Shown here piece by piece: positions 1 through 64,000 of a stretch of 64,000 nt of DNA (the first letter of the stretch is position 1; every line of letters begins with the position of its first letter). Below the pieces are notes generated by a model. The model saw only the letters and a list, made by a program, of their open reading frames with translations, was not told the origin of the DNA and did not search any database. The DNA is from an uncultured Marivita sp. (GTDB lineage: Bacteria; Pseudomonadota; Alphaproteobacteria; Rhodobacterales; Rhodobacteraceae): positions 248,001-312,000 of the forward strand of contig NZ_CANKYW010000002.1 in assembly GCF_947488135.1 (NCBI RefSeq), read 5' to 3'. The position numbers were made by a program, and so were the translations under genes.

Positions 1-1107
1 GATCTTCTTGCCTTTGAGGATCTCGGCGGCAGCCCGCAGGTCTTCGATCCGACCGTTGGTGCAGGAGCCGATGAAGACGGTATCGATCTCGATATCCGAC
101 AACTTCTGACCGGGCTTGAGACCCATGTAATCGAGCGAGCGCTGCGCCGCACCGACCTTGCCACCCTCAAAGCTGTCCGCAGACGGCACTTCGGCGGTGA
201 TCGGCAACACATCCTCGGGCGAGGTGCCCCAGGTGACGACCGGTGCGATGTCTTCGCCCTTGATGGTCACGACCTTATCCCAATGCGCGTCATCGTCGGA
301 ATAGAGCGTTTTCCACCAGTCAAGCGCCGCCTCCCATTGAGCACCTTTCGGGGCGTGCGGACGTCCCTTGACGTACTCGAACGTCTTTTCGTCGGGCGCG
401 ATCAGACCTGCACGGGCACCGCCTTCGATGGCCATGTTGCAGACGGTCATGCGCCCTTCCATCGACAGGTCGCGGATCGCCTCACCGCAGTACTCGATGA
501 CATAGCCGGTGCCGCCGGCGGTCCCGGTTTCACCGATCACGGACAACGTGATGTCCTTGGCGGTCACACCGGGGCGCAGCTTGCCGGTGATCTCGACCTT
601 CATGTTCTTCGATTTCTTCTGGATCAGCGTCTGGGTCGCGAGAACGTGCTCCACTTCAGATGTCCCGATCCCGTGCGCCAGCGCGCCAAAGGCCCCATGC
701 GTTGCCGTATGCGAGTCGCCGCAAACGACGGTCATGCCCGGCAAGGTCCAACCCTGTTCGGGCCCGACAATATGCACGATGCCCTGACGGACATCGGACA
801 CCGGATAGTAATGGATGCCGAAATCCTTGGCGTTCTTGTCGAGTGCCGCAACCTGGATGGCGCTGTCTTCGGTCATGTTCTTGGGGTCTTCCCGTCCCGG
901 TGTCGTCGGCACGTTGTGATCCGGCACGGCAATCGTCTTGTCCGGTGCCCGCACCGTGCGGTTCGCCATGCGCAGACCCTCAAAGGCCTGCGGGCTGGTC
1001 ACTTCGTGAACAAGATGCCGGTCGATATACAACAGACAGGTGCCATCTTCGGCTTCATGCGCGACATGGGCATCCCAGATTTTATCATAGAGCGTTTTGG
1101 GGGACAT
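1..1107 (-). CDS. leuC: 3-isopropylmalate dehydratase large subunit, partial (C-terminus off window)
   Basis: Isomerises 2-isopropylmalate to 3-isopropylmalate in leucine biosynthesis, together with LeuD. The reverse strand reads without a stop from an ATG at 1107 to the window edge, giving 369 residues of a protein usually about 465 long. The N-terminus [14 protein letters not shown], the segment [14 protein letters not shown] and the first iron-sulphur cysteine in IGSCTNGR near the edge are typical of the aconitase/LeuC family. GGAGAGGA lies just upstream of the ATG. The other two cluster cysteines would lie outside the window. The rest of the leu operon is presumably to the left. Confidence 0.95.
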
Positions 1108-1386
1108 CTGTCCTCTCCCTTAAACAATGTGGATGTGGTGGTGGTGTCGTGTGGGCTCAGACGCCAAGTGGTAGCCGCGCGCGCACCGTGTGCGTCGCAC
1201 CGAAAAAGCGTTCCCGCAGACGGGCGCGCTCAGCCAGATCGAAAACCATTTCCATGACCCGTGTCCTACATCATCGCCCCCAGCCGCCGCAAGGGCGGTG
1301 CACAAAGCCGGACTACACCAGAGGACCGCAGCCAAACTGATCCGATGGCATCCGTCCGCCGTAAAGAGAATGACGAGGGACACGAA

Positions 1387-1518
1387 ATGCTGACAAAACT
1401 CAACATCATCTATCTCGGCCTGATCGGGATCCTGTGTGCCGGGCTGATTCTGCATGCCGCCAGCGCAGGGGCGGATATCGGTCCCGTGGCCGTGACCTTG
1501 CCGTTTACGACATCCTAA
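1387..1518 (+). CDS. small single-pass membrane protein, unknown function
   Basis: A 43-residue reading frame starting MLTKLNIIYLGLIGILCAG, with one hydrophobic helix (about residues 7-27) and a short polar tail. GAGGGAC lies 4-5 bases before the ATG and acts as a plausible ribosome binding site. The same frame is open further upstream, but that part is compositionally random and antisense to the leuC leader, so the internal ATG is preferred. I do not recognise a family. It could be a genuine small membrane protein or a chance frame. Confidence 0.4.
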   Translation: MLTKLNIIYLGLIGILCAGLILHAASAGADIGPVAVTLPFTTS

Positions 1519-1585
1519 GTCGTAAGCTGTTGCACTGCTTGCGCGGCGATGCGACGCTGCAATAACGCAGTCACCCGGGCATGGA

Positions 1586-2920
1586 ATGGATCCTGATATC
1601 GTTTCCACAGAATCGCTGACCGAGGTCTCGCTCGGGCTTTACACCTGGGCCGAGGCGATGCTCTCGAGCTTGCTGCGCCCGTGGAACGCCTACCAGTTGC
1701 TGATCGCTCTTGGCATCTTCGTTGCCGCCCATCTGATCGCCGCCGTCATCAAGCCCCGGATGCACGATTGGATGCGGACGCGCGAGGGCTGGCCGAAATG
1801 GCGGATGCGCGCCTTGGTCGTGTTCCACCGCCGTTTGCGGATGGTGCTGTTCGTCGCGCTCATCTGGCTGGTCGTTCTGGTGATGCGCGAAACGACATGG
1901 CCCTCCCGGTCCTACCTTCTCGCGATCATCGCGAACCTGTCGACCGCTTGGCTGTTCATCGTCTTCGCAACCCGGCTCATCAAGAATGCCCTTCTGCGCG
2001 GGATCGTCCGTTACGGCGCGTGGATCTGGGTCACTCTATCGATCACCGGGCTCGCCGACGAAGCGCAGGGTATCTTGGACAGCGCGGCTTTCACGATCGG
2101 GGAAACGCGCCTGTCGCTCTGGTTGGTGATTCAAGCAATCGTCATCCTCGCAACGCTGTTGACCGTGGCCCGGCTTATCAGCGGCACCACCGCCGCCACG
2201 ATCCGTCGCAACGAAGACATTTCCCCGTCGATGCAGGTGCTGGCGATCAAGTTCCTGCAAGTCGCGCTGTTCGGTGCAGCCTTCTTCATGGGCCTGCGCA
2301 TCGTGGGTGTCGATCTGACCGGCTTGGCCGTGCTGTCCGGTGCGATCGGTGTCGGCCTTGGTTTCGGTCTGCAAAAGGTCGTGTCGAACCTCGTGTCGGG
2401 CATCATCATTCTGCTCGACAAGTCGATCAAACCCGGCGACGTGATCTCGCTTGGCGATACGTTTGGCTGGATCAACAGCCTTGGCGCACGCTATGTCAGC
2501 GTCGTCACCCGCGACGGCAAGGAATACTTGATTCCAAACGAAGACCTGATCACCGGGCAGGTGGTGAACTGGTCGCACTCCAACGAATTCGTCCGGCTCG
2601 ACATCTTCTTTGGCACGGCCTATGGCGACGATCCCCACAAGGTGCGCGAGATCGCGATCGCCGCGGCGCAATCCGTGGACCGTGTGTTAAGCTTCAAGGC
2701 ACCGGTCTGTCATATCGTCGGATTTGGCGACAGCTCGGTCGATTACATCCTGCGGTTCTGGATTCGTGACCCTACGGGCGGCCTTACGAATATCCGGGGC
2801 AACGTGTATCTTGCCTTGTGGGACGCGTTTCAGGAGCATGGCATCTCCATCCCGTTCCCGCAGCGTGAAGTCAAAATGCTTCAAGGTTCGCAACTTGACA
2901 CAAAATCGCTTTCGGACTGA
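1586..2920 (+). CDS. MscS-family mechanosensitive ion channel
   Basis: Inner-membrane channel of the small-conductance mechanosensitive family, expected to vent solutes on osmotic downshock. It has 444 residues. The N-terminal half carries several predicted membrane helices (about residues 30-210). The MscS pore helix and beta domain follow, with a glycine-rich pore segment GAIGVGLGFGLQKVVSNL (about residues 253-270), then KPGDVISLGD and the YLIPNEDLI motif. It is longer than E. coli MscS (286 residues) because of extra N-terminal helices, as in YbdG/YnaI-like members. It stands alone; the thiolase starts 67 bases downstream. Confidence 0.88.
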   Translation: MDPDIVSTESLTEVSLGLYTWAEAMLSSLLRPWNAYQLLIALGIFVAAHLIAAVIKPRMHDWMRTREGWPKWRMRALVVFHRRLRMVLFVALIWLVVLVMRETTWPSRSYLLAIIANLSTAWLFIVFATRLIKNALLRGIVRYGAWIWVTLSITGLADEAQGILDSAAFTIGETRLSLWLVIQAIVILATLLTVARLISGTTAATIRRNEDISPSMQVLAIKFLQVALFGAAFFMGLRIVGVDLTGLAVLSGAIGVGLGFGLQKVVSNLVSGIIILLDKSIKPGDVISLGDTFGWINSLGARYVSVVTRDGKEYLIPNEDLITGQVVNWSHSNEFVRLDIFFGTAYGDDPHKVREIAIAAAQSVDRVLSFKAPVCHIVGFGDSSVDYILRFWIRDPTGGLTNIRGNVYLALWDAFQEHGISIPFPQREVKMLQGSQLDTKSLSD

Positions 2921-2987
2921 CGAAAAGTTGCGGCTGACAATCGCATAAGACACTGAAAGTAAATACGGAATAAGGACGTTAACGACC

Positions 2988-4166
2988 ATGAAAGACGAAA
3001 TAGTCATCCTGGACGGGGCGCGCACCGCGATCGGCACATTCGGCGGATCGCTCACCGCGACGCCGCCCATCGAGCTTGGCACAGCCGTCGCCAAAGCCGC
3101 GCTGGAACGGTCGGGCGTCGAGGGTGGTCAGATCGGGCATGTCGTGTTCGGCCATGTCATCAACACCGAACCGCGCGATATGTACCTGAGCCGGGTTGCC
3201 GCCATGCAGGCGGGCATCCCCGACACCACACCTGCGATGAACGTCAATCGCCTCTGCGGATCGGGTGCGCAGGCCATCGTGTCGGCGGTGCAGTCCCTGA
3301 TGCTGGGCGATGCCGACTTCGCCCTTGCGGGCGGCGCTGAGAGCATGAGCCGGTCGCCCTTTATCGTCCCGGATCAGCGCTGGGGCGCAAAGATGGGTGA
3401 CATTCGCACGCTCGACATGATGCTGGGCGCGCTCAACTGCCCGTTCGGAACGGGGCATATGGGTGTCACGGCGGAAAACGTCGCCGCCGAACATGAGGTG
3501 AGCCGCGAAGACCAGGACGCCTTTGCCCTCGAAAGCCAAAAGCGCGCCGCCAAGGCCATCGAAGACGGCCGCTTTGCCAGCCAGATCGTGCCGGTTCAGG
3601 TGCGGGTCAAACGCGACATGGTGGATTTCGCCACGGACGAACACCCCAAGGCCACGACGATGGAGGCGCTGGGCGGTCTGAAAACCGTGTTCCAGAAAGA
3701 CGGCACCGTGACCGCTGGCAATGCATCCGGCATCAACGATGGCGCGGCGGCGCTTGTTCTGGCCACCGCCTCTGCCGCCGACAAGTCCGGGCTGAAACCC
3801 AAGGCGCGGGTCCTGGGATACGCCCATGCCGGCGTGCGCCCCGAGGTGATGGGCATTGGCCCGGTCCCTGCGGTAGAAAACCTGCTGGCCCGCACCGGTC
3901 TCAAGATCACCGACTTCGACGTGATGGAAAGCAACGAGGCGTTTGCTGCGCAGGCCCTTGCGGTGAACAAGGGGCTTGGCCTCGATCCGTCCAAGGTGAA
4001 TCCGAATGGCGGTGCCATCGCATTGGGCCATCCGGTGGGCGCAACGGGCGCGATTATCACCATTAAGGCGCTCTACGAGCTGGAACGGATCGGCGGCTCC
4101 AAAGCGCTGATCACCATGTGCATCGGCGGCGGTCAGGGCATCGCGCTCGCGATCGAGCGGCTTTGA
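2988..4166 (+). CDS. acetyl-CoA C-acetyltransferase / beta-ketothiolase
   Basis: Condenses two acyl-CoA units to beta-ketoacyl-CoA, or cleaves them, in polyhydroxybutyrate, acetoacetate or fatty-acid metabolism. At 392 residues it has the normal thiolase length. The catalytic triad is visible: nucleophile Cys90 in NRLCGSGAQA, His348 in GGAIALGHPVGATGA and Cys378 in CIGGGQGIA. This is nearly the same numbering as the Zoogloea PhaA reference enzyme. No phaB reductase is adjacent, so the exact pathway is undecided (PhaA or BktB-type). A clear terminator follows. Confidence 0.93.
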   Translation: MKDEIVILDGARTAIGTFGGSLTATPPIELGTAVAKAALERSGVEGGQIGHVVFGHVINTEPRDMYLSRVAAMQAGIPDTTPAMNVNRLCGSGAQAIVSAVQSLMLGDADFALAGGAESMSRSPFIVPDQRWGAKMGDIRTLDMMLGALNCPFGTGHMGVTAENVAAEHEVSREDQDAFALESQKRAAKAIEDGRFASQIVPVQVRVKRDMVDFATDEHPKATTMEALGGLKTVFQKDGTVTAGNASGINDGAAALVLATASAADKSGLKPKARVLGYAHAGVRPEVMGIGPVPAVENLLARTGLKITDFDVMESNEAFAAQALAVNKGLGLDPSKVNPNGGAIALGHPVGATGAIITIKALYELERIGGSKALITMCIGGGQGIALAIERL

Positions 4167-4170
4167 TCCA

Positions 4171-4213
4171 AACCCGGTCCGCACACCGGGCCGGGTTAAT
4201 TCATTTTTCACCA
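4171..4213 (+). terminator. Rho-independent terminator after the thiolase
   Basis: AACCCGGTCC (4171-4180) pairs with GGGCCGGGTT (4188-4197) across a 7-base loop, with one T-G wobble. A T-rich stretch ending in TTTTT follows. It lies directly after the thiolase stop codon. Confidence 0.75.
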
Positions 4214-4253
4214 TGATCCCGGAAGGTCTCCGTCACGGTAAACGGAGGTCTGG

Positions 4254-6398
4254 ATGAGTCTCGCCAACAAGCTGGCCGAGGAACGCCGCGCGCGTCTGGC
4301 GGCGGAACGTCTGCTTGAACTCAAACAGGCCGAGCTATTTGCCGCCAACCGCAAGCTGGGCACCCATGCGCAACAGCTGAGCAATGAAATCGTCGAAACC
4401 CGCGCCGAGGTGGCGATGGTACGCGGCGAAAACCAGCGCGTGAAAACCGAACTGGGCGTCGCCCACGAAAAGATCCAGATCGCGGAGCGCCGCCTGTGGC
4501 ATTCGATCGAGACCATTCAGGACGGGTTTGCGTTTTTCGACGCAGACAACCGCATGATCGCCGCCAACCGCGCCTACTTGGCTGTGTTCGAGGATCTCAA
4601 AGAGGTGCAACCCGGCATCACCTACCCCCGCATTCTTCAGCTTCTGACCGAGGAGGGGATCGTCAATATCGGTTCCGAATGCCCCGCCGACTGGCGCGCG
4701 CGGATGCAGGATCGCTGGCAACAGGACGATCCGCAACCGATGGAGATCCAGCTGTGGAACGGCGAACACGTGCGCATCTTCGACCGTCGCGGCCCGTCTG
4801 GCGACGTGGTGAGCCTTGCGCTGAACATCACTGAAAGCGTGCGGTACGAAGAACAACTGCACGACGCCCGAGAACGCGCCGAAGCGGCGAACCGCGCCAA
4901 ATCGGCCTTTCTTGCCAATATGAGCCACGAGATCAGAACCCCGATGAACGGCGTGGTCGGGATGGCCGATCTGCTGATCGAAACCGATCTGGATAGCGAA
5001 CAGCGATTGTTCGTGGATACGATCAAACACTCGGGCGAGGCGCTTCTGGTCATCATCAACGACGTTCTGGATTACTCGAAGATCGACGCAGATAAGTTGG
5101 TCCTGCATCCCGAACCGTTCGACCTTGAACAGACCCTGCACGAAGTGGTTCTGCTCTTGCAGCCCAGCGCGCGCGCCAAGGGGCTGACGCTCAAAATCGA
5201 CTACGACATCTTGCAACCCACGCGCTTTGTCGCCGATCCGGGACGCATCCGGCAGATCGTCACCAATCTGATGGGCAACGCCGTCAAGTTCACGCTGGAG
5301 GGTCATGTGCTGTTGCGGGTTGTCGGGGATCGGATCGCGGACGACCAAATCAGCCTGACCATCACTGTCGAAGACACCGGAATCGGCATTGCGCCGGATA
5401 AGGTCGACCACGTGTTCGGCGAATTCAATCAAGTCGAAGACGACCGCAATCGTCAATTCGAAGGCACCGGACTTGGCCTTGCCATCACCAAGAGGTTGGT
5501 CGAACTGATGGGGGGTCAGGTTTGGGTGGAGTCGCAAGAGGGCGTCGGAAGCTGCTTTGGGTTCAGCGTAAACCTTCCGCTTGATCTGACAAACGAAGAC
5601 CCAGTGCCGAAGCTTGATCCGGCGTTGCAGCGGATTCTGGTGATCGACGAAACAGACAAGGGCGACACCACCCCGCTGATCAACCAGATCAGCGCGCTGG
5701 GCGGCAGACCGGTTTTGTGCAGCGACCCGAACAGGCTGACGCCCGAAACGGTGGCAGGGGCCAATCTCGTGGTGATCGGCCTCGACCCGGACGGTCCTGC
5801 GTTTCCATCTTTCGTCGATGCCCTCCGGTCTCTGGCACCCGACGCCCCGATCCTGTCGCTGTCGCACGATCCGAAACGGGTTGCCGAGGCAGGGCTGGCC
5901 CACGCCATCACCCTGCAACGACCCTACGCCCGCACCGCATTGCTTGACGCCATCACAAAGGCCGCCGTTCACCGGGCGCCGTCAAAGCAATCGCCAGATG
6001 CGGTGTCTTCCGGTATTCCCAAAGTGTTATTGGCCGAGGACAACCGCACGAACCAGCTTGTCTTTCGCAAGATGATCGGGAAGTTGGATATCGACCTTAC
6101 GATTGCGAACAATGGCTTCGAGGCGGTCTCTGCGTTCGAGACAGACCACCCCGACGTGATCTTCATGGACATTTCCATGCCCGGAATGGACGGGAAAGAG
6201 GCGACAGCCCGCATTCGCGCGTTGGAGGGCAAAGGCGCGCAAATTCCGATCATTGCCGTGACGGCCCACGCGATGGAGGGAGATCGCGACATGATCCTTG
6301 CGGCCGGATTGACGGATTACCTCACCAAACCGTTGCGCAAAGAGGCGCTTCTGGAAAAGCTCGAACTCTACTGTCCGCGCTGTCAGCTGGCGTCGTAG
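4254..6398 (+). CDS. soluble hybrid histidine kinase/response regulator (PAS-HisKA-HATPase-REC)
   Basis: A 714-residue hybrid sensor kinase with no membrane segment, so a cytoplasmic signal is expected. In order: a charged N-terminal coiled coil (about 1-80), a PAS-like domain (about 82-200), a HisKA dimerisation domain with phospho-acceptor His225 in NMSHEIRTPMNG, an HATPase domain with N-box NLMGNAVKFT and glycine boxes DTGIGIA and GTGLGLA (about 330-450), a degenerate receiver-like stretch (about 465-570), and a C-terminal receiver with Asp639 in IFMDISMPGMDG. No partner regulator is next to it. Its end overlaps the end of convergent yaaA by 16 bases. The ligand is unknown. Confidence 0.92.
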   Translation: MSLANKLAEERRARLAAERLLELKQAELFAANRKLGTHAQQLSNEIVETRAEVAMVRGENQRVKTELGVAHEKIQIAERRLWHSIETIQDGFAFFDADNRMIAANRAYLAVFEDLKEVQPGITYPRILQLLTEEGIVNIGSECPADWRARMQDRWQQDDPQPMEIQLWNGEHVRIFDRRGPSGDVVSLALNITESVRYEEQLHDARERAEAANRAKSAFLANMSHEIRTPMNGVVGMADLLIETDLDSEQRLFVDTIKHSGEALLVIINDVLDYSKIDADKLVLHPEPFDLEQTLHEVVLLLQPSARAKGLTLKIDYDILQPTRFVADPGRIRQIVTNLMGNAVKFTLEGHVLLRVVGDRIADDQISLTITVEDTGIGIAPDKVDHVFGEFNQVEDDRNRQFEGTGLGLAITKRLVELMGGQVWVESQEGVGSCFGFSVNLPLDLTNEDPVPKLDPALQRILVIDETDKGDTTPLINQISALGGRPVLCSDPNRLTPETVAGANLVVIGLDPDGPAFPSFVDALRSLAPDAPILSLSHDPKRVAEAGLAHAITLQRPYARTALLDAITKAAVHRAPSKQSPDAVSSGIPKVLLAEDNRTNQLVFRKMIGKLDIDLTIANNGFEAVSAFETDHPDVIFMDISMPGMDGKEATARIRALEGKGAQIPIIAVTAHAMEGDRDMILAAGLTDYLTKPLRKEALLEKLELYCPRCQLAS

Positions 6399-7162
6399 GG
6401 ACGGACGAATACCGGTTTGTCCGGCTCTGACAGGTCTTCCCGGTAGGCGTAACCGCCGAGGTCGAAATCCAGAATACTCGCCGGATCGGTCAGCCGGTTT
6501 TGAATCACGAACCGCGCCATCGCGCCGCGCGCTTTTTTGGCGAAGAAGCTGACGATCTTGGGGCCTTTGCCGTCGCCCTTGTCCTCCATGAAGGCGGGGG
6601 TGACGATGCGCAGGCCCAGCGCCTTGGGCGGGACCGCGCCGAAATATTCCTGGCTTGCACAGTTGATCAGCGTGTCGCTGTCCACCTCTGCCGCCTGCGT
6701 TTTGAGCTCCTTCGCGATCTGGTCGCGCCAGTAGTCGTACAGGTTGCCGCCGCGCCGGGTTTTCAACCGGCTGCCCATCTCAAGCCGGTAGGCCTGGATG
6801 CCATCCAAAGGACGCAGCACGCCGTAGAGACCGGACAGGATGCGCAGGTGATCCTGCGCCCAGCGCAATTCATCCGCGTCCAGCGTCTCGGCTTCGAGCC
6901 CCTGGTAGGTGTCCCCTGCAAAGGCCAAAGCGGCAGGGCGCAGATCGTCCGATGCAGGTGCCTCATCAAAGTCGCGAAAGCGGTCGCGGTTGAGTTTGGC
7001 CAGATCGTCGCTTAGGTCCATCAGGGACTTGAGGTTGCCCAGCGTCAGGTTGCGCGCGGTCTTTGCGAGGCGATTGGCGTCGTCCTGAAACACCGGTTCC
7101 GTCATCGTCACGTCACGCTCGGACCAGTCCAGACGTTTGGCCGGGGAAATCACGACGAGCAT
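6383..7162 (-). CDS. yaaA: YaaA family peroxide stress protein (DUF328)
   Basis: A 259-residue member of the YaaA family, which in E. coli lowers intracellular free iron during hydrogen peroxide stress and binds DNA. The family start MLVVISPAKRLDW and internal blocks such as LSGLYGVLRPLDGIQAYRLEMG are clear. Length is normal. It is convergent with the hybrid kinase (16-base overlap) and lies 36 bases downstream of recQ on the same strand, so the two could be co-transcribed. The function in this organism is inferred from the family. Confidence 0.9.
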   Translation of the reverse strand: MLVVISPAKRLDWSERDVTMTEPVFQDDANRLAKTARNLTLGNLKSLMDLSDDLAKLNRDRFRDFDEAPASDDLRPAALAFAGDTYQGLEAETLDADELRWAQDHLRILSGLYGVLRPLDGIQAYRLEMGSRLKTRRGGNLYDYWRDQIAKELKTQAAEVDSDTLINCASQEYFGAVPPKALGLRIVTPAFMEDKGDGKGPKIVSFFAKKARGAMARFVIQNRLTDPASILDFDLGGYAYREDLSEPDKPVFVRPYDAS

Positions 7163-7198
7163 GGCAGCACCTTTGTTGTCTTTGCGGTTCCCGGTGAT

Positions 7199-9253
7199 CT
7201 AGTCCGCGTTGCGCAGAACGTCCAGAAAGGTGTCGGCAAAGCGGTCGGCGCGCCGGTCGCCGATGATACGCGCGATCCCGCTGGCATCGCGCGGTTTGTT
7301 CTGGGCAAGCTTGGCCAATTGCCCGGCTTCACAGGACATCGGTTTGAGCGTGCCACAACCCCCGCGTACCAGTTGCGCCTGCGCTTCGAGCAATGCGTCA
7401 TAGAGGCCGCCGGCACCACGGCTCGCCAGCTTGCGCCGGGCAGGATGCGCCTCGGGCACGTCGCCAGCGATCACTTCGAGAAAGGCCCGCCCGTAGCGTT
7501 CAAGCTTCTTGGCCCCGACGCCATTGATGCGCGCCATGTCGTCAAGCGTTGCGGGCCGGGTTTCGGCCATCTCGATCAGCGTCTTGTCGGGGAAGATGAC
7601 GTAGGCCGGGACCGATTGTTCCTCTGCCAGCGCGCGGCGTTTGGCCTTGAGCGCAGAGAGCAGCGGCGCGTCTTCGTCGCTGACCAGTGTGCGGACCTGC
7701 GGGCGGCGTTCGCTGGCCGCCTCGATGCTGTCGCGGCGCAGGTTGATCGACGCCTCGCCCCGCAGAATCGGGCGGGCGGCGTCTGTCATCACCAACGCAC
7801 CGTGGCGTTCGGAATCCGGGCGCATCAGATCGTGCCCCATCATCTGTCGGAACACCGCCTGCCATTCGCCGCGTTTCAGATCCTTGCCGACGCCAAATGT
7901 CGGAAGCTGGTCGTGATTGCGCGCCAGCACCTTCTCGGTCTTGGTGCCCAGCAGAATGTCGATCAGGTGCCCGGCGCCAAAGCTTTCGCCGGTGCGCAGG
8001 GCGGCAGACAGCGCCTTGCGCACCGCTTCGGTGCCGTCGAAAACCTCGGCCGGTTTGTCGCACAGATCGCAATTGCCGCAGGTGATGTCACTTTCGCCGA
8101 AATAGCCAAGCAAAGTCTTGCGACGGCATTCCTGCGCCTCGGCCAAACCCAGAAGCGCATTGAGCCTGCCGTGATCGGCATGGCGGCGTTCGGGGGGCGC
8201 GTTGCCTTCGTCGATCTGCGAGCGGCGCAGGCGGATGTCGTCGGAACCATAGAGCGTCATGGTTTCGGCAGGCGCGCCATCGCGGCCGGCGCGGCCGATT
8301 TCCTGGTAATAGGCTTCGATGGATTTGGGCAGGTCGGCATGGGCGACCCAGCGGATGTCGGGTTTGTCGACCCCCATGCCGAAAGCAACCGTGGCGACCA
8401 CGATCAAGCCGTCTTCGGTGGCAAAGCGCGACTCAACGCTGCGGCGTGCGTCGGGGTCCATGCCGCCGTGATAGAAACAGGCGGTGTGCCCTTCGGCATT
8501 GAGAGCCTGCGCCAGTGTTTCCGTCTTGGCACGGGTGCCACAGTAGATGATGCCGGACTGGTCCTTGCGGGCGGCGGCGAATTGCAGGATTTGGTCGCGC
8601 GGCTTGTTCTTTGGGGCGAACATCAGGTGGATGTTGGGCCGGTCGAACCCGCGCAGGAAGGTCGTGGGCGGGTGGTCATCGAAGAGGCGATTGACGATCT
8701 CTTCCTGCGTCTCAGAGTCTGCCGTCGCGGTGAAAGCGGCAAGCGGTACATCAAGGGCGCGGCGCAACTCGCCGATGCGCAGGTAATCGGGGCGGAAATC
8801 GTGGCCCCACTGGCTGACGCAATGGGCTTCGTCCACGGCAATCAGCGACACACCTGCCTGTTGCAGCATCCGCTGCGTGCCGCCCGAGGCAAGGCGTTCC
8901 GGGGCAAGGTACAGAAGCTTCAGGTCGCCGGAATGAAGCATATCCCAGATGGCGTCGTTTTCTTCGTCCGTATTGGCCGAGGTCAGCGCGCCCGCATTGA
9001 CACCCGCTTCGCGCAGGCCGCGCACCTGATCGCGCATGAGCGCGATGAGCGGGGAAATGACGACCGTAACACCGTGACGGACCAATGCAGGAAGCTGGAA
9101 ACAGAGCGATTTGCCGCCACCCGTCGGCATGATGGCCAGCACATTGTCGCCTTGCGCCACGGCATCGACGATCTCGGACTGGCCGGGACGAAAGCTGTCG
9201 AATCCAAAGACATCCCGCAGAATTGTATCTGCGTCGGATAGATCGCGGGGCAT
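7199..9253 (-). CDS. recQ: ATP-dependent DNA helicase RecQ
   Basis: 3'-5' DNA helicase of recombination and replication-fork repair. It has 684 residues. Walker A MPTGGGKS (Lys48), the DEAH box (141-144) in VDEAHCVSQWGHDFRPDY, and motif VI QEIGRAGRDG are present. The RecQ zinc cysteines are in CGNCDLC after an upstream Cys, then winged-helix and HRDC domains follow. The ATG at 9253 lies 7 bases after a 10-bp inverted repeat, and the only SD-like bases (AGG) sit at the foot of that hairpin, which may limit translation. The upstream neighbour on the same strand is yggT. Confidence 0.95.
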   Translation of the reverse strand: MPRDLSDADTILRDVFGFDSFRPGQSEIVDAVAQGDNVLAIMPTGGGKSLCFQLPALVRHGVTVVISPLIALMRDQVRGLREAGVNAGALTSANTDEENDAIWDMLHSGDLKLLYLAPERLASGGTQRMLQQAGVSLIAVDEAHCVSQWGHDFRPDYLRIGELRRALDVPLAAFTATADSETQEEIVNRLFDDHPPTTFLRGFDRPNIHLMFAPKNKPRDQILQFAAARKDQSGIIYCGTRAKTETLAQALNAEGHTACFYHGGMDPDARRSVESRFATEDGLIVVATVAFGMGVDKPDIRWVAHADLPKSIEAYYQEIGRAGRDGAPAETMTLYGSDDIRLRRSQIDEGNAPPERRHADHGRLNALLGLAEAQECRRKTLLGYFGESDITCGNCDLCDKPAEVFDGTEAVRKALSAALRTGESFGAGHLIDILLGTKTEKVLARNHDQLPTFGVGKDLKRGEWQAVFRQMMGHDLMRPDSERHGALVMTDAARPILRGEASINLRRDSIEAASERRPQVRTLVSDEDAPLLSALKAKRRALAEEQSVPAYVIFPDKTLIEMAETRPATLDDMARINGVGAKKLERYGRAFLEVIAGDVPEAHPARRKLASRGAGGLYDALLEAQAQLVRGGCGTLKPMSCEAGQLAKLAQNKPRDASGIARIIGDRRADRFADTFLDVLRNAD

Positions 9254-9260
9254 GGGTGAC

Positions 9261-9298
9261 CTGTCAGGTTCTTACTATATCTGCTCTTAACCTGACAG
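9261..9298 (-). promoter_or_regulatory. inverted repeat in recQ leader
   Basis: CTGTCAGGTT (9261-9270) is the exact reverse complement of AACCTGACAG (9289-9298), separated by 18 bases. On the recQ strand the second arm ends 7 bases before the ATG and covers part of the weak AGG ribosome binding site. It could be an operator, a translational hairpin or an attenuator between yggT and recQ. No T-run follows, so it is not a standard terminator. Confidence 0.45.
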
Positions 9299-9335
9299 TC
9301 TCATACTAAGGATGCGTGAACAAGCCTTAGCCGCG

Positions 9336-9629
9336 TCAGAAGCTGTAGAACCAGCCCGCGTTGTTCGTCAGCACGATACGGATGATGTAGATGCCGATGA
9401 GCGCCACCAGTGGGGCGAGGTCGATGCCGCCCATCGGGGGCAGAACTCGGCGGAGGCGGGAATACATCGGTTCGAGGATGCGGTTCAGCGCGTCCCAGAT
9501 CTGGGCGACGATGGGCTGACGCAGGTTCAGGACCTGGAAATTGATCAGCCAGCTCATGATGACGTGGGCGATGATGAAGAACCACACCACATCGAGAAGC
9601 AGCATGAGGATCTGGTAGAGCGATTGCAT
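9336..9629 (-). CDS. YggT family membrane protein
   Basis: A 97-residue integral membrane protein with two hydrophobic blocks (about residues 4-28 and 68-95) separated by the conserved loop around PIVAQIWDALNRILEP. YggT proteins occur widely in bacteria and have been linked to osmotic tolerance and membrane-protein or cell-division functions. The start at 9629 (MQSLYQIL) is chosen because AAGGAAG precedes it at good distance. A frame extending 15 codons further lacks an SD and is not conserved-looking. Confidence 0.85.
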   Translation of the reverse strand: MQSLYQILMLLLDVVWFFIIAHVIMSWLINFQVLNLRQPIVAQIWDALNRILEPMYSRLRRVLPPMGGIDLAPLVALIGIYIIRIVLTNNAGWFYSF

Positions 9630-9771
9630 CGAACGAACTTCCTTTGGCCAAGATTGCCCAAGAGGTAGGCGCAAGCGACGCAGAGAACAAGTGACGGCTG
9701 GTTGCCGCGAGGTCGCGGTTGACGTGATCGCTTGTCAGGTCAACTAAGCACGAAACGGCAGGAGTGTTCCG

Positions 9772-10317
9772 GTGTATCCCTTTATCCGCATGGCCCATGG
9801 CATTTGGAAAGCGCGCAAGGCGCCAAAGCTGGGTCCGTTTGGCACCTATGTGTCACAGCACCGCTGCTGGCCGTGGGACATCGACATGTGGATGGAGCTC
9901 AACAACGGGCGGACGCTGACGCTTTATGACCTTGGGCGGATTCCTCTGGCTCAGGTCACCGGATTGATCGGGATGATCCGCAAGGAGCGCTGGGGACTGA
10001 CGATGGCGGGTGTCGTTGTCCGGTACCGTCGCCGCATCCGCACATTCGAGCGTTTCGAGATGCGCAGCCGGATGCTGTGCTGGGATGCGCGGTTCATCTA
10101 TATCGAACAGTCGATGTGGAAGCAGAACGGCGAATGCGCGAACCATGCGGTGTACCGATCTGCCGTGACCGATCGCAACGGCATCGTGCCGACCGAGCGC
10201 GTAGTCGCCGCGATGGGGCTGGCGGAAACGCCGTCGCCGGAGATGCCCGATTGGGTGGCAAAATGGCTCGAGGCCGAGGATATGCGTCCCTGGCCCCCGA
10301 TGCAGGACGCGGCCTAG
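9772..10317 (+). CDS. thioesterase-like hot-dog protein
   Basis: A 181-residue protein with a GTG start preceded by GGCAGGAG. The segment DIDMWMELNNGRTLTLYDLG (residues 36-55) resembles the active-site helix of hot-dog acyl-CoA thioesterases (THEM6/4HBT type: Asp followed by HMNN-like residues). The rest is rich in Trp and Arg, as in Rhodobacteraceae members of that group. The substrate is unknown, and the catalytic role rests only on this motif. The MFS carrier starts 60 bases downstream and could be co-transcribed. Confidence 0.65.
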   Translation: MYPFIRMAHGIWKARKAPKLGPFGTYVSQHRCWPWDIDMWMELNNGRTLTLYDLGRIPLAQVTGLIGMIRKERWGLTMAGVVVRYRRRIRTFERFEMRSRMLCWDARFIYIEQSMWKQNGECANHAVYRSAVTDRNGIVPTERVVAAMGLAETPSPEMPDWVAKWLEAEDMRPWPPMQDAA

Positions 10318-10377
10318 GCGATACGGCGCTTGCCGGGTGCGCTTTTCGCACCCATAACCCCGAAAAGGGGTGTTGGC

Positions 10378-11718
10378 ATGGCGGACGTGACATTGCGGAA
10401 ACGGATCTGGGGCTGGTTCTTTTTCGACTGGGCCAGTCAGCCCTATAACACGCTTCTGATCACGTTTATCTTTGCGCCCTACATCAAGGAATTGATGGGC
10501 GATGGCACCGCCGCGCAATCAGCCTGGGGGTTCGGCATCGGTGCTGCGGGCATCGTGATCGCATTACTGGCCCCGGTGCTTGGTGCGCTGGCGGATACCG
10601 GGGGCAATCGGCTCCGCTGGATTTGGTTGTTTTCGGTGATGTACGTGGTCGGTGCGGGTGGGCTTTGGCTGGCCGCGCCCGGAGATTACAGCCTTGTCCT
10701 GATCCTGACATTCTTTGCCATCGGCATGATCGGGATGGAGTTCGCGACCACCTTTACCAATTCGATGCTGCCCGATCTGGGCACCCGCGAAGAGATCGGA
10801 CGCATCTCCGGCAACGGCTGGGCTTTCGGCTATGTCGGGGGGTTGGTGGCGTTGGTCATCATGCTGCTGTTCTTTGCCGACAATGCCGAGACGGGGCGCA
10901 CCCTGATCGGGTTGGAGCCTGCCTTCGGGCTGGATGCGGAGGCGCGCGAAGGCACGCGGTTTGTCGGGCCGCTGACGGCGATCTGGTTCATCGTGTTCAT
11001 GGTGCCGTTCTTCCTCTTCGTGCGCGACCCGAAGGCGCATCCTGCCCCCAAAGGCGCGGTGAGGCTGGCGTTACGGGATTTGGTCAACACGCTGCGCCGC
11101 TTGCCGCAAGAGCGGTCACTGTTTGCCTACCTCGGATCGGCAATGTTCTACCGCGATGCACTCAACGGGATGTACGCGTTCGGCGGCATCTACGCGGCGG
11201 GTGTGCTTGGGTGGAGTGTGCAGAATGTCGGGATTTTCGGCATTGTCGCCATCATCGCGGGCGCAGTGGCGGCCTGGGGGGGCGGCATGGCGGATTCCCG
11301 CTTTGGGCCCAAGCCGGTGATCGCGGTGTGTATTGTGGTCCTGACGGCGGTGGGAGTGTCCATCGTCCTGATTTCGCGAGAGACCATGTTCGGCGTGTCA
11401 CTGGCCGAAGGGTCCAGCCTTCCCGACATCGCGTTCTACATCATCGGCGCGGTGATCGGCGCGGCAGGTGGTGTGCTGCAATCGGCAAGCCGCACGATGA
11501 TGGTGCGACAGGCGAACCCGGAGCGTATGACCGAAGCGTTCGGTCTCTACGCGCTTTCGGGGAAAGCGACCAGTTTCCTGGCACCTCTGCTGATCGGAGT
11601 GACGACATATCTTACCGGTTCACAGCAATTGGGGGTCAGCCCGGTGATAGGGCTTTTCCTGATCGGGCTTGTGTTGTTAGTCTGGGTCAAACCAAACGGG
11701 CAGTGGGCAGTGGCATGA
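10378..11718 (+). CDS. MFS transporter, UMF1/Atg22-like
   Basis: A 446-residue polytopic carrier with about 12 predicted membrane helices. The N-terminal block GWFFFDWASQPYNTLLITFI is characteristic of the UMF1 (Atg22-like) group of the major facilitator superfamily, often annotated as nucleoside, amino-acid or peptide exporters. The ATG at 10378 is chosen because AAAAGGGG lies 7 bases upstream. An upstream in-frame start adds 16 residues without an SD. The stop overlaps the start of mepA (ATGA), so the two are translationally coupled. The substrate is unknown. Confidence 0.85.
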   Translation: MADVTLRKRIWGWFFFDWASQPYNTLLITFIFAPYIKELMGDGTAAQSAWGFGIGAAGIVIALLAPVLGALADTGGNRLRWIWLFSVMYVVGAGGLWLAAPGDYSLVLILTFFAIGMIGMEFATTFTNSMLPDLGTREEIGRISGNGWAFGYVGGLVALVIMLLFFADNAETGRTLIGLEPAFGLDAEAREGTRFVGPLTAIWFIVFMVPFFLFVRDPKAHPAPKGAVRLALRDLVNTLRRLPQERSLFAYLGSAMFYRDALNGMYAFGGIYAAGVLGWSVQNVGIFGIVAIIAGAVAAWGGGMADSRFGPKPVIAVCIVVLTAVGVSIVLISRETMFGVSLAEGSSLPDIAFYIIGAVIGAAGGVLQSASRTMMVRQANPERMTEAFGLYALSGKATSFLAPLLIGVTTYLTGSQQLGVSPVIGLFLIGLVLLVWVKPNGQWAVA

Positions 11719-12638
11719 AACGGTTTTCCATAGGACTTGCACTTGCGGTTTTCCTGAGTGCCTGCGGAAGCGGTGACGCGCCGCGCAGCGCGCAAACGAA
11801 TGCGGCAGAGGCGCCTCGCGTGACGGGCGTTCTGAGCACGCGCCAGGCGAAACAGCTGTTCGGCGGAATGGATGTCGGCTCTCGGCAGTCGCCGGCAGCC
11901 TATGGCAGCTACTCCAAGGGGTGTGCCGCCGGTCAGGTGCAATTGCCGGAGACCGGCCCGACATGGCAAGCGATGCGGCTGTCGCGGAACCGGAACTGGG
12001 GCCTGCCGGTCACGGTGGATTTCCTGCAAGACCTGTCGCGCATCGCCGCGCGCGAACCCGGTTGGAACGGGCTGTATATCGGCGACATCAGTCAGCCGCG
12101 CGGTGGTCCGATGTTGACTGGGCATGCAAGCCATCAGATCGGGCTGGACGCGGATATCTGGATGCGCCCGACGGATCGGTTGAACCTCAGCCGAACTGAG
12201 CGTGAGAATATCTCGTCGATTTCCATGCGGCGTTCCAGTGGCGCGTTCACCAACGACCGATGGACCAAATCACACCACAACATCATCAAGGCAGCCGCCA
12301 GCGACCCGCGTGTCGCGCGGATCTTTGTCTTCCCGGGTGCCAAGGTCGCGATGTGCAACGCCGAGACCGGCGACCGCAGTTATCTGCGCAAGATCAGGCC
12401 GTGGTACGGGCATCATTACCACTTCCACGTGCGGCTGAACTGTCCGCGCGGCATGTCGGGCTGTGTCGATCAGGATCCGCCGCCACCGGGTGACGGCTGT
12501 GACGATGCACAGGCCTGGGTGAACAATATCCTCAACCCACCGCCGCCCGATCCCAATGCGCCTCCTCCAAGACCGCGCCGCGAATTGACGTTGGGCGACC
12601 TGCCCGCGCAATGCGCCGCCGTGCTGTCGTCGAACTGA
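11715..12638 (+). CDS. mepA: penicillin-insensitive murein endopeptidase (M74)
   Basis: Periplasmic metallo-endopeptidase that cleaves D-Ala-mDAP cross-links in peptidoglycan. It has 307 residues. The N-terminal lipoprotein signal ends in the lipobox LSAC with Cys17, so it is probably a lipoprotein. The MepA motif HASHQIGLDADIWM with zinc ligands His and Asp, and the C-terminal HHYHFHVRLNCP with its metal-binding histidines, are both intact. A proline-rich stretch (PPPPDPNAPPPRPRR) follows the catalytic core. It overlaps the upstream MFS stop by four bases. Confidence 0.93.
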   Translation: MKRFSIGLALAVFLSACGSGDAPRSAQTNAAEAPRVTGVLSTRQAKQLFGGMDVGSRQSPAAYGSYSKGCAAGQVQLPETGPTWQAMRLSRNRNWGLPVTVDFLQDLSRIAAREPGWNGLYIGDISQPRGGPMLTGHASHQIGLDADIWMRPTDRLNLSRTERENISSISMRRSSGAFTNDRWTKSHHNIIKAAASDPRVARIFVFPGAKVAMCNAETGDRSYLRKIRPWYGHHYHFHVRLNCPRGMSGCVDQDPPPPGDGCDDAQAWVNNILNPPPPDPNAPPPRPRRELTLGDLPAQCAAVLSSN

Positions 12639-12645
12639 TACCGGT

Positions 12646-13473
12646 TTGACCCAGGACATGCCCTTGGCCCGGTTCCTGTCGTCCTATCACTGGACACAGG
12701 ATCGGGAAGACTTTGGCGGCTATTCCGCCATCACGCTGGCACCCGATGGTGCAGGATTTGTCCTGTTGAGCGACCGTGCGCATGTGATCGAAGGCACAAT
12801 TTTTCGCCATGAAGGCCGGATCATCGGGATCCGCAGCACCGAGATCGCACCGTTGGATTTCTCGGACGATCTGTTCGACAAGCCTCTGAAACGGGACACC
12901 GAGGGAATGGCGCGCGATAGCGCAGGGCGTTTGTACCTCGCTCTCGAAAACGCCAACCGCGTGATCCGACGCGAGAGCGATGGCAGCTGGGCGACCCTGC
13001 CGGCCTACCCTGCCATTGATGCCCTGCCGCCAAATCGAGGGCTCGAGGCATTGGCGATCGGACCGGACGACGCGGTCTATGCAATCCCGGAAGTGTCGGA
13101 CGGATTGCAGGAGCCATTCCCGGTGTTCCGATATCGCGAAGGAGCGGGATGGGATCAGCCCATGTCGATCACGCGTAGCAATGGGTATCTGCCAACCGGG
13201 GCGGATATCGGGCCGGATGGTCGGCTTTACGTGTTGGAACGGGGCTTTGGCGGGTTCGGATTTTACAGCCGGGTGCGTCGGTTCGATCTGACAGGCGAGG
13301 ATGACGCCGAAGGCGAGACACTTCTGACCAGCGCGACCCGGCGGCATGACAACCTCGAAGGGCTTGCGGTATGGCAAGCTGAGGACGGGTCGCTGCGCCT
13401 GACGATGGTGTCGGACGACAACTTCCAGTTTTTCCAGAAAACCGAAATCGTCGAATACGCTGTCAGCATTTGA
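12646..13473 (+). CDS. esterase-like activity of phytase family protein
   Basis: A 275-residue beta-propeller-like protein. Blocks such as GGYSAITLAPDGAGFVLLSDRA, DTEGMARDSAGRLYLALE and NRGLEALAIGPDD match the esterase-like/phytase-like propeller family common in Rhodobacteraceae. The start is uncertain: a TTG at 12646 or an ATG at 12658 are the only options after an in-frame stop at 12586, and neither has a good SD. No signal peptide is present, although relatives are usually exported. Translation may be coupled to mepA, whose stop is 8 bases upstream. The enzymatic function is not established. Confidence 0.7.
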   Translation: MTQDMPLARFLSSYHWTQDREDFGGYSAITLAPDGAGFVLLSDRAHVIEGTIFRHEGRIIGIRSTEIAPLDFSDDLFDKPLKRDTEGMARDSAGRLYLALENANRVIRRESDGSWATLPAYPAIDALPPNRGLEALAIGPDDAVYAIPEVSDGLQEPFPVFRYREGAGWDQPMSITRSNGYLPTGADIGPDGRLYVLERGFGGFGFYSRVRRFDLTGEDDAEGETLLTSATRRHDNLEGLAVWQAEDGSLRLTMVSDDNFQFFQKTEIVEYAVSI

Positions 13474-13510
13474 CTTGCCTGTGCCGAAGTGTCGCTTTAA
13501 GCGTCGCGCC

Positions 13511-13559
13511 ATTCCCGTCCGTCGGGAATCAAGTCCCCGCAACCTTGGCAAAACGGGAG
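13511..13559 (+). promoter_or_regulatory. candidate RNA switch in leader of the VUT/YhhQ gene
   Basis: Four complementary segments alternate before the start codon. ATTCCCG (13511-13517) pairs with CGGGAAT (13523-13529) over a 5-base loop. CCCCG (13535-13539) can pair with CGGGAG (13554-13559), which contains the Shine-Dalgarno. The second segment could instead pair with the third and free the SD. This is the layout of a translational switch, but no known riboswitch consensus is recognised. The first hairpin could alternatively be the end of the upstream transcript. Confidence 0.35.
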
Positions 13560-13564
13560 TCACA

Positions 13565-14194
13565 ATGACCCGCGCTCATATCCCTGGCATCATCGCGATG
13601 GCGCTCATCGTGCTGGCGTCGAACATCCTTGTTCAATTCCTGTTCGGAAACTGGCTGACCTGGGGGGCGTTCACCTACCCGCTGGCCTTCCTTGTCACCG
13701 ACCTCATGAACCGCCTCTACGGGCCGAGTGCCGCCCGCCAGGTGGTGTTTGCGGGCTTCATCGTTGGAGTGTTCTGTTCGCTTGTCGGCACCCAGATCCA
13801 AGGGGAGTTCGGTCCGTTGGTGACGTTCCGGATCGCGCTGGCGTCCGGGCTCGCGTTCCTGACAGCGCAGCTCATGGATGTTGCGATCTTCGACAAGATG
13901 CGTAGCGGTGTCTGGTGGCGCGCGCCTTTGGCCTCCACGCTGATCGGCGCGTCGATTGATACCGCGCTGTTCTTCAGCATCGCGTTCTCCGGCGCTTTGA
14001 CCTTTATCGAGCCCGAAAATGATGTGTCCTGGGCAGGCGAGATGCTGCCGCTTCTGGGGGCCGGGCCGATTGTACCGCTCTGGGTGTCGTTGGCCGTCGC
14101 GGATTGGATGGTGAAAATCGCCTTGGCCTTGATCGCACTGATACCTTTTCGACTCATCGTGCTTCGATTTCGCGAAAACTCGGCGTTGACGTAA
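13565..14194 (+). CDS. yhhQ: VUT family queuosine-precursor transporter (YhhQ-like)
   Basis: A 209-residue membrane protein of the vitamin-uptake-transporter/YhhQ family, which imports the queuosine precursors preQ0/preQ1. About six membrane helices are visible. Typical blocks are TYPLAFLVTDLMNRLYGPSAAR and GTQIQGEFGPLVTFRIALAS, and an aspartate-bearing helix QLMDVAIFDKMR. The start at 13565 (MTRAHIPGI) follows GGGAG at 6 bases. An upstream in-frame extension (from 13475) would translate through the leader hairpins and is rejected. The substrate is inferred from the family. Confidence 0.87.
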   Translation: MTRAHIPGIIAMALIVLASNILVQFLFGNWLTWGAFTYPLAFLVTDLMNRLYGPSAARQVVFAGFIVGVFCSLVGTQIQGEFGPLVTFRIALASGLAFLTAQLMDVAIFDKMRSGVWWRAPLASTLIGASIDTALFFSIAFSGALTFIEPENDVSWAGEMLPLLGAGPIVPLWVSLAVADWMVKIALALIALIPFRLIVLRFRENSALT

Positions 14195-14253
14195 GAAAAC
14201 TGTTGCACCGTGGGCAAACCCTGTCACGCTGAAGGTGCGTTTTATCAACAGCT

Positions 14254-14326
14254 GAAAGGAGGTGATCCAGTGTCGAGAGAGGTATTGGAGAGAGGTGTCG
14301 GAACAGTTCGAGAGGCACACATCTAG
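14254..14326 (+). CDS. 18-residue ORF behind a Shine-Dalgarno complementary to 17 nt of the 16S 3' end
   Basis: GAAAGGAGGTGATCCAG (14254-14270) is the exact reverse complement of the 3' end of bacterial 16S rRNA (CTGGATCACCTCCTTTC). Seven bases after AGGAGG is a GTG at 14270 opening an 18-codon frame, MSREVLERGVGTVREAHI, that stops at TAG 14324-14326. The interval given includes the SD; the frame itself is 14270-14326. The peptide is charged and matches nothing I recognise. The extreme SD and optimal spacing argue for real ribosome loading, but a ribosome-binding RNA rather than a functional peptide is equally possible. Confidence 0.5.
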
Positions 14327-14379
14327 GGCAGCCCCTGGGTGATGAACCCATCGAATTGGTGTGGAACCTAACCGGACCC

Positions 14380-14386
14380 CACCTCC
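14380..14386 (+). promoter_or_regulatory. internal anti-Shine-Dalgarno sequence
   Basis: CACCTCC is the exact complement of GGAGGTG at 14258-14264 in the same transcript. Pairing would close off the super-SD of the 18-codon ORF when the intervening region folds. It lies between the small ORF and the terminator. Confidence 0.45.
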
Positions 14387-14396
14387 GTAAGTCTCG

Positions 14397-14424
14397 AAGG
14401 GTCGCCACATCGGCGACCCTTTTT
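14397..14424 (+). terminator. strong Rho-independent terminator after the 18-codon ORF element
   Basis: AAGGGTCGCC (14397-14406) pairs perfectly with GGCGACCCTT (14412-14421) around the 5-base loop ACATC, followed by TTT. It ends a transcript of roughly 170-200 nt just before arfB, so the upstream element is probably an independent small RNA/mRNA. Confidence 0.8.
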
Positions 14425-14449
14425 GTATGCGCGCCGCCGCGCTATGTGG

Positions 14450-14881
14450 ATGATCATGCTCAAGATTTCAGACAGCATCACGATCGAGGACTGGGAACTG
14501 ACGGAACAGTTCATCCGGTCCTCCGGCCCGGGCGGTCAAAACGTCAACAAGGTGTCGACCGCCGTGGAACTGCGGTTCGAGGCCGAGCGGTCGCCGAACC
14601 TGCCCGGTCCAGTGAAGGCCCGGTTGCGCCGCATTGCGGGTCGGAAATGGACCAAAGAAGGTGCGCTGGTCTTGCAGGTGGACGAGACCCGATCACAGGC
14701 GCGCAACCGCGATATCGCGCGAGATCGTCTGAAAGAGATGATCGTGCAAGCGTTGCGCCCACCAAAGCGCCGCGTGCCAACGAAGCCGACTCTCGGGTCG
14801 AAAAAGCGGCGCTTGAAGGCGAAGAAAGTGCGCGGCGAGGTCAAGTCGCTGCGCGGACGGGTCGACCCAGACGGAACCTGA
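14450..14881 (+). CDS. arfB: alternative ribosome-rescue factor ArfB (YaeJ, peptidyl-tRNA hydrolase)
   Basis: Releases peptides from ribosomes stalled without a stop codon. The GGQ catalytic motif is in SSGPGGQNVNKV, near residue 26-28 from the ATG at 14456. The C-terminus is a long basic tail (from about KPTLGSKKRRLKAKKVRGEV) that in ArfB enters the empty mRNA channel. ATG codons at 14444, 14450 and 14456 are all possible; the family start (MLKISDSITI) favours 14450 or 14456. Length about 141-143 residues is typical. It lies directly after the terminator of the 18-codon ORF element, which is notable because both relate to the ribosome. Confidence 0.92.
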   Translation: MIMLKISDSITIEDWELTEQFIRSSGPGGQNVNKVSTAVELRFEAERSPNLPGPVKARLRRIAGRKWTKEGALVLQVDETRSQARNRDIARDRLKEMIVQALRPPKRRVPTKPTLGSKKRRLKAKKVRGEVKSLRGRVDPDGT

Positions 14882-14917
14882 CTTGTAGGGTCGAATTGGC
14901 GTTGCCAATCCGACCGG

Positions 14918-14965
14918 CTGGGGCTCTGCCCCAGACCCCGAGGTATTTGTAGCCCAAAGAAGCCC
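14918..14965 (+). repeat. REP-like dispersed palindromic element, copy 1
   Basis: CTGGGGC-TCT-GCCCCAG hairpin (14918-14934), then ACCCCGAGGTATTTG and an A-rich AAAGAAG tail. The same order (GGGGC hairpin, ACCCCG, TATTT, AAAGAAG-like) recurs at 38138 and, inverted, at 26441. It lies between the convergent arfB and TIGR02302 genes, next to a small ATTGGC-GTT-GCCAAT hairpin (14895-14909). Confidence 0.6.
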
Positions 14966-14971
14966 AGGCGG

Positions 14972-17584
14972 TCAGAAACGGTCAAGCAGGCGTTCGAGAT
15001 ACTCGAGTTCTTCTTCGGGGCGTTCACCGTCGCCCGAGCGGCGGCGTATTTCATCCAACAACTCGCGGGCGCGACGGTAAACGTCTTCCCCCTGCAAGAG
15101 GTTCTCGTCCGAGCCGATCTGCCCGTTGGAGCCGACATTGCGGCCCAGAGGATCGCGCTGCTGGCCGGGATCTGCGCCCTCGGCCATGCCCTGTTGGCCC
15201 TGACCCTGCTGCTGTTGCTGGGCCATCGCTTCGCCAAGGTTGCGCATGCCTTCGCGCAGCGCTTCCATCGCTTCGGACTGGTTGTCGATGGCACCTGCCA
15301 GATCGTTTTCGCGCAGCGCCTCTTCGGCACCTTCCATCGCTCCTTCGGCACGATCCAGAGCTTCGCGGGCGGCATCACCGGCCTCGGTACCCGCACCCGG
15401 CAGGTTTTGGGACTGGCGATTGAGTTCCTGCCGCAAGGCGCGCTGGCGGTCGGCGAGGCTTTCCTCAAGACTCTGACCCTGACCGTTCTGGCCTTGGCCC
15501 TCTTGCTGACCTTGGCCCTGACCCTGCTGCTGGCCGGGTTGTTGGCCCTGTCCTTGCTGCTGACCCTGGCCTTGTTGCTGACCGGGCTGTTGGCCCTGCT
15601 GGCCCTGTTGACCGGGGTTGAACTGCTCCTGCAAATCACGGAATGCCTGATCCGACAGGCCCTGCTGTTCCCGCAGTGTCTCGGCCAAACCCTCCATCGC
15701 CTGTTCGCCGGGCGATTGGCCCTGCTGGCCCTGACCTTGCGTGACCTGCATATTTTCCATCATCTGACGCAGCTGTTCGAGCGCTTCCTGCGCTTCGGCC
15801 ATGCGGCCCTGCTCCATCAGTTCCTGGATGCGGTCCATCATTTCTTGCAGGTCGTTCTGACTCATCTCCATCATGTTCTGGTTCTGAGTCATTTCCTGAT
15901 CGGGATTGTTCTGCTGGTCCTGCTGCGCCTGACGGGAGAGCTGGCGCAGGTAATCATCGGTCGCTTCCCGCAGCTCCTGCATCAGTTCCGCGATTTCCTG
16001 ATCCGACGCGCCGTTGCGCATTGCTTCGGCCAAGCGGTCCTGCGCGCGTTGCAGCCGTTCAAGCGCATCCTCGAGATCACCCTCTTCGAAACGCAGCGCC
16101 AGATCCCACATGGCTTGCGCGATTTCCGCCTGTTGATCGTCGGTCATCGACACCTGGGACAGCGCTTCGACCCGGCGCATGATAGTGCGCATGCGGAGGA
16201 AGTCGGTGCTGGACCGGAAAACATCGTCCGGACGGTGCGAAATGGCGCGCATCAGCATCGCGATATCGCCCGCGTTTTCGCGATTCCACAGAAGCGACCG
16301 TCGCAGATCGATGATGGCGGATGCCATTGGATCGAAGAACCGCCGTCCGGGCAGGGAAATCACTTCACCCGCTGTCTCACCGATCTGATCCGCTTCGTCC
16401 GTGACCGTCAGGCTGATCGTCACCGGAAGGTTCGCCCAAGGATGTTCCGAGAAATTGTCGATCAGGGTTTCCGTAAACTCGGACCGATCACCGGCGATCG
16501 GCATGGGAAGCGGCACTTCGATTAGCGCGCGCGGTTCAGGATCGATGCGCAGGCCATAGCGGCGATCAACCTCGTCCAGCGCCAGTTCGATCCGGGCCAT
16601 GCCTTCGGCGACGGCGTAATCGTCCTTCGCGGTGAACGGGATCTGCGCTTCGCCTTCGTAGCTGACCTCGATCTCGCCGTCGCGCATCACTTCGGGCGCC
16701 TGATCGGGTGTCGCGACAATATCCCACGCGCGACCGCCGGTGCCCGAAATCTCAAGCTCGCCGGATTGCGCGACGGTGAATTCCTGCGCGGTGTTGATGG
16801 AGGCCGCAATCAAGTCCTCTTCGGTGGCGGTCGGTGAGACGCTGCCCGAGACGGTTTCCGTCACGCTGAGCGCACCGACTTCGCCGTAAAACCGCAGAGT
16901 GATGCGGCTGCCTTCGGGCGTTTCCAACTGTGCCGTACGGATGTCGTTCAGGTAGATCGACGGCAACCCAGTGTAATGCGGAGGCTCCAGCCAGCCTTCC
17001 CAGGTTGGCCCGGACGCGAGGTCAGACCCGGTCGGACCCATCGCCGAAACGGTCTGCACGCGCAGGACCGAGCCAAAGATCGCGGCAACAAGAAAAGCCA
17101 GAACGGCCACATAGCGAAGCGCAAAAGGATCGGCCTTGGACACGCGCAGGTCCGGCTCGGCCGCTTTTGCGTCTTTCAGACGTGCCGCCATCCGCTTCTG
17201 GTGTGCATTCCATACGGCAAGCGAGGCGGGATCGTGCGCACCAATCGCCTGGCTGTCCATCGAGGCAAGGATCGGATTGCCCGGCAACGTCGCGTCCAAC
17301 CGTGCCAAGGCGGCGGATTGCGACGGCCATGAAAACCTGCGGACGCCCCTGACGAGCGCCCAGAGACCCGTCAGCGCCGATACGCCAAGAACGGTCCACA
17401 CCACTTCGACAGGCACATAATCCTGCAAACCCAGCATCAGGAAGGCGAGAACCGCGAACAGAACCGACCAAAGCGGCCAGAAGGACCGCACAGCGGATTC
17501 CGCAGCCATCCCCAGACGCGTCAGCAAAAGGGGCCGACGCAACGCGGCGTCGATTTCGGCAGGCAAGTGATCCCGTGCGGACAT
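14972..17584 (-). CDS. TIGR02302/DUF4175 family membrane protein with Gln/Gly-rich tract
   Basis: An 870-residue protein of a family conserved in alphaproteobacteria, of unknown function. Two or three hydrophobic helices occur near the N-terminus (about 35-80 and 160-180), suggesting a large periplasmic domain. The C-terminal third is coiled-coil-like and very rich in Gln, with a low-complexity tract of GQQ/GQGQQ repeats (encoded about 15480-15610) and poly-Gln (QQQQQG). The start at 17584 (MSARDHLPAEI) follows GGGAGATCGG. The upstream 9-codon extension is not needed. It lies 36 bases downstream of lysA on the same strand. Confidence 0.8.
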   Translation of the reverse strand: MSARDHLPAEIDAALRRPLLLTRLGMAAESAVRSFWPLWSVLFAVLAFLMLGLQDYVPVEVVWTVLGVSALTGLWALVRGVRRFSWPSQSAALARLDATLPGNPILASMDSQAIGAHDPASLAVWNAHQKRMAARLKDAKAAEPDLRVSKADPFALRYVAVLAFLVAAIFGSVLRVQTVSAMGPTGSDLASGPTWEGWLEPPHYTGLPSIYLNDIRTAQLETPEGSRITLRFYGEVGALSVTETVSGSVSPTATEEDLIAASINTAQEFTVAQSGELEISGTGGRAWDIVATPDQAPEVMRDGEIEVSYEGEAQIPFTAKDDYAVAEGMARIELALDEVDRRYGLRIDPEPRALIEVPLPMPIAGDRSEFTETLIDNFSEHPWANLPVTISLTVTDEADQIGETAGEVISLPGRRFFDPMASAIIDLRRSLLWNRENAGDIAMLMRAISHRPDDVFRSSTDFLRMRTIMRRVEALSQVSMTDDQQAEIAQAMWDLALRFEEGDLEDALERLQRAQDRLAEAMRNGASDQEIAELMQELREATDDYLRQLSRQAQQDQQNNPDQEMTQNQNMMEMSQNDLQEMMDRIQELMEQGRMAEAQEALEQLRQMMENMQVTQGQGQQGQSPGEQAMEGLAETLREQQGLSDQAFRDLQEQFNPGQQGQQGQQPGQQQGQGQQQGQGQQPGQQQGQGQGQQEGQGQNGQGQSLEESLADRQRALRQELNRQSQNLPGAGTEAGDAAREALDRAEGAMEGAEEALRENDLAGAIDNQSEAMEALREGMRNLGEAMAQQQQQGQGQQGMAEGADPGQQRDPLGRNVGSNGQIGSDENLLQGEDVYRRARELLDEIRRRSGDGERPEEELEYLERLLDRF

Positions 17585-17620
17585 TCCGATCTCCCGGTCA
17601 GCTGACCGCAAGCGAAAACC

Positions 17621-18886
17621 TCACAGCCATGGGGGGATGGTATCTCGGTTTATGATTTCGTCAAAGTCCGGGCGCTTGCGGATGACAGCGAATTGATCGC
17701 CCTTTGCCAAAACTTCGGGCACAAGCGGGCGCGTGTTGTATTCACTGGACATCACCGCGCCGTAAGCTCCGGCTGATCTGAACGCCACGAGGTCTCCGGC
17801 CTGAAGCGGCGGCATCATGCGATTCTTGGCAAAGGTGTCACCCGATTCACAGACAGGACCGACGATGTCGAAGGGTTGCTGCTCCACGCCGGGGGCCGCT
17901 TCGACCACCGGGACAATATCGTGATAAGCGTCGTACATCGCGGGTCGGATCAGGTCGTTCATCGCGCTGTCGAGGATCAGAAACTGACGCCCCTCACCCT
18001 GCTTCACATAGATGACCCGGCTGACCAGGATCCCGGCATTTCCGGCGATGAGCCGACCCGGCTCGATCTCGATCTCGCAGCCCAGATGGCCCACGGTGCG
18101 TTTGATCAAGGCGCCATAGTCCTGTGGCAGCGGCGGGGCTTCATTGCTGCGCGCGTAAGGAATACCCAGCCCACCGCCCAGATCAAGCCGCTTGATCGTG
18201 TGCCCATCAGCGCGCAACTGCTCGGTCAACTCCGCCACCTTGCGGTATGCCAGTTCATAGGGCTCCAGATCGGTCAACTGCGATCCGATATGCACGTCGA
18301 TCCCGATCACTTCGATCCCCGGCAGCGCCGCCGCCTCGGCGTAAACGGCGCGCGCCTTCGAAATCGGGATCCCGAACTTGTTCTCGGATTTCCCGGTCGC
18401 AATCTTGGCGTGCGTCTTGGCGTCGACATCCGGATTCACACGCACAGTGATCGGCGCGGTCTTGCCGAGCGCGGTGGCAACTTCGGAGATAACCCGCATT
18501 TCGGGTTCGCTTTCGACGTTGAACTGGCGAATGCCCCCTTCCAGGGCCTGACGAATCTCGGCCCGGGTTTTGCCAACGCCGGAAAAGACGATACGATCGC
18601 CTGAAACGCCCGCTGCCTTGGCGCGCGCGTATTCACCCCCGGACACCACGTCCATCCCGGCCCCCAGATCAGCCAGGGTCTTGAGGATCGCCTGGTTCGA
18701 AGCCGCCTTCATCGCGTAGCAGACCATGTGGTCCATGCCGTCCAGGGCTTGGTCAAAAAGCTGGAAGTGGCGAGTCAGCGTTGCGGTGGAATAAAGGTAA
18801 AACGGCGTGCCAACCGAGGCAGCGATGTCGGACACGGGAACGTCCTCGGCGTAGAGTTCACCGTTACGATAAAGAAAATGATCCAC
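17621..18886 (-). CDS. lysA: diaminopimelate decarboxylase
   Basis: PLP enzyme that decarboxylates meso-diaminopimelate to lysine. It has 421 residues, standard length. The PLP lysine is in MVCYAMKAASNQ (Lys60), and the alanine-racemase-like barrel motifs GGEYARAKAAGV, LDLGGGLGIPY and EPGRLIAGNAG and the C-terminal PVCESGDTFAKNR are all present. The start is a GTG at 18886 (VDHFLYRNGELY), chosen because GGAGG lies 7 bases upstream. A long upstream extension is low-complexity and rejected. The genes argH, lipoprotein, DUF2834 and lysA run in the same direction. Confidence 0.96.
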   Translation of the reverse strand: MDHFLYRNGELYAEDVPVSDIAASVGTPFYLYSTATLTRHFQLFDQALDGMDHMVCYAMKAASNQAILKTLADLGAGMDVVSGGEYARAKAAGVSGDRIVFSGVGKTRAEIRQALEGGIRQFNVESEPEMRVISEVATALGKTAPITVRVNPDVDAKTHAKIATGKSENKFGIPISKARAVYAEAAALPGIEVIGIDVHIGSQLTDLEPYELAYRKVAELTEQLRADGHTIKRLDLGGGLGIPYARSNEAPPLPQDYGALIKRTVGHLGCEIEIEPGRLIAGNAGILVSRVIYVKQGEGRQFLILDSAMNDLIRPAMYDAYHDIVPVVEAAPGVEQQPFDIVGPVCESGDTFAKNRMMPPLQAGDLVAFRSAGAYGAVMSSEYNTRPLVPEVLAKGDQFAVIRKRPDFDEIINRDTIPPWL

Positions 18887-18946
18887 AATCGCCTCCAGAT
18901 CAGACCGCGCCGCAGTAGCGCAGCCGATAGATTGGCGCCACCCCCT

Positions 18947-18970
18947 GCTTCTTCTTTTCACAAATATGCG
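18947..18970 (-). repeat. fragment of the REP-like dispersed element
   Basis: On the reverse strand this reads ATATTTGTGAAAAGAAGAAG, matching the TATTT-AAAAGAAG tail of the copies at 14918, 26441 and 38138, but without the GC-rich hairpin. It sits in the 197-base gap between DUF2834 and lysA. That gap also holds a GCGGGCC-ACA-GGCCCGC hairpin (19058-19074) overlapping the DUF2834 end. Confidence 0.4.
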
Positions 18971-19083
18971 GACGCGACTTTGCCTTGTTCCCGTGTTCGT
19001 CAATTGGTTGACCTGACCCACCTGGCGCCAATCCGGAGCGAAGCGGAGATTACCTGAGCGGGCCACAGGCCCGCACGATATGA

Positions 19084-19401
19084 TCAGGTGACAGGTCTGG
19101 ACCGTAGAAAGAGGTACAGCGGCAGACCGCAGCTGACGCCTATGCAGTAGGTCGCGGGAATGGCGATCAGGGCCGTCCAGTTCCGGCGCACGGCCACTTC
19201 GGCGATGATCCAGATGGTCAGCGATACGGCAGCGATGGTCAGGTCCCAAGTCAAACCGGTGGTCGCGTCATTGACGTACCATGCGTCGATCATCGCGCTC
19301 AGGCTCCAGCCGTTTTCCTGGAACCAGGACAGAAAGTAATACATCGGGTGTATCGCGCCCCAGATGGCAAGGGCGAGGTATATCCAGCGCATCGGGGGCA
19401 T
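19084..19401 (-). CDS. DUF2834 family membrane protein
   Basis: A 105-residue protein with three hydrophobic helices (about 6-24, 45-66 and 75-97). Features such as YLALAIWGAIHPMYYFLSW and NDATTGLTWDLTIAAVSLTI match the DUF2834 family, whose function is unknown. The ATG at 19401 overlaps the stop of the upstream lipoprotein gene (TGATG) and has GGAGG about 8 bases upstream, so the two are translationally coupled. Confidence 0.75.
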   Translation of the reverse strand: MPPMRWIYLALAIWGAIHPMYYFLSWFQENGWSLSAMIDAWYVNDATTGLTWDLTIAAVSLTIWIIAEVAVRRNWTALIAIPATYCIGVSCGLPLYLFLRSRPVT

Positions 19402-19574
19402 CAGAAACTGCCTCCGATCGTCACGGGCCCAGAGCTGACGCTCACCCCCGTCGATGTGTGAACACCTCCGGACCCGACCGACACGGTCGTGGCGACCGAG
19501 GGCGTCAAGGGTGGCCCGTCCGCACCGCAGGCCGCCAGGGCGAAAACCGCGAGGACAAGCGCGCTCCGGATCAT
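19401..19574 (-). CDS. small lipoprotein, unknown function
   Basis: A 57-residue protein. The signal sequence [16 protein letters not shown] ends in a lipobox (LAAC, Cys16), followed by a Ser/Thr/Gly/Val-rich tail without recognisable domain. AGAGG precedes the ATG. It overlaps the argH stop by four bases upstream and the DUF2834 start downstream, so it is embedded in an argH-lipoprotein-DUF2834 operon. Function unknown. Confidence 0.7.
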
Positions 19575-20962
19575 TCCAACACCTCTTTCCATCGGGCGAT
19601 CTGCTCGCGGACACGCACGGGCGCGGTGCCGCCATAACTGGTGCGGCTGGCGACAGAATTGTGAACGCCCAGAACCTCGAATACATCCGCGGTGATATCC
19701 GCATGGACCGATTGCATGTCTTGCAGCGTCAAATCCGGCAAATCGCATCCTTTCCGTTCGGCCATCGCCACCAGAGACCCGGTGACATGATGCGCCTCGC
19801 GGAAAGGTAGGTCGAGCGTGCGCACAAGCCAATCCGCCAGATCGGTCGCGGTGGAAAACCCGGCAGAGGCAGCGGCTTCGAGATTGGCGCGATTGGCGGT
19901 CATGTCCTTGACCATGCCCTCCATCGCAGCGAGCGCCAGCATCCAGTTGTCGGCGGCATCGAAGACCTGTTCCTTGTCTTCCTGCATGTCCTTGGAATAG
20001 GCGAGCGGGAGACCCTTCATCACCATCATCAGCGCAACATTCGCCCCAAAGATGCGCCCGATCTTGGCGCGGATCAGCTCTGCCGCATCGGGGTTCTTTT
20101 TCTGTGGCATGATCGACGATCCGGTCGAGAACCGGTCGGACAGGGTCACAAAACGGAATTGCGCCGAGGACCAGATCACCAGCTCTTCGGCAAAGCGGCT
20201 GAGGTGCATGGCGCTGATGCTGGCCACGCTCAGGAACTCCAAGGCGAAGTCCCGATCGCTGACGGCGTCGAGGCTGTTGGCCATCGGCCGATCAAAACCC
20301 AGCGCCTGTGCCGTCATATCCCGGTCGATGGGAAATGACGTGCCTGCCAGCGCGGCTGCCCCAAGCGGAGACTCGTTCATACGTTTGCGCGCGTCCTGAA
20401 CGCGGGACAGATCGCGTGCGAACATTTCCACGTATGCCATCATGTGATGGCCCCACGTCACCGGCTGCGCCGTCTGAAGATGGGTGAAGCCCGGCATGAC
20501 CCAGTCCGCCCCGGCTTCGGCCTGCGCCACCAAAGCGCTGATGAGGGCTGTCAGGCCCGAAGACGCCGCATCGAGCTGATCTCGCACCCAGAGCCGGAAA
20601 TCCGTCGCGACCTGATCGTTGCGTGACCGACCGGTGTGCAACCGCCCCGCCGGTTCGCCGATGATCCCTTTCAGACGCGCTTCCACATTCATGTGAATGT
20701 CTTCAAGAGCCGTCGAGAACGCGAAGTCGCCTGTTTCAATCTCTGACAAAACGGTGAGCAAGCCTTCCCGCATCGCCTCGGCATCGCTAGGTGTAACAAT
20801 GCCTTGCGCGGCGAGCATCGCGGCGTGGGCCCTTGAACCGGCGATGTCCTGTGCTGCCATACGTTTGTCGAACCCGATCGAGGCGTTGATCGCCTCCATG
20901 ATCGCATCGGGACCGGCGGCGAACCGGCCGCCCCACATCTGGTTCGAGGATTTGTCGGACAT
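19571..20962 (-). CDS. argH: argininosuccinate lyase
   Basis: Splits argininosuccinate into arginine and fumarate. It has 463 residues, normal length. The N-terminus [21 protein letters not shown], the [19 protein letters not shown] block and the fumarase-superfamily signature [12 protein letters not shown] with its catalytic serine are all intact. The ATG at 20962 has GAAGGGG upstream. The start codon is only 23 bases from that of divergent tlpA, so its promoter must lie within or overlap the tlpA coding region. Confidence 0.97.
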
Positions 20963-20985
20963 GGTCTTACCCCTTCGGAGGGAAA

Positions 20986-21552
20986 ATGAAGAAATTACTT
21001 GCCGCCATCCTCTATACGGGCCTCGTTGCGCTTGCAAACCCGGCGCTGGCCGATCTGGCCAAGGCCGAGGCGATGCGCGACGGTGACATGAAAAAGCTGA
21101 CCTTCCACAGCACACCGCAGGCTGCGGGGACAGCGGAATTCACCACGTTCGACGGCGAACCGATATCGTTGGCGGATTACCAGGGCAAATGGGTGCTTCT
21201 GAATTTCTGGGCGACCTGGTGCGCGCCGTGTCGAAAAGAAATGCCGATGCTGTCCGAATTGCAGCGCGAATTCGGCGGCGACAGTTTCGAGGTCGTGACC
21301 CTCGCCACAGGTCGTAACCCGCCCCCGGCGATGGAGGCGTTTTTCGAAGAGATCGGCGTGGATAATCTGCCGCTGCACCGCGATCCGGGATCCGGTCTTG
21401 CGCGAGAGATGGGCGTTCTGGGTCTGCCGATCACCGTGATCCTCAATCCCGAAGGTCAGGAAGTGGCGCGCATGCGGGGCGATGCGGATTGGGCGTCGGA
21501 CAACGCCAAGGAAATCCTGCGCACCATTCTGGGTGAAGACAGCGCAGGCTGA
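20986..21552 (+). CDS. tlpA: TlpA-type periplasmic thiol-disulfide oxidoreductase
   Basis: A 188-residue exported thioredoxin-fold protein. The signal peptide ([22 protein letters not shown]) is cleavable. The thioredoxin motif WCAPC places the redox cysteines at 79 and 82, and the cis-proline loop is VLGLPITVI. Such proteins keep periplasmic cysteines reduced, often for cytochrome c or cytochrome oxidase assembly. CGGAGGG is close upstream. It is divergent from argH with a 23-base gap. Confidence 0.88.
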
Positions 21553-21604
21553 ATCACGCGAGTTGAACAGACAGGAGGTTCACACAGGTCCCCGGACGCC
21601 CACA

Positions 21605-21658
21605 CGGCACGCAGCGCTTTACCTGTCGTAGCTGCCAAAAGCGCTCCCGCGCGTGCCG
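21605..21658. terminator. long two-part stem-loop between convergent tlpA and the sugar transferase
   Basis: CGGCACGC (21605-21612) pairs with GCGTGCCG (21651-21658), and the inner AGCGCTTT (21613-21620) pairs with AAAGCGCT (21638-21645). The total is 16 bp with a small bulge. It abuts the stop codon of the sugar-transferase gene. There is no clear T-run; it may act as a bidirectional terminator or 3' stabiliser. Confidence 0.5.
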
Positions 21659-22321
21659 TTATCTATATGCCCCTTGAACTATAACAGACCGCCTACCCGG
21701 CATAGAGCCACCGCTCGGACTTGCGAGAACAACTGCGAGTGTCTTCCACATGATCCAGCAATCGAGCCTAATCGATTTGTGTTCCCGATAGTGATGTTCG
21801 ATCTGGAACTTGCAGGGAAGAATCTTGGTGACGTATGTGGCTTCAAGCTCTGACATACTGCGCGAGGACGCCATGATCCGCTGCTCCTCGAGCGCCAAGC
21901 TGACGGTGCCGAGACCCGTCACGCCAGGTGCGATCGACAGTATCTTGTCAAACTCCTCGGGAAATTGCGCGGCCGCGGCGGGCGTTGGCGGACGTGGCCC
22001 GATGAAGTTCATGTCGCCTACCAACACGTTCCAAATCTGCGGAAGTTCATCCAACCTCAATCGACGCAGCACAGCACCCAACCGAGTGATCCGATTGGTT
22101 TTGTCTGCCCCTGTAGGCAAACCGTCATCCGCGCCGCGCATCGTCCGCAATTTCCACATCGTGAAAGGACGGCACCCCGCCTTGAGCCGTTGCGCCGCGA
22201 ACAGCGGCGGTTGACGGTCGATGACAAGGATCAGGACCACGCACATCAAGAGCACCGGCAACGCGATGATGAGGACCACCAGCGCGGCCAATATTTGTAG
22301 AAATCGCGATTTCCGGGTCAT
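21659..22321 (-). CDS. bacterial sugar transferase (undecaprenyl-phosphate glycosylphosphotransferase-like)
   Basis: A 220-residue member of the bacterial sugar transferase (PF02397) family that loads the first sugar-phosphate onto the lipid carrier in polysaccharide synthesis. An N-terminal reentrant/membrane helix (residues 8-32) is followed by the family blocks FTMWKLRTM and LRRLRLDELPQIWNVLVGDMNFIGPRPP. The short form lacks the extra N-terminal helices of WcaJ. The next gene upstream is UDP-glucose dehydrogenase, so both probably serve an exopolysaccharide or capsule. No other glycan genes are nearby. Confidence 0.88.
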   Translation of the reverse strand: MTRKSRFLQILAALVVLIIALPVLLMCVVLILVIDRQPPLFAAQRLKAGCRPFTMWKLRTMRGADDGLPTGADKTNRITRLGAVLRRLRLDELPQIWNVLVGDMNFIGPRPPTPAAAAQFPEEFDKILSIAPGVTGLGTVSLALEEQRIMASSRSMSELEATYVTKILPCKFQIEHHYREHKSIRLDCWIMWKTLAVVLASPSGGSMPGRRSVIVQGAYR

Positions 22322-22390
22322 AGGCCAGGCTGAACTCTTATCAGGTCTGGGTCCAGCCTACCGAAACTTTGATTAACCGTTGGTTAATGA

Positions 22391-23713
22391 TCAGGCGTCG
22401 GAAAACCCAGCGCGGCCAACGCTGACATACGCGACAAAGCCCGCATCGCGCACGACGTCTGCATTATAGATGTTGCGTAAGTCGGCCATCACCGGGCGGG
22501 CCATGTTGCCCGCGATCTGGCCAAGATCCAACGCCCGAAATTCGTTCCATTCCGTCAAAAGGACCAACAGGTCGGCATCCTTTACAGCAAGGTAGGGATC
22601 TTCTTGCCACTGCACGCCGGGCAAAAGCGCCTCACCTTCGTGCTGACCCTGTGGATCACAGACCCGCACTTTCGCCCCGCCGCCCACCAGCGCGGGCACG
22701 ATCGTGAGCGATGGTGCATCGCGCATGTCGTCCGTGTTGGGCTTGAACGTGACGCCCAAGACGGCCACCGTCTTGCCGTTGAACGACCCGTCACAAAGGT
22801 CCTGAAGCTTGCCGATCATACGGCGCTTGATGTCTTCGTTCACCGCGATCACCGCTTCGGTGATATGCATCGGGCTGGCGTGTTCCTGTCCGATCCGCGC
22901 AAGCGCTTTGGTGTCCTTGGGAAAGCAGGACCCCCCGTAGCCCGGCCCGGCATGCAGGAACTTGTTGCCGATGCGGTTGTCCATGCCCATGCCCTTGGAC
23001 ACCTGTTTCACATCTGCCCCGACCTTTTCGCACAGAGCCGCGATTTCGTTGATGAAAGTGATCTTCGTGGCGAGAAACGCATTGGCGGCGTATTTGATCA
23101 TCTCCGCGGATTCGAGATCGGTCGTGACGATGGGAAAGTCGCGCAGGTAAAGCGGGCGGTAAATCTCGGACATCACCTGTGCCGCGCGATCTGTTTCTAC
23201 GCCCACGACAACGCGGTCCGGCTTCATGAAATCGTCAATCGCAGCCCCTTCCCGCAGGAATTCGGGATTGGAAGCGACATCGAAATCGAGGTCGGGATTG
23301 GCGGCGGCGACCACGTCGCGCACCTTGCGGTTCGTGCCGACCGGGACCGTGGATTTCGTGACGATGACAACGTAATCCTTGGCCGCTTTTGCGATCTCCT
23401 CTGCCGCAGCCATGACGTAGGTCAGATCCGCATGACCATCGCCGCGTCGTGTGGGCGTGCCGACCGCGATGAACACCGCCTCGGCGCCATCAATCGCCGC
23501 CGACAAGTCGCGGGTGAATTCCAGGCGTCCGGCTTCGACGTTCTTGGCCATCAAAGCATCGAGGCCCGGTTCGTAAATCGGAACCTCTCCCCGCTCGAGC
23601 ATATCGATCTTACGCTGATCCTTGTCGACGCAAACAACGTTGTGGCCGAAATCCGAGAAACACACCCCGGACACAAGACCCACATACCCGGTCCCGATCA
23701 TCGCAATCTTCAT
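22391..23713 (-). CDS. ugd: UDP-glucose 6-dehydrogenase
   Basis: Oxidises UDP-glucose to UDP-glucuronate with two NAD. It has 440 residues. The Rossmann motif GTGYVGLV is at the N-terminus, and the catalytic Cys263 lies in GPGYGGSCFPKDTKAL. The NPEFLREG and GVTFKPNTDDMRDAPS blocks complete the family signature. It lies 69 bases upstream of the sugar transferase on the same strand, pointing to uronic-acid-containing polysaccharide. It lies at the edge of the photosynthesis cluster. Confidence 0.96.
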   Translation of the reverse strand: MKIAMIGTGYVGLVSGVCFSDFGHNVVCVDKDQRKIDMLERGEVPIYEPGLDALMAKNVEAGRLEFTRDLSAAIDGAEAVFIAVGTPTRRGDGHADLTYVMAAAEEIAKAAKDYVVIVTKSTVPVGTNRKVRDVVAAANPDLDFDVASNPEFLREGAAIDDFMKPDRVVVGVETDRAAQVMSEIYRPLYLRDFPIVTTDLESAEMIKYAANAFLATKITFINEIAALCEKVGADVKQVSKGMGMDNRIGNKFLHAGPGYGGSCFPKDTKALARIGQEHASPMHITEAVIAVNEDIKRRMIGKLQDLCDGSFNGKTVAVLGVTFKPNTDDMRDAPSLTIVPALVGGGAKVRVCDPQGQHEGEALLPGVQWQEDPYLAVKDADLLVLLTEWNEFRALDLGQIAGNMARPVMADLRNIYNADVVRDAGFVAYVSVGRAGFSDA

Positions 23714-23790
23714 GGCACTGCCCTTTCACTATCGAAGGCTTTTTGCGCCGGGCGTCTGTTTGGGTCAACTCCACCAGGGCGTTCGCCCAA

Positions 23791-23820
23791 AAGAAAAGGG
23801 CGCGCTGTGGCAGCGCGCCC
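23791..23820 (-). terminator. Rho-independent terminator after the cytochrome c gene
   Basis: GGGCGCGCTG (23798-23807) pairs with CAGCGCGCCC (23811-23820) over a 3-base loop. On the reverse strand it is followed by TTTTCTTTT (about 23789-23797). It lies just downstream of the cytochrome c stop and marks the left end of the photosynthesis cluster transcripts. Confidence 0.85.
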
Positions 23821-23846
23821 CTCTGATGTCTTTCAGATCGAATCGA

Positions 23847-24296
23847 TTACGATCCGGTGTCTTCCATCTCGGGACCAACGGACACGAGATAGGCATAGAC
23901 GTCCTCCATGCCGGACCGCAGGCGGAACGACATCTTGGACCGTGCGCTGCTGTCGTCCAGATACTCGGCGAGGAAACCCTTGGGATCCTGCACATATGCA
24001 ACGAAGGTTTCCTCGTTCCACTCGAGCCCGGCTTCGCCTGCTGCGACAAGGCTGTCACCGTAGCGGAAATCTTCCACGGTGCCGGCCTGACGGCCGATGA
24101 TGCCGTAAAGATTGGGACCAGTACGACCGCCCTTTACGATTTCGGTGCCATCGTCCGCCACGATCATGTGGCAGGATTTGCACTTGTTGAATTCACGTTC
24201 ACCCGCTTCGGCATCGCCGGAACCTGCATGGCTTTCGGCAAATGCAGAGCCCGCGAGCGTCATTGCTGTGGCCGCTGTTGCGATCATCAACTTCAT
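23847..24296 (-). CDS. cycA: cytochrome c2-like soluble cytochrome c
   Basis: A 149-residue exported class I cytochrome c, likely the periplasmic electron donor to the reaction-centre cytochrome PufC. A signal peptide (to about AFA20) is followed by the haem motif CKSCH (39-43), and a late methionine in RSKMSFRL is the probable sixth ligand. The C-terminus is acidic. The start at 24296 follows GAGGAG. The placement next to hemA at the end of the puh arm is typical of Roseobacter clusters. Assignment to c2/c551 rather than another small cytochrome is inferred. Confidence 0.85.
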   Translation of the reverse strand: MKLMIATAATAMTLAGSAFAESHAGSGDAEAGEREFNKCKSCHMIVADDGTEIVKGGRTGPNLYGIIGRQAGTVEDFRYGDSLVAAGEAGLEWNEETFVAYVQDPKGFLAEYLDDSSARSKMSFRLRSGMEDVYAYLVSVGPEMEDTGS

Positions 24297-24403
24297 TGTT
24301 GAACTCCTCTTTCGTGTTCGGACGCACAATAGCGCCGTATCGATCTGTTAACCAATAGCAAACCGAGTTTGTTCCGCATGACGTAACCGCGTTAGGTCCG
24401 AAG

Positions 24404-25618
24404 TCAAGCGACCTGATGCGCGATTGCGCACTGTTTCCAGAGGGTTGCCAGCGCCTGAACCAGCTGTTCGATATCCGCGTCGGAATGAAGTGGGCCAGGC
24501 GTGAATCGCAGACGCTCTGTTCCCTTCGGCACCGTCGGATAGTTGATCGGCTGAACGTAAATACCGTAGTCCTGCATCAGGATGTCCGCCAACATCCGGC
24601 ATTTGACCGGATCCTTGATCATCACCGGGATGATGTGGCTCGGGTTGTCCAGATGCGGAATGCCCTGATCGTCCAGACGCTTGCGCAGCTTGGCGACCTG
24701 CTCCTGCTGCTTGCGTCGTTCCATGTCGCTCTGCTTGAGATGCTGGATCGACGTGCGCGCAGCCGCGGCCACCGCCGGAGGCAACGCGGTGGTAAAGATG
24801 AACCCGGACGAGAACGATCGGATAAAATCACACATCGCGTCGGACCCGGTGATGTAACCGCCCATGACGCCGAACGCTTTGCCCAAAGTACCTTCGATCA
24901 AGGTGATCCGGTCCGCCAGCCCTTCACGTTCGGAAACACCACCGCCGCGAGGGCCGTACATGCCAACCGCGTGAACTTCGTCGAGATAGGTCATCGCGCC
25001 GTGCTTTTCCGCGACTTCGACGATTTCCTTCATTGGGCAAATGTCGCCATCCATCGAGTAGACCGACTCGAACGCCACGATCTTGGTCGCGTTCGACGGC
25101 AGCGCCGCCAGCTTGCGATCGAGGTCCTCGGGATCGTTGTGCTTCCAGATGACCTTGTTGCAGCGCGCGTGGCGGATGCCTTCGATCATCGAGGCGTGGT
25201 TCAACTCGTCCGACAGGATCACCGCGTCCGGCAGGCGCGATCCAAGCGTCGACAGGGCGGCCCAGTTCGACACGTAGCCAGACGTGAACAGCAGCGCCGA
25301 CTCCTTGCCATGCAGATCAGCCAGCTCCGCCTCGAGCAACTTGTGCTGGTGGTTCGTGCCGCTGATGTTCCGAGTACCACCGGCACCGCAGCCATTCTCG
25401 GCGACAGCGTCCTGCATCGACTTGATGACCGCGGGGTGCTGGCCCATTCCGAGGTAATCGTTCGAACACCACACGGTCACCTCGTCCGGGCAATCGTCAT
25501 CATGCGATTTGGCCTTCGGGAAGGCGCCACACTTGCGCTCCAACTCGGCAAAGATGCGGTAATTTCCCTCTTCCTTTAGGGCATCGAGTTGGGCATTGAA
25601 CAAGCTGTCAAAGTCCAT
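24404..25618 (-). CDS. hemA: 5-aminolevulinate synthase
   Basis: Condenses glycine and succinyl-CoA to 5-aminolevulinate, the first step of the C4 tetrapyrrole pathway. It has 404 residues. The PLP lysine is Lys247 in [16 protein letters not shown]. The glycine-rich [13 protein letters not shown] and the [18 protein letters not shown] block are typical of the alpha-oxoamine synthases. The start overlaps the puhE stop by 11 bases, so it is coupled to the puh operon and supplies precursor for bacteriochlorophyll. Confidence 0.97.
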
Positions 25619-26429
25619 GGGCGTCCTCCGTTCGTATCGTCTTGTCTTCTTGTTTTGGTTTGGGCGCCGGGATCATCCAGCGCCAGAGTTTTTCGTCGGG
25701 CAGCGGCAGCACCATGAACCAGTGCTCGAGCAAAGCGAGCGCGGTCATGGCCGCCAACAGGGCAAAGCCGATCGTGTCGGCCGGGGTTTGCGCGGAATAG
25801 ATGCGCTCCAGCCAGCACGCGACGGCAAAGGTCAGCGCGCTGACCGAAATCGGGAACAGCCAGTTCATCTTGGCGTGACGGAAGTGGCTGGGCAGATGGG
25901 CGAGCGGCTTGGGCAGGAATTCCGTGTTGATCTTCGGCACACCCAGAAACAGGTTCAGTTTCGCGGATACGCGGGCGAAGAACAGGACCGCGAAGGTCCA
26001 GAACCCAAAGGTGTTTACGGCGTCCTTCGTGACAAGCCAGAGCGCGATCAGGGTGCCTGCCAAAAGCATCTCGTGATAGGCAATGGTGCCCCAGGCCCGG
26101 ATGAAGCGTTCCCATTCCGGGATGTCCGCGCGGCATTCATGCAGGTTTGGACCCGTGATCGTACCGGTCAGGAACGCGATCTCGATCCAGGCCCAAAGCG
26201 CCAGAGCCGCGAGAAAGGCGTGATATGACGCAGCAGGGCTTTCGACGGAGTCGGTGACCCAGATGCCGAACCCGCCCAGAAAGAACACCGGCAAAGCCGC
26301 CCAAGTGAGCACTTGCCCAAAACGCGGGCCATGCCGGTCGGCATATTTCACGACCATGAGGATCGCCCCGGTGGAAAACCACCAGAGAAAAAGCGCCACG
26401 AGGGCGGCGATCCAGGGGTCATTCAACAC
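25608..26429 (-). CDS. puhE: photosynthetic complex assembly protein PuhE
   Basis: A 273-residue membrane protein with about seven or eight helices, belonging to the PuhE (DUF3623) family that influences reaction-centre/LH1 assembly and bacteriochlorophyll synthesis. Blocks such as [20 protein letters not shown] and [19 protein letters not shown] are family-typical. The GTG at 26429 is the preferred start because AAGGA lies about 8 bases upstream. An upstream frame would run through the REP-like hairpin. It is followed by hemA with an 11-base overlap. Confidence 0.9.
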
Positions 26430-26440
26430 GCGTCTTTGTC

Positions 26441-26489
26441 CTTCTTCTTTTACCAAATATGCCGGGGATGTGGGGGGCTGGCCCCCCAC
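26441..26489 (-). repeat. REP-like dispersed palindromic element, copy 2 (inverted)
   Basis: GTGGGGGGC pairs with GCCCCCCAC (26470-26478 with 26481-26489). On the reverse strand this is followed by CATCCCCGGCATATTTGG and AAAAGAAGAAGGA. It lies in the acsF-puhE gap. A second GC-rich hairpin, CGCCGCCC-TT-GGGCGGCG (26495-26512), stands between it and the acsF stop, and the pair may shape mRNA decay in the operon. Confidence 0.6.
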
Positions 26490-26519
26490 CCGGTCGCCGC
26501 CCTTGGGCGGCGAAACCGC

Positions 26520-27644
26520 TTAGTAGGACGGCACCAACCGGGTCACGGCGGGCACCTTATGTTTCTTCACCGGGATCGTATACAGCGACACAAAGCACGA
26601 CGCCGCCTTTGCCGATCCGGCCCACTCCTTGAGCTTCCCGCCCAGACCGCCCTGCTTTTTGCCCTCGGCAATCTGCACATTCGCGCGCTGCAAGCGTTCC
26701 AGCGTCGGCTGCCAACGCGGATGGTCGATATCCAGCGTGATCGGGAAGATCTGCTTGGTCAGCTCGGATGTCTTGGTGAAGACCTCGTGCGCGTACCAAT
26801 CCGGATCGACGCCCAGCGCCTTATGGAAAGCAGGGCGCTGATGATCGCGCACATACATGGTGGCGTAGACGGCCGTAAGGAAGAACTTGATCCAGTAGAC
26901 ATTGCGCCCCTGAGTCAGTTTCGGGTCCGTCTTCATCAAAAGCGCGAACGCCTCGCCATGGCTGAACTCGTCGTTGCACCACTCTTCGAACCACTTGAAG
27001 ATCGGATGGAAGCGGTGTTCGGGATGTGCTTCGAGGTGACGGAAAATCGTGATGTAGCGGGCGTAGCCGATCTTTTCCGACAGGTAGGTGGCATAGTAGA
27101 TGAACTTGGGCCGAAAGTAGGTGTATTTCTTCGACTGCGTCAGGAACCCGAGGTTCACCCGCAGCCCCGCTTCGCGCAAGGCATCGTTGATGAAGCCGGC
27201 GTGCCGCGCCTCGTCGCGCGCCATCAGTTGGAACAGTTGCGTGATGTCCTTGTTGTTGCCGCGCCGCTTCATCTCCTTGTAAAGCACGCAGCCCGAAAAC
27301 TCGGCGGTGCAGCTTGAAATCAGGAAGTCGATGAATTCCTTTTTCAGCTGCGGCTCCATGTTCTCCCAATCGACATGGTCCCAATCTTCGTTCTTCTTGA
27401 AGTGACCCTTGTTGGGATCCGCTTCCATCTGGGCGATCAACGCGTCCCATTCGGCCCGGATACCATCGACATTGATCGCGTCCAGTTCGTCGAAATCGGT
27501 GGTATAGAACCGTGGCGTCAACAGGGTGTTCGCCATCGCGGTTTCGGTCGCGAAATTGTCGTCGTACTTCGCCTGTTCTTCCTGGATGGCGAGACCTTCT
27601 TCGACGGTTGTCGCGTCGGCGGAGTGCTTGACCTGCATGTTCAT
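26520..27644 (-). CDS. acsF: Mg-protoporphyrin IX monomethyl ester oxidative cyclase (aerobic)
   Basis: Oxygen-dependent diiron enzyme that forms the isocyclic E ring of bacteriochlorophyll. It has 374 residues. The carboxylate/His diiron motifs are visible: SGCVLYKEMKRR, LMARDEARHAGF and CNDEFSHGEAF. No radical-SAM bchE is seen in the window, consistent with an aerobic phototroph. The start overlaps the stop of the upstream bciE by four bases. It lies in the puh arm between bciE and puhE. Confidence 0.97.
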   Translation of the reverse strand: MNMQVKHSADATTVEEGLAIQEEQAKYDDNFATETAMANTLLTPRFYTTDFDELDAINVDGIRAEWDALIAQMEADPNKGHFKKNEDWDHVDWENMEPQLKKEFIDFLISSCTAEFSGCVLYKEMKRRGNNKDITQLFQLMARDEARHAGFINDALREAGLRVNLGFLTQSKKYTYFRPKFIYYATYLSEKIGYARYITIFRHLEAHPEHRFHPIFKWFEEWCNDEFSHGEAFALLMKTDPKLTQGRNVYWIKFFLTAVYATMYVRDHQRPAFHKALGVDPDWYAHEVFTKTSELTKQIFPITLDIDHPRWQPTLERLQRANVQIAEGKKQGGLGGKLKEWAGSAKAASCFVSLYTIPVKKHKVPAVTRLVPSY

Positions 27645-27937
27645 AGCGTGACCTCCTCGGAGAACGAGAATTCACAAAGCTCCATCACTTCGAAATCGCC
27701 CGTAAGGCGAGTCCAGAGTTGTTCGAGCTTGGAGGCGCGGACGATGATCGCCTCGCGGTCTTCGGAGACGACTTCGCCGAACGGGGCCATGATCTCGGGC
27801 CCCTGAACCTTCACCTCATCACCGGGGTAAATCACTGCGCCGTTGTTAAAGCGCACATGCGCATGAAGGCTCTCGAAACAGTGGCTGATTTCCACTGTGC
27901 ACGGCGCCCTTTCGATATCTTTTGTCAACAGACCCAT
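27641..27937 (-). CDS. bciE: BciE, probable auxiliary subunit of the AcsF cyclase
   Basis: A 98-residue soluble protein between puhC and acsF, in the place where Rhodobacter carries the small cyclase subunit BciE needed for AcsF activity in alphaproteobacteria. The central block NNGAVIYPGDEVKVQGP and the downstream GEVVSEDREAIIVRASKLEQ are conserved-looking. The stop overlaps the acsF start (ATGA), which supports stoichiometric production with AcsF. The name rests on position, size and recollection of that family, not on a catalytic motif. Confidence 0.72.
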   Translation of the reverse strand: MGLLTKDIERAPCTVEISHCFESLHAHVRFNNGAVIYPGDEVKVQGPEIMAPFGEVVSEDREAIIVRASKLEQLWTRLTGDFEVMELCEFSFSEEVTL

Positions 27938-27955
27938 TGTCCGATTCCCTTTCGG

Positions 27956-28429
27956 TTAGTTCAGCAGCTTGGCGAAAGCGGCCGAGTTGTCGGCGCCGAA
28001 CCCCATGAGGTCGGCCCCCCATCCCGTGCTGGGATCAAAGATCTCAAGACGGTTGTTTTCACGCGCACGAACGATCACCGGACCGTCCAAATCCACACGT
28101 GCCTTGGTGCGTTCCCGTTGCAGGACGCGCCACATACCAGAGAGGAAACCGCCCTCGTCCGGGCTGTATTCCGCGATCAGCGAGCGATCTTCTGCATAGA
28201 CCTTGGCCGCGCCGCTCATGGCACCTTCAAGGTACAGCGTTTTCTCGATCACGATAGGCGAATCCGGTGCGGTATATTGCACAGGACCGTCCATCCAGCG
28301 GTAGGCGCTGACCATGATCAGACAGATCATCACCATCCCGAACATCGCCCGCACGAAAAGACGCGGGACAAGCTCGCGCTCCGTGGCGTGAATTCGGGCC
28401 TTGTCGACTGTTTGTGTTTGCATTGCCAT
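27956..28429 (-). CDS. puhC: photosynthetic complex assembly protein PuhC
   Basis: A 157-residue protein with one N-terminal membrane helix (about residues 27-45) and a periplasmic domain, matching PuhC, which aids LH1/reaction-centre organisation. Blocks ERELVPRLFVRAMFGMVMIC and FDPSTGWGADLMGFGADNSA are typical. It lies 6 bases downstream of puhB and 18 bases upstream of bciE. Confidence 0.9.
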   Translation of the reverse strand: MAMQTQTVDKARIHATERELVPRLFVRAMFGMVMICLIMVSAYRWMDGPVQYTAPDSPIVIEKTLYLEGAMSGAAKVYAEDRSLIAEYSPDEGGFLSGMWRVLQRERTKARVDLDGPVIVRARENNRLEIFDPSTGWGADLMGFGADNSAAFAKLLN

Positions 28430-28435
28430 CGCTCC

Positions 28436-29071
28436 TTATTCAGCCGCGACAGCGGCTGGGGCGCCGGTTGTCCGCTGGACTTGGGGTGTCGAAACGCGGG
28501 CCTCGGCTGCCTCTGAGATCATTGCGGCGATCTTTTCGGCCTCGGGGATGCAGCGGAGCGCGGGCTGCGTCGGAGAGATGCGCCAAGGGCGAACATGGGG
28601 CCAACAGACAAGATAGCTGATCCGCGTATCACCCAGCAGATCGAACGCGATCGTGCCCGTCCCTGACTTGCGAAGATCGAGATTGGCGGACCCGATCTGC
28701 GTATAGGGCAGATTCAAAGTCACGGTCAGCGCCGCCCCGATCCGCATGGCGACGCGGCGATTGGTGACGGTGTAGACCGTGTAATGCGCTTGCGCGAAGG
28801 CGATGCCAAGCAACAAGGCGCAGACGATCGCGCCGAGAATGAGGAACGGAACGGAGGCCCAGATCGCCTGACCCAACGGCATGAGATCCGACACCGCCAC
28901 GAACCGCCACGCCGCGAGAAACACGAAGTATCCCGCAACCCAGAGCAGGTTCAGCGATTCCTTGGCCAGGGCCCACCAGTCCGGTTTGCCCTGCCAGAGG
29001 ATCACCTCCCCCTCGGGAGGTGTCTCTGGGAGGCCTTTGACAGGTTCTACCTGAAAGTCATCGTGTGGCAT
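28436..29071 (-). CDS. puhB: photosynthetic complex assembly protein PuhB
   Basis: A 211-residue membrane protein with a bacterial PH-like domain, matching PuhB, a dimeric assembly factor for the reaction centre. EVILWQGKPDWWALAKESL leads two or three hydrophobic helices (about 45-65 and 72-95), followed by a soluble part with YTVTNRRVAMRIGAAL. It is located between puhA (31 bases upstream) and puhC. Confidence 0.92.
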   Translation of the reverse strand: MPHDDFQVEPVKGLPETPPEGEVILWQGKPDWWALAKESLNLLWVAGYFVFLAAWRFVAVSDLMPLGQAIWASVPFLILGAIVCALLLGIAFAQAHYTVYTVTNRRVAMRIGAALTVTLNLPYTQIGSANLDLRKSGTGTIAFDLLGDTRISYLVCWPHVRPWRISPTQPALRCIPEAEKIAAMISEAAEARVSTPQVQRTTGAPAAVAAE

Positions 29072-29101
29072 GGTGGTTCCCCTTGTCGTCTGATTGGCTG
29101 A

Positions 29102-29881
29102 TCAGAGTTGCGGTTCGAGACGATCCTGGCTCGCGTAGAGCGTGCCGCCGCCGTAATAGGCGCTGATCTTGTCTTCCTCGAGCTTGGTGATCTGTTGCGC
29201 CGCAGCAAGCTTTGGCACCCCGGCGAAATGTTCGCCAAAGATCGACCGGACCTTCACGCGGTTGCCCCAGATGCGGGTGAAGGTGATCGGCACAAGGCGC
29301 GATCCACCACCGTATTCGGCATCGAGTTCCATCTCGAGATAGCGGACAAGCTGTTCCGGCTCATCAACCCACATATCGGTGATTTTGCCGACGATGGCGC
29401 CGTCCCCTGCCACAACAGGCAGACCGCGCGGGTCACGCCCAGCGGAGACACGAAAGCTTTCGCTGCCCGACATCGGGATGATCTTGGGATGGCCGTGACC
29501 GTCGAGTTCTGGCTCGTCACGGCGCGGAGCCCAGCTTGCCGGGCCGACACCATCGGCCATCGGATCACCGACCGGATCAAACGGGAAACCGCCGCTGTCG
29601 AATTGCTTGGTCAGCTTGGCGTTGATGTCCGTCCGCTCGGGCGTCTGGCCCGACGGGACGACGTATTCGCCACGGCCATGCGGCAGTTTGAATGTCTTGT
29701 CCGACGGGTTCGGGAACACGCTGCCCGCATCCGCCTGGCTACCGTCTTCGTCCAGAAGCGGATAGCCTTCGCGCTGGTTCTCGCGCTGGATCCAGATCAC
29801 GAGTCCGACAAAAAAGATAAAAAACAACCAGAGCGAGATGCTCGCGAGGTCGAGGTTTCCAAGGATATAGTCTTCGGTCAT
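29102..29881 (-). CDS. puhA: photosynthetic reaction centre H subunit
   Basis: The 259-residue H subunit caps the cytoplasmic side of the L/M core and guides protons to QB. One N-terminal membrane helix (about residues 12-30, SISLWLFFIFFVGLVIWIQR) is followed by the REGYPL motif and the PRC-barrel domain, with GRDPRGLPVVAGDG and GKITDMWVDEPEQLVRYLEM. Full length for the family. It begins the puhABC set, downstream of lhaA. Confidence 0.97.
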   Translation of the reverse strand: MTEDYILGNLDLASISLWLFFIFFVGLVIWIQRENQREGYPLLDEDGSQADAGSVFPNPSDKTFKLPHGRGEYVVPSGQTPERTDINAKLTKQFDSGGFPFDPVGDPMADGVGPASWAPRRDEPELDGHGHPKIIPMSGSESFRVSAGRDPRGLPVVAGDGAIVGKITDMWVDEPEQLVRYLEMELDAEYGGGSRLVPITFTRIWGNRVKVRSIFGEHFAGVPKLAAAQQITKLEEDKISAYYGGGTLYASQDRLEPQL

Positions 29882-29908
29882 CGGTTTAGTCTCCTTGATG
29901 GGCCTTGG

Positions 29909-31348
29909 TCAGGTTGGGAAATCGGCAAGGCCCAGCCCTGTCGGTTTCTGGTGAAAGGTGAGTGTGCTTCTGTTTTGGCTAACGAGACGGCCCAGAACGA
30001 TGAGCGTCGCAAACAAAAGCGCGATTTCGAGGTGATAGACGACGGAATATCCGGTCGCCGGGGTGGCAAGCGCCTCGCCCCAGCTGCCGGACATCGCGAT
30101 CGCGTTGACCGTGTCGCGGGTCGCGCCACCGATCAGAGTGGACAGACCCGCCGCCGTGGCCTGCGCCGCGCCCCAAGCGCCAAGCGCGAGACCGCGACCG
30201 GCAATACCTTCGACCGGAAGGGTCATTGCGGCGGTCAGGGTGGAGATGGCGAAGTACCCACCGCCGAACCCGATCAGGCCCGCTCCGAGAAAGAACAGCA
30301 GCGCGGAATTCATCGGTGCGGCGAAAATCACGATGCTGAACGCTGCGATCCCGGCAAGCAGTCCCATCGAGGCCATGCGATAGGTGTTGCCACCGCGCGC
30401 CAGGACACGCGCAGCAAGCGCGAACCCGCATAGCGCACCGGCGGCCCATGTCGCGGTGAGAAGCGTCGTCACAGAAACGCTCAGCCCAAGGATTTGCCCG
30501 CCATAGGGTTCAAGCAAAACGTCCTGCATGTTGAACGCCATCGTCCCCAGGAAAACCACGACCAGAAGCCGACCTGCGGTGCCCCCCGAGGTCAGATCGG
30601 TCCAGGCGTCCTTGAACGATGGTTGCGGTGCCTCGCGCTCTTCCTTCGACATCGGGCGCACGCGTTCCTGCTTCCAAAGCGCGATCACGTTCAGGACCAC
30701 GGTGACCACGGCACATCCCTGGATCACCTTGATGAGCAACAGACCGCTGAAGTCCCGAAGCAGCCAACCGATGACGATGGCCGACAGGCCCATGCCGATG
30801 AGGAACATCACGTATAACAGCGCCACGACCCGTGGACGGGTTTCGTCGGTCGCGCGGTCGGCAGCAAGCGCCAGACCGGCGGTCTGCGTCATGTGCATCC
30901 CGAGGCCAGTCATGATGAAGGCCAGCGCCGCCAGCACTTCGCCCGCGAAGGGAATGTCGTGTGTGACATCGCCGCCCAGCACCAACAGGCAGGCGGGCAT
31001 CACGGCAAGACCGCCGAACTGCCAAAGCGTGCCGAACCAGAGATAGGGAATACGCTTCCATCCGATGGCGGAACGGTAATTGTCGGACTTGAAGCCCAAA
31101 AGCGCCCGGAACGGCGCGATGAGCACCGGAAGCGCGACCATGATGGCGACCAGTGTGGCCGCGACCGAAAGCTCGACGATCATCACGCGGTTCAAGGTGC
31201 CCAGCAGCATGACACCGGCCATGCCGACCGACACCTGGAACAAAGCCAGCCGCAACAGTTGGCCAAGGGGCAGATCGTCGGACGCCGCATCCGAAAACGG
31301 CAGCATCCTCATGCCCAAAGACTTCACCTGGTTGCGGCTCACGATCAT
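29909..31348 (-). CDS. lhaA: LhaA, BCD-family MFS protein for LH1 assembly
   Basis: A 479-residue, 12-helix protein of the bacteriochlorophyll-delivery (BCD) family of the major facilitator superfamily. LhaA is required for LH1 assembly and is thought to hand over bacteriochlorophyll or protect it. The motif TLNRVMIVELSV and the RALLGFKSDNYRSAIGWKR block are typical. The start overlaps the bchM stop by four bases and puhA follows 27 bases downstream. A paralogue (orf427) lies between bchG and bchP. Confidence 0.93.
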   Translation of the reverse strand: MIVSRNQVKSLGMRMLPFSDAASDDLPLGQLLRLALFQVSVGMAGVMLLGTLNRVMIVELSVAATLVAIMVALPVLIAPFRALLGFKSDNYRSAIGWKRIPYLWFGTLWQFGGLAVMPACLLVLGGDVTHDIPFAGEVLAALAFIMTGLGMHMTQTAGLALAADRATDETRPRVVALLYVMFLIGMGLSAIVIGWLLRDFSGLLLIKVIQGCAVVTVVLNVIALWKQERVRPMSKEEREAPQPSFKDAWTDLTSGGTAGRLLVVVFLGTMAFNMQDVLLEPYGGQILGLSVSVTTLLTATWAAGALCGFALAARVLARGGNTYRMASMGLLAGIAAFSIVIFAAPMNSALLFFLGAGLIGFGGGYFAISTLTAAMTLPVEGIAGRGLALGAWGAAQATAAGLSTLIGGATRDTVNAIAMSGSWGEALATPATGYSVVYHLEIALLFATLIVLGRLVSQNRSTLTFHQKPTGLGLADFPT

Positions 31349-32015
31349 GGACGGAACTCCAAAGCCTGGCTGATGTAGAAACCCGAATTGATCCGACCCA
31401 GATCGTTGAGTTGACCAATGTCAGAGACTGTTTTCGACAAGCGGGATGGCCCGTGGGGGATCATCACCGGTGATCTGTCTGACCGGGGAAATGCCTTGCC
31501 TGCGTACCACATCGTCATCAAAAGCGGCGTGCGCGGCGCGACGGTAAAGGCCACCGACCCGCGTGTCCGTTCGCCAAGATTGACAAGCGCGCGGCGGATG
31601 TCGGCTTCGGTGTAGTAAATCAGGCTGTCCATGGCGATGACGTGGTCGAACGACCCAAGATCGGCAGAGAGCATGTCACCGCTGGAGAACGTCACCTTCG
31701 AATGCAAGCTTGTCGGCAAACGATCCTGCGCGATCTTGACCAGCGACGGAGAAATATCCACCGCCACGACATCGGCACCGCGCATGGCCAGTTCCTGCGT
31801 CATCTGCCCAGCGCCACAGCCAGCATCCAGAACGCGTACACCGTTCAGGTTGGAAGGCAGCGCAGACAGCAGCTTGTCGCGCATCTGGTCCCGGCCCTTG
31901 CGAACGGTCTCGCGAATGCGGCTGACCGGAGCGTCCGAGGTCAGGCGCTCCCAAACCTTGGTCGCCGTGCGGTCGAAATAGTGTTCGACCCTGTCGCGTG
32001 TGGCGTCGTAGCTCA

Positions 32016-32016
<1 letters not shown>
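31345..32016 (-). CDS. bchM: Mg-protoporphyrin IX O-methyltransferase
   Basis: Transfers a methyl group from S-adenosylmethionine to Mg-protoporphyrin IX, just before the cyclase step. It has 223 residues. The SAM-binding motif VRVLDAGCGAGQ (about residues 60-71) and acidic loop VVAVDISPSLV are clear, and TVAPRTPLLMTMWYAGKAFP near the C-terminus is BchM-specific. The ATG at 32016 overlaps the bchL stop (TGATG). A TTG one codon earlier is less likely. Confidence 0.95.
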
Positions 32017-32996
<980 letters not shown>

Positions 32997-33012
32997 TTAT
33001 ACGTGTTGGCGC

Positions 33013-36000
33013 TCATTCTGCGGCGATCCCCTCGAGGCGATCTTCCAGAGCGTCGGCAGCGTCTTGCAACGCGGCCAGAGTTTCGGCGTCGGGGTGCCAG
33101 TAGTTGCGGTCGTGCGCCTCGAGCAGGCGGTTCGCCATGCGGCTCGATGCGGTCGGGTTCAGGTCGGCAAGACGGGCGCGCATGTCTTCGTCGAGGACGA
33201 AGGTTTCGCTCAGTCGCTGGTACACCCAGGGCTCGACCTTGCCGGTGGTCGCTGACCATCCCATCGTGTTGGTGACTTGCGCCTCGATCTGGCGCACACC
33301 TTCAGCCCCGTGCTTGAGCATCCCTTCGAACCATTTTGGGTTGAGGCTGCGCGACCGGGTTTCCAGCGCGACCTGGTCCTGCAAGGTACGCACCTTGCCG
33401 TTGCCGCGTGTGGTGTCGGAAATGTAGATCGCCGCCTCTTGTCCACCGCGCGCGCGCTTCACGGCGCGAGAAATGCCTCCAAGCGTGTCGAAGTAATGGT
33501 CGACCGTGGTGACACCCAATTCGACGCTTTCAAGATTTTGGTAGGCGACATCGACGGTCTTGAGTGTCTCTTGAAGCAGCGCATGGTTGGACGATGCCTT
33601 GCCGTTCACGCCATAAGCGAAGGACTTACGCGCCTCGTAGGCATCGGCAAGCTCGTCCTCGTCGCCAAAGGCAGAGCTGTCGACCAATGCGTTGACGTTT
33701 GCGCCATAGGCCCCCTCGGCGTTGGAGAAGACGCGCAATGCAGCAGTTTCCAGATCAACGCCGTTTTCCTGCGCATAGACCCAAGCATGAGCGCGGATAA
33801 AGTTCATCTCAAGCGGTTCGTCCGCCTCGGCGGCTTTCTTGGCGGCTTCAGCCAACATGCGGGTCTGCAACGGCAGAAGATCGCGGAAAATGCCGGACAG
33901 CGTCATCACCACGTCGATGCGCGGGCGGCCCAGTTCATTTAGCGGGATCAGGTCGGCACCGGAGAGCCGGCCAAAGCTGTCGAAACGCGGTTTCGCGCCG
34001 ATCAGCGCCAGGGCTTGTGCCAAAGGCGCGCCATCGGATTTGATGTTGTCCGATCCCCAAAGCACCAGCGCAACGGTGCGCGGCAGGCTCTTGTGGGTCT
34101 CCAGCAGCAACTGCGCCTGTCTCGCGCCATCGCGGCAGGCGTATTCGGTGGGCATACGGAACGGATCGAAAGCATGGATGTTGCGGCCCGTGGGCAGCAC
34201 ATCGGCAGAGCGGATCAGATCGCCACCCGGCACCGGCGGGGTATACCGCCCGTCCAGCGCGCGCATGAGACCGGCGAGTTCGGTTTCCTGCTGCAAAAGC
34301 GCATCGACCCGCGCGCGTGTGTCGTCATCGGCGGCTTCGATCAGCTTGAGATACTCGGCCCGGGCCGCATCGCTGAACGGCTTGCCAACGATGTGCAGCC
34401 CATCCGGGATCAGCGCGTCTTCGGTTTCCAAGAGCTTGAGCCAAAGCGCGTCGGGCGCCGTGCCCTCCATGTCCACCGCTTCGGCCTGTTCGGCGATAAG
34501 CGTCTCTAACTCGGCCCGTTCATGGTCTGACGGATCAAGCGAGCGCCACCGCGTCAGGCTGTCCTTCAGCTCTTGCAGACCTTTATAGAGACCAGATTGC
34601 GCCAAAGGCGGCGTCAGATGTGTGACTGTCACGGCACCCGAGCGGCGCTTGGCCAAGGATGCTTCGGACGGATTGTTCGACGCGTACAGATAGACGTTGG
34701 GCATTTCGCCGATCAGCCGATCCGGCCAGTCGCGCGCGCCAAGGCCCGCCTGCTTGCCCGGCATGAATTCGAGCGCGCCGTGCATGCCGAAATGCAGGAC
34801 CACATCCGCACAGAACGTGTTGCGCATCCATTGGTAGAACTGGACGAAGGCGTGCGTCGGGGCGAACCCCTTTTCGAACAGCAGGCGCATCGGGTCGCCT
34901 TCGTAACCGAAGGTGGGCTGAACGCCGACAAACACCTTGCCGAACCGCGCGCCCAGAACGAAGACACCGCGTCCGTCCGACTGAATCTTGCCGGGGGCCG
35001 GGCCCCAGACCGCTTCGATGGCCTTCAAGGGCGGCGTGGTTCGCACGATGTCATCGGCGCTCACATGGGCGGCGACGTTGGCTTCCTGTCCGTATTGCTT
35101 GGCGTTGCCTTTGAGAACGGCGGCGCGCAGAGCGTCGACGGTTTCAGGCGGATCGAGGTCGTAGCCTTCGGCCTTCATCTGGTGAAGCGTGTTGAAAAGC
35201 GACTCGAACACGCTCAGATACGCGGCTGTGCCGACCGCACCCGCATTGGGCGGAAAGCCGAAGAGGACTATCCCGACATTCTTGTTAGCGTTGGATTTGC
35301 GGCGCAGCGTGGCCTGACGCAGGGTCTTTTCGGCAAGGCTGTCGATACGTTCGCGGCAGGGGGCCATTGCCTTGGACTGCGTGTCACAGGGGCACTGGTA
35401 CTGGCAGCCATTGCAACCCTCGGGACCGTGACGCCCGCCAAAAACGGTTGGACAGGTCGCGCCATCGAGTTCGGGCAGCGCAATGAGCATCGTGGTCTCG
35501 ATCGGACCAAGGCCCTGGTCGCCATTGGCCCATTGGCCCAGCGTCTGAAATTCGAGCGGGTGCGCCGCGATATACGGGATGTCGAGCTCTTCAAGAACCG
35601 CGACGGCAGCTTTGCTGTCATTGTAGGCCGGGCCACCAACAAGGCTGAACCCTGTCAGGGACACCATCGCGTCAATCGATGTCTGACCGTCCTTGCGGAA
35701 GAATTCGGCAATGGCCGGTCGGCCATCAAGGCCACCGGCGAAGGCGGGAACAACGGCCATGCCTTTGGCTTCGAAGGCGCGGATCACGGCGTCGTAATGT
35801 GCGGTGTCGTTGGCCAGCACGTAGGACCGCATCATCAGAAGACCGACTGTCGCCTTCACCTCGGCCGGGCGGGGCAGATCGGCGATATCGGTTGTGATCC
35901 GGTTGGGCAGATCGGGGTGATACAGAGCCACATCCGGGTATTCGATGGGCGCTTCGGCCTCGGCCCCCAGCCACTCTTCCCGGCCTTTGGCGTACTTGCC

Positions 36001-36582
36001 CAGAAGGTAGCGCACCATCGCTTCGATGTTGTCGTCGGAACCGCCCAGCCAGTACTGCATGACAAGGAACCAGGACCGCAGATCCTGCGCCTTGCCGGGG
36101 ATCAGCTTGAGCATCTTAGGCAGGCGGCGCAGTTGCTGCATCCGCTTTTCGCCCTTTTCGACCTCTGAATCCTGCGACTTGGGCTTGAGCGATTTGAGCA
36201 GCTTCATCAGTCCCGAGGCAGGTTTGCTCATGTCGAGCTTGCCCAGCTTGGTCAGCTTGATGATCTGCGCGTCGGCGATCACGCCAATCATCCCGTCAAC
36301 ACGTTCGCGGGCGGCGCGCAGATCGTCCATGATCGGGGCGATGTGCTCTTCGAGGAACAGCAGGTTTGCCACGATCATGTCGGCATCGGCAATCGCAGCC
36401 TTGGTTTCGGCCAGAGTCTCGGGCGTTTCGGCCCACTCGGCCGCGGCGTGGACTGTTACGCTCAGGCCGGGGAAATCCTTGGCAAGGTTCAACGACGCCC
36501 GGGCCACGGGACCAGCAGCGTGGCTGTCCAGCGTGATGATGGCGATTTTATACGCCCGGGTTTCATCGAAACTATCGCGCAT
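33013..36582 (-). CDS. bchH: magnesium chelatase subunit H
   Basis: The 1189-residue porphyrin-binding catalytic subunit that inserts magnesium into protoporphyrin IX, the committed step to bacteriochlorophyll. CobN/BchH-type blocks are intact, for example [20 protein letters not shown] and [17 protein letters not shown]. Full length with no frameshift. Partner subunits bchD and bchI are not in the window and are probably beyond the right edge. The start overlaps the bchB stop by 11 bases. Confidence 0.97.
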
Positions 36583-38128
36583 AATGGGCCTTCGCCTCGT
36601 AAAGGGTGTCGACGCTGATTTCCTGCACCCCGCGCTCGGACGCGAAGGTTTCGGTGTTGCGCTTGGCTTTGCCGCGCACGAAAAACGGGATTTTCTTCAG
36701 CTCTTTTTCGGCGGCAGGAAGCCACACAATTTCGACAGGACCGGTGTTCGCTTGCACGGATTCCGGCGTTTTCGTCTCTGTTTCGGAGGTTGCGTTGATG
36801 CCCATTTCGCGCAGCTTTGCCTTGCCGCCGTGATGGCTGGCACCGGCGTCGTCGTGGAATTCGAAATCTTCGCGGAACATGGTGAGCAGGTGCTCTTCCA
36901 GCCCCATGACCAGCGGATGCACCCACGTGTCGAAGATCACGTTCGCGCCTTCGATGCCCATCTGCGGCGAGTACCGCGCCGGGAAGTCCTGCACATGCAC
37001 CGGAGCGGAGATGACGGCGCAGGGAATGCCAAGGCGCTTGCCGATATGGCGTTCCATCTGGGTGCCGAGGATCATCTCGGGGGCCAGCTCCTCGATCCGG
37101 CCCTCGACCTCGAGGTAATCGTCGGTGATGAGCGCCTCGACGCCGTACTCCTTGGCCAGACCGCGCAGCATCCGTGCCTGTTCGCGGTTGTAGCAGCCCA
37201 TGCCGACCACTTCGAACCCCATCTCGTCCCGGGCGATGCGGGCGCAGGCGGCGACGTGGGTGCCATCGCCGAACAGGAACACGCGCTTGCCGGTCAGGTA
37301 GGTGCTGTCGACGCTGGCCGAATACCACGGCATCCGCAGGCGGCTGTCGTCCAGAACAGGCTCTAAATTGGCGATTTGGGCGACTTCCTTGACGAAATCA
37401 CGGGTCGCGCCGACGCCGATTGGGACGGTTTTGGTGTAGGGCTGGCCAAACTCGCGCTCCATATAGCGTGCAGCGGTTTCTGCGGTTTCGGGATACATGA
37501 GTACGTTGAAATGCGCCTGACCCATCTTGGCGATATCGGATGGCGACGCGGGCATCGGGGCCGCGACATTCACTTCAATGCCCATGTCCATCAGGAGGCC
37601 GGTCACTTCGACGATGTCGTCGCGGTGCCGGAAGCCGAGGGCGGTGGGGCCGATCAGGTTCGCGGTCACACGCGCGGTCTTTTTCATCGGGCGGGCCAGA
37701 GCCTTGACGATCTGGTAGAACGTCTCGTCCGCGCCGAAGTTTTCCTTGCGCTGGTAGCTGGGCAGTTCGAGTGGAATGGCCGGGATCGGGAGACCGAGTG
37801 TTTCAGCCAGACCGCCGGGATCGTCCTGGATCAGTTCGGCGGTGCAGGACGCGCCAACGATCATCGCTTCGGGTTTGAAGCGTTCGTAGGCGGCCATCGC
37901 GGCGTCCTTGAACAGATAAGCCGTGTCCGCGCCCAGATCGCGCGCCTGGAAGGTCGTGTAAGTGACCGGCGGGCGGTGGTTGCGCCGTTCGATCATGGTG
38001 AACAGCAGGTCCGCATAGGTGTCACCTTGCGGGGCGTGCAGCACGTAATGCAAATTGGTCATGCCCGTGGCAACGCGCATCGCGCCGACATGGGGCGGGC
38101 CTTCGTATGTCCAGACGGTGAGCTTCAT
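36572..38128 (-). CDS. bchB: dark-operative protochlorophyllide reductase subunit B
   Basis: Catalytic beta subunit of DPOR. It has 518 residues. Asp36 (HAPQGD, the unusual aspartate ligand of the NB cluster) is in place, and [16 protein letters not shown] and the C-terminal helical PUA-like tail ([18 protein letters not shown]) are typical. It overlaps bchH by 11 bases. A 61-base gap holding a REP-like palindrome separates it from bchN. Confidence 0.97.
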
Positions 38129-38137
38129 GAGAGCCTC

Positions 38138-38183
38138 CCGGGGCGCTGCCCCGGACCCCGGAGTTTATTTGGCAAAATGAAGG
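38138..38183 (+). repeat. REP-like dispersed palindromic element, copy 3
   Basis: CCGGGGC-GCT-GCCCCGG (38138-38154) followed by ACCCCGGAGTTTATTTGG and AAAATGAAGG. The order of parts matches copy 1 at 14918. It fills the 61-base bchN-bchB gap in opposite orientation to transcription, so the mRNA carries the complementary hairpin. Confidence 0.6.
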
Positions 38184-38189
38184 AGCGGA

Positions 38190-40019
<1,830 letters not shown>

Positions 40020-40034
40020 TCAGCTTCGGCTAAG

Positions 40035-40052
40035 TGTCAACTAAAACTTACA
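40035..40052. promoter_or_regulatory. PpsR/CrtJ palindrome, bchF-ppaA region site 1
   Basis: TGTCAACTAAAACTTACA fits TGT-N12-ACA exactly. It lies 53 bases upstream of the bchF start. A nearby half-matching TGT...GTA follows in reverse and is not counted. Confidence 0.8.
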
Positions 40053-40179
40053 CTCTGAAATTGACAGTTCGGCGCCGCTGGAAAAGTTTGCCTGATTCTC
40101 GATAATCACCACAAAACAGCTTTTTCTTTGGGTTTTTCGCTGCCATACGGCGTTGAAAGAAAAGCCTTCCACTCATATG

Positions 40180-40197
40180 TGTCAATTACCTTTGACA
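40180..40197. promoter_or_regulatory. PpsR/CrtJ palindrome, bchF-ppaA region site 2
   Basis: TGTCAATTACCTTTGACA fits TGT-N12-ACA exactly. It lies in the 294-base divergent gap between bchF and ppaA, about 80 bases from the ppaA ATG, so it can serve either gene. Confidence 0.8.
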
Positions 40198-40225
40198 TTA
40201 AGGCACAAGAATCAGAGACTATTGA

Positions 40226-40243
40226 TGTCCGATATGCTTGACA
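40226..40243. promoter_or_regulatory. PpsR/CrtJ palindrome, bchF-ppaA region site 3
   Basis: TGTCCGATATGCTTGACA fits TGT-N12-ACA exactly. It is 28 bases downstream of site 2 and 33 bases before the ppaA ATG, well placed to autoregulate the ppaA-ppsR pair. Confidence 0.75.
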
Positions 40244-40276
40244 GGTGTTGGGCTGTATCGGTTACGAGGGTTTGAC

Positions 40277-41062
40277 ATGGCAAACGACCATACCGACGAC
40301 CGCGCCTCTTCTGAGGAAAGCCGGCTGGACATCTCTGCCTTGGCCTCGACGGTTCTTTCCGTGCTCAGTGACAAAGGCGAAGAGGGCGCGCAGACCATCA
40401 GAAGCAGTGTCGTTCAGAAACTTGTGGACGTCGCATTGCAACCAGGCGCGTTCAATTCCGAGTCCCTTCTCAATGATCTCAAGGATCGCCGGATCACCGC
40501 CGATCAGATCGTCGACATCTACATCCCCCAAGCAGCGCGCGAGATGGGCCGCATGTGGAGCGAAGATGTCATCGGCTTCGCCAAGGTCACGATCGCGACG
40601 GCACGGCTTCAGGGATTGCTGACGCTGCTGGCTCCGCCCTGGGCGGCGAAACCGTCCGAGAGCGTCGACGGCATCAATGTGCTTCTCCTGCTTCAAGGGA
40701 ATGACAGCCATACGTTGGGACCACACGTGGCCACCGCACAAATGCGGCGCGCCGGTGCGTCGGTTCGCATTCTTTTCGGCGCGCGCGACGAGACGGTTAT
40801 CATGGCGCTGTCGGAAGAAAGCTACGACATGGTTCTCTTTTCGGGCTCGCGCCCGGACGCGCTTGCATCAATTGCAAACTTGGTTAAACGCATTCGGACC
40901 GGTATCTTGACGCCCCCACCTCTCGTCTTGGGAGGAATTGTTCTCAACCTTGCGGACGGCGTCAAAGAGAAGACTGATGTCGATCTGGTGACAAACGATG
41001 TGAAGGTTGCGCTGAAGCTTTGCGAAAAGAACAAGTCCAGAAACAGGTCTTTGACGCGGTAA
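40277..41062 (+). CDS. ppaA: PpaA/AerR cobalamin-binding antirepressor
   Basis: A 261-residue regulator with a B12-binding domain. AerR/PpaA binds hydroxocobalamin in light and modulates PpsR/CrtJ. The helical part (about 20-120, DIYIPQAAREMGRMWSEDVI) precedes a Rossmann-like half with NDSHTLGPHV (His145 and His150, His145 at the position of the known cobalamin ligand). The ATG at 40277 is chosen over upstream TTG starts because of ACGAGGG upstream and because the earlier start would overlap a PpsR site. The ppsR start overlaps its stop by one base. Confidence 0.9.
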   Translation: MANDHTDDRASSEESRLDISALASTVLSVLSDKGEEGAQTIRSSVVQKLVDVALQPGAFNSESLLNDLKDRRITADQIVDIYIPQAAREMGRMWSEDVIGFAKVTIATARLQGLLTLLAPPWAAKPSESVDGINVLLLLQGNDSHTLGPHVATAQMRRAGASVRILFGARDETVIMALSEESYDMVLFSGSRPDALASIANLVKRIRTGILTPPPLVLGGIVLNLADGVKEKTDVDLVTNDVKVALKLCEKNKSRNRSLTR

Positions 41063-42483
41063 TGAATACGAGTGGGTCCAGTTTCTGGAGCAGCGGCTCC
41101 GTTCCCCTCATCGACGCAGAAGTCTTGTCGAGTATCATCAAGGTTGCGTCGGACATCGCGTTGGTGGTGTCGCGGGACGGCAAGGTCTTGTCCGTCCTTA
41201 TCAATCCGAACGAAACGTCGTTCGGAAAGTTGAACCATTGGGAGGGTCGGCCCCTCGTCGAATTCCTGACCCGTGAAAGCCGTCCCAAGATCGAAGCCGT
41301 CATGGAGTCGATGGAGAAGGGCGAAACGCCGTCTCGCTCCATCGAGCTCAATCATTCCGATAACGCCGTTTGGGAATTTCCGATCCGGTACAGTTTTCAT
41401 CCGTTCGGTTCGGACGGATCGTTTCTGATGCTTGGCCGCGATCTGCGGCCAATCGCTGAAACGCAGCAACAGCTTGTTCAGGCTCAGATGTCGCTTGAAC
41501 AGGGATACGAGGCAAGACGCGAATTCGATGCGCGTTACCGTCTTCTTCTGCGTACCGTTCGGGATTCAATCGTCTTCGTGTCGGTCAATGACGGGAAGAT
41601 CAAGGATCTGAACGACCCCGCGGCGACTCTATTGCAATCCACGCGAGACGACCTCATCGGTTCGTCCTTCGCGCAGGAATTCCGGGACAAGCGGCCCGAG
41701 GAGTTCACCGAAGCACTCATCAATGCGTCCATGTCGGAAAGCGCGACCGGTCTCGAGGTGCAAGCCCGTCGGGGACGTCAGCGCGTGCTGGTCACGCCGC
41801 AAGTGTTTCGTGCCGCCGGAGAACGCATACTGATCTGCCGTCTGACCACGGCCGAAGAAGTCACCGCCCGTTTCGACAATCTGAGCAATAACCTCGCCTC
41901 GATGTTCGAGAAGGGTTCGGACGCGATCATCTTCACGTCCGACGCCGGTATCATCGAATCGTGTAATGACTCGTTTCTCGATCTGGTTGATGCCGCGCAC
42001 GCGGTCGACGTGCGGGGGCGCAGCTTTGCCGATTTCCTTGGACGCGGTCAGATCGACATGAGCGTCCTCGTCGAGAATGCGCGGCGAACCGGGCAGATGC
42101 GGATGTACTCCACGAAGCTTCTGAACGATTTCGGCGCGAAAACCCCGGTCGAGATGTCAGTGACCTATTTTGAGGATCGCGGTGAGCCGACACTGGGCTT
42201 TGTCATTCGGGACATCAGCCGCGTCGACGCCATGCGCAAGGCGCCGATGCAGACGAACGAGGAATCGAGTCGCAACGTGATGGAGCTCGTCGGATCTGCG
42301 ACGCTCAAGGAAATCGTGTCCGAGACCACAGATGTGGTTGAGAAGATGTGTATCGAAACCGCCGTCAGCCTGACGCGGAACAACCGCGTGGCCGCGGCCG
42401 AGATGCTCGGCCTGTCGCGTCAAAGCCTGTATGTGAAGCTGCGCAAGTACGGTCTTCTCAACAAGGATGCCGACGGCGAATAA
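41062..42483 (+). CDS. ppsR: transcriptional regulator PpsR/CrtJ
   Basis: Oxygen- and light-responsive repressor of photosynthesis genes, binding TGT-N12-ACA. It has 473 residues. PAS domains occupy about 20-400, with a coiled segment (QQLVQAQMSLEQGYEARREFD) between them. A Fis-type helix-turn-helix (VAAAEMLGLSRQSLYVKLRKYGL) closes the C-terminus. Cysteines at 259, 301 and 430 are seen; 259 and 430 correspond by position to the redox pair described in Rhodobacter. Its ATG overlaps the ppaA TAA, so the pair is coupled. Confidence 0.95.
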   Translation: MNTSGSSFWSSGSVPLIDAEVLSSIIKVASDIALVVSRDGKVLSVLINPNETSFGKLNHWEGRPLVEFLTRESRPKIEAVMESMEKGETPSRSIELNHSDNAVWEFPIRYSFHPFGSDGSFLMLGRDLRPIAETQQQLVQAQMSLEQGYEARREFDARYRLLLRTVRDSIVFVSVNDGKIKDLNDPAATLLQSTRDDLIGSSFAQEFRDKRPEEFTEALINASMSESATGLEVQARRGRQRVLVTPQVFRAAGERILICRLTTAEEVTARFDNLSNNLASMFEKGSDAIIFTSDAGIIESCNDSFLDLVDAAHAVDVRGRSFADFLGRGQIDMSVLVENARRTGQMRMYSTKLLNDFGAKTPVEMSVTYFEDRGEPTLGFVIRDISRVDAMRKAPMQTNEESSRNVMELVGSATLKEIVSETTDVVEKMCIETAVSLTRNNRVAAAEMLGLSRQSLYVKLRKYGLLNKDADGE

Positions 42484-42546
42484 AGCCGCGCCCGTTGTGC
42501 TCAAATGACAATTTGTCCATCCTGTTTCGCTTGATGTGAATCGATT

Positions 42547-42564
42547 TGTCGTGTCTAGTTGACA
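42547..42564. promoter_or_regulatory. PpsR/CrtJ palindrome, bchG site 1
   Basis: TGTCGTGTCTAGTTGACA fits TGT-N12-ACA exactly. It ends 2 bases before the bchG ATG at 42566, in the 82-base ppsR-bchG gap. Confidence 0.75.
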
Positions 42565-42565
42565 C

Positions 42566-43471
42566 ATGACTGTCAGCGTAAGTTTACATCAAGATCGCTA
42601 CCCTGCCCCTTCGGCCATGCTGGAGCTGATCAAACCCGTCACATGGTTCCCGCCGATGTGGGCCTACGCGTGCGGGGCTGTCGCTTCGGGTGTGGCGATT
42701 ACCGAACATCTTGGCCTATTGATCGTCGGCGTGATCCTGGCTGGTCCGGTCGTATGTGGCATGAGCCAGGCCGCCAATGACTGGTGTGACCGGCATGTCG
42801 ATGCGATCAACGAACCCAACCGCCCCATTCCATCCGGCCGCATCCCCGGCCGCTGGGGGCTGTGGATCGCGCTGGCGATGTCCGTGCTGTCCTTGGCGTT
42901 GGGGGCGTTGCTTGGCACATGGGGCTTCATCGCCACTGTGGTCGGTGTGATCGCTGCATGGGCCTATTCCGTCGAACCGATCCGGCTGAAGCGGTCCGGG
43001 TGGTTCGGTCCTGGCCTGGTCGGATTGTCCTACGAATCCCTGCCTTGGTTCACCGGCGCTGCCGTTCTGAGCCAGACACTGCCCTCCGGCCCGATCATCC
43101 TGATCGCCCTTCTTTACGGCATCGGCGCGCATGGCATCATGACCCTCAATGATTTCAAGGCCTTGGAAGGGGATGCCCAGATGGGGGTGAATTCCCTCCC
43201 GGTGACACTCGGTCCTGAAAAGGCAGCGAAGGTCGCCTGCATCGTCATGATCGTTCCGCAGGTCTTCGTGATCCTTGCGCTGGCCAAGTGGGGGCAGTCG
43301 ACCCATGCGGCAATCGTTCTCGCCCTTCTTCTGGGTCAGCTTTGGGCGATGTCCGTCATGCTGAAAGACCCGAAGGCCAAAGCGCCGTGGTACAACGCGA
43401 CGGGCGTTCTGATGTATGTCTCGGGCATGATGGTTTCGGCCTTTGCCCTGCGCGCGGTAGGAGCGTTCTGA
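42566..43471 (+). CDS. bchG: bacteriochlorophyll synthase (chlorophyll synthase-like prenyltransferase)
   Basis: Esterifies bacteriochlorophyllide a with geranylgeranyl pyrophosphate. It has 301 residues of a UbiA-type membrane prenyltransferase with about eight or nine helices. The Asp-rich active site NDWCDRHVDAINEPNRPIPSG and the second Asp motif NDFKALEGDAQMGVNSLPV are present. The start MTVSVSLHQD matches family N-termini. PpsR palindromes directly abut and overlap the start codon. orf427 follows with a one-base overlap. Confidence 0.96.
   Translation: MTVSVSLHQDRYPAPSAMLELIKPVTWFPPMWAYACGAVASGVAITEHLGLLIVGVILAGPVVCGMSQAANDWCDRHVDAINEPNRPIPSGRIPGRWGLWIALAMSVLSLALGALLGTWGFIATVVGVIAAWAYSVEPIRLKRSGWFGPGLVGLSYESLPWFTGAAVLSQTLPSGPIILIALLYGIGAHGIMTLNDFKALEGDAQMGVNSLPVTLGPEKAAKVACIVMIVPQVFVILALAKWGQSTHAAIVLALLLGQLWAMSVMLKDPKAKAPWYNATGVLMYVSGMMVSAFALRAVGAF
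42571..42588. promoter_or_regulatory. PpsR/CrtJ palindrome inside the bchG coding start
   Basis: TGTCAGCGTAAGTTTACA fits TGT-N12-ACA exactly. It begins 6 bases after site 1 ends and covers codons 2-8 of bchG. The tight pair mimics the spaced palindromes at bchC and crtE/crtD. Confidence 0.7.
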
Positions 43472-44754
43472 TGACGCTGGGTTGGTTCGCAATCGTACGC
43501 TTGGGTCTGGTGCAAATGGCGCTTGGCGCGATCGTGGTCCTGACCACCTCGACGTTGAATCGGTTGATGGTGGTCGAGCTGGCGCTTCCCGCCGTTTTAC
43601 CCGGCATGCTGGTCGGCCTGCACTACGGCATCCAGATCACCCGCCCGAATTGGGGCTTTCTGTCTGACAAGGGTGGCAACCGCACACGCTGGATCCTGCG
43701 CGGCATGTTGATCCTGGCGGCAGGCGGGATCCTCGCCGCGTTGGGTGTCGTCGAAATGAAATCGAGCTATTCGCTTGGCCTGACCCTGTCGGTCATCGCC
43801 TATGCCCTGATCGGTTTGGGCGCCGGGGCATCCGGCACGTCCGTTCTGGCCCTGCTCGCCACCGCAACCGCGCCGCACCGTCGTGCGGCGGCGGCGACAA
43901 TCACCTGGCTGATGATGATTTTCGGCATTGCCATGACCGCTGGTGTCGTCGGGCAGCTGCTTGACCCGTACACCCCTGCCGTCCTGATCCGTGTCGTGTC
44001 CGGTGTGGCCCTCGCCGCGCTCGCGATCACCGTTCTTGCCACATGGCGTATCGAACGGGGTGTCGAAGCGGCGCCCGAACCCGATCCGGTGCCCTTCCGC
44101 GAAGGTCTGGCCGAAGTGTGGGGCGAACCCAGGGCACGGCTGTTCACGATCTTCGTTTTCCTGTCGATGACAGCCTACTTCATGCAAGAGTTAATCCTCG
44201 AGCCCTATGCCGGCTTGGTCTTTGGCTTCACTCCCGGCGAAAGCACGACTCTGTCAGGCATCCAGAACGGCGGCGTGTTTCTCGGGATGCTGACAGTCGG
44301 CATTGCAGCAACCGCGCTACGGTTCGGGTGTCTGCGCAACTGGGTCATTGCCGGATGCCTCGGCTCGGCAGCGAGCCTTTGTGTGATCGCGATGCTTGGC
44401 GGATACGCCCTGCCCCAAACCCTACTGCCCTCGGTCTTTGCCCTTGGGTTTTTCAACGGTACGTTCGCCGTCGCGGCCATCGGGTCGATGATGGCGCTGG
44501 CGGGAGAAGGCCGGGAAAAGCGCGAGGGCACGCGCATGGGTCTTTGGGGCGCGGCGCAAGCCATTGCCGCCGGGTTCGGAGGTCTGACCGGGGCGGCGGC
44601 CGCTGACGTGATGCGGACGCTGACCAGCGACGCACCGGCCTTCGGGGCCGTCTTTGTCTTCGAAGCGGGATTGTTCCTCTGCGCGGCCTTCATGGCTTTG
44701 CGCATCATGGAGGGCAGAAGCCCGCGCCAACCCGAACTGATCGCAGGAGAGTGA
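43471..44754 (+). CDS. BCD-family MFS protein (orf428/bch2-like)
   Basis: A 427-residue, roughly 12-helix protein of the bacteriochlorophyll-delivery family, paralogous to lhaA (shared TLNRLMVVELALPAVLPGML and RMGLWGAAQAIAAGFGGLTG blocks). In other phototrophs this gene between bchG and bchP is called orf428 or bch2 and is proposed to move bacteriochlorophyll. The ATG overlaps the bchG stop, and bchP starts 2 bases after its stop, so all three are translationally coupled. The direct function remains unproven. Confidence 0.88.
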   Translation: MTLGWFAIVRLGLVQMALGAIVVLTTSTLNRLMVVELALPAVLPGMLVGLHYGIQITRPNWGFLSDKGGNRTRWILRGMLILAAGGILAALGVVEMKSSYSLGLTLSVIAYALIGLGAGASGTSVLALLATATAPHRRAAAATITWLMMIFGIAMTAGVVGQLLDPYTPAVLIRVVSGVALAALAITVLATWRIERGVEAAPEPDPVPFREGLAEVWGEPRARLFTIFVFLSMTAYFMQELILEPYAGLVFGFTPGESTTLSGIQNGGVFLGMLTVGIAATALRFGCLRNWVIAGCLGSAASLCVIAMLGGYALPQTLLPSVFALGFFNGTFAVAAIGSMMALAGEGREKREGTRMGLWGAAQAIAAGFGGLTGAAAADVMRTLTSDAPAFGAVFVFEAGLFLCAAFMALRIMEGRSPRQPELIAGE

Positions 44755-44756
44755 CC

Positions 44757-45941
44757 ATGTATGATGTCGTTGTCGTGGGCGGTGGCCCGTCGGGTGCAAC
44801 CGCCGCCGAAGACCTTGCCCGGTCCGGGCACTCGGTCGCGCTTTTGGACCGTGAAGGGCGGATCAAACCCTGTGGCGGAGCCATCCCCCCGCGCCTGATG
44901 CAGGATTTCGACATCGGCGAAGAGCAACTCGTCGCCAAGGTGAACACCGCTCGGATGATCTCGCCGACAGGGCGGCATGTCGACATTCCCATCGAGAACG
45001 GTTTTGTCGGCATGGTGGATCGCAAGGATTTCGATCCCTTCCTGCGCGCCCGCGCCGAAGCCGCCGGAGCCGTACGGTTCACTGGCACATTCGTACGGAT
45101 CGACCGCGACAAGAAGGCCAAGCGCCGTTGGGTGGTCTTCCGCGACAAGGAAAGCGGCGAAGAGCGCACACTCGAGACCAGGCTGATCATCGGCGCGGAT
45201 GGTGCGAATTCCCGCGTTGCGCGCGACGAAATTCCGGGCGGCGACAAGGTGCCCTTAGTATTCGCCTATCACGAAATCATCGCCGCCCCTGAGAAGAATG
45301 ACATCTATGACCCGATGCGCTGCGACGTGATCTATGACGGCGCAATCAGCCCCGACTTTTACGGTTGGGTCTTCCCGCACGGAGGCACCACATCCGTCGG
45401 AATGGGCACCTATATTCAAAGCGTAAACCTGAAAGACGCCACCGCTGCGCTGCGCGAAGCATCCGGGCTTGCAGGTTGTGAGACTCTGCGCAAGGAAGGC
45501 GCGCCCATTCCCCTGAAACCTCTGCGCTTCTGGGACAATGCGCGTGACGTGGTGCTGGCGGGCGACGCTGCCGGTGTGGTTGCGCCCTCAAGTGGTGAAG
45601 GCATCTACTACGCGATGATCTGCGGCCGCTTCGCCGCGACCGCTTGTGCGGCGACTTTGAAATCCGGGCGGATCACCGACCTCGCCCTCGCTCGCCGCCT
45701 GTTCATGAAAGAGCACAAGACAGTGTTCCGCGTGCTGGGCCAGATGCAGGACGCGTACTACAAAAGCGACTCGCGCCGCGAAAGGTTCGTGTCACTGTGT
45801 CACGATGTCGATGTTCAAAAGCTGACCTTCGAGGCGTATATGAACAAGAAACTCGTGAAGGCACGGCCCATGGCGCATCTGAAAATCGGCTTCAAGAACG
45901 CGCGGCATCTTCTGGGACTCGTGCGGGAGACGCATGTATGA
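44757..45941 (+). CDS. bchP: geranylgeranyl reductase
   Basis: Flavoprotein that reduces the geranylgeranyl tail of bacteriochlorophyll to phytyl. It has 394 residues. The FAD-binding GGGPSGATAAEDLARSG at the N-terminus, the DREGRIKPCGGAIPPR block and the GDAAGVVAPSSGEGIYYAM segment are characteristic. The ATG at 44757 is preferred to a GTG two codons earlier because AGGAGAG lies at normal SD spacing from it. The stop overlaps the idi start (ATGA). Confidence 0.96.
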   Translation: MYDVVVVGGGPSGATAAEDLARSGHSVALLDREGRIKPCGGAIPPRLMQDFDIGEEQLVAKVNTARMISPTGRHVDIPIENGFVGMVDRKDFDPFLRARAEAAGAVRFTGTFVRIDRDKKAKRRWVVFRDKESGEERTLETRLIIGADGANSRVARDEIPGGDKVPLVFAYHEIIAAPEKNDIYDPMRCDVIYDGAISPDFYGWVFPHGGTTSVGMGTYIQSVNLKDATAALREASGLAGCETLRKEGAPIPLKPLRFWDNARDVVLAGDAAGVVAPSSGEGIYYAMICGRFAATACAATLKSGRITDLALARRLFMKEHKTVFRVLGQMQDAYYKSDSRRERFVSLCHDVDVQKLTFEAYMNKKLVKARPMAHLKIGFKNARHLLGLVRETHV

Positions 45942-46486
45942 GCCAGACACTGATCCCTGCTTGGCGCGGTGACACGCTCGAACCCGTCGAAAAGCTCGAC
46001 GCTCATATCCGTGGGCTAAAGCACAAGGCGATTTCGGTGTTTGTGCTGCGCGGAGACGAGATCCTGATCCAGCGTCGCGCAATGGGCAAATACCACACGC
46101 CCGGTCTTTGGGCGAACACATGCTGCACGCATCCAAACTGGAAAGAAAGCAGTCTGGATTGCGCAAACCGGCGTCTGAATGAAGAGCTGGGCATCACCGG
46201 TCTGACGCTCGACTTCAAGGACCAGGTAGAGTACCGCGCCGATGTTGGTGGCGGACTGATCGAACACGAGGTTGTGGACATCTTCGTTGCCGAGGTCGAT
46301 GCGGCCCCGAAGCTTTCGCTCAATCCCGACGAAGTCATGGCGACTCGGTGGGTGCGCTATGGCGATTTGATGCAAGAGGTCGTTAACGACCCCGGTCGGT
46401 TTACCCCCTGGCTCCGCATTTACCTTGACATGTATGCGCCACAAATCTTCGGAAAACTGGCGGTTTCCTGCGTAAACCAAGCATAA
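45938..46486 (+). CDS. idi: isopentenyl-diphosphate delta-isomerase (type I)
   Basis: Interconverts IPP and DMAPP for carotenoid and phytyl/geranylgeranyl supply. It has 182 residues, the length of the type I Nudix enzyme. The catalytic Cys lies in WANTCCTHPNWKESS, the Nudix-like CANRRLNEELGI follows, and the C-terminal WLRIYLDMYAPQIFG is typical. It is the last gene of the bchG-orf427-bchP-idi operon, overlapping bchP by four bases. Confidence 0.96.
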   Translation: MSQTLIPAWRGDTLEPVEKLDAHIRGLKHKAISVFVLRGDEILIQRRAMGKYHTPGLWANTCCTHPNWKESSLDCANRRLNEELGITGLTLDFKDQVEYRADVGGGLIEHEVVDIFVAEVDAAPKLSLNPDEVMATRWVRYGDLMQEVVNDPGRFTPWLRIYLDMYAPQIFGKLAVSCVNQA

Positions 46487-46574
46487 ATTAGCTACTTTTA
46501 AACACAATCGCTCCTGTTTGTTGCCCCAGTCCGTCCCTAGACATTTATGTGGGGCTCGAACTGGGGAGTTTGAG

Positions 46575-47972
46575 ATGTCTGCTGCCACCGCCAGTGATCT
46601 GGAACGGTATATGTTGGACCTCGTCAACGAGGAGCGCACAAGCCGTGGCTTGAATGCTCTCGTGCTCGACAAGGTCCTGAACGCATCTGCCGACGCGCAT
46701 TCTTCGTGGATGCTCGACAATAACGTTTTCAGCCACTCCGGGATTGGTGGCTCAACGCCCACCGAAAGGATGGAGGCCGAGGGCTTTGATTTGTCCGGTT
46801 CGTGGCGCACGGCGGAAAACATCGCGGCACAGAGCGAGCGGGGCGATGAGGGCCTGTTCGACGATGTCTACGACCTGCACATCGCCTTGATGAACAGCGC
46901 CGGACACCGGGAGAATATCCTGATGCCCGAGCTCGAAGTCGTCGGCATCGGCATCCAGACCGGGACGTATTCCTACGACAGTGGCACGTATTACTCGGTC
47001 ATGGTCACGCAGAACTTCGCAATGACCGGCGGCGAGACGACGCCCGACATTTTGGGCCCGTCGGCATCGGTGCCGGAGAACACCAATTCGCAACCGGACA
47101 CGGCCGGTGTCCTCGTGGGCACTGCAACCGCAGAAAACCTTGTCGGGACCGATCAGAATGACACGATCACCGGGTCAGGCGGCAACGACATTCTGTCAGG
47201 ACAAGGCGGGATCGACACCGCCGTCTACATGAACGATCGATCGAACTACGGTTTGACGATCAGTGATGACACGATCATCATCGAAGACCGCAGTGGTCGC
47301 GACGGGACAGACACCTTGAACAGTATCGAAATCCTCGACTTCGATGATACTTCCTTTGATCTGACAAAATTCACCAATGTGGGCAAATTGACGGATGCCG
47401 ACATGCTGGCGTTCTGTGAACTCTATGTCGCCTATTTCAACCGGGCACCCGACGCCACCGGGCTTCTTTTCTGGGGATCGGAATTGGCGAGCGGCTCGTC
47501 CATGGACGAAATCGCACGGAAATTCTACGACTCACCCGAGACACAGTCCTTGTATGGCGGGTCGAACTCGACTTCCGACTTCGTGACCGCAGTTTACTCA
47601 AACGTTCTTGGTCGCGCGCCGGATGCCGCAGGCTTTACCTATTGGGTCGACGCGTTGGACTCGGGCTCGGTGGATCAAGCGTCCTTTATCCTCGCGATGA
47701 TCGGCGGGGCCAAGGCGGCCACCGGAAGCGCGGTCGACGCGCAATACCTCGAGATGAAAGCCGAGATCGGCGCTTACTTTGCTGTGGTCAACGGGCTGAA
47801 CAACGGTTCCGTGGCGCAGGCCGCGATGCAGGCGTTCGATGGGACCGTCGACTCCGTCTCAGAGGTCAAATCGATCATTGACGACCACGCGACCCTGGTC
47901 GACACGGCGCAAGGGTCGGAGTTCACCATCAGCGTGACCGGCCTCACAGACGACGCGTTGGATTGGGTCTGA
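46575..47972 (+). CDS. CAP-domain/RTX-like/DUF4214 secreted protein inserted in the photosynthesis cluster
   Basis: A 465-residue acidic protein without a signal peptide. Residues 8-155 form a CAP/SCP domain with AHSSWMLDNNVFSHSG, TAENIA and NSAGHRENIL, including the family histidines. Next comes a short haemolysin-type calcium-binding stretch (GTDQNDTITGSGGNDILSGQ), and then two DUF4214 repeats around LYVAYFNRAPDATGLLFW and VYSNVLGRAPDAAGFTYW. The make-up suggests type I secretion and a cell-surface or matrix role. TGGGGAG precedes the ATG. It sits alone between idi and dxs, with no photosynthesis function evident. Confidence 0.85.
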   Translation: MSAATASDLERYMLDLVNEERTSRGLNALVLDKVLNASADAHSSWMLDNNVFSHSGIGGSTPTERMEAEGFDLSGSWRTAENIAAQSERGDEGLFDDVYDLHIALMNSAGHRENILMPELEVVGIGIQTGTYSYDSGTYYSVMVTQNFAMTGGETTPDILGPSASVPENTNSQPDTAGVLVGTATAENLVGTDQNDTITGSGGNDILSGQGGIDTAVYMNDRSNYGLTISDDTIIIEDRSGRDGTDTLNSIEILDFDDTSFDLTKFTNVGKLTDADMLAFCELYVAYFNRAPDATGLLFWGSELASGSSMDEIARKFYDSPETQSLYGGSNSTSDFVTAVYSNVLGRAPDAAGFTYWVDALDSGSVDQASFILAMIGGAKAATGSAVDAQYLEMKAEIGAYFAVVNGLNNGSVAQAAMQAFDGTVDSVSEVKSIIDDHATLVDTAQGSEFTISVTGLTDDALDWV

Positions 47973-47975
47973 CCT

Positions 47976-49901
47976 TCACGCGCCTTTTGTAAGCGGCACG
48001 ACCTTGCCATCGCTGGACGTCAGGGACACCGCTACCTTGTAAAGGTCAAAGCGCGTCATGCCCGCGTCAGCGTACATTTCGTCCGGGGACGCCTGATCGA
48101 TGAATCGGTCGGGCAAGGTCATGGTCCGGATCTTGAGCCCGTGATCCAGCGCACCGCGATCCGCCAACTCGTGCAATACCATCGCCCCGAAACCGCCACG
48201 CGCGCCCTGCTCTACCGTGATCAGGGCATCGTGAGATCTGGACAGCTTGAGGATGAGGTCGATATCCAAGGGCTTGGCAAAGCGTGCGTCGGCAATCGTG
48301 ACGCTCACACCATCTTTTTCGAGCAAGCGTGTCGCCGCTTCGACTTCGGCGAGATGCGCGCCGAAGCTCAGGAATGCGATATCGCTCCCCTCTTGAAGCA
48401 CACGCCCCTTGCCGATTTCGAGCACCTCGCCGCGTTCAGGAAGCGCGACACCATTGCCGGACCCGCGCGGATAGCGGAAGGCGATGGGGCCGCTGTCATG
48501 CGCGACCGCAGTGGCGACCATGTGTTTCAGCTCCGCTTCATCGGCGGCGGCCATGATCGTCATGTTGGGAAGCGCGCTCAGGTAACCGACATCAAACGCC
48601 CCGGCGTGGGTTGCGCCATCTGCTCCCACAAGCCCAGCGCGGTCGATTGCAAACCGCACCGGCAAGTTTTGCAAAGCCACGTCGTGCACGACCTGGTCAT
48701 AGCCCCGTTGCAGGAAGGTCGAGTAGATCGCGCAGAACGGCTTGAGACCCGAAGCCGCCATCGCCGCCGCGAACGTCACCGCGTGCTGTTCCGCGATACC
48801 GACGTCGAAGACACGCGCGGGAAAGCGGTCCGCGAGAATGTCGATGCCCGTGCCTCCGGGCATGGCAGCCGTTACACCGACAATGTTGGGATCGCGTGCG
48901 GCCTCTTCGGTCAACGCGTCGCCGAACACCTTGGTGTAGCTGGGCGCGTTCGGTCTGGATTTGGCCTGAGTGCCGGATTCGACATCGAATTTCGAAACAC
49001 CGTGATACTTGTCGGCGCTGTTTTCGGCGGGGGCATACCCCTTGCCCTTCACGGTGCAGCAGTGGATCAGAACCGGACCGGTGGCGCGGGCGCGGGCGGC
49101 GCGCAGGACCGGAAGAAGCTGGTCCATGTCGTGACCGTTGATCGGCCCGATATATTCAAAGCCAAGCTCTTCGAACAGTGTTCCGGTGCCTTGCAAATTG
49201 CCCGTCACGAGCTGGCGCGCGCGTTTCGCGCTTTCGCGCATCGGTGCGGGCAAGGCTGCTTCGAACCCTTCGGCAAGGGACTTCATCTTGGCGAGCGGGT
49301 CGTTCGCGTACATCCGGCTCAGGTAGGATGACATCGCGCCGACTGGGGGGGCGATGCTCATCTCGTTGTCGTTCAGGATCACGAACAGCCGGCGGCCTTC
49401 GTGGCCCGCGTTGTTCATCGCTTCATAGGCCATGCCGGCACTGATGGAGCCATCACCGATGACGGCGATCGCATCGCCGGTCGGGCGGCCCATCTCGCGG
49501 CCAACGGCAAAGCCGAGGGCTGCGGAAATGGAGGTCGAGGAATGCGCCGCGCCGAAAGGATCGTATTCGGACTCGCTCCGCTTGGTGAAGCCGGACAGCC
49601 CGTCCTTCTGACGCAGGGTGTTCATTCGGTCGCGACGACCCGTGAGGATTTTATGGGGATAGCATTGATGCCCCACGTCCCAGATCAGCTTGTCCATTGG
49701 CGTATTGAACACCGCATGGATGGCGACTGACAGTTCGACGACACCGAGGCTGGAGCCAAGATGACCGCCGGTTTGAGACACGGCCGAGATCACCTCGGAC
49801 CTCAGCTCATCGGCGACATCCTTGAGCGAGGCGTCGTCCATCTTGCGAAGGTCGGCCGGACCGGCGACGCGGTCGAGATGGGGGGTCTGGGGGCGTGTCA
49901 T
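47976..49901 (-). CDS. dxs: 1-deoxy-D-xylulose-5-phosphate synthase
   Basis: Thiamine-diphosphate enzyme that starts the MEP isoprenoid pathway. It has 641 residues. The ThDP motif [18 protein letters not shown] and the transketolase halves ([26 protein letters not shown]) are intact. It lies downstream of pufC on the same strand, separated by a 195-base array of hairpins that ends in a terminator-like stem, so it may be partly read from the puf transcript. Its stop lies 3 bases from the convergent CAP-protein stop. Confidence 0.97.
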
Positions 49902-49931
49902 TTGGCAGTCTCCTCAAAGGACGTAGGGAAA

Positions 49932-49974
49932 AGAGGCGCCACGTTTACCAGGGGCTGCCCAGAAACGTGGCGCC
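49932..49974 (-). terminator. terminator-like hairpin between pufC and dxs
   Basis: GGCGCCACGTTT (49935-49946) is perfectly complementary to AAACGTGGCGCC (49963-49974), giving a 12-bp stem with a 16-base loop that can fold further. On the reverse strand it is followed by TCTTTTCCC. It is the last of the tandem hairpins after pufC and lies 33 bases upstream of the dxs start. Confidence 0.65.
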
Positions 49975-50096
49975 GGTTCCTGTAGCCAACAGGAAGGGAA
50001 CCGGGGTGTTGAGCCCCGCATCCGGTTTTGCATTTGGGAACCTATCAAAACCGGATCTGGCGACCCAAGCGATATCTCTACCGCTTGGGAATCGTA
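49975..50096 (-). promoter_or_regulatory. tandem hairpins in the pufC 3' region
   Basis: Between the pufC stop and the terminator-like stem lie CCCAAGCG/CGCTTGGG (50064-50071 with 50082-50089), ATCCGGTTTT/AAAACCGGAT (50020-50029 with 50047-50056), a GGGG/CCCC hairpin near 50003-50016, and a GGTTCC/GGAACC stem enclosing CCTG/CAGG (about 49974-50002). Such arrays protect 3' ends of puf mRNA from exonucleases. No ORF is seen here. Confidence 0.6.
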
Positions 50097-51173
50097 TCAG
50101 GACTCGGGATCGGTGAGGGCCAGTTCCGGCCATTCATCGATCACGTTGAGACCTTGCAAAGGCTGCTGGTAGCCTTTGTGGCATGTCTTGCAGGCGGCTT
50201 TTGGTGCGTCAGCAAAGACCGGGCCAAGACGTTCTTCGGGATACAGTCCTTCGAGCGGAACAAGCCAATCGTTGTTGATTTCCTGAACCATGGTGATCCC
50301 CAGCATTTCCGTTGCCCATTGCGGCGTCACTTGCTCCGGGTCGTAGAACGCGCGGCTGTTGTGACAGAACACGCAGTTCACGCCGAGCGAGTTGGACACA
50401 TAGTTCATGAGGCTGAACGTGCGTTCCGTGTCCTGCCAAGTCGGATAACCCTCTTCCGACGGATATGCGGCGACGTGAGCCTCAAGATCGTGAACTCCGA
50501 TGCGACCGTAATCGAGAAGGTAGGACTCGAGCGCGTCGGACGGCAGTGAGGTGTACTGGCTTTGCACTGTCACGCGGTTCTGCACCGCAGCCCATCCGCC
50601 AGCGGCCTCGTTCACCGGACCAAGCCTGAACCAGATCTCGCTCGGAACCGCTTGGCCACGGTGACAGGTGTAACAGTTCACCCCCACCACCGCGTTCGAT
50701 TGTACGTGGCCGATCCAGTCTTCGTTGATGGATTGGACCATGCCCACCATCGTGTACGCGATCTGGGTCTGGTAGTTGTCCGGGTCTTCCATCAGGTCGG
50801 GAATACCTGTCCAGGACCGCATCGCCACGACAAGTCGGGCGTAGTCTTCGTCCGATATGTTGCCCAAGGCGGGTGGCACGTTCTGCAACGCTTCGGCGCT
50901 GACCCCGGCGATATCTTCTTCCGTGATATCGTCGCGGCGCAGATACCCGGCGATTGTCGGATCTGCGTCACGGACTTCGCTGACGAATTCCGGCACGGAC
51001 ATGCCGGTGCCACGCGGTCCGGTTTGCAGACTGTCGGTCTTGAACGGTTGGCCGACGACAACGATGAAGGCGGCGACGGTGACGGCCACTCCGGCCGCCC
51101 CCACAAGGATCGCCGGACCGTAGATGTTGGTCGGGTTATCCCTGTTCCATGTATTGAACCACTTGGGAAGCAT
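50097..51173 (-). CDS. pufC: reaction-centre cytochrome c subunit, triheme form
   Basis: Periplasmic cytochrome that re-reduces the special pair. It has 358 residues. Only three CxxCH motifs are found: CYTCH (167-171), CVFCH (267-271) and CKTCH (328-332). The place where the first haem motif lies in tetrahaem relatives reads WTGIPDLMEDPDNYQ, without Cys or His. The N-terminus has a hydrophobic helix (about 18-40) but no lipobox Cys, so it is likely anchored by an uncleaved helix. The start overlaps the pufM stop (TGATG). pufX is absent. Confidence 0.95.
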   Translation of the reverse strand: MLPKWFNTWNRDNPTNIYGPAILVGAAGVAVTVAAFIVVVGQPFKTDSLQTGPRGTGMSVPEFVSEVRDADPTIAGYLRRDDITEEDIAGVSAEALQNVPPALGNISDEDYARLVVAMRSWTGIPDLMEDPDNYQTQIAYTMVGMVQSINEDWIGHVQSNAVVGVNCYTCHRGQAVPSEIWFRLGPVNEAAGGWAAVQNRVTVQSQYTSLPSDALESYLLDYGRIGVHDLEAHVAAYPSEEGYPTWQDTERTFSLMNYVSNSLGVNCVFCHNSRAFYDPEQVTPQWATEMLGITMVQEINNDWLVPLEGLYPEERLGPVFADAPKAACKTCHKGYQQPLQGLNVIDEWPELALTDPES

Positions 51174-52162
51174 CAGTTCGACTCCTGTCCAATGAAGCCC
51201 TGGTACGTGGTGCCAAACGCTTCGTATCCGTAAGAGCCGTCATACATCGGAGCGAAGTGATGCTCCTGGGCCCAGATGAACCAGTTGTCCACAACGGTGC
51301 CGGTCAGAAGAATGCCGATGCCGCCGGTGATCGGGGTCAGAACCGCGAACCACCACGCCCAGCGGTGGATGCCTTCCATCGTGGCGTTGAAGCCCATCGT
51401 CCAGCGCCAGAACAAGGCGGCGCGTTCGGTGGCGGTGCCACGGTCCACGATCTGTTCCAGTTCCCGGTCGCCGCCATAGCGGGTGACAGCCAGAATGGTC
51501 GCGCCGTGCATCGCGAAAAGCAGGACAGAGCCATACAGGAACACGATCGAAAGCGCGTGGAACGGGTTGTAATAAAGGTTGCCGTACCGGATCGAAAACG
51601 CGGTGGTCCAGTCGAGGTGCGGGAAGATCCCGTAAGGCACCGCTTCTGACCAAGACCCCATCAGGATCGGACGGAAGAGACCCAGCACAAGGAACAGCCA
51701 GATTGCAGAGCCAAACGCCCAGAAGACGTGTTTGCCCATCTTGTGTTCCATGGCGAGCAGATAGGTCCGTGCCCACCAGCTCATCACCGACACCAGCAAG
51801 AAGAAGCTGGCGATGATGTACCATCCACCATCGTTCAGCGGTGGAATGCGCAACCCGTATTCCGGGCTTGGCGGTTCGAGCGCGAGCCAGAACAGCTGAC
51901 GGATGAACTCGGGGATCGACCAACCGACCTGGGCCAGCATGTTCAGGCCGATGATGTTCAGCGCGAGGATACCCGTCGCGAGGGACACCATCCCGGTCCA
52001 ACCAAGCCAAACGGGGCCAAGCTGTGCGTTGCCGATCCAGCCGATCAGGGTCGAAAAGCCGGGTCGGCCCATGCGTTCCTGACCGGATTGTTCGGTCTCC
52101 ATGCCCCATTCAGGTGTGCCCTGAACCTGGACCTGTGTGAAAATGTTTTGATATTCAGCCAT
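51173..52162 (-). CDS. pufM: photosynthetic reaction centre M subunit
   Basis: Core subunit with five membrane helices that, with PufL, binds the bacteriochlorophylls, bacteriopheophytins, quinones and iron. It has 329 residues. The histidine-bearing stretches [16 protein letters not shown] and [16 protein letters not shown] provide special-pair and iron ligands. The ATG at 52162 ([15 protein letters not shown]) is the family start. It lies 2 bases downstream of pufL and overlaps the pufC start. Confidence 0.98.
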
Positions 52163-52164
52163 GA

Positions 52165-53004
52165 TTACATCCCCACATTGGCGCCCCAGATGGGCAGTTC
52201 GAGCCACCAGTTCCACCACTCGGGCCAGCCTTTCGTCCAGACGGGACCAGAGATGATGATACAGATCGCGGACCAGAAACCGGCGTTCAGCGCGAGAAGC
52301 AGACCAACGCGGTGGATACCAAGTGTTCCGACCGAGTAGCCGATGAAATCACGAAAGAAGGTATCTTCGTGATCCGGCGTCTTCATCTCTTCACCCTTTT
52401 CGGGGTTCGCCGCCGACAGGATCAGGCCACCATGCAGCGCAAGCGCCAGGGTGGTGGTGAAGAAGAACGTCACCGCGATCATGTGGGCCGGATTGTAATG
52501 GAAGTGCAGATAGGCGTAGCCCGTGTTCGACACCCAGTCGAGGTGGCTGAAGATGCCATACGGGAAGCCATGCCCCCAGGCGCCCATGAGGAGCGGCCGG
52601 AAGATCACGAGGGTCATGTAAGCGAAAATCGCGACGCTGAAGGCGAACGGTACGTGATAGCCGATCCCCAGCTTGCGGCAGATTTCCACTTCGCGCAGCG
52701 CCCAGCTACAGAAAGCGCCCACTGCGCAGAACGTGATGATCTGCCAGAGGCCACCTTCCATCAGCGGTGCCATGCCCAGACCGTAACTCAGGTCGGGCGG
52801 CGCGATGTTGATGAGCCATGGATTGAATGTGCCTTGATCAGCCGCTCCCCACAGAATGAGGATCGTGCCGAGCAGAGCGAAAAAGGCGGTCGTGACTCCG
52901 AAGAAGCCTACGTAAAAAGGCCCAACCCAGAAGTCGAACAGATCGCCGCCGATCAGCGTCCCTCCGCGGACGCGGTATTTCTTTTCGAAGCTGAGCAGCG
53001 CCAT
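52165..53004 (-). CDS. pufL: photosynthetic reaction centre L subunit
   Basis: Core reaction-centre subunit with five membrane helices. It has 279 residues. It begins [20 protein letters not shown] and contains [20 protein letters not shown] and the C-terminal [18 protein letters not shown], with the expected histidine ligands. The start at 53004 follows GGAGATTAAGAAG. An upstream in-frame extension of 12 codons is rejected. A hairpin pair in the pufA-pufL gap probably lowers its mRNA relative to pufBA. Confidence 0.98.
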
Positions 53005-53076
53005 CTTCTTAATCTCCGCGTTTGCCGGCGCGTCCCTCAAAGAGGTGCAGCCGTCATGTTTCAGTTCGGTTTTGCC

Positions 53077-53133
53077 GCGGGCGGTCCGGAATCGGGTGCC
53101 GCCCGCAGCGATCTTTTGAGCTCTTCCGAGCTC
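53077..53133 (-). promoter_or_regulatory. pufA-pufL intercistronic hairpins
   Basis: GCGGGCGG/CCGCCCGC (53077-53084 with 53099-53106) and GAGCTC-TTCC-GAGCTC (53118-53133). On the mRNA the second has a GGAA tetraloop. In Rhodobacter, hairpins at this position stabilise the upstream pufBA segment so that LH1 exceeds reaction centres; the same role is inferred here. Confidence 0.7.
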
Positions 53134-53141
53134 GCGAGCAT

Positions 53142-53297
53142 TTACATGCCAGCGGCTGCTGCGGTTTCGAACCAGTTGATGCCGTTGGACAGCACCACCA
53201 GGTGAATCATTGCAGCCAGCAGGAAGAGGAAGACGCCCTGCGCGACAAACACGCGACGGGGATCAAAGATGAGCCAGATCTTGTAGAACTTTGCCAT
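53142..53297 (-). CDS. pufA: LH1 antenna alpha polypeptide
   Basis: A 51-residue single-helix antenna protein. [17 protein letters not shown] at the N-terminus leads into the membrane helix with the bacteriochlorophyll-ligating histidine in [10 protein letters not shown] (His32), then [23 protein letters not shown] precedes the ATG. It is too short for most gene callers' defaults. The gap to pufB is 14 bases; the pufL hairpins follow. Confidence 0.97.
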
Positions 53298-53311
53298 TTT
53301 CTAATCCTTCC

Positions 53312-53461
53312 TCAGAACCACGGGCGCCAGATGAAGGTTGCGAGGTGTGCAACCACTGCAACCGCCGAGAACAGCCAAAGGCCGCTCATGTAGACGGAAT
53401 GCAGCTCCTGGGCCTGCTCGTCAGTAAGACCTGTGAATGACAGGTCGGTATTATCAGCCAT
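53312..53461 (-). CDS. pufB: LH1 antenna beta polypeptide
   Basis: A 49-residue antenna protein beginning [20 protein letters not shown], with the conserved residues of LH1 beta ([10 protein letters not shown], and the bacteriochlorophyll-ligating His39 in [14 protein letters not shown]). GGAGGAAA lies upstream of the ATG. It is the first structural gene after pufQ, from which it is separated by about 117 bases containing two GC-rich hairpins. Confidence 0.97.
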
Positions 53462-53578
53462 GAACTTTCCTCCGGAACGTTATGCTGACGCCGCACTCCC
53501 TGCGGCCGGGTCCATCGGGGCTTGCGCCCCTCAGGTCCTGTCCACCCCGCCGGGTGGCCAGTCTCGTGATCTCGACCA
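53462..53578 (-). promoter_or_regulatory. pufQ-pufB leader with hairpins
   Basis: On the reverse strand this 117-base gap carries CCACCC-GGCG-GGGTGG and GGGGC-GCAA-GCCCC stems before the pufB SD (GGAGGAAA). In Rhodobacter this region is a processing and 5'-stability site of the puf mRNA; the same is inferred. No ORF is seen. Confidence 0.5.
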
Positions 53579-53806
53579 TCAGGCCGAGAAAATCAGGGGC
53601 GTGATCCGATCCGCTTCGCACCATGCGCGGGCCAATGGGCCGCGCAGGTTGAGCGTCTGTTTCTGGAACACATCGAGCATCCAGATCGCGGTCGCGAAGG
53701 GGATCGCGACGATGAAGATGATGCTGAAATAAACCAGGAACTCGGTTCCGCGTTTTGTGTGACCGTGCTTGTGAGGGCGCGTGTCAGAAGAGGTGAAATC
53801 CGTCAT
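53579..53806 (-). CDS. pufQ: PufQ, puf operon assembly/bacteriochlorophyll-related protein
   Basis: A 75-residue single-helix protein (helix about 24-45, [20 protein letters not shown]) ending [21 protein letters not shown], the family C-terminus. PufQ is required for normal bacteriochlorophyll and complex levels in Rhodobacter, though its exact role is unresolved. The start overlaps the bchZ stop (ATGA), so puf transcripts can continue from bchCXYZ. The puf promoter proper probably lies within bchZ. Confidence 0.92.
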
Positions 53807-55269
53807 GTGGTCGGTCCTCCTTGGGATTTGGACAGGGCCTGAACCGTCTCGAAGACGACGCGTTCAGCACCTTGTTTCAGGGCTGCGGCCTCTGCGGCAT
53901 CGCGCAGGTTCTTGGCGGCAGAAATTCGAGTGAGCACCGGATGCTCGGAAACGATCCGGTCCAGTTCGGCTTGCGCATCGGTGTCCCAAGGGAAATCCCG
54001 GCGCAGCGGTGTGAGGGTGGCATCCGCCCGATCCATTTCCGTGCCCAGCGGCAGGATATGGAACAGCGCATCGAAGAGGCCGTTGCAGACTTCCTGAAGC
54101 AGGTAGGTCGCGCCTGCATAGCCCATCATCGGTGTTCCGGTATGCCTGCGGATCGCGGCCCCAGGGAATGACGCAGGAATGAATGTCGGCTGCGGGCCAT
54201 GCCCCGCCTTCATTTCGGCCAGGTACATCTTTTCGTTGATCGATCCCATCAGTACCAAGGGCTTCTTGGTGTGGATCATCGACCGCACTTCTTCGTTGTT
54301 GGTCTTCGCCCCGGCAACGCGGGCGACGGCAAAGGCGCAGGGCAGGCCAAGATCACCTTCGAGATAGTTGCGGATGCCACGGGCATAGGTCTCGTTCGCG
54401 ACGATCCCAAAGGATGCTGTCGCAAAGAAGTCCTGCGTGACCGAGCGCCAGAGGTCCCAGACGGGCTTCAGCGTCGAATGCTTTTCCTGTTCGATGAACG
54501 GTTCCGGATCGAGACCCAGCATTTCTCCCAGCTTGCGCAGGAACTTTGTGGTGGAATCCATGCCGATGGGCGCTTGGAGGTACGGCTTGCCCAAGCATTC
54601 GCACAGGCCGCGACCGAATTCGCGATACATGCAGATGTTGACGTCAGCGTTCACGAGGTTCCGCATCTCGGCCAGATGTACGCCCAGCGGCATAACCATG
54701 TTGACCTCGGCCCCCATGCCTTCGACCAGACGCCGGATCTCGGCAAGATCAGACGGCATGTTGAACGTGCCATACATCGGGCCAAGGATATTGACGCGCG
54801 GTTTGGCATCTTCTTCGCGCTTCTTCTCGGGCGGCATACGACCCTTGGTCATGCCGAATTCCGTAAAGATCCACGTCATCGCGCGATCCGCGCTTTCCCA
54901 CTGATCCTCGTCGATGGTCCGTGGCAGGAACCGCTGAAGGTTCGTGCCCATCGGAGTCACACCACCGCCGATCATCTCGGCGATCGACCCAGTAACCACG
55001 ACCGCAGGTAGAGCTGGATCGAGCACACCCCAGGCGCGCTTCATCGCGCCCTCGGTCCCCTCTCGACCCAGCTCCTCCTCACCGAGGCCAGTCACCACGA
55101 TAGGGAGTTCATGCGGAGGAAGCGCGTCAGTGTAGTGCAAAACGGATGTGACAGGCAGGTTTTCGCAGCCGACCGGTCCGTCGATGACAACTTGCAGACC
55201 CTTGACGGCAGTAAAGGCGTAAACCGCCCCCCAATAGCCGCCCGCGCGGTCATGATCCTGGATCAGCAT
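53803..55269 (-). CDS. bchZ: chlorophyllide reductase subunit Z
   Basis: Catalytic subunit of chlorophyllide a oxidoreductase (COR), which reduces ring B. It has 488 residues. The nitrogenase-like blocks [20 protein letters not shown] and [20 protein letters not shown] are typical. It overlaps bchY by 7 bases and pufQ by 4 bases. Confidence 0.96.
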
Positions 55270-56837
55270 TTCACACCCCCGTTCGCGGCGATGCGTGCCT
55301 TTTCGGCGCGTTCGAGCTTCTTGAGGTTTTGGGCGCGGTAGTCGGGACGCAGGTTCGGGGATTTTTCCCAGACGCCAGCCGTGTCACCGGTACCGACACC
55401 TTCGAAAAACGCCTTCATGTCGTCCATGCGAGACTTGCCCGCGATGGCTGCGTTGATCACTTCGGCCAATGATCCTGCCCCGGCCGGCCCCATAAGCGGA
55501 CGGGCCGAAATCAGGTTCGTGTAGTAGAGACCGGGAATGCCCATCTCCTTGGCCTTCTGCACGACCGGAGTTGTGCCGATGGCAAGATCGGGCTTAACGG
55601 CTTCCATCGCGGCGCAGTCGTCTTCGAGCGACGCGCGATAGGTGACCTTGATGCCCTTGCTTTCCAACCACTCGCGATCCGGCTCGGACCACTTGGTCCG
55701 TGGGCAGGCGGTGCCGACATAGCGCAGGTCTGCGCCACTTTCGACCAACAGGCGCGCGACCAGCAACTCCGACCCTTCGTAACCGGACAGCGTGATCGTG
55801 CCCTTGATCGGCATGGCCGCAAGCGCGCCCTTGATTGCTGGCAGGAACGCGTTTTGTGCAGCGGCGATTTGGTCTTTCGGGATGTTGAACGCATCACCGA
55901 TGTTCGCAAACCAAGCGGCTGTGCCGTCGTGGCCAACCGGGGCAGAGCCGACGATCGGGCGACCCGCCGCTTCGAATTCACGAATTGCGGCGGTGTAGAA
56001 AGGATGGATCGCTGCGACGACACCGCAATCCAGTGCTGCGTACAATTCGCGCCACTCACGGCAGGGAACCACGGGGCCAGCCGCAAGACCCATCGGGGCC
56101 AGCATCGCACCGATCATCATGGGATCAGCCGGGAACATTTCGCCCAGAAGGGCGACGGTCGGACGATCCGACTTGCCGCCATCGGGGGCTTGCACCGGAC
56201 CTGCCTTCACCTCTTCACGGGCGTAGTTGAGCATCGCTCCGGCAAGAACATCTTTCGCCTCGGCGTGGGTCGGGATACCGAAACCGGGAACGTCGATGCC
56301 GACGATCCGAACGCCGTTGATTTCTTTCGGAAGCAGACGCAGCGGCACCCCGGAGGCGGTGGGCACGCACAGGTTGGTCACGACAATCGCGTCGAACCGA
56401 TCCGGGTCGGCCATTTCGTGAACGCTGTCTCGGATATCTTCGTACAGCTTGCCAGTCACCAAAGTCTCGGAATTAAACGGCACATATCCAACCGAGCGAC
56501 GTGCGCCATAGAAGTGAGACACAAAGGTCAGACCGTAAACGCAGCAGGCCGATCCCGACAGGATCGTAGCTGTGCGTTTCATCCGGAGGCCAACACGCAG
56601 CGACCCGAAGGCCGGACACATGGATTGCGGCTGGTCGTGCGGGCCTTTCGGATAATCCTTGGCGAACTGGTCCAGCATCTCGGAATTGCCCGCCATGCGT
56701 GCGGCCTTTTCCATTTCGGAGCCCGAGTGACACCCAAGCCCATCCGCCAGCACCGGCGCATCGGGGGCGTCGACCCGTGGTTCCCCACGGATCACCTCAA
56801 CCTCTGCCGTCTCGTCGTATGTTGCTTCGTTTGTCAC
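55263..56837 (-). CDS. bchY: chlorophyllide reductase subunit Y
   Basis: Partner of BchZ in the catalytic component of COR. It has 524 residues. Cysteine-bearing stretches [20 protein letters not shown] and [20 protein letters not shown] provide iron-sulphur ligands, and [14 protein letters not shown] is typical. The first 40 residues are acidic and variable. The gap from bchX is 49 bases. Confidence 0.96.
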
Positions 56838-56886
56838 GTTTTCAACTTCTCATTTGGTTCCCAAGAGGCGGTCAGGGGGCTAGCCG

Positions 56887-57888
56887 TCACGCGTCGTCGT
56901 AGATCACTTCCAAAGACTCGGCCGGGGCCGCGTTTTTGCCGCGCATGTCCGTGTCGGTTGCGGGCACAAGCGTGTACCCGGCGCCAGTTTCGGACCCGTC
57001 GAACAGCTCAAGAAGTTGGTCCTGATTCAGGGGAGCGGGGCGCACGGGCGGCGCTTCGCCCACGTTCAGACCAAGCTCGGCAAAAAGGCTTCCCCAGGGG
57101 GACGCATCAGTGCCAACGATCTGGTAATTCGCGGATTTCTTGCGCAGGTCGTCATCCTGCGGGATTGAGGCCAGAACGGGGATTTTGACCGCCTCGGCAA
57201 AAGCCTGCGCCTCGCCCGAGCCGTCATCCTTGTTGATGACAAGACCGGCCACACCCACATTGCCACCAAGACGGCGGAAATATTCGACAGCGGAACAGAC
57301 ATTGTTCGCGACGTAGAGCGATTGAAGATCGTTCGACGCGACAAGGATCACCTTCTGCGCCATGTCACGCGCGATCGGCAGGCCGAAGCCACCGCAGACG
57401 ACATCGCCCAGGAAGTCGAGCAAGACGTAATCGAAATCCCAATCATGGAAGCCCAGCTTTTCAAGCAGCTCGAACCCGTGGATGATCCCACGGCCACCAC
57501 AGCCACGACCCACTTCCGGTCCGCCAAGCTCCATCGCAAAGACACCGCCGCGCTTGAAGCAGACATCGCCGATCTTCACCTCTTCCCCGGCCAGCTTCTT
57601 CTTGGTCGAGGTTTCGATGATCGTCGGGCAAGCCTTGCCGCCGAACAGCAGAGAGGTCGTGTCGGATTTGGGATCACAGCCGATCAGCAACACCCGCTTG
57701 CCCTGTTCGGCCATCATGTGGCTGAGATTCGCGAGCGTGAAGGATTTGCCGATCCCGCCCTTGCCATAGATCGCGATGATCTGGGTTTTCTTGGTGGCCT
57801 CGGTGGGCAGCACATCGGCAAGATCTTCGTTTGCCTCGTCACGTAGGCGCTGGTCGAAGTCTTTGAGATTTGGAACGTCGTCTTTCAC
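56887..57888 (-). CDS. bchX: chlorophyllide reductase iron protein
   Basis: ATP-hydrolysing electron donor of COR, homologous to NifH and BchL. It has 333 residues. The P-loop is [10 protein letters not shown], and the cluster cysteines are in [12 protein letters not shown] and [10 protein letters not shown]. The charged N-terminal extension (about 35 residues) and C-terminal tail distinguish BchX from BchL. The start overlaps the bchC stop by four bases. Confidence 0.97.
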
Positions 57889-58826
57889 GAAGGCGTCTCC
57901 CAGTTGAGGATCATTTTCAGGCAGGTCGGATCCTCGAACGCCGTGCGATAGGCGTCCGGAGCATCGGTCGCTGCCGCTTGATGTGTGATAAGGCCGTCAA
58001 GGCTCAGCGCGCCGTTCTCGACCAGCGTCCGTGTGGCCGCGAGATCATCGCGCGCCCATTCGGCGGCCACGCGGAACCGCGCCTCTTTCATGAAGGCGGG
58101 CGGGAAGGCGAATTGCAGCGGCTGGGTGTAGAAGCCGGCAAGCACGATCTCACCACCTTTGGCGATCCGACCGACAAGATCGTTCAGCAATCCGCCATTG
58201 CCGCTTGCGTCGTAGATCGACCGATAGTCCCTGCGGTCGTCGGCATCGGGATGCTTGACCTCGTACCCGTCGGCACCGTCGACACGATCGGGATTGATTT
58301 CCCAGACGGTTGGCGCTGGGGCGCCTGCGGCGATGGTGAGACGAGCGAGCAGCCGACCGAGAACACCGTGCCCGACGATCAGATCGGGCACCGTCTTGTC
58401 GAGCCCAGCCATCGCATGACGCGCCGTCGCTGCCAGGGCGAGAAGAGCACCCTGAGCGCCCAGCGCCCGGTCGATCCGAGTGACGCGATCCTGCGATGTG
58501 ACCAGGCGATGCGTCGCGCCGCCGAACAGGCCGAACACGCCATCATAGCAGTTCGCACCCGGCACGAAGACATGATCTCCGGGCTTGTACCCGGTATTCG
58601 CACCCGCCTCGACGACTTCGCCGGACGCTTCGTAGCCGGGAATGAGCGGATATCCCATACCCGGAAACGGCGGCATGTCACCCGTCCAAAACAGCTTTTC
58701 CGTCCCGGTCGAAATGCCGGAATGAGCGATGTCCACCACCAGATCGTCAGGACCGGGATCGTTGAGTTGTACGGTTTTGAGAGCAAGGGTCTTGGGTGCG
58801 TTCAGCACAATGGCGTTCGTTTGCAT
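57885..58826 (-). CDS. bchC: bacteriochlorophyllide a dehydrogenase
   Basis: Oxidises the 3-hydroxyethyl group to acetyl, the last ring modification of bacteriochlorophyllide a. It has 313 residues of a zinc-type alcohol dehydrogenase fold ([20 protein letters not shown] and the [12 protein letters not shown] block). Two PpsR palindromes lie 73-115 bases upstream, so it probably heads the bchCXYZ-puf transcription unit, with further read-through from crtEF. Confidence 0.95.
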
Positions 58827-58898
58827 CCTTACCTCCTCCGGTTCGAGTGCGACGGTTTCCTAGAATCGAATCCGGGGTGTCATCGGCACGTCTTCATG

Positions 58899-58916
58899 TG
58901 TCAGTTTATTCTTACA
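58899..58916. promoter_or_regulatory. PpsR/CrtJ palindrome, bchC site 1
   Basis: TGTCAGTTTATTCTTACA fits TGT-N12-ACA exactly. It lies in the 148-base gap between the bchC start and the crtF stop. Confidence 0.82.
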
Positions 58917-58924
58917 CACATATC

Positions 58925-58942
58925 TGTCAACTATATTAGACA
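58925..58942. promoter_or_regulatory. PpsR/CrtJ palindrome, bchC site 2
   Basis: TGTCAACTATATTAGACA fits TGT-N12-ACA exactly. It lies 8 bases from site 1, the close spacing described for cooperative PpsR/CrtJ binding at bchC. Confidence 0.82.
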
Positions 58943-58974
58943 CTTTGGAATGGAAAACACTGGTCTCGCAGGTT

Positions 58975-60114
58975 TCATGGCTTTGCAGCGGTCAGTGTGG
59001 TGGTCACAAACGGGCGGCGCGAAGGATATGTTTTGACGCTCGTGAAACCTGCATCGCGGCACAGAGCCCCGATCCTGTCGGCGCTGCGTACAGTGCCGGT
59101 CTGCAACGCCATGCAGTAGAAACTGAAATACACATCGCCAGCGATTTCCGGCGTTGTGCCGCCGGACATCGGTTCTGAAACCAGTAGCTGCCCGCCTTTC
59201 GGAAGTGCCTCGAAAACCTTGGCCAGCAACGCGACGACAGTGTGATCCTCGTGGTCGTACAGCACTCGGATCACAGAGATCACATCCGCGCCCTCAGGCA
59301 GCGGATCGTCACGAAAGGAGCCGGGAACAAAGTTCAGGCGGTCGCTTGCTTTCGACGCGCGCAGACGCGTCGTGGCGTTTGGCGCAACCGCAGGAAGGTC
59401 AAATACGGTCGCTTCAAGCTTCGGATACTTCAGAGCGGCAGCCTCGGCGAACACGCCGTACCCTCCGCCGATATCCAGAAGATGCCGAGCCTTGCCCAGG
59501 TCGACGCTGGCCAGCGTGTCCGCAGCAACAATCTCTTGCGACCGCGCCATCAGGTCGGAATATCTGTCGGAGGTGTCCGCGTCGGTCGCGTTGCCCGCGC
59601 CAAACACGTAAGGCCAGAAAGCTGCGAGTTCCGTGTCAACGTCGCCTCGCAACAAAGCGACCGGATCGCTGAGATCCCGGTAAAACGCAGCGTGATGACG
59701 GATCATGTCCTCAAGCCCCGGAACGCCGATCATCGCAGCGCCCTTGCGGGCCAAAGCATACCGGCCCGCACGATCGCGTTTGGTCAGCTTCATCGCTGTG
59801 GCTGCCATCAGAAGACGGTCCATTTTCTCGGATCGCAGTCCCAAGACCTGCGCCAGCTGATCGGCGCTTTGGGCACCCTCCATCAGCCGATGCAGAACGC
59901 GCAACTCAACCAAAGCGAAAAGAATCTGCGATTTGACGAAGCCCTGAACGATATCGAAAAGCTCAGCCCCATCTTTCGCAGCTGTTCCACGTGTCAGGGG
60001 AAACGAGGACGCCCAGCGCTGAAATGCGGGCCGAGCAATGATCCGCATCAGACGGGTGCGAAGCCCCAGCTTTGGACGGTATCCAACAGGCGGGATATCC
60101 GAGGCCAGCGCCAT
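58975..60114 (-). CDS. crtF: demethylspheroidene/hydroxyneurosporene O-methyltransferase
   Basis: SAM-dependent methylation of the C1 hydroxyl in spheroidene synthesis. It has 379 residues. The SAM motif LLDIGGGYGVFAEAA, the winged N-terminal dimerisation part (VLGLRSEKMDRLLMAATA) and the ISVIRVLYDHEDHTVVALL block are typical of plant-like O-methyltransferases. One base separates it from crtE upstream. Confidence 0.94.
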   Translation of the reverse strand: MALASDIPPVGYRPKLGLRTRLMRIIARPAFQRWASSFPLTRGTAAKDGAELFDIVQGFVKSQILFALVELRVLHRLMEGAQSADQLAQVLGLRSEKMDRLLMAATAMKLTKRDRAGRYALARKGAAMIGVPGLEDMIRHHAAFYRDLSDPVALLRGDVDTELAAFWPYVFGAGNATDADTSDRYSDLMARSQEIVAADTLASVDLGKARHLLDIGGGYGVFAEAAALKYPKLEATVFDLPAVAPNATTRLRASKASDRLNFVPGSFRDDPLPEGADVISVIRVLYDHEDHTVVALLAKVFEALPKGGQLLVSEPMSGGTTPEIAGDVYFSFYCMALQTGTVRSADRIGALCRDAGFTSVKTYPSRRPFVTTTLTAAKP

Positions 60115-60115
60115 T

Positions 60116-60991
60116 CTACCCGGCTCGGGCGGCGCGGGTTTCGAGAACGGGGGTCAGACGTTCCGCTTGCATGCGCACCATTTCCGCCAATTGCGCCTCA
60201 CCGGGGCAGGACGGGATCGACGAGATCGCGCCGGACAAGATATCCCTCAGCCGCGACTGCGCGCCGTCGACACCCAGCACGGTGACGGCATTGGGTCGTC
60301 CGTGCAGATCGTCTTGGCCCACTGGTTTGCCAAGCACTTCGCTGTCATACAAAGCGTCGCGCAGATCATCGGCGACCTGGAACGCCTCGCCGATGCGGGC
60401 CCCCAATTCGTACCACGGCTCTTCGTCCTGACCGGCGGCGATGGCACCCATCTGGGTCGCCGCGATGAACAAAGCGCCGGTCTTGGATTTGTGGTAGGCT
60501 GACAGGTCGATCTTGGCTTCGCTCTCCCATCCCTGCCCCGCGCAAATACCGTGCGGCATACCGGATTGTCGGCTCAGCGCTCGAATAAGTCGGATTGCGC
60601 GATCCGGCGAATGCTCCGCTGCCAGGGCAAGCACTTCGAATGCCAGAATGATCAGCGAGTCACCTGTCAGAACGGCAAGAGGCTCCGAATAGGCACGGTG
60701 CACCGATGGCTTGCCACGGCGCAGGTCAGCATCGTCGAAACAGGGAAGATCGTCATGCACCAGGCTGGCGCAATGGATCAACTCGAGCGCAGCTGCGGCC
60801 GCATCCGCCACCTTCGGCGAATCGTCTCCGCAAGCCATCGCGACCGACATCAGTATTGTCGGACGGATGCGCGCGCCGCCGGGCGTACACGCATAATGCA
60901 AAGCGTCCGACAACTTGGCGGGGGCAGTCCCGCCCTGTCCGATGCGAATTGCCGCCTCAACAGCGGAATTGATACGGGTCTGAAGTCCCAT
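60116..60991 (-). CDS. crtE: geranylgeranyl diphosphate synthase
   Basis: Makes GGPP for carotenoids and for the bacteriochlorophyll tail. It has 291 residues. The first Asp-rich motif is VHDDLPCFDDADLRRGKPS and the second is in FQVADDLRDALYD. Length and motifs fit the trans-prenyltransferase family. Two PpsR palindromes lie 25-66 bases upstream in the divergent gap with crtD. crtF follows one base downstream. Confidence 0.95.
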   Translation of the reverse strand: MGLQTRINSAVEAAIRIGQGGTAPAKLSDALHYACTPGGARIRPTILMSVAMACGDDSPKVADAAAAALELIHCASLVHDDLPCFDDADLRRGKPSVHRAYSEPLAVLTGDSLIILAFEVLALAAEHSPDRAIRLIRALSRQSGMPHGICAGQGWESEAKIDLSAYHKSKTGALFIAATQMGAIAAGQDEEPWYELGARIGEAFQVADDLRDALYDSEVLGKPVGQDDLHGRPNAVTVLGVDGAQSRLRDILSGAISSIPSCPGEAQLAEMVRMQAERLTPVLETRAARAG

Positions 60992-61015
60992 CGAACACTC
61001 CTGAAAACATTATAT

Positions 61016-61033
61016 TGTCATCTTGATCTGACA
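61016..61033. promoter_or_regulatory. PpsR/CrtJ palindrome, crtE-crtD site 1
   Basis: TGTCATCTTGATCTGACA fits TGT-N12-ACA exactly. It is in the 95-base divergent gap between the crtE and crtD starts. Confidence 0.82.
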
Positions 61034-61039
61034 CACTAG

Positions 61040-61057
61040 TGTAAACCATACTGGACA
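61040..61057. promoter_or_regulatory. PpsR/CrtJ palindrome, crtE-crtD site 2
   Basis: TGTAAACCATACTGGACA fits TGT-N12-ACA exactly. It lies 6 bases from site 1, so both crtE and crtD promoters should be controlled together. Confidence 0.82.
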
Positions 61058-61086
61058 CTTGGCAATTGCGAGTCAACAATTCGATA

Positions 61087-62658
61087 ATGAAAAAGCCACG
61101 ACACAGTTCTGGCCGCGTCATTGTGATTGGTGCGGGGATCGGGGGGCTGGCGACCGCCCTGCCTCTGGTGCACCGTGGATTCGATGTGACCGTCCTCGAA
61201 CGGCAGTCCGTTCCCGGCGGCAAGATGCGTCAGGTCAATGGCGTCGATGCAGGGCCGACCGTGCTGACCATGCTCGACGTGTTCGAGGCGTTGTTCGACG
61301 ATGTCGGGGAAATGCTGTCGGATCACGTCACGCTGATCCCGCAAACCATTCTGGCCCGTCATTGGTGGCCGGGCAGCGGACCGCTTGATCTGTTCCCGGG
61401 TCGCGCCCAAAGCGCAGAGGCCATCGGAGCCTTCGCTGGGGATACGGCCAGATCGGAGTTCCTCACCTTTGCCGACCGCGCCGCGCGGCTTTTCGACGGG
61501 TTTCGGGACCCCGTGATGATTCACCCTGAGCCCAAGCTGGGCTCTTTGACATCGCATGTAATGAAGCACCCGTCGCTGATACGGGATATGGGCGTTGGCC
61601 AAACCCTGAAGAAGCTACTTGATCGCAGCTTCACGGATCCGCGCCTGCGTCAGCTTTTCGGTCGGTACGCAACTTATGTGGGCGGATCGCCGGATCGATC
61701 GCCTGCCCTATTATCCCTGATTTGGGACGCCGAAGCGCGTGGCGTCTGGTGCGTCAAAGGCGGGATGAGCGCGCTTGCGCAGGCAATTGCATCCCTGATC
61801 GAGCGCAAGGGCGGCACAATCAGAACAAACGCGGCGGTCCAAAAGATCAATACGGCCTTTGGCGGTGTGTCCGGCGTCACGTTGGAATCAGGTGAAACGC
61901 TCTACGCCGACCATGTCGTCTTCAATGGCGATCCGCGCGCGCTGGCCCTTGGTCTTCTTGGCGCCGCGACATCCGAAACCGCCAAGATGACCACCAAGCG
62001 TGCGCGTAGCCATTCGGCAAACGTCTGGAGCTTCCGCGCGACGCCGTCGGAAATCGACCTGGTTCATCACAATGTCTTCTTCTGTGATCCGTCGAAAAAC
62101 GAATTCGCCGAGATCGAGCGCGGCTTCATCCCGTCCGATCCCTCGCTTTACGTCTGCGCGGAAGATCGCGGACAGGATAGCCCGACGCCCAAAACCGAAC
62201 GGTTCGAAATCATCATGAACACGCCGCCTCTGACGCAGCGTGCGGCACAGCCCGAGGATTACGAGATATGTCACACACGGACTTTTCCCCTTCTTCGCCG
62301 CTTTGGGCTGAGCTTCTCACCGGAACCGGGACCGGACGGCCTGACGACGGCGAAGACCTTCGACGCGCTCTTCCCCGGCAGCGCCGGTTCGCTTTACGGG
62401 CAGACCCCGCACGGGATGACAGCCGCCTTGGAGCGGCCGACAGCACGGACCAGGATCAAGGGGCTGTATCTGGCGGGCGGCGGAACGCATCCGGGGGCGG
62501 GCGTCCCGATGGCGGCGCTCTCCGGCAGGCACGCGGCCGAGGCGATTGTGACGGACCGAACTTCAACCTCAAGGTCCCGGAAAACGGTTACGCCTGGTGG
62601 TACGTCGACGGCATCAGCGCGGACGGCAAACGCGCTGTCTCGGTCATCGGGTTCATAG
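61087..62658 (+). CDS. crtD: hydroxyneurosporene/methoxyneurosporene desaturase
   Basis: FAD-dependent 3,4-desaturase of the spheroidene pathway. It has 523 residues. The dinucleotide-binding motif VIVIGAGIGGLATALPLVHR is followed by GGKMRQVNG, and the C-terminal LYLAGGGTHPGAGVPMAALS is the CrtI/CrtD signature. The tail VTPGGTSTASA is produced by the frame overlapping the start of crtC. The ATG at 61087 has only a weak SD, and a TTG 21 bases earlier is possible. Confidence 0.94.
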   Translation: MKKPRHSSGRVIVIGAGIGGLATALPLVHRGFDVTVLERQSVPGGKMRQVNGVDAGPTVLTMLDVFEALFDDVGEMLSDHVTLIPQTILARHWWPGSGPLDLFPGRAQSAEAIGAFAGDTARSEFLTFADRAARLFDGFRDPVMIHPEPKLGSLTSHVMKHPSLIRDMGVGQTLKKLLDRSFTDPRLRQLFGRYATYVGGSPDRSPALLSLIWDAEARGVWCVKGGMSALAQAIASLIERKGGTIRTNAAVQKINTAFGGVSGVTLESGETLYADHVVFNGDPRALALGLLGAATSETAKMTTKRARSHSANVWSFRATPSEIDLVHHNVFFCDPSKNEFAEIERGFIPSDPSLYVCAEDRGQDSPTPKTERFEIIMNTPPLTQRAAQPEDYEICHTRTFPLLRRFGLSFSPEPGPDGLTTAKTFDALFPGSAGSLYGQTPHGMTAALERPTARTRIKGLYLAGGGTHPGAGVPMAALSGRHAAEAIVTDRTSTSRSRKTVTPGGTSTASARTANALSRSSGS

Positions 62659-63503
62659 GGTCGGTCTTTTCGCCGTGGTATCGCTGGTCAGGCCGCAAGA
62701 ACCCCGAAGACCATGTCTGCATCAACGTCGCAACCTATGGGCCCGGCGGACGGTTCACGATGACCGATCGTGGCCAGCCTGCACTGCGTCAGACCGCGAA
62801 CAGCCTTACCGTTGGTCCATCGTCGATGTCCTGGAAAAACGGGAAACTGGTGATCGACGTCAATGAAATATCGGGGCCTCCGATCATCAGCCGCGTCCGG
62901 GGGACCATCACCGTCACGCCCACCGCGATCACTCAGGTGGAGCTTCCGCTGACTGAAGACGGCGCCCATGTCTGGCGACCGTTCGGGCCGGTGTCTGACA
63001 TCTCTGTCAATCTCGATGCACCCGGTTGGCAATGGGATGGCCACGGGTACTTCGACGCGAATTTCGGCACCCGCGCTTTGGAAGAGGATTTTTCTTACTG
63101 GACCTGGGGAAGATATCCGAACGCCGACGGAAGCACATGCTTCTACGATGCAACGCGGCTTGACGGATCAGAGCTTGGCGCAGGTTTTCACTTCGATGCC
63201 GATGGAACTGCGTCTGAAATCGACCTGCCTCCACAGCTTGAATTCAAACGCTCGCTCTGGGCGGTTCGCCGTGAAACGCGGGGCGATTATGGCTTCAGGC
63301 CGCGACAGGTGATGAACATGCTTGATGCACCGTTCTATTCCAGATCCATGGTCGAGACGCGATTGAACGGTGAAAAAACGGTTGGTGTGCACGAAGCGTT
63401 GGACCTGACGCGATTCAGGTCGCCTTTGCTCAAACCGATGCTGGCCGTCAGGGTGCCGCGCCGAAAAAACTGGTCATTCATCAATAAAGCGACGGGCGAT
63501 TAA
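62268..63503 (+). CDS. crtC: acyclic carotenoid 1,2-hydratase (hydroxyneurosporene synthase); start uncertain
   Basis: Adds water to the psi end of neurosporene. The recognisable CrtC sequence begins near 62562 (FNLKVPENGYAWWYVDGISA) and runs through SVFSPWYRWSGRKNPEDHV and CINVATYGPGGRFTMTDRG to RKNWSFINKATGD. The frame has no ATG, GTG or TTG between the ATG at 62268 and the conserved part. The coordinates use that ATG, giving 411 residues, but its first 98 residues look like a shadow of crtD. Initiation at a rare codon or by frameshifting from crtD is possible. The end overlaps tspO by four bases. Confidence 0.85.
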   Translation: MSHTDFSPSSPLWAELLTGTGTGRPDDGEDLRRALPRQRRFALRADPARDDSRLGAADSTDQDQGAVSGGRRNASGGGRPDGGALRQARGRGDCDGPNFNLKVPENGYAWWYVDGISADGKRAVSVIGFIGSVFSPWYRWSGRKNPEDHVCINVATYGPGGRFTMTDRGQPALRQTANSLTVGPSSMSWKNGKLVIDVNEISGPPIISRVRGTITVTPTAITQVELPLTEDGAHVWRPFGPVSDISVNLDAPGWQWDGHGYFDANFGTRALEEDFSYWTWGRYPNADGSTCFYDATRLDGSELGAGFHFDADGTASEIDLPPQLEFKRSLWAVRRETRGDYGFRPRQVMNMLDAPFYSRSMVETRLNGEKTVGVHEALDLTRFRSPLLKPMLAVRVPRRKNWSFINKATGD

Positions 63504-63982
63504 GCGACGGGCGCGCCCGCTTGTTTGGCTTCTTGCGGATTCAAACGCCAGACGCTCGCATTGAGAGCACCGGCAATCGTGACCCAGATGAGATATGGGA
63601 TGAACAATGCACCGGCGATCCAATCGACCGACCATAGCGCCACCAATGTGGCAAAGACCGAGACCCACAAGGCCGACAGCACGAACATCCCCAGACGGAT
63701 ACGCTTCAGCCCGAAAAATACAGGCGTCCACAATCCGTTAAGCGCGACCTGCAACGCCCAGAACGCCATCGCAATCCCGTTCTCCGGCAGAAGCGCCACG
63801 CGTGCGCCGGCGGTTGCCATGCAAAGGTAAAGTGTTGTCCAGACCACCGGAAATACCCAATCCGGCGGAGTCCAGAACGGCTTGTTCAGATTTCGATACC
63901 ACGGGCCCGGCGGAAACAATCCGCCGGTCGACCCTGCCGCGAAACAGGCCGCGAGAAAAATGCCGAACAAGAGCCAAAACAT
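63500..63982 (-). CDS. tspO: TspO/CrtK tryptophan-rich sensory protein
   Basis: A 160-residue outer-membrane protein related to the mitochondrial peripheral benzodiazepine receptor; in Rhodobacter it represses photosynthesis genes by exporting tetrapyrrole intermediates. Five hydrophobic helices and the motifs WYRNLNKPFWTPPDWVFPVVW and FWALQVALNGLWTPVFFG are typical. It is convergent with crtC. In related clusters crtB and crtI lie upstream; here that is beyond the window edge. Confidence 0.93.
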   Translation of the reverse strand: MFWLLFGIFLAACFAAGSTGGLFPPGPWYRNLNKPFWTPPDWVFPVVWTTLYLCMATAGARVALLPENGIAMAFWALQVALNGLWTPVFFGLKRIRLGMFVLSALWVSVFATLVALWSVDWIAGALFIPYLIWVTIAGALNASVWRLNPQEAKQAGAPVA

Positions 63983-64000
63983 TTAACTCAGGTAGGCCGA

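Follow-up and report, generated by a model that had tools for sequence, protein, structure and literature searches.

What is the role of a Shine-Dalgarno (SD) sequence that is complementary to 17 nt of the 16S rRNA 3' end and yet precedes a reading frame of just 18 codons? The question is raised by a compact unit (14254-14424) in the window, i.e. the whole stretch of 64,000 nucleotides analysed here, which belongs to an uncultured Marivita sp. (Rhodobacteraceae). An earlier note offered three roles for it: a ribosome-sequestering small RNA, a sensor of ribosome availability or a leader peptide for the control of the adjacent arfB. We tentatively favour the reading in which the unit represents a ~180-nt stand-alone small RNA, the Rhodobacteraceae form of an Alphaproteobacteria-wide set of short-ORF sRNAs that includes Rfam CC2171, gated by the 16S tail and able to capture or report free 30S subunits; that all of these parts hold jointly seems to us slightly less than an even chance.

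Anatomy of the element

Direct reading of the window returned the 17-mer, the SD, the GTG, the ORF, the CACCTCC, the terminator and the repeats at precisely the positions where the earlier note had placed them (Table 1). The AGGAGG core (14257-14262) is followed by 7 nt and by the GTG at 14270, and the terminator (located by a custom script, and absent from the output of a simple scan) consists of AAGGGTCGCC-ACATC-GGCGACCCTT (14397-14421), with 10 perfect pairs and a T run that extends to 14424. The automated scan of the window reported no promoter; the putative one listed in Table 1 agrees in position with a TTGACA-N16-CANNCT block that visual inspection showed ahead of most Rhodobacteraceae-type elements. 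Upstream of elements of this type (e.g. L075, L148) an inverted repeat, CACAAAATCTGTG, also recurs between the -35 and -10 regions; it is operator-like in appearance and degenerate in the window. The direct repeat GAGAGAGGT (14275-14283 and 14288-14296) lies inside the ORF, as had been claimed, but is not kept as such in the relatives inspected and is no conserved feature; in the window, the anti-SD is predicted to pair alternatively with either copy.

Table 1. Features of the element and of its neighbouring genes (positions are those of the window)
Feature	Position	Strand	Basis
VUT/queuosine precursor transporter family gene, upstream	13565..14194	+	PF02592 97.9 bits, TIGR00697 95 bits
Putative sigma-70 promoter: TTGCAC (14203-14208), 16 nt, CACGCT (14225-14230)	14203..14230	+	inferred
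16S-tail complementary site including the SD, GAAAGGAGGTGATCCAG	14254..14270	+	read in the sequence; duplex -35.0 kcal/mol
SD strand (GGAGGTG) that pairs with the anti-SD (14380-14386) in the closing helix	14258..14264	+	7/7 pairs in 41/43 elements
Predicted hairpin H1, locking the start codon (14266-14274 : 14281-14289)	14266..14289	+	MFE fold and pair counts
18-codon ORF VSREVLERGVGTVREAHI, GTG start, TAG stop (14324-14326)	14270..14326	+	direct reading
TCGAGA in the H1 stem/loop, complementary to TCTCGA (14392-14397) just before the terminator	14273..14278	+	position equals that of the RF01867 long-range helix
Predicted alternative partner of the anti-SD region with the first 40 nt blocked: GGAG 14287-14290 : CTCC 14383-14386, GTCGG 14297-14301 : CCGGAC 14372-14377	14287..14301	+	constrained folds
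Predicted helix P2: codons 12-14 (14304-14311) : 14351-14358, around the stop codon and a CAG-loop hairpin (14318-14344)	14304..14358	+	fold and partner-swap test
Internal anti-SD CACCTCC	14380..14386	+	direct reading and pairing counts
Intrinsic terminator	14397..14424	+	direct reading and custom script
arfB (ribosome rescue hydrolase), ~31 nt past the terminator	14456..14881	+	NF006718 182.7 bits (cut-off 100), PF00472 79 bits

Distribution and relation to CC2171

The presence of the element in related genomes, on which the earlier note had made its proposal depend, was confirmed. The exact core AAAGGAGGTGATCCANTG was found in 71 of the 149 family genomes, at one site per genome (a reversed control pattern produced zero matches in the same 149), and the 20-mer core at <=2 mismatches in 116 of them, leaving 33 with no match at that level. 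Within the phylum sample, the shorter core AAGGAGGTGATCCNRTG was present in 68 of the 135 alphaproteobacterial genomes (27 of the same family and 108 of the same class), a count that may include non-elements (in G170 the match lies away from that of RF01867, and G574 has two), and in 1 of the 263 other Pseudomonadota. This sole non-alphaproteobacterial match (G490) proved to be an ordinary gene start and was rejected as a sign of spread beyond the class. Five core-less genomes (taken as Rhizobiaceae) had no match at <=3 mismatches either. In a scan of named genomes, among the at least 119 matches listed, 112 were alphaproteobacterial, 3 were labelled only as 'Proteobacteria' and 4 came from MAGs labelled otherwise (taxa being assigned by label and name). 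The element set used for comparison (n = 169) was drawn from 180 loci, 11 of which were left out, either for lack of the exact GAAAGGAGGTGATC motif or because the stretch came to its end; some of its members are identical or nearly so (e.g. L004 and L107).

Several loci deserve separate mention. In the MAGs of an uncultured beta proteobacterium (L134, ~3415+) and of a member of Nitrosomonadales (L158, ~3074+) the 15-mer precedes GTGAGAGACCA, after which come a short ORF and a terminator; the two are alike, differ from the alphaproteobacterial types and may represent a betaproteobacterial counterpart. In a Phycisphaerales MAG (L077, reverse strand, ~1239 counted from the start of that strand) a gene that looks, by eye, like a shikimate-kinase-type kinase is directly preceded by the same SD together with a 12-codon ORF and a terminator, either by chance or as a further counterpart.

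That no described family has this layout, as had been stated, did not hold. The RF01867 'CC2171' covariance model aligned end to end with 14246-14420 (35.9 bits, E 3.2e-5, with 3.5 kb searched), which makes CC2171 a detectable relative even though the score misses the gathering cut-off of 75 bits. Throughout 289 genomes of the class the same model reached E 1e-3 in 61 and the cut-off in 9, and in 14 control genomes it produced a match in Caulobacter vibrioides only. Judged by its sequence, the window element is a real and conserved relative of the catalogued sRNA CC2171, diverged to below the threshold.

The two share an identical 5' block (GAAAGGAGGTGATCCAGTGTC), a similar length and a terminal terminator; TCGAGA:TCTCGA in the window is a candidate for the long-range helix of CC2171 between the segment that follows the start and the one that precedes the terminator, and a short ORF also occurs in 7 of the 9 above-cut-off members (the 7 that are in the element set). 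The window element differs in that it has another ORF sequence, an anti-SD placed after the ORF and not inside it, and a start codon predicted to lie in a local hairpin. A related observation comes from Azospirillum sp. B21 (L142, ~6757+), where CATGGA faces a TCCATG ahead of the terminator, an arrangement that would preserve the long-range helix. Rfam types RF01867 as sRNA, the Rfam 15 table credits the family with one additional covarying base pair, and a screen of Mesorhizobium huakuii contains a 215-nt product annotated CC2171, taken here as an RNA-seq transcript (PMC5596092); our literature search found no function for CC2171. The anatomy described here (16S-tail site, self-locking fold and conserved frame) is well supported and sharper than the Rfam catalogue entry.

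Complementarity to the 16S rRNA tail and the short reading frame

The 17-mer GAAAGGAGGTGATCCAG is unique in the window's genome at <=1 mismatch, and by our own estimate the chance of an exact occurrence in 2 x 4.47 Mb is ~5e-4. Since the window's own assembly gave no match for the 16S gene, the complement was checked in other genomes: GCGGCTGGATCACCTCCTTTC was matched in 2 of the 10 family genomes searched (G075, in 4 copies and with the exact element too, and G148, in 1 copy) and had no match in the other 8 (the window's included), in which the rRNA genes are probably missing or masked in the data. The 17 nt described earlier as complementary to the 16S 3' end are matched by these two tails, as well as by GGCUGGAUCACCUCCUUUCU, which stands in an oligonucleotide table for S. 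meliloti (PMC6943124).

The full tail:site duplex amounts to -35.0 kcal/mol versus about -9 for AGGAGG, and the modelled net energy of opening the folded RNA (mean of 42 Rhodobacteraceae-type RNAs) to -20.6 kcal/mol for the full 18-nt tail versus -7.4 for the canonical 9-nt anti-SD. Hence, the bases outside the SD core look like toeholds through which the 16S rRNA could open a locked RNA, although they would not be strictly necessary in energetic terms, since the canonical anti-SD binds favourably on its own. SDs that exceed the canonical core are also described for Staphylococcus aureus, where the source presents them as the species' mode of translation initiation (PMC13009471); here, in contrast, exact carriers have one site per genome, on a separate RNA that is predicted to lock itself. 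In 32 family genomes (by our count) GGTCC stands in place of GATCC, a variant that would retain the 16S pairing by wobble (-34.4 vs -35.0 kcal/mol) if the tail is the usual one; in the one GGTCC genome in which this tail was sought (G140) it had no match. The extension is weakened in a few relatives, among which G148 (GTGCTTCAG, -27.4 kcal/mol) keeps an unchanged 16S tail.

The region of the 16S 3' end covered by the complementarity is the one where maturation enzymes act, and the fact that almost exactly the tail is spanned would suit a factor that acts in the maturation or quality control of the 16S 3' end and pairs with the rRNA instead of a working 30S. We consider such a role very improbable: the base 5' of GAAAGG is the A needed to pair with the next U in just 14 of the 169 elements, the upstream CAAC mismatches the precursor extension printed for S. 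meliloti (PMC6943124), and a conserved start, frame and stop would be unnecessary for it.

An ORF of 12-32 codons follows the site in 165 of the 169 elements, versus 32% and 31% for the other two frames. The groups of elements were built from peptide patterns, and the Rhodobacteraceae group is 18-codon by construction; with three similar elements from outside it (18, 20 and 24 codons) added, exactly 18 codons are found in 43 of 45 Rhodobacteraceae-type elements, and the same length recurs in 29 of 32 sphingomonad-type ones. Genomes of this family also contributed L026 and L030, whose ORFs differ (26 and 31 codons). The stops of 41 distinct Rhodobacteraceae-type sequences are spread over TAG (23), TGA (13) and TAA (5), and across 68 distinct ORFs of the remaining mixed types a GGATC motif keeps a constant phase in 23 of its 30 occurrences despite differing codon positions. 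Bradyrhizobium and its relatives (L106, L117, L122, L126, L149, L170, L175) carry a 14-codon version, VSxxKRCHLAGIAR, whose ORF contains the two 16S-like pieces with their order swapped (first TCACCTC and after it TGGGATC).

The synonymous bias that had been anticipated for the 18 codons materialised in the Rhodobacteraceae set as a modest excess (synonymous share of 0.386 in frame vs 0.272 and 0.285 out of frame; BLOSUM score highest in frame, 0.011 vs -0.635 and -0.459), and was absent from the sphingomonad set (0.238 in frame vs 0.389 and 0.469) and from the W-motif set (W-containing, Hyphomicrobiales-type; 0.269 vs 0.421 and 0.272). Variability was near equal at the three codon positions (0.235, 0.263 and 0.240 in the Rhodobacteraceae; 0.270, 0.296 and 0.296 in the W-motif set). 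The codon-usage score of the 18-codon ORF is very low (0.15% of 16,939 CDS segments are equally low); as the other two frames score alike, we read it as a non-coding-like composition and discarded rare codons as a device for slow translation.

These data bear on the possibility that the RNA is a small messenger with the peptide, a regulatory micropeptide, as its product. Conserved start, stop and frame, the strong SD, the top in-frame scores of the Rhodobacteraceae set and the case of Azospirillum L142, where the same start opens a 59-codon ORF with a signal-peptide-like stretch, would agree with it; two sets lacking synonymous excess, peptides that differ from order to order and codon use that resembles non-coding sequence make it, in our judgement, an improbable account. 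It seems that start, frame and stop are retained with at most modest selection on the peptide, and because the frame is kept with a synonymous excess in just one of the three sets, translation appears to outweigh the peptide. Among novel sORFs of S. meliloti, SEP1 (23 aa, pI 4.18) is reported with top translation efficiency (PMC10117765); an identity with SEP1 was not established, as the 23-aa forms found here have a pI of 5.36-6.88 or more, according to type (5.36-6.5 for the Mesorhizobium-like ones). In Caulobacter, a Ribo-seq study reports intergenic ncRNAs in general as untranslated (PMC4117421).

Predicted fold, neighbouring genes and proposed role

The minimum free energy (MFE) folds predicted for the Rhodobacteraceae type place the SD (GGAGGTG) against CACCTCC and the GTG inside a hairpin. 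All 7 SD:anti-SD pairs can form in 41 of the 43 elements that have CTCC (44 examined), with 4 of the 7 pairs fixed by the CTCC anchor used to locate the anti-SD; in every one of 10 slid registers the number fell to 0 of 43. These counts bear out, also across relatives, the earlier view of a compact unit (SD, ORF, anti-SD and terminator) in which re-pairing can close the SD. For H1 (8 pairs tested), 8 pairs form in 29 of 44 elements, 7 in 12 and 6 in 3, and slid controls reach <=5. Compared with dinucleotide shuffles, the SD:anti-SD helix was stronger than >=95% of them in 15/42 elements of the Rhodobacteraceae type, in 9/39, 6/22 and 8/30 of three other groups and in 0/28 sphingomonads. Going by the modelled folds, the closed helix is clear in the Rhodobacteraceae type only; in other orders the anti-SD is weaker and placed elsewhere, often within the ORF.

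With the first 40 nt blocked (as by a ribosome), the anti-SD region is predicted to pair with codons 6-11. For this alternative, GGAG:CTCC is possible in 40 of 41 elements and the complete set of 5 GTCGG pairs in 32 of 41 (the window's copy requires a bulge); L006, which fails the count, has GGCTGG facing CCAGCC in the helix's place. The partner-swap test of codons 6-11 against the anti-SD region was weak (78/2000 permutations as good), and the predicted co-fold of the window RNA with the full 16S tail contains TCGAGA:TCTCGA and GAGGU:anti-SD, unlike the blocked-start fold. Helix P2 gave 0/2000 permutations as good in both groups tested (Rhodobacteraceae, n = 41, and sphingomonad types). Swapping codons 2-7 against the pre-terminator segment in 159 elements gave z = -15.5 (0/2000), and within groups 0/2000 in two of five, 6/2000 in one, 34/2000 in the Rhodobacteraceae and 544/2000 in the sphingomonads (untestable there); as codons 8-13, which served as a control segment, likewise reached significance in three of the five groups, the test is non-specific in those three. 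We stress that swap tests overstate independence because the elements are related by descent, and that in the mixed group 'oth' they are not truly within-clade. Elements with no detected terminator (2 sphingomonad, 3 HypA, 1 other) were excluded from terminator-based tests. Since MAFFT misaligned the variable region, RNAalifold failed to retrieve the Rhodobacteraceae fold from these alignments, and per-sequence folds and partner-swap tests were used instead.

The fold also serves to weigh a trans-acting sRNA, in which the anti-SD segment (CTAACCGGCCC..CACCTCC) would repress mRNAs and the 5' SD would be a lock opened by the ribosome. CTCC is present in 43 of 44 Rhodobacteraceae-type elements, and anti-SD sRNAs with CCUCCUCCC loops (SmelA075 and SmelA099) are known in alphaproteobacteria (PMC3927594); they and the alpha-r8 RNAs SisA-D share an anti-SD-like stretch with our element, and SisA-D a Rho-independent terminator as well (PMC3927594, PMC12559287). 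In these RNAs, however, the motif sits in loops or is single-stranded, where either one RNA has three or four such loops or one genome encodes four sibling RNAs, and the accessible passages of the sources make no mention of a matching super-SD. Here the anti-SD is predicted to lie in a helix in both closed and open folds, and not exposed in hairpin loops as in the CCUCCUCCC-loop sRNAs; nearly all elements offer it a strong intramolecular partner in both states, and other orders have a weaker anti-SD elsewhere. We thus hold action in trans to be unlikely.

The position of arfB directly downstream was confirmed (NF006718, 182.7 bits), and its generality was not. Of 45 Rhodobacteraceae-type loci, 37 (34/42 plus 3/3 similar ones) have the gene downstream and in the same orientation, and a transporter gene of the same cluster as the window's lies upstream of 40 of 42 Rhodobacteraceae-type elements and of 2 similar ones. 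The estimated gap between terminator and arfB is <=50 nt in 16 of the 26 loci measured, which leaves little room for a promoter, so that in Rhodobacteraceae arfB may depend on read-through. This would agree with a leader or attenuator that senses ribosome supply through translation of the short ORF and sets terminator read-through into arfB. On the other hand, arfB was downstream in 0 of 124 other elements (in the DNA searched around each), lies upstream and divergent in L113 (Hyphomonadaceae), and neighbouring genes vary among clades; the one candidate antiterminator pairing considered (stop+20 x terminator 5' arm) gave no signal in five groups (1524/2000 as good in Rhodobacteraceae). Attenuation of arfB, and with it the leader peptide suggested earlier, was rejected as a general role on these two grounds (synteny and the negative pairing test); we give it little probability, and the arfB link is probably a local arrangement. 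The rnTrpL RNA of S. meliloti likewise carries a very short ORF (trpL, 14 codons) on a small RNA (PMC10117765); it is leaderless, whereas the window element has a maximal SD, no downstream gene conserved across clades and no signal for the one antiterminator pairing considered.

Capture or sensing of ribosomes, the other two roles put forward for this DNA, is compatible with the anatomy. From the observed sequence, distribution, pairing patterns and frame we reason that the element may be a short-ORF sRNA that is gated by the 16S tail and serves to capture or report free 30S subunits, a function that we advance with somewhat less than even confidence. The RNA probably captures or senses ribosomes because it combines the 16S-tail match, a tiny reading frame and a self-locking fold. 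In such a scheme the free RNA would fold shut, with the SD held by its internal anti-SD copy and the start codon by H1, and codons 2-6 could also pair just ahead of the terminator. GAAA and ATCCAG, which flank the SD core, would serve as toeholds for the 16S tail; the tail of a free 30S would invade, displace both locks and allow translation of the short ORF to begin. The released anti-SD would then re-pair within the ORF, with codons 6-11 when the start region is occupied and, in the window, perhaps also with codons 4-5 when the tail alone is bound. Given that the peptide varies between orders whereas start, frame and stop persist, the useful event would be the capture and passage of a ribosome and not the peptide. 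Most likely the RNA would hold or report free 30S.

A broader version, in which the element is a class-wide riboregulator with the 16S 3' tail of free 30S as its ligand, toehold strand displacement as its switch and translation of a throw-away ORF as its read-out, appears doubtful to us. Were it true, alphaproteobacteria would possess an RNA that gauges idle ribosomes or acts as a sink for them, and gauging or sequestering free 30S would connect ribosome supply to translation in bacteria directly through an RNA; the two-state fold makes this model testable with short mutants. An RNA typed as sRNA can conceal a conserved and apparently translated frame, and a catalogued sRNA for which we found no function now ranks among the more widespread RNA genes of an entire bacterial class.
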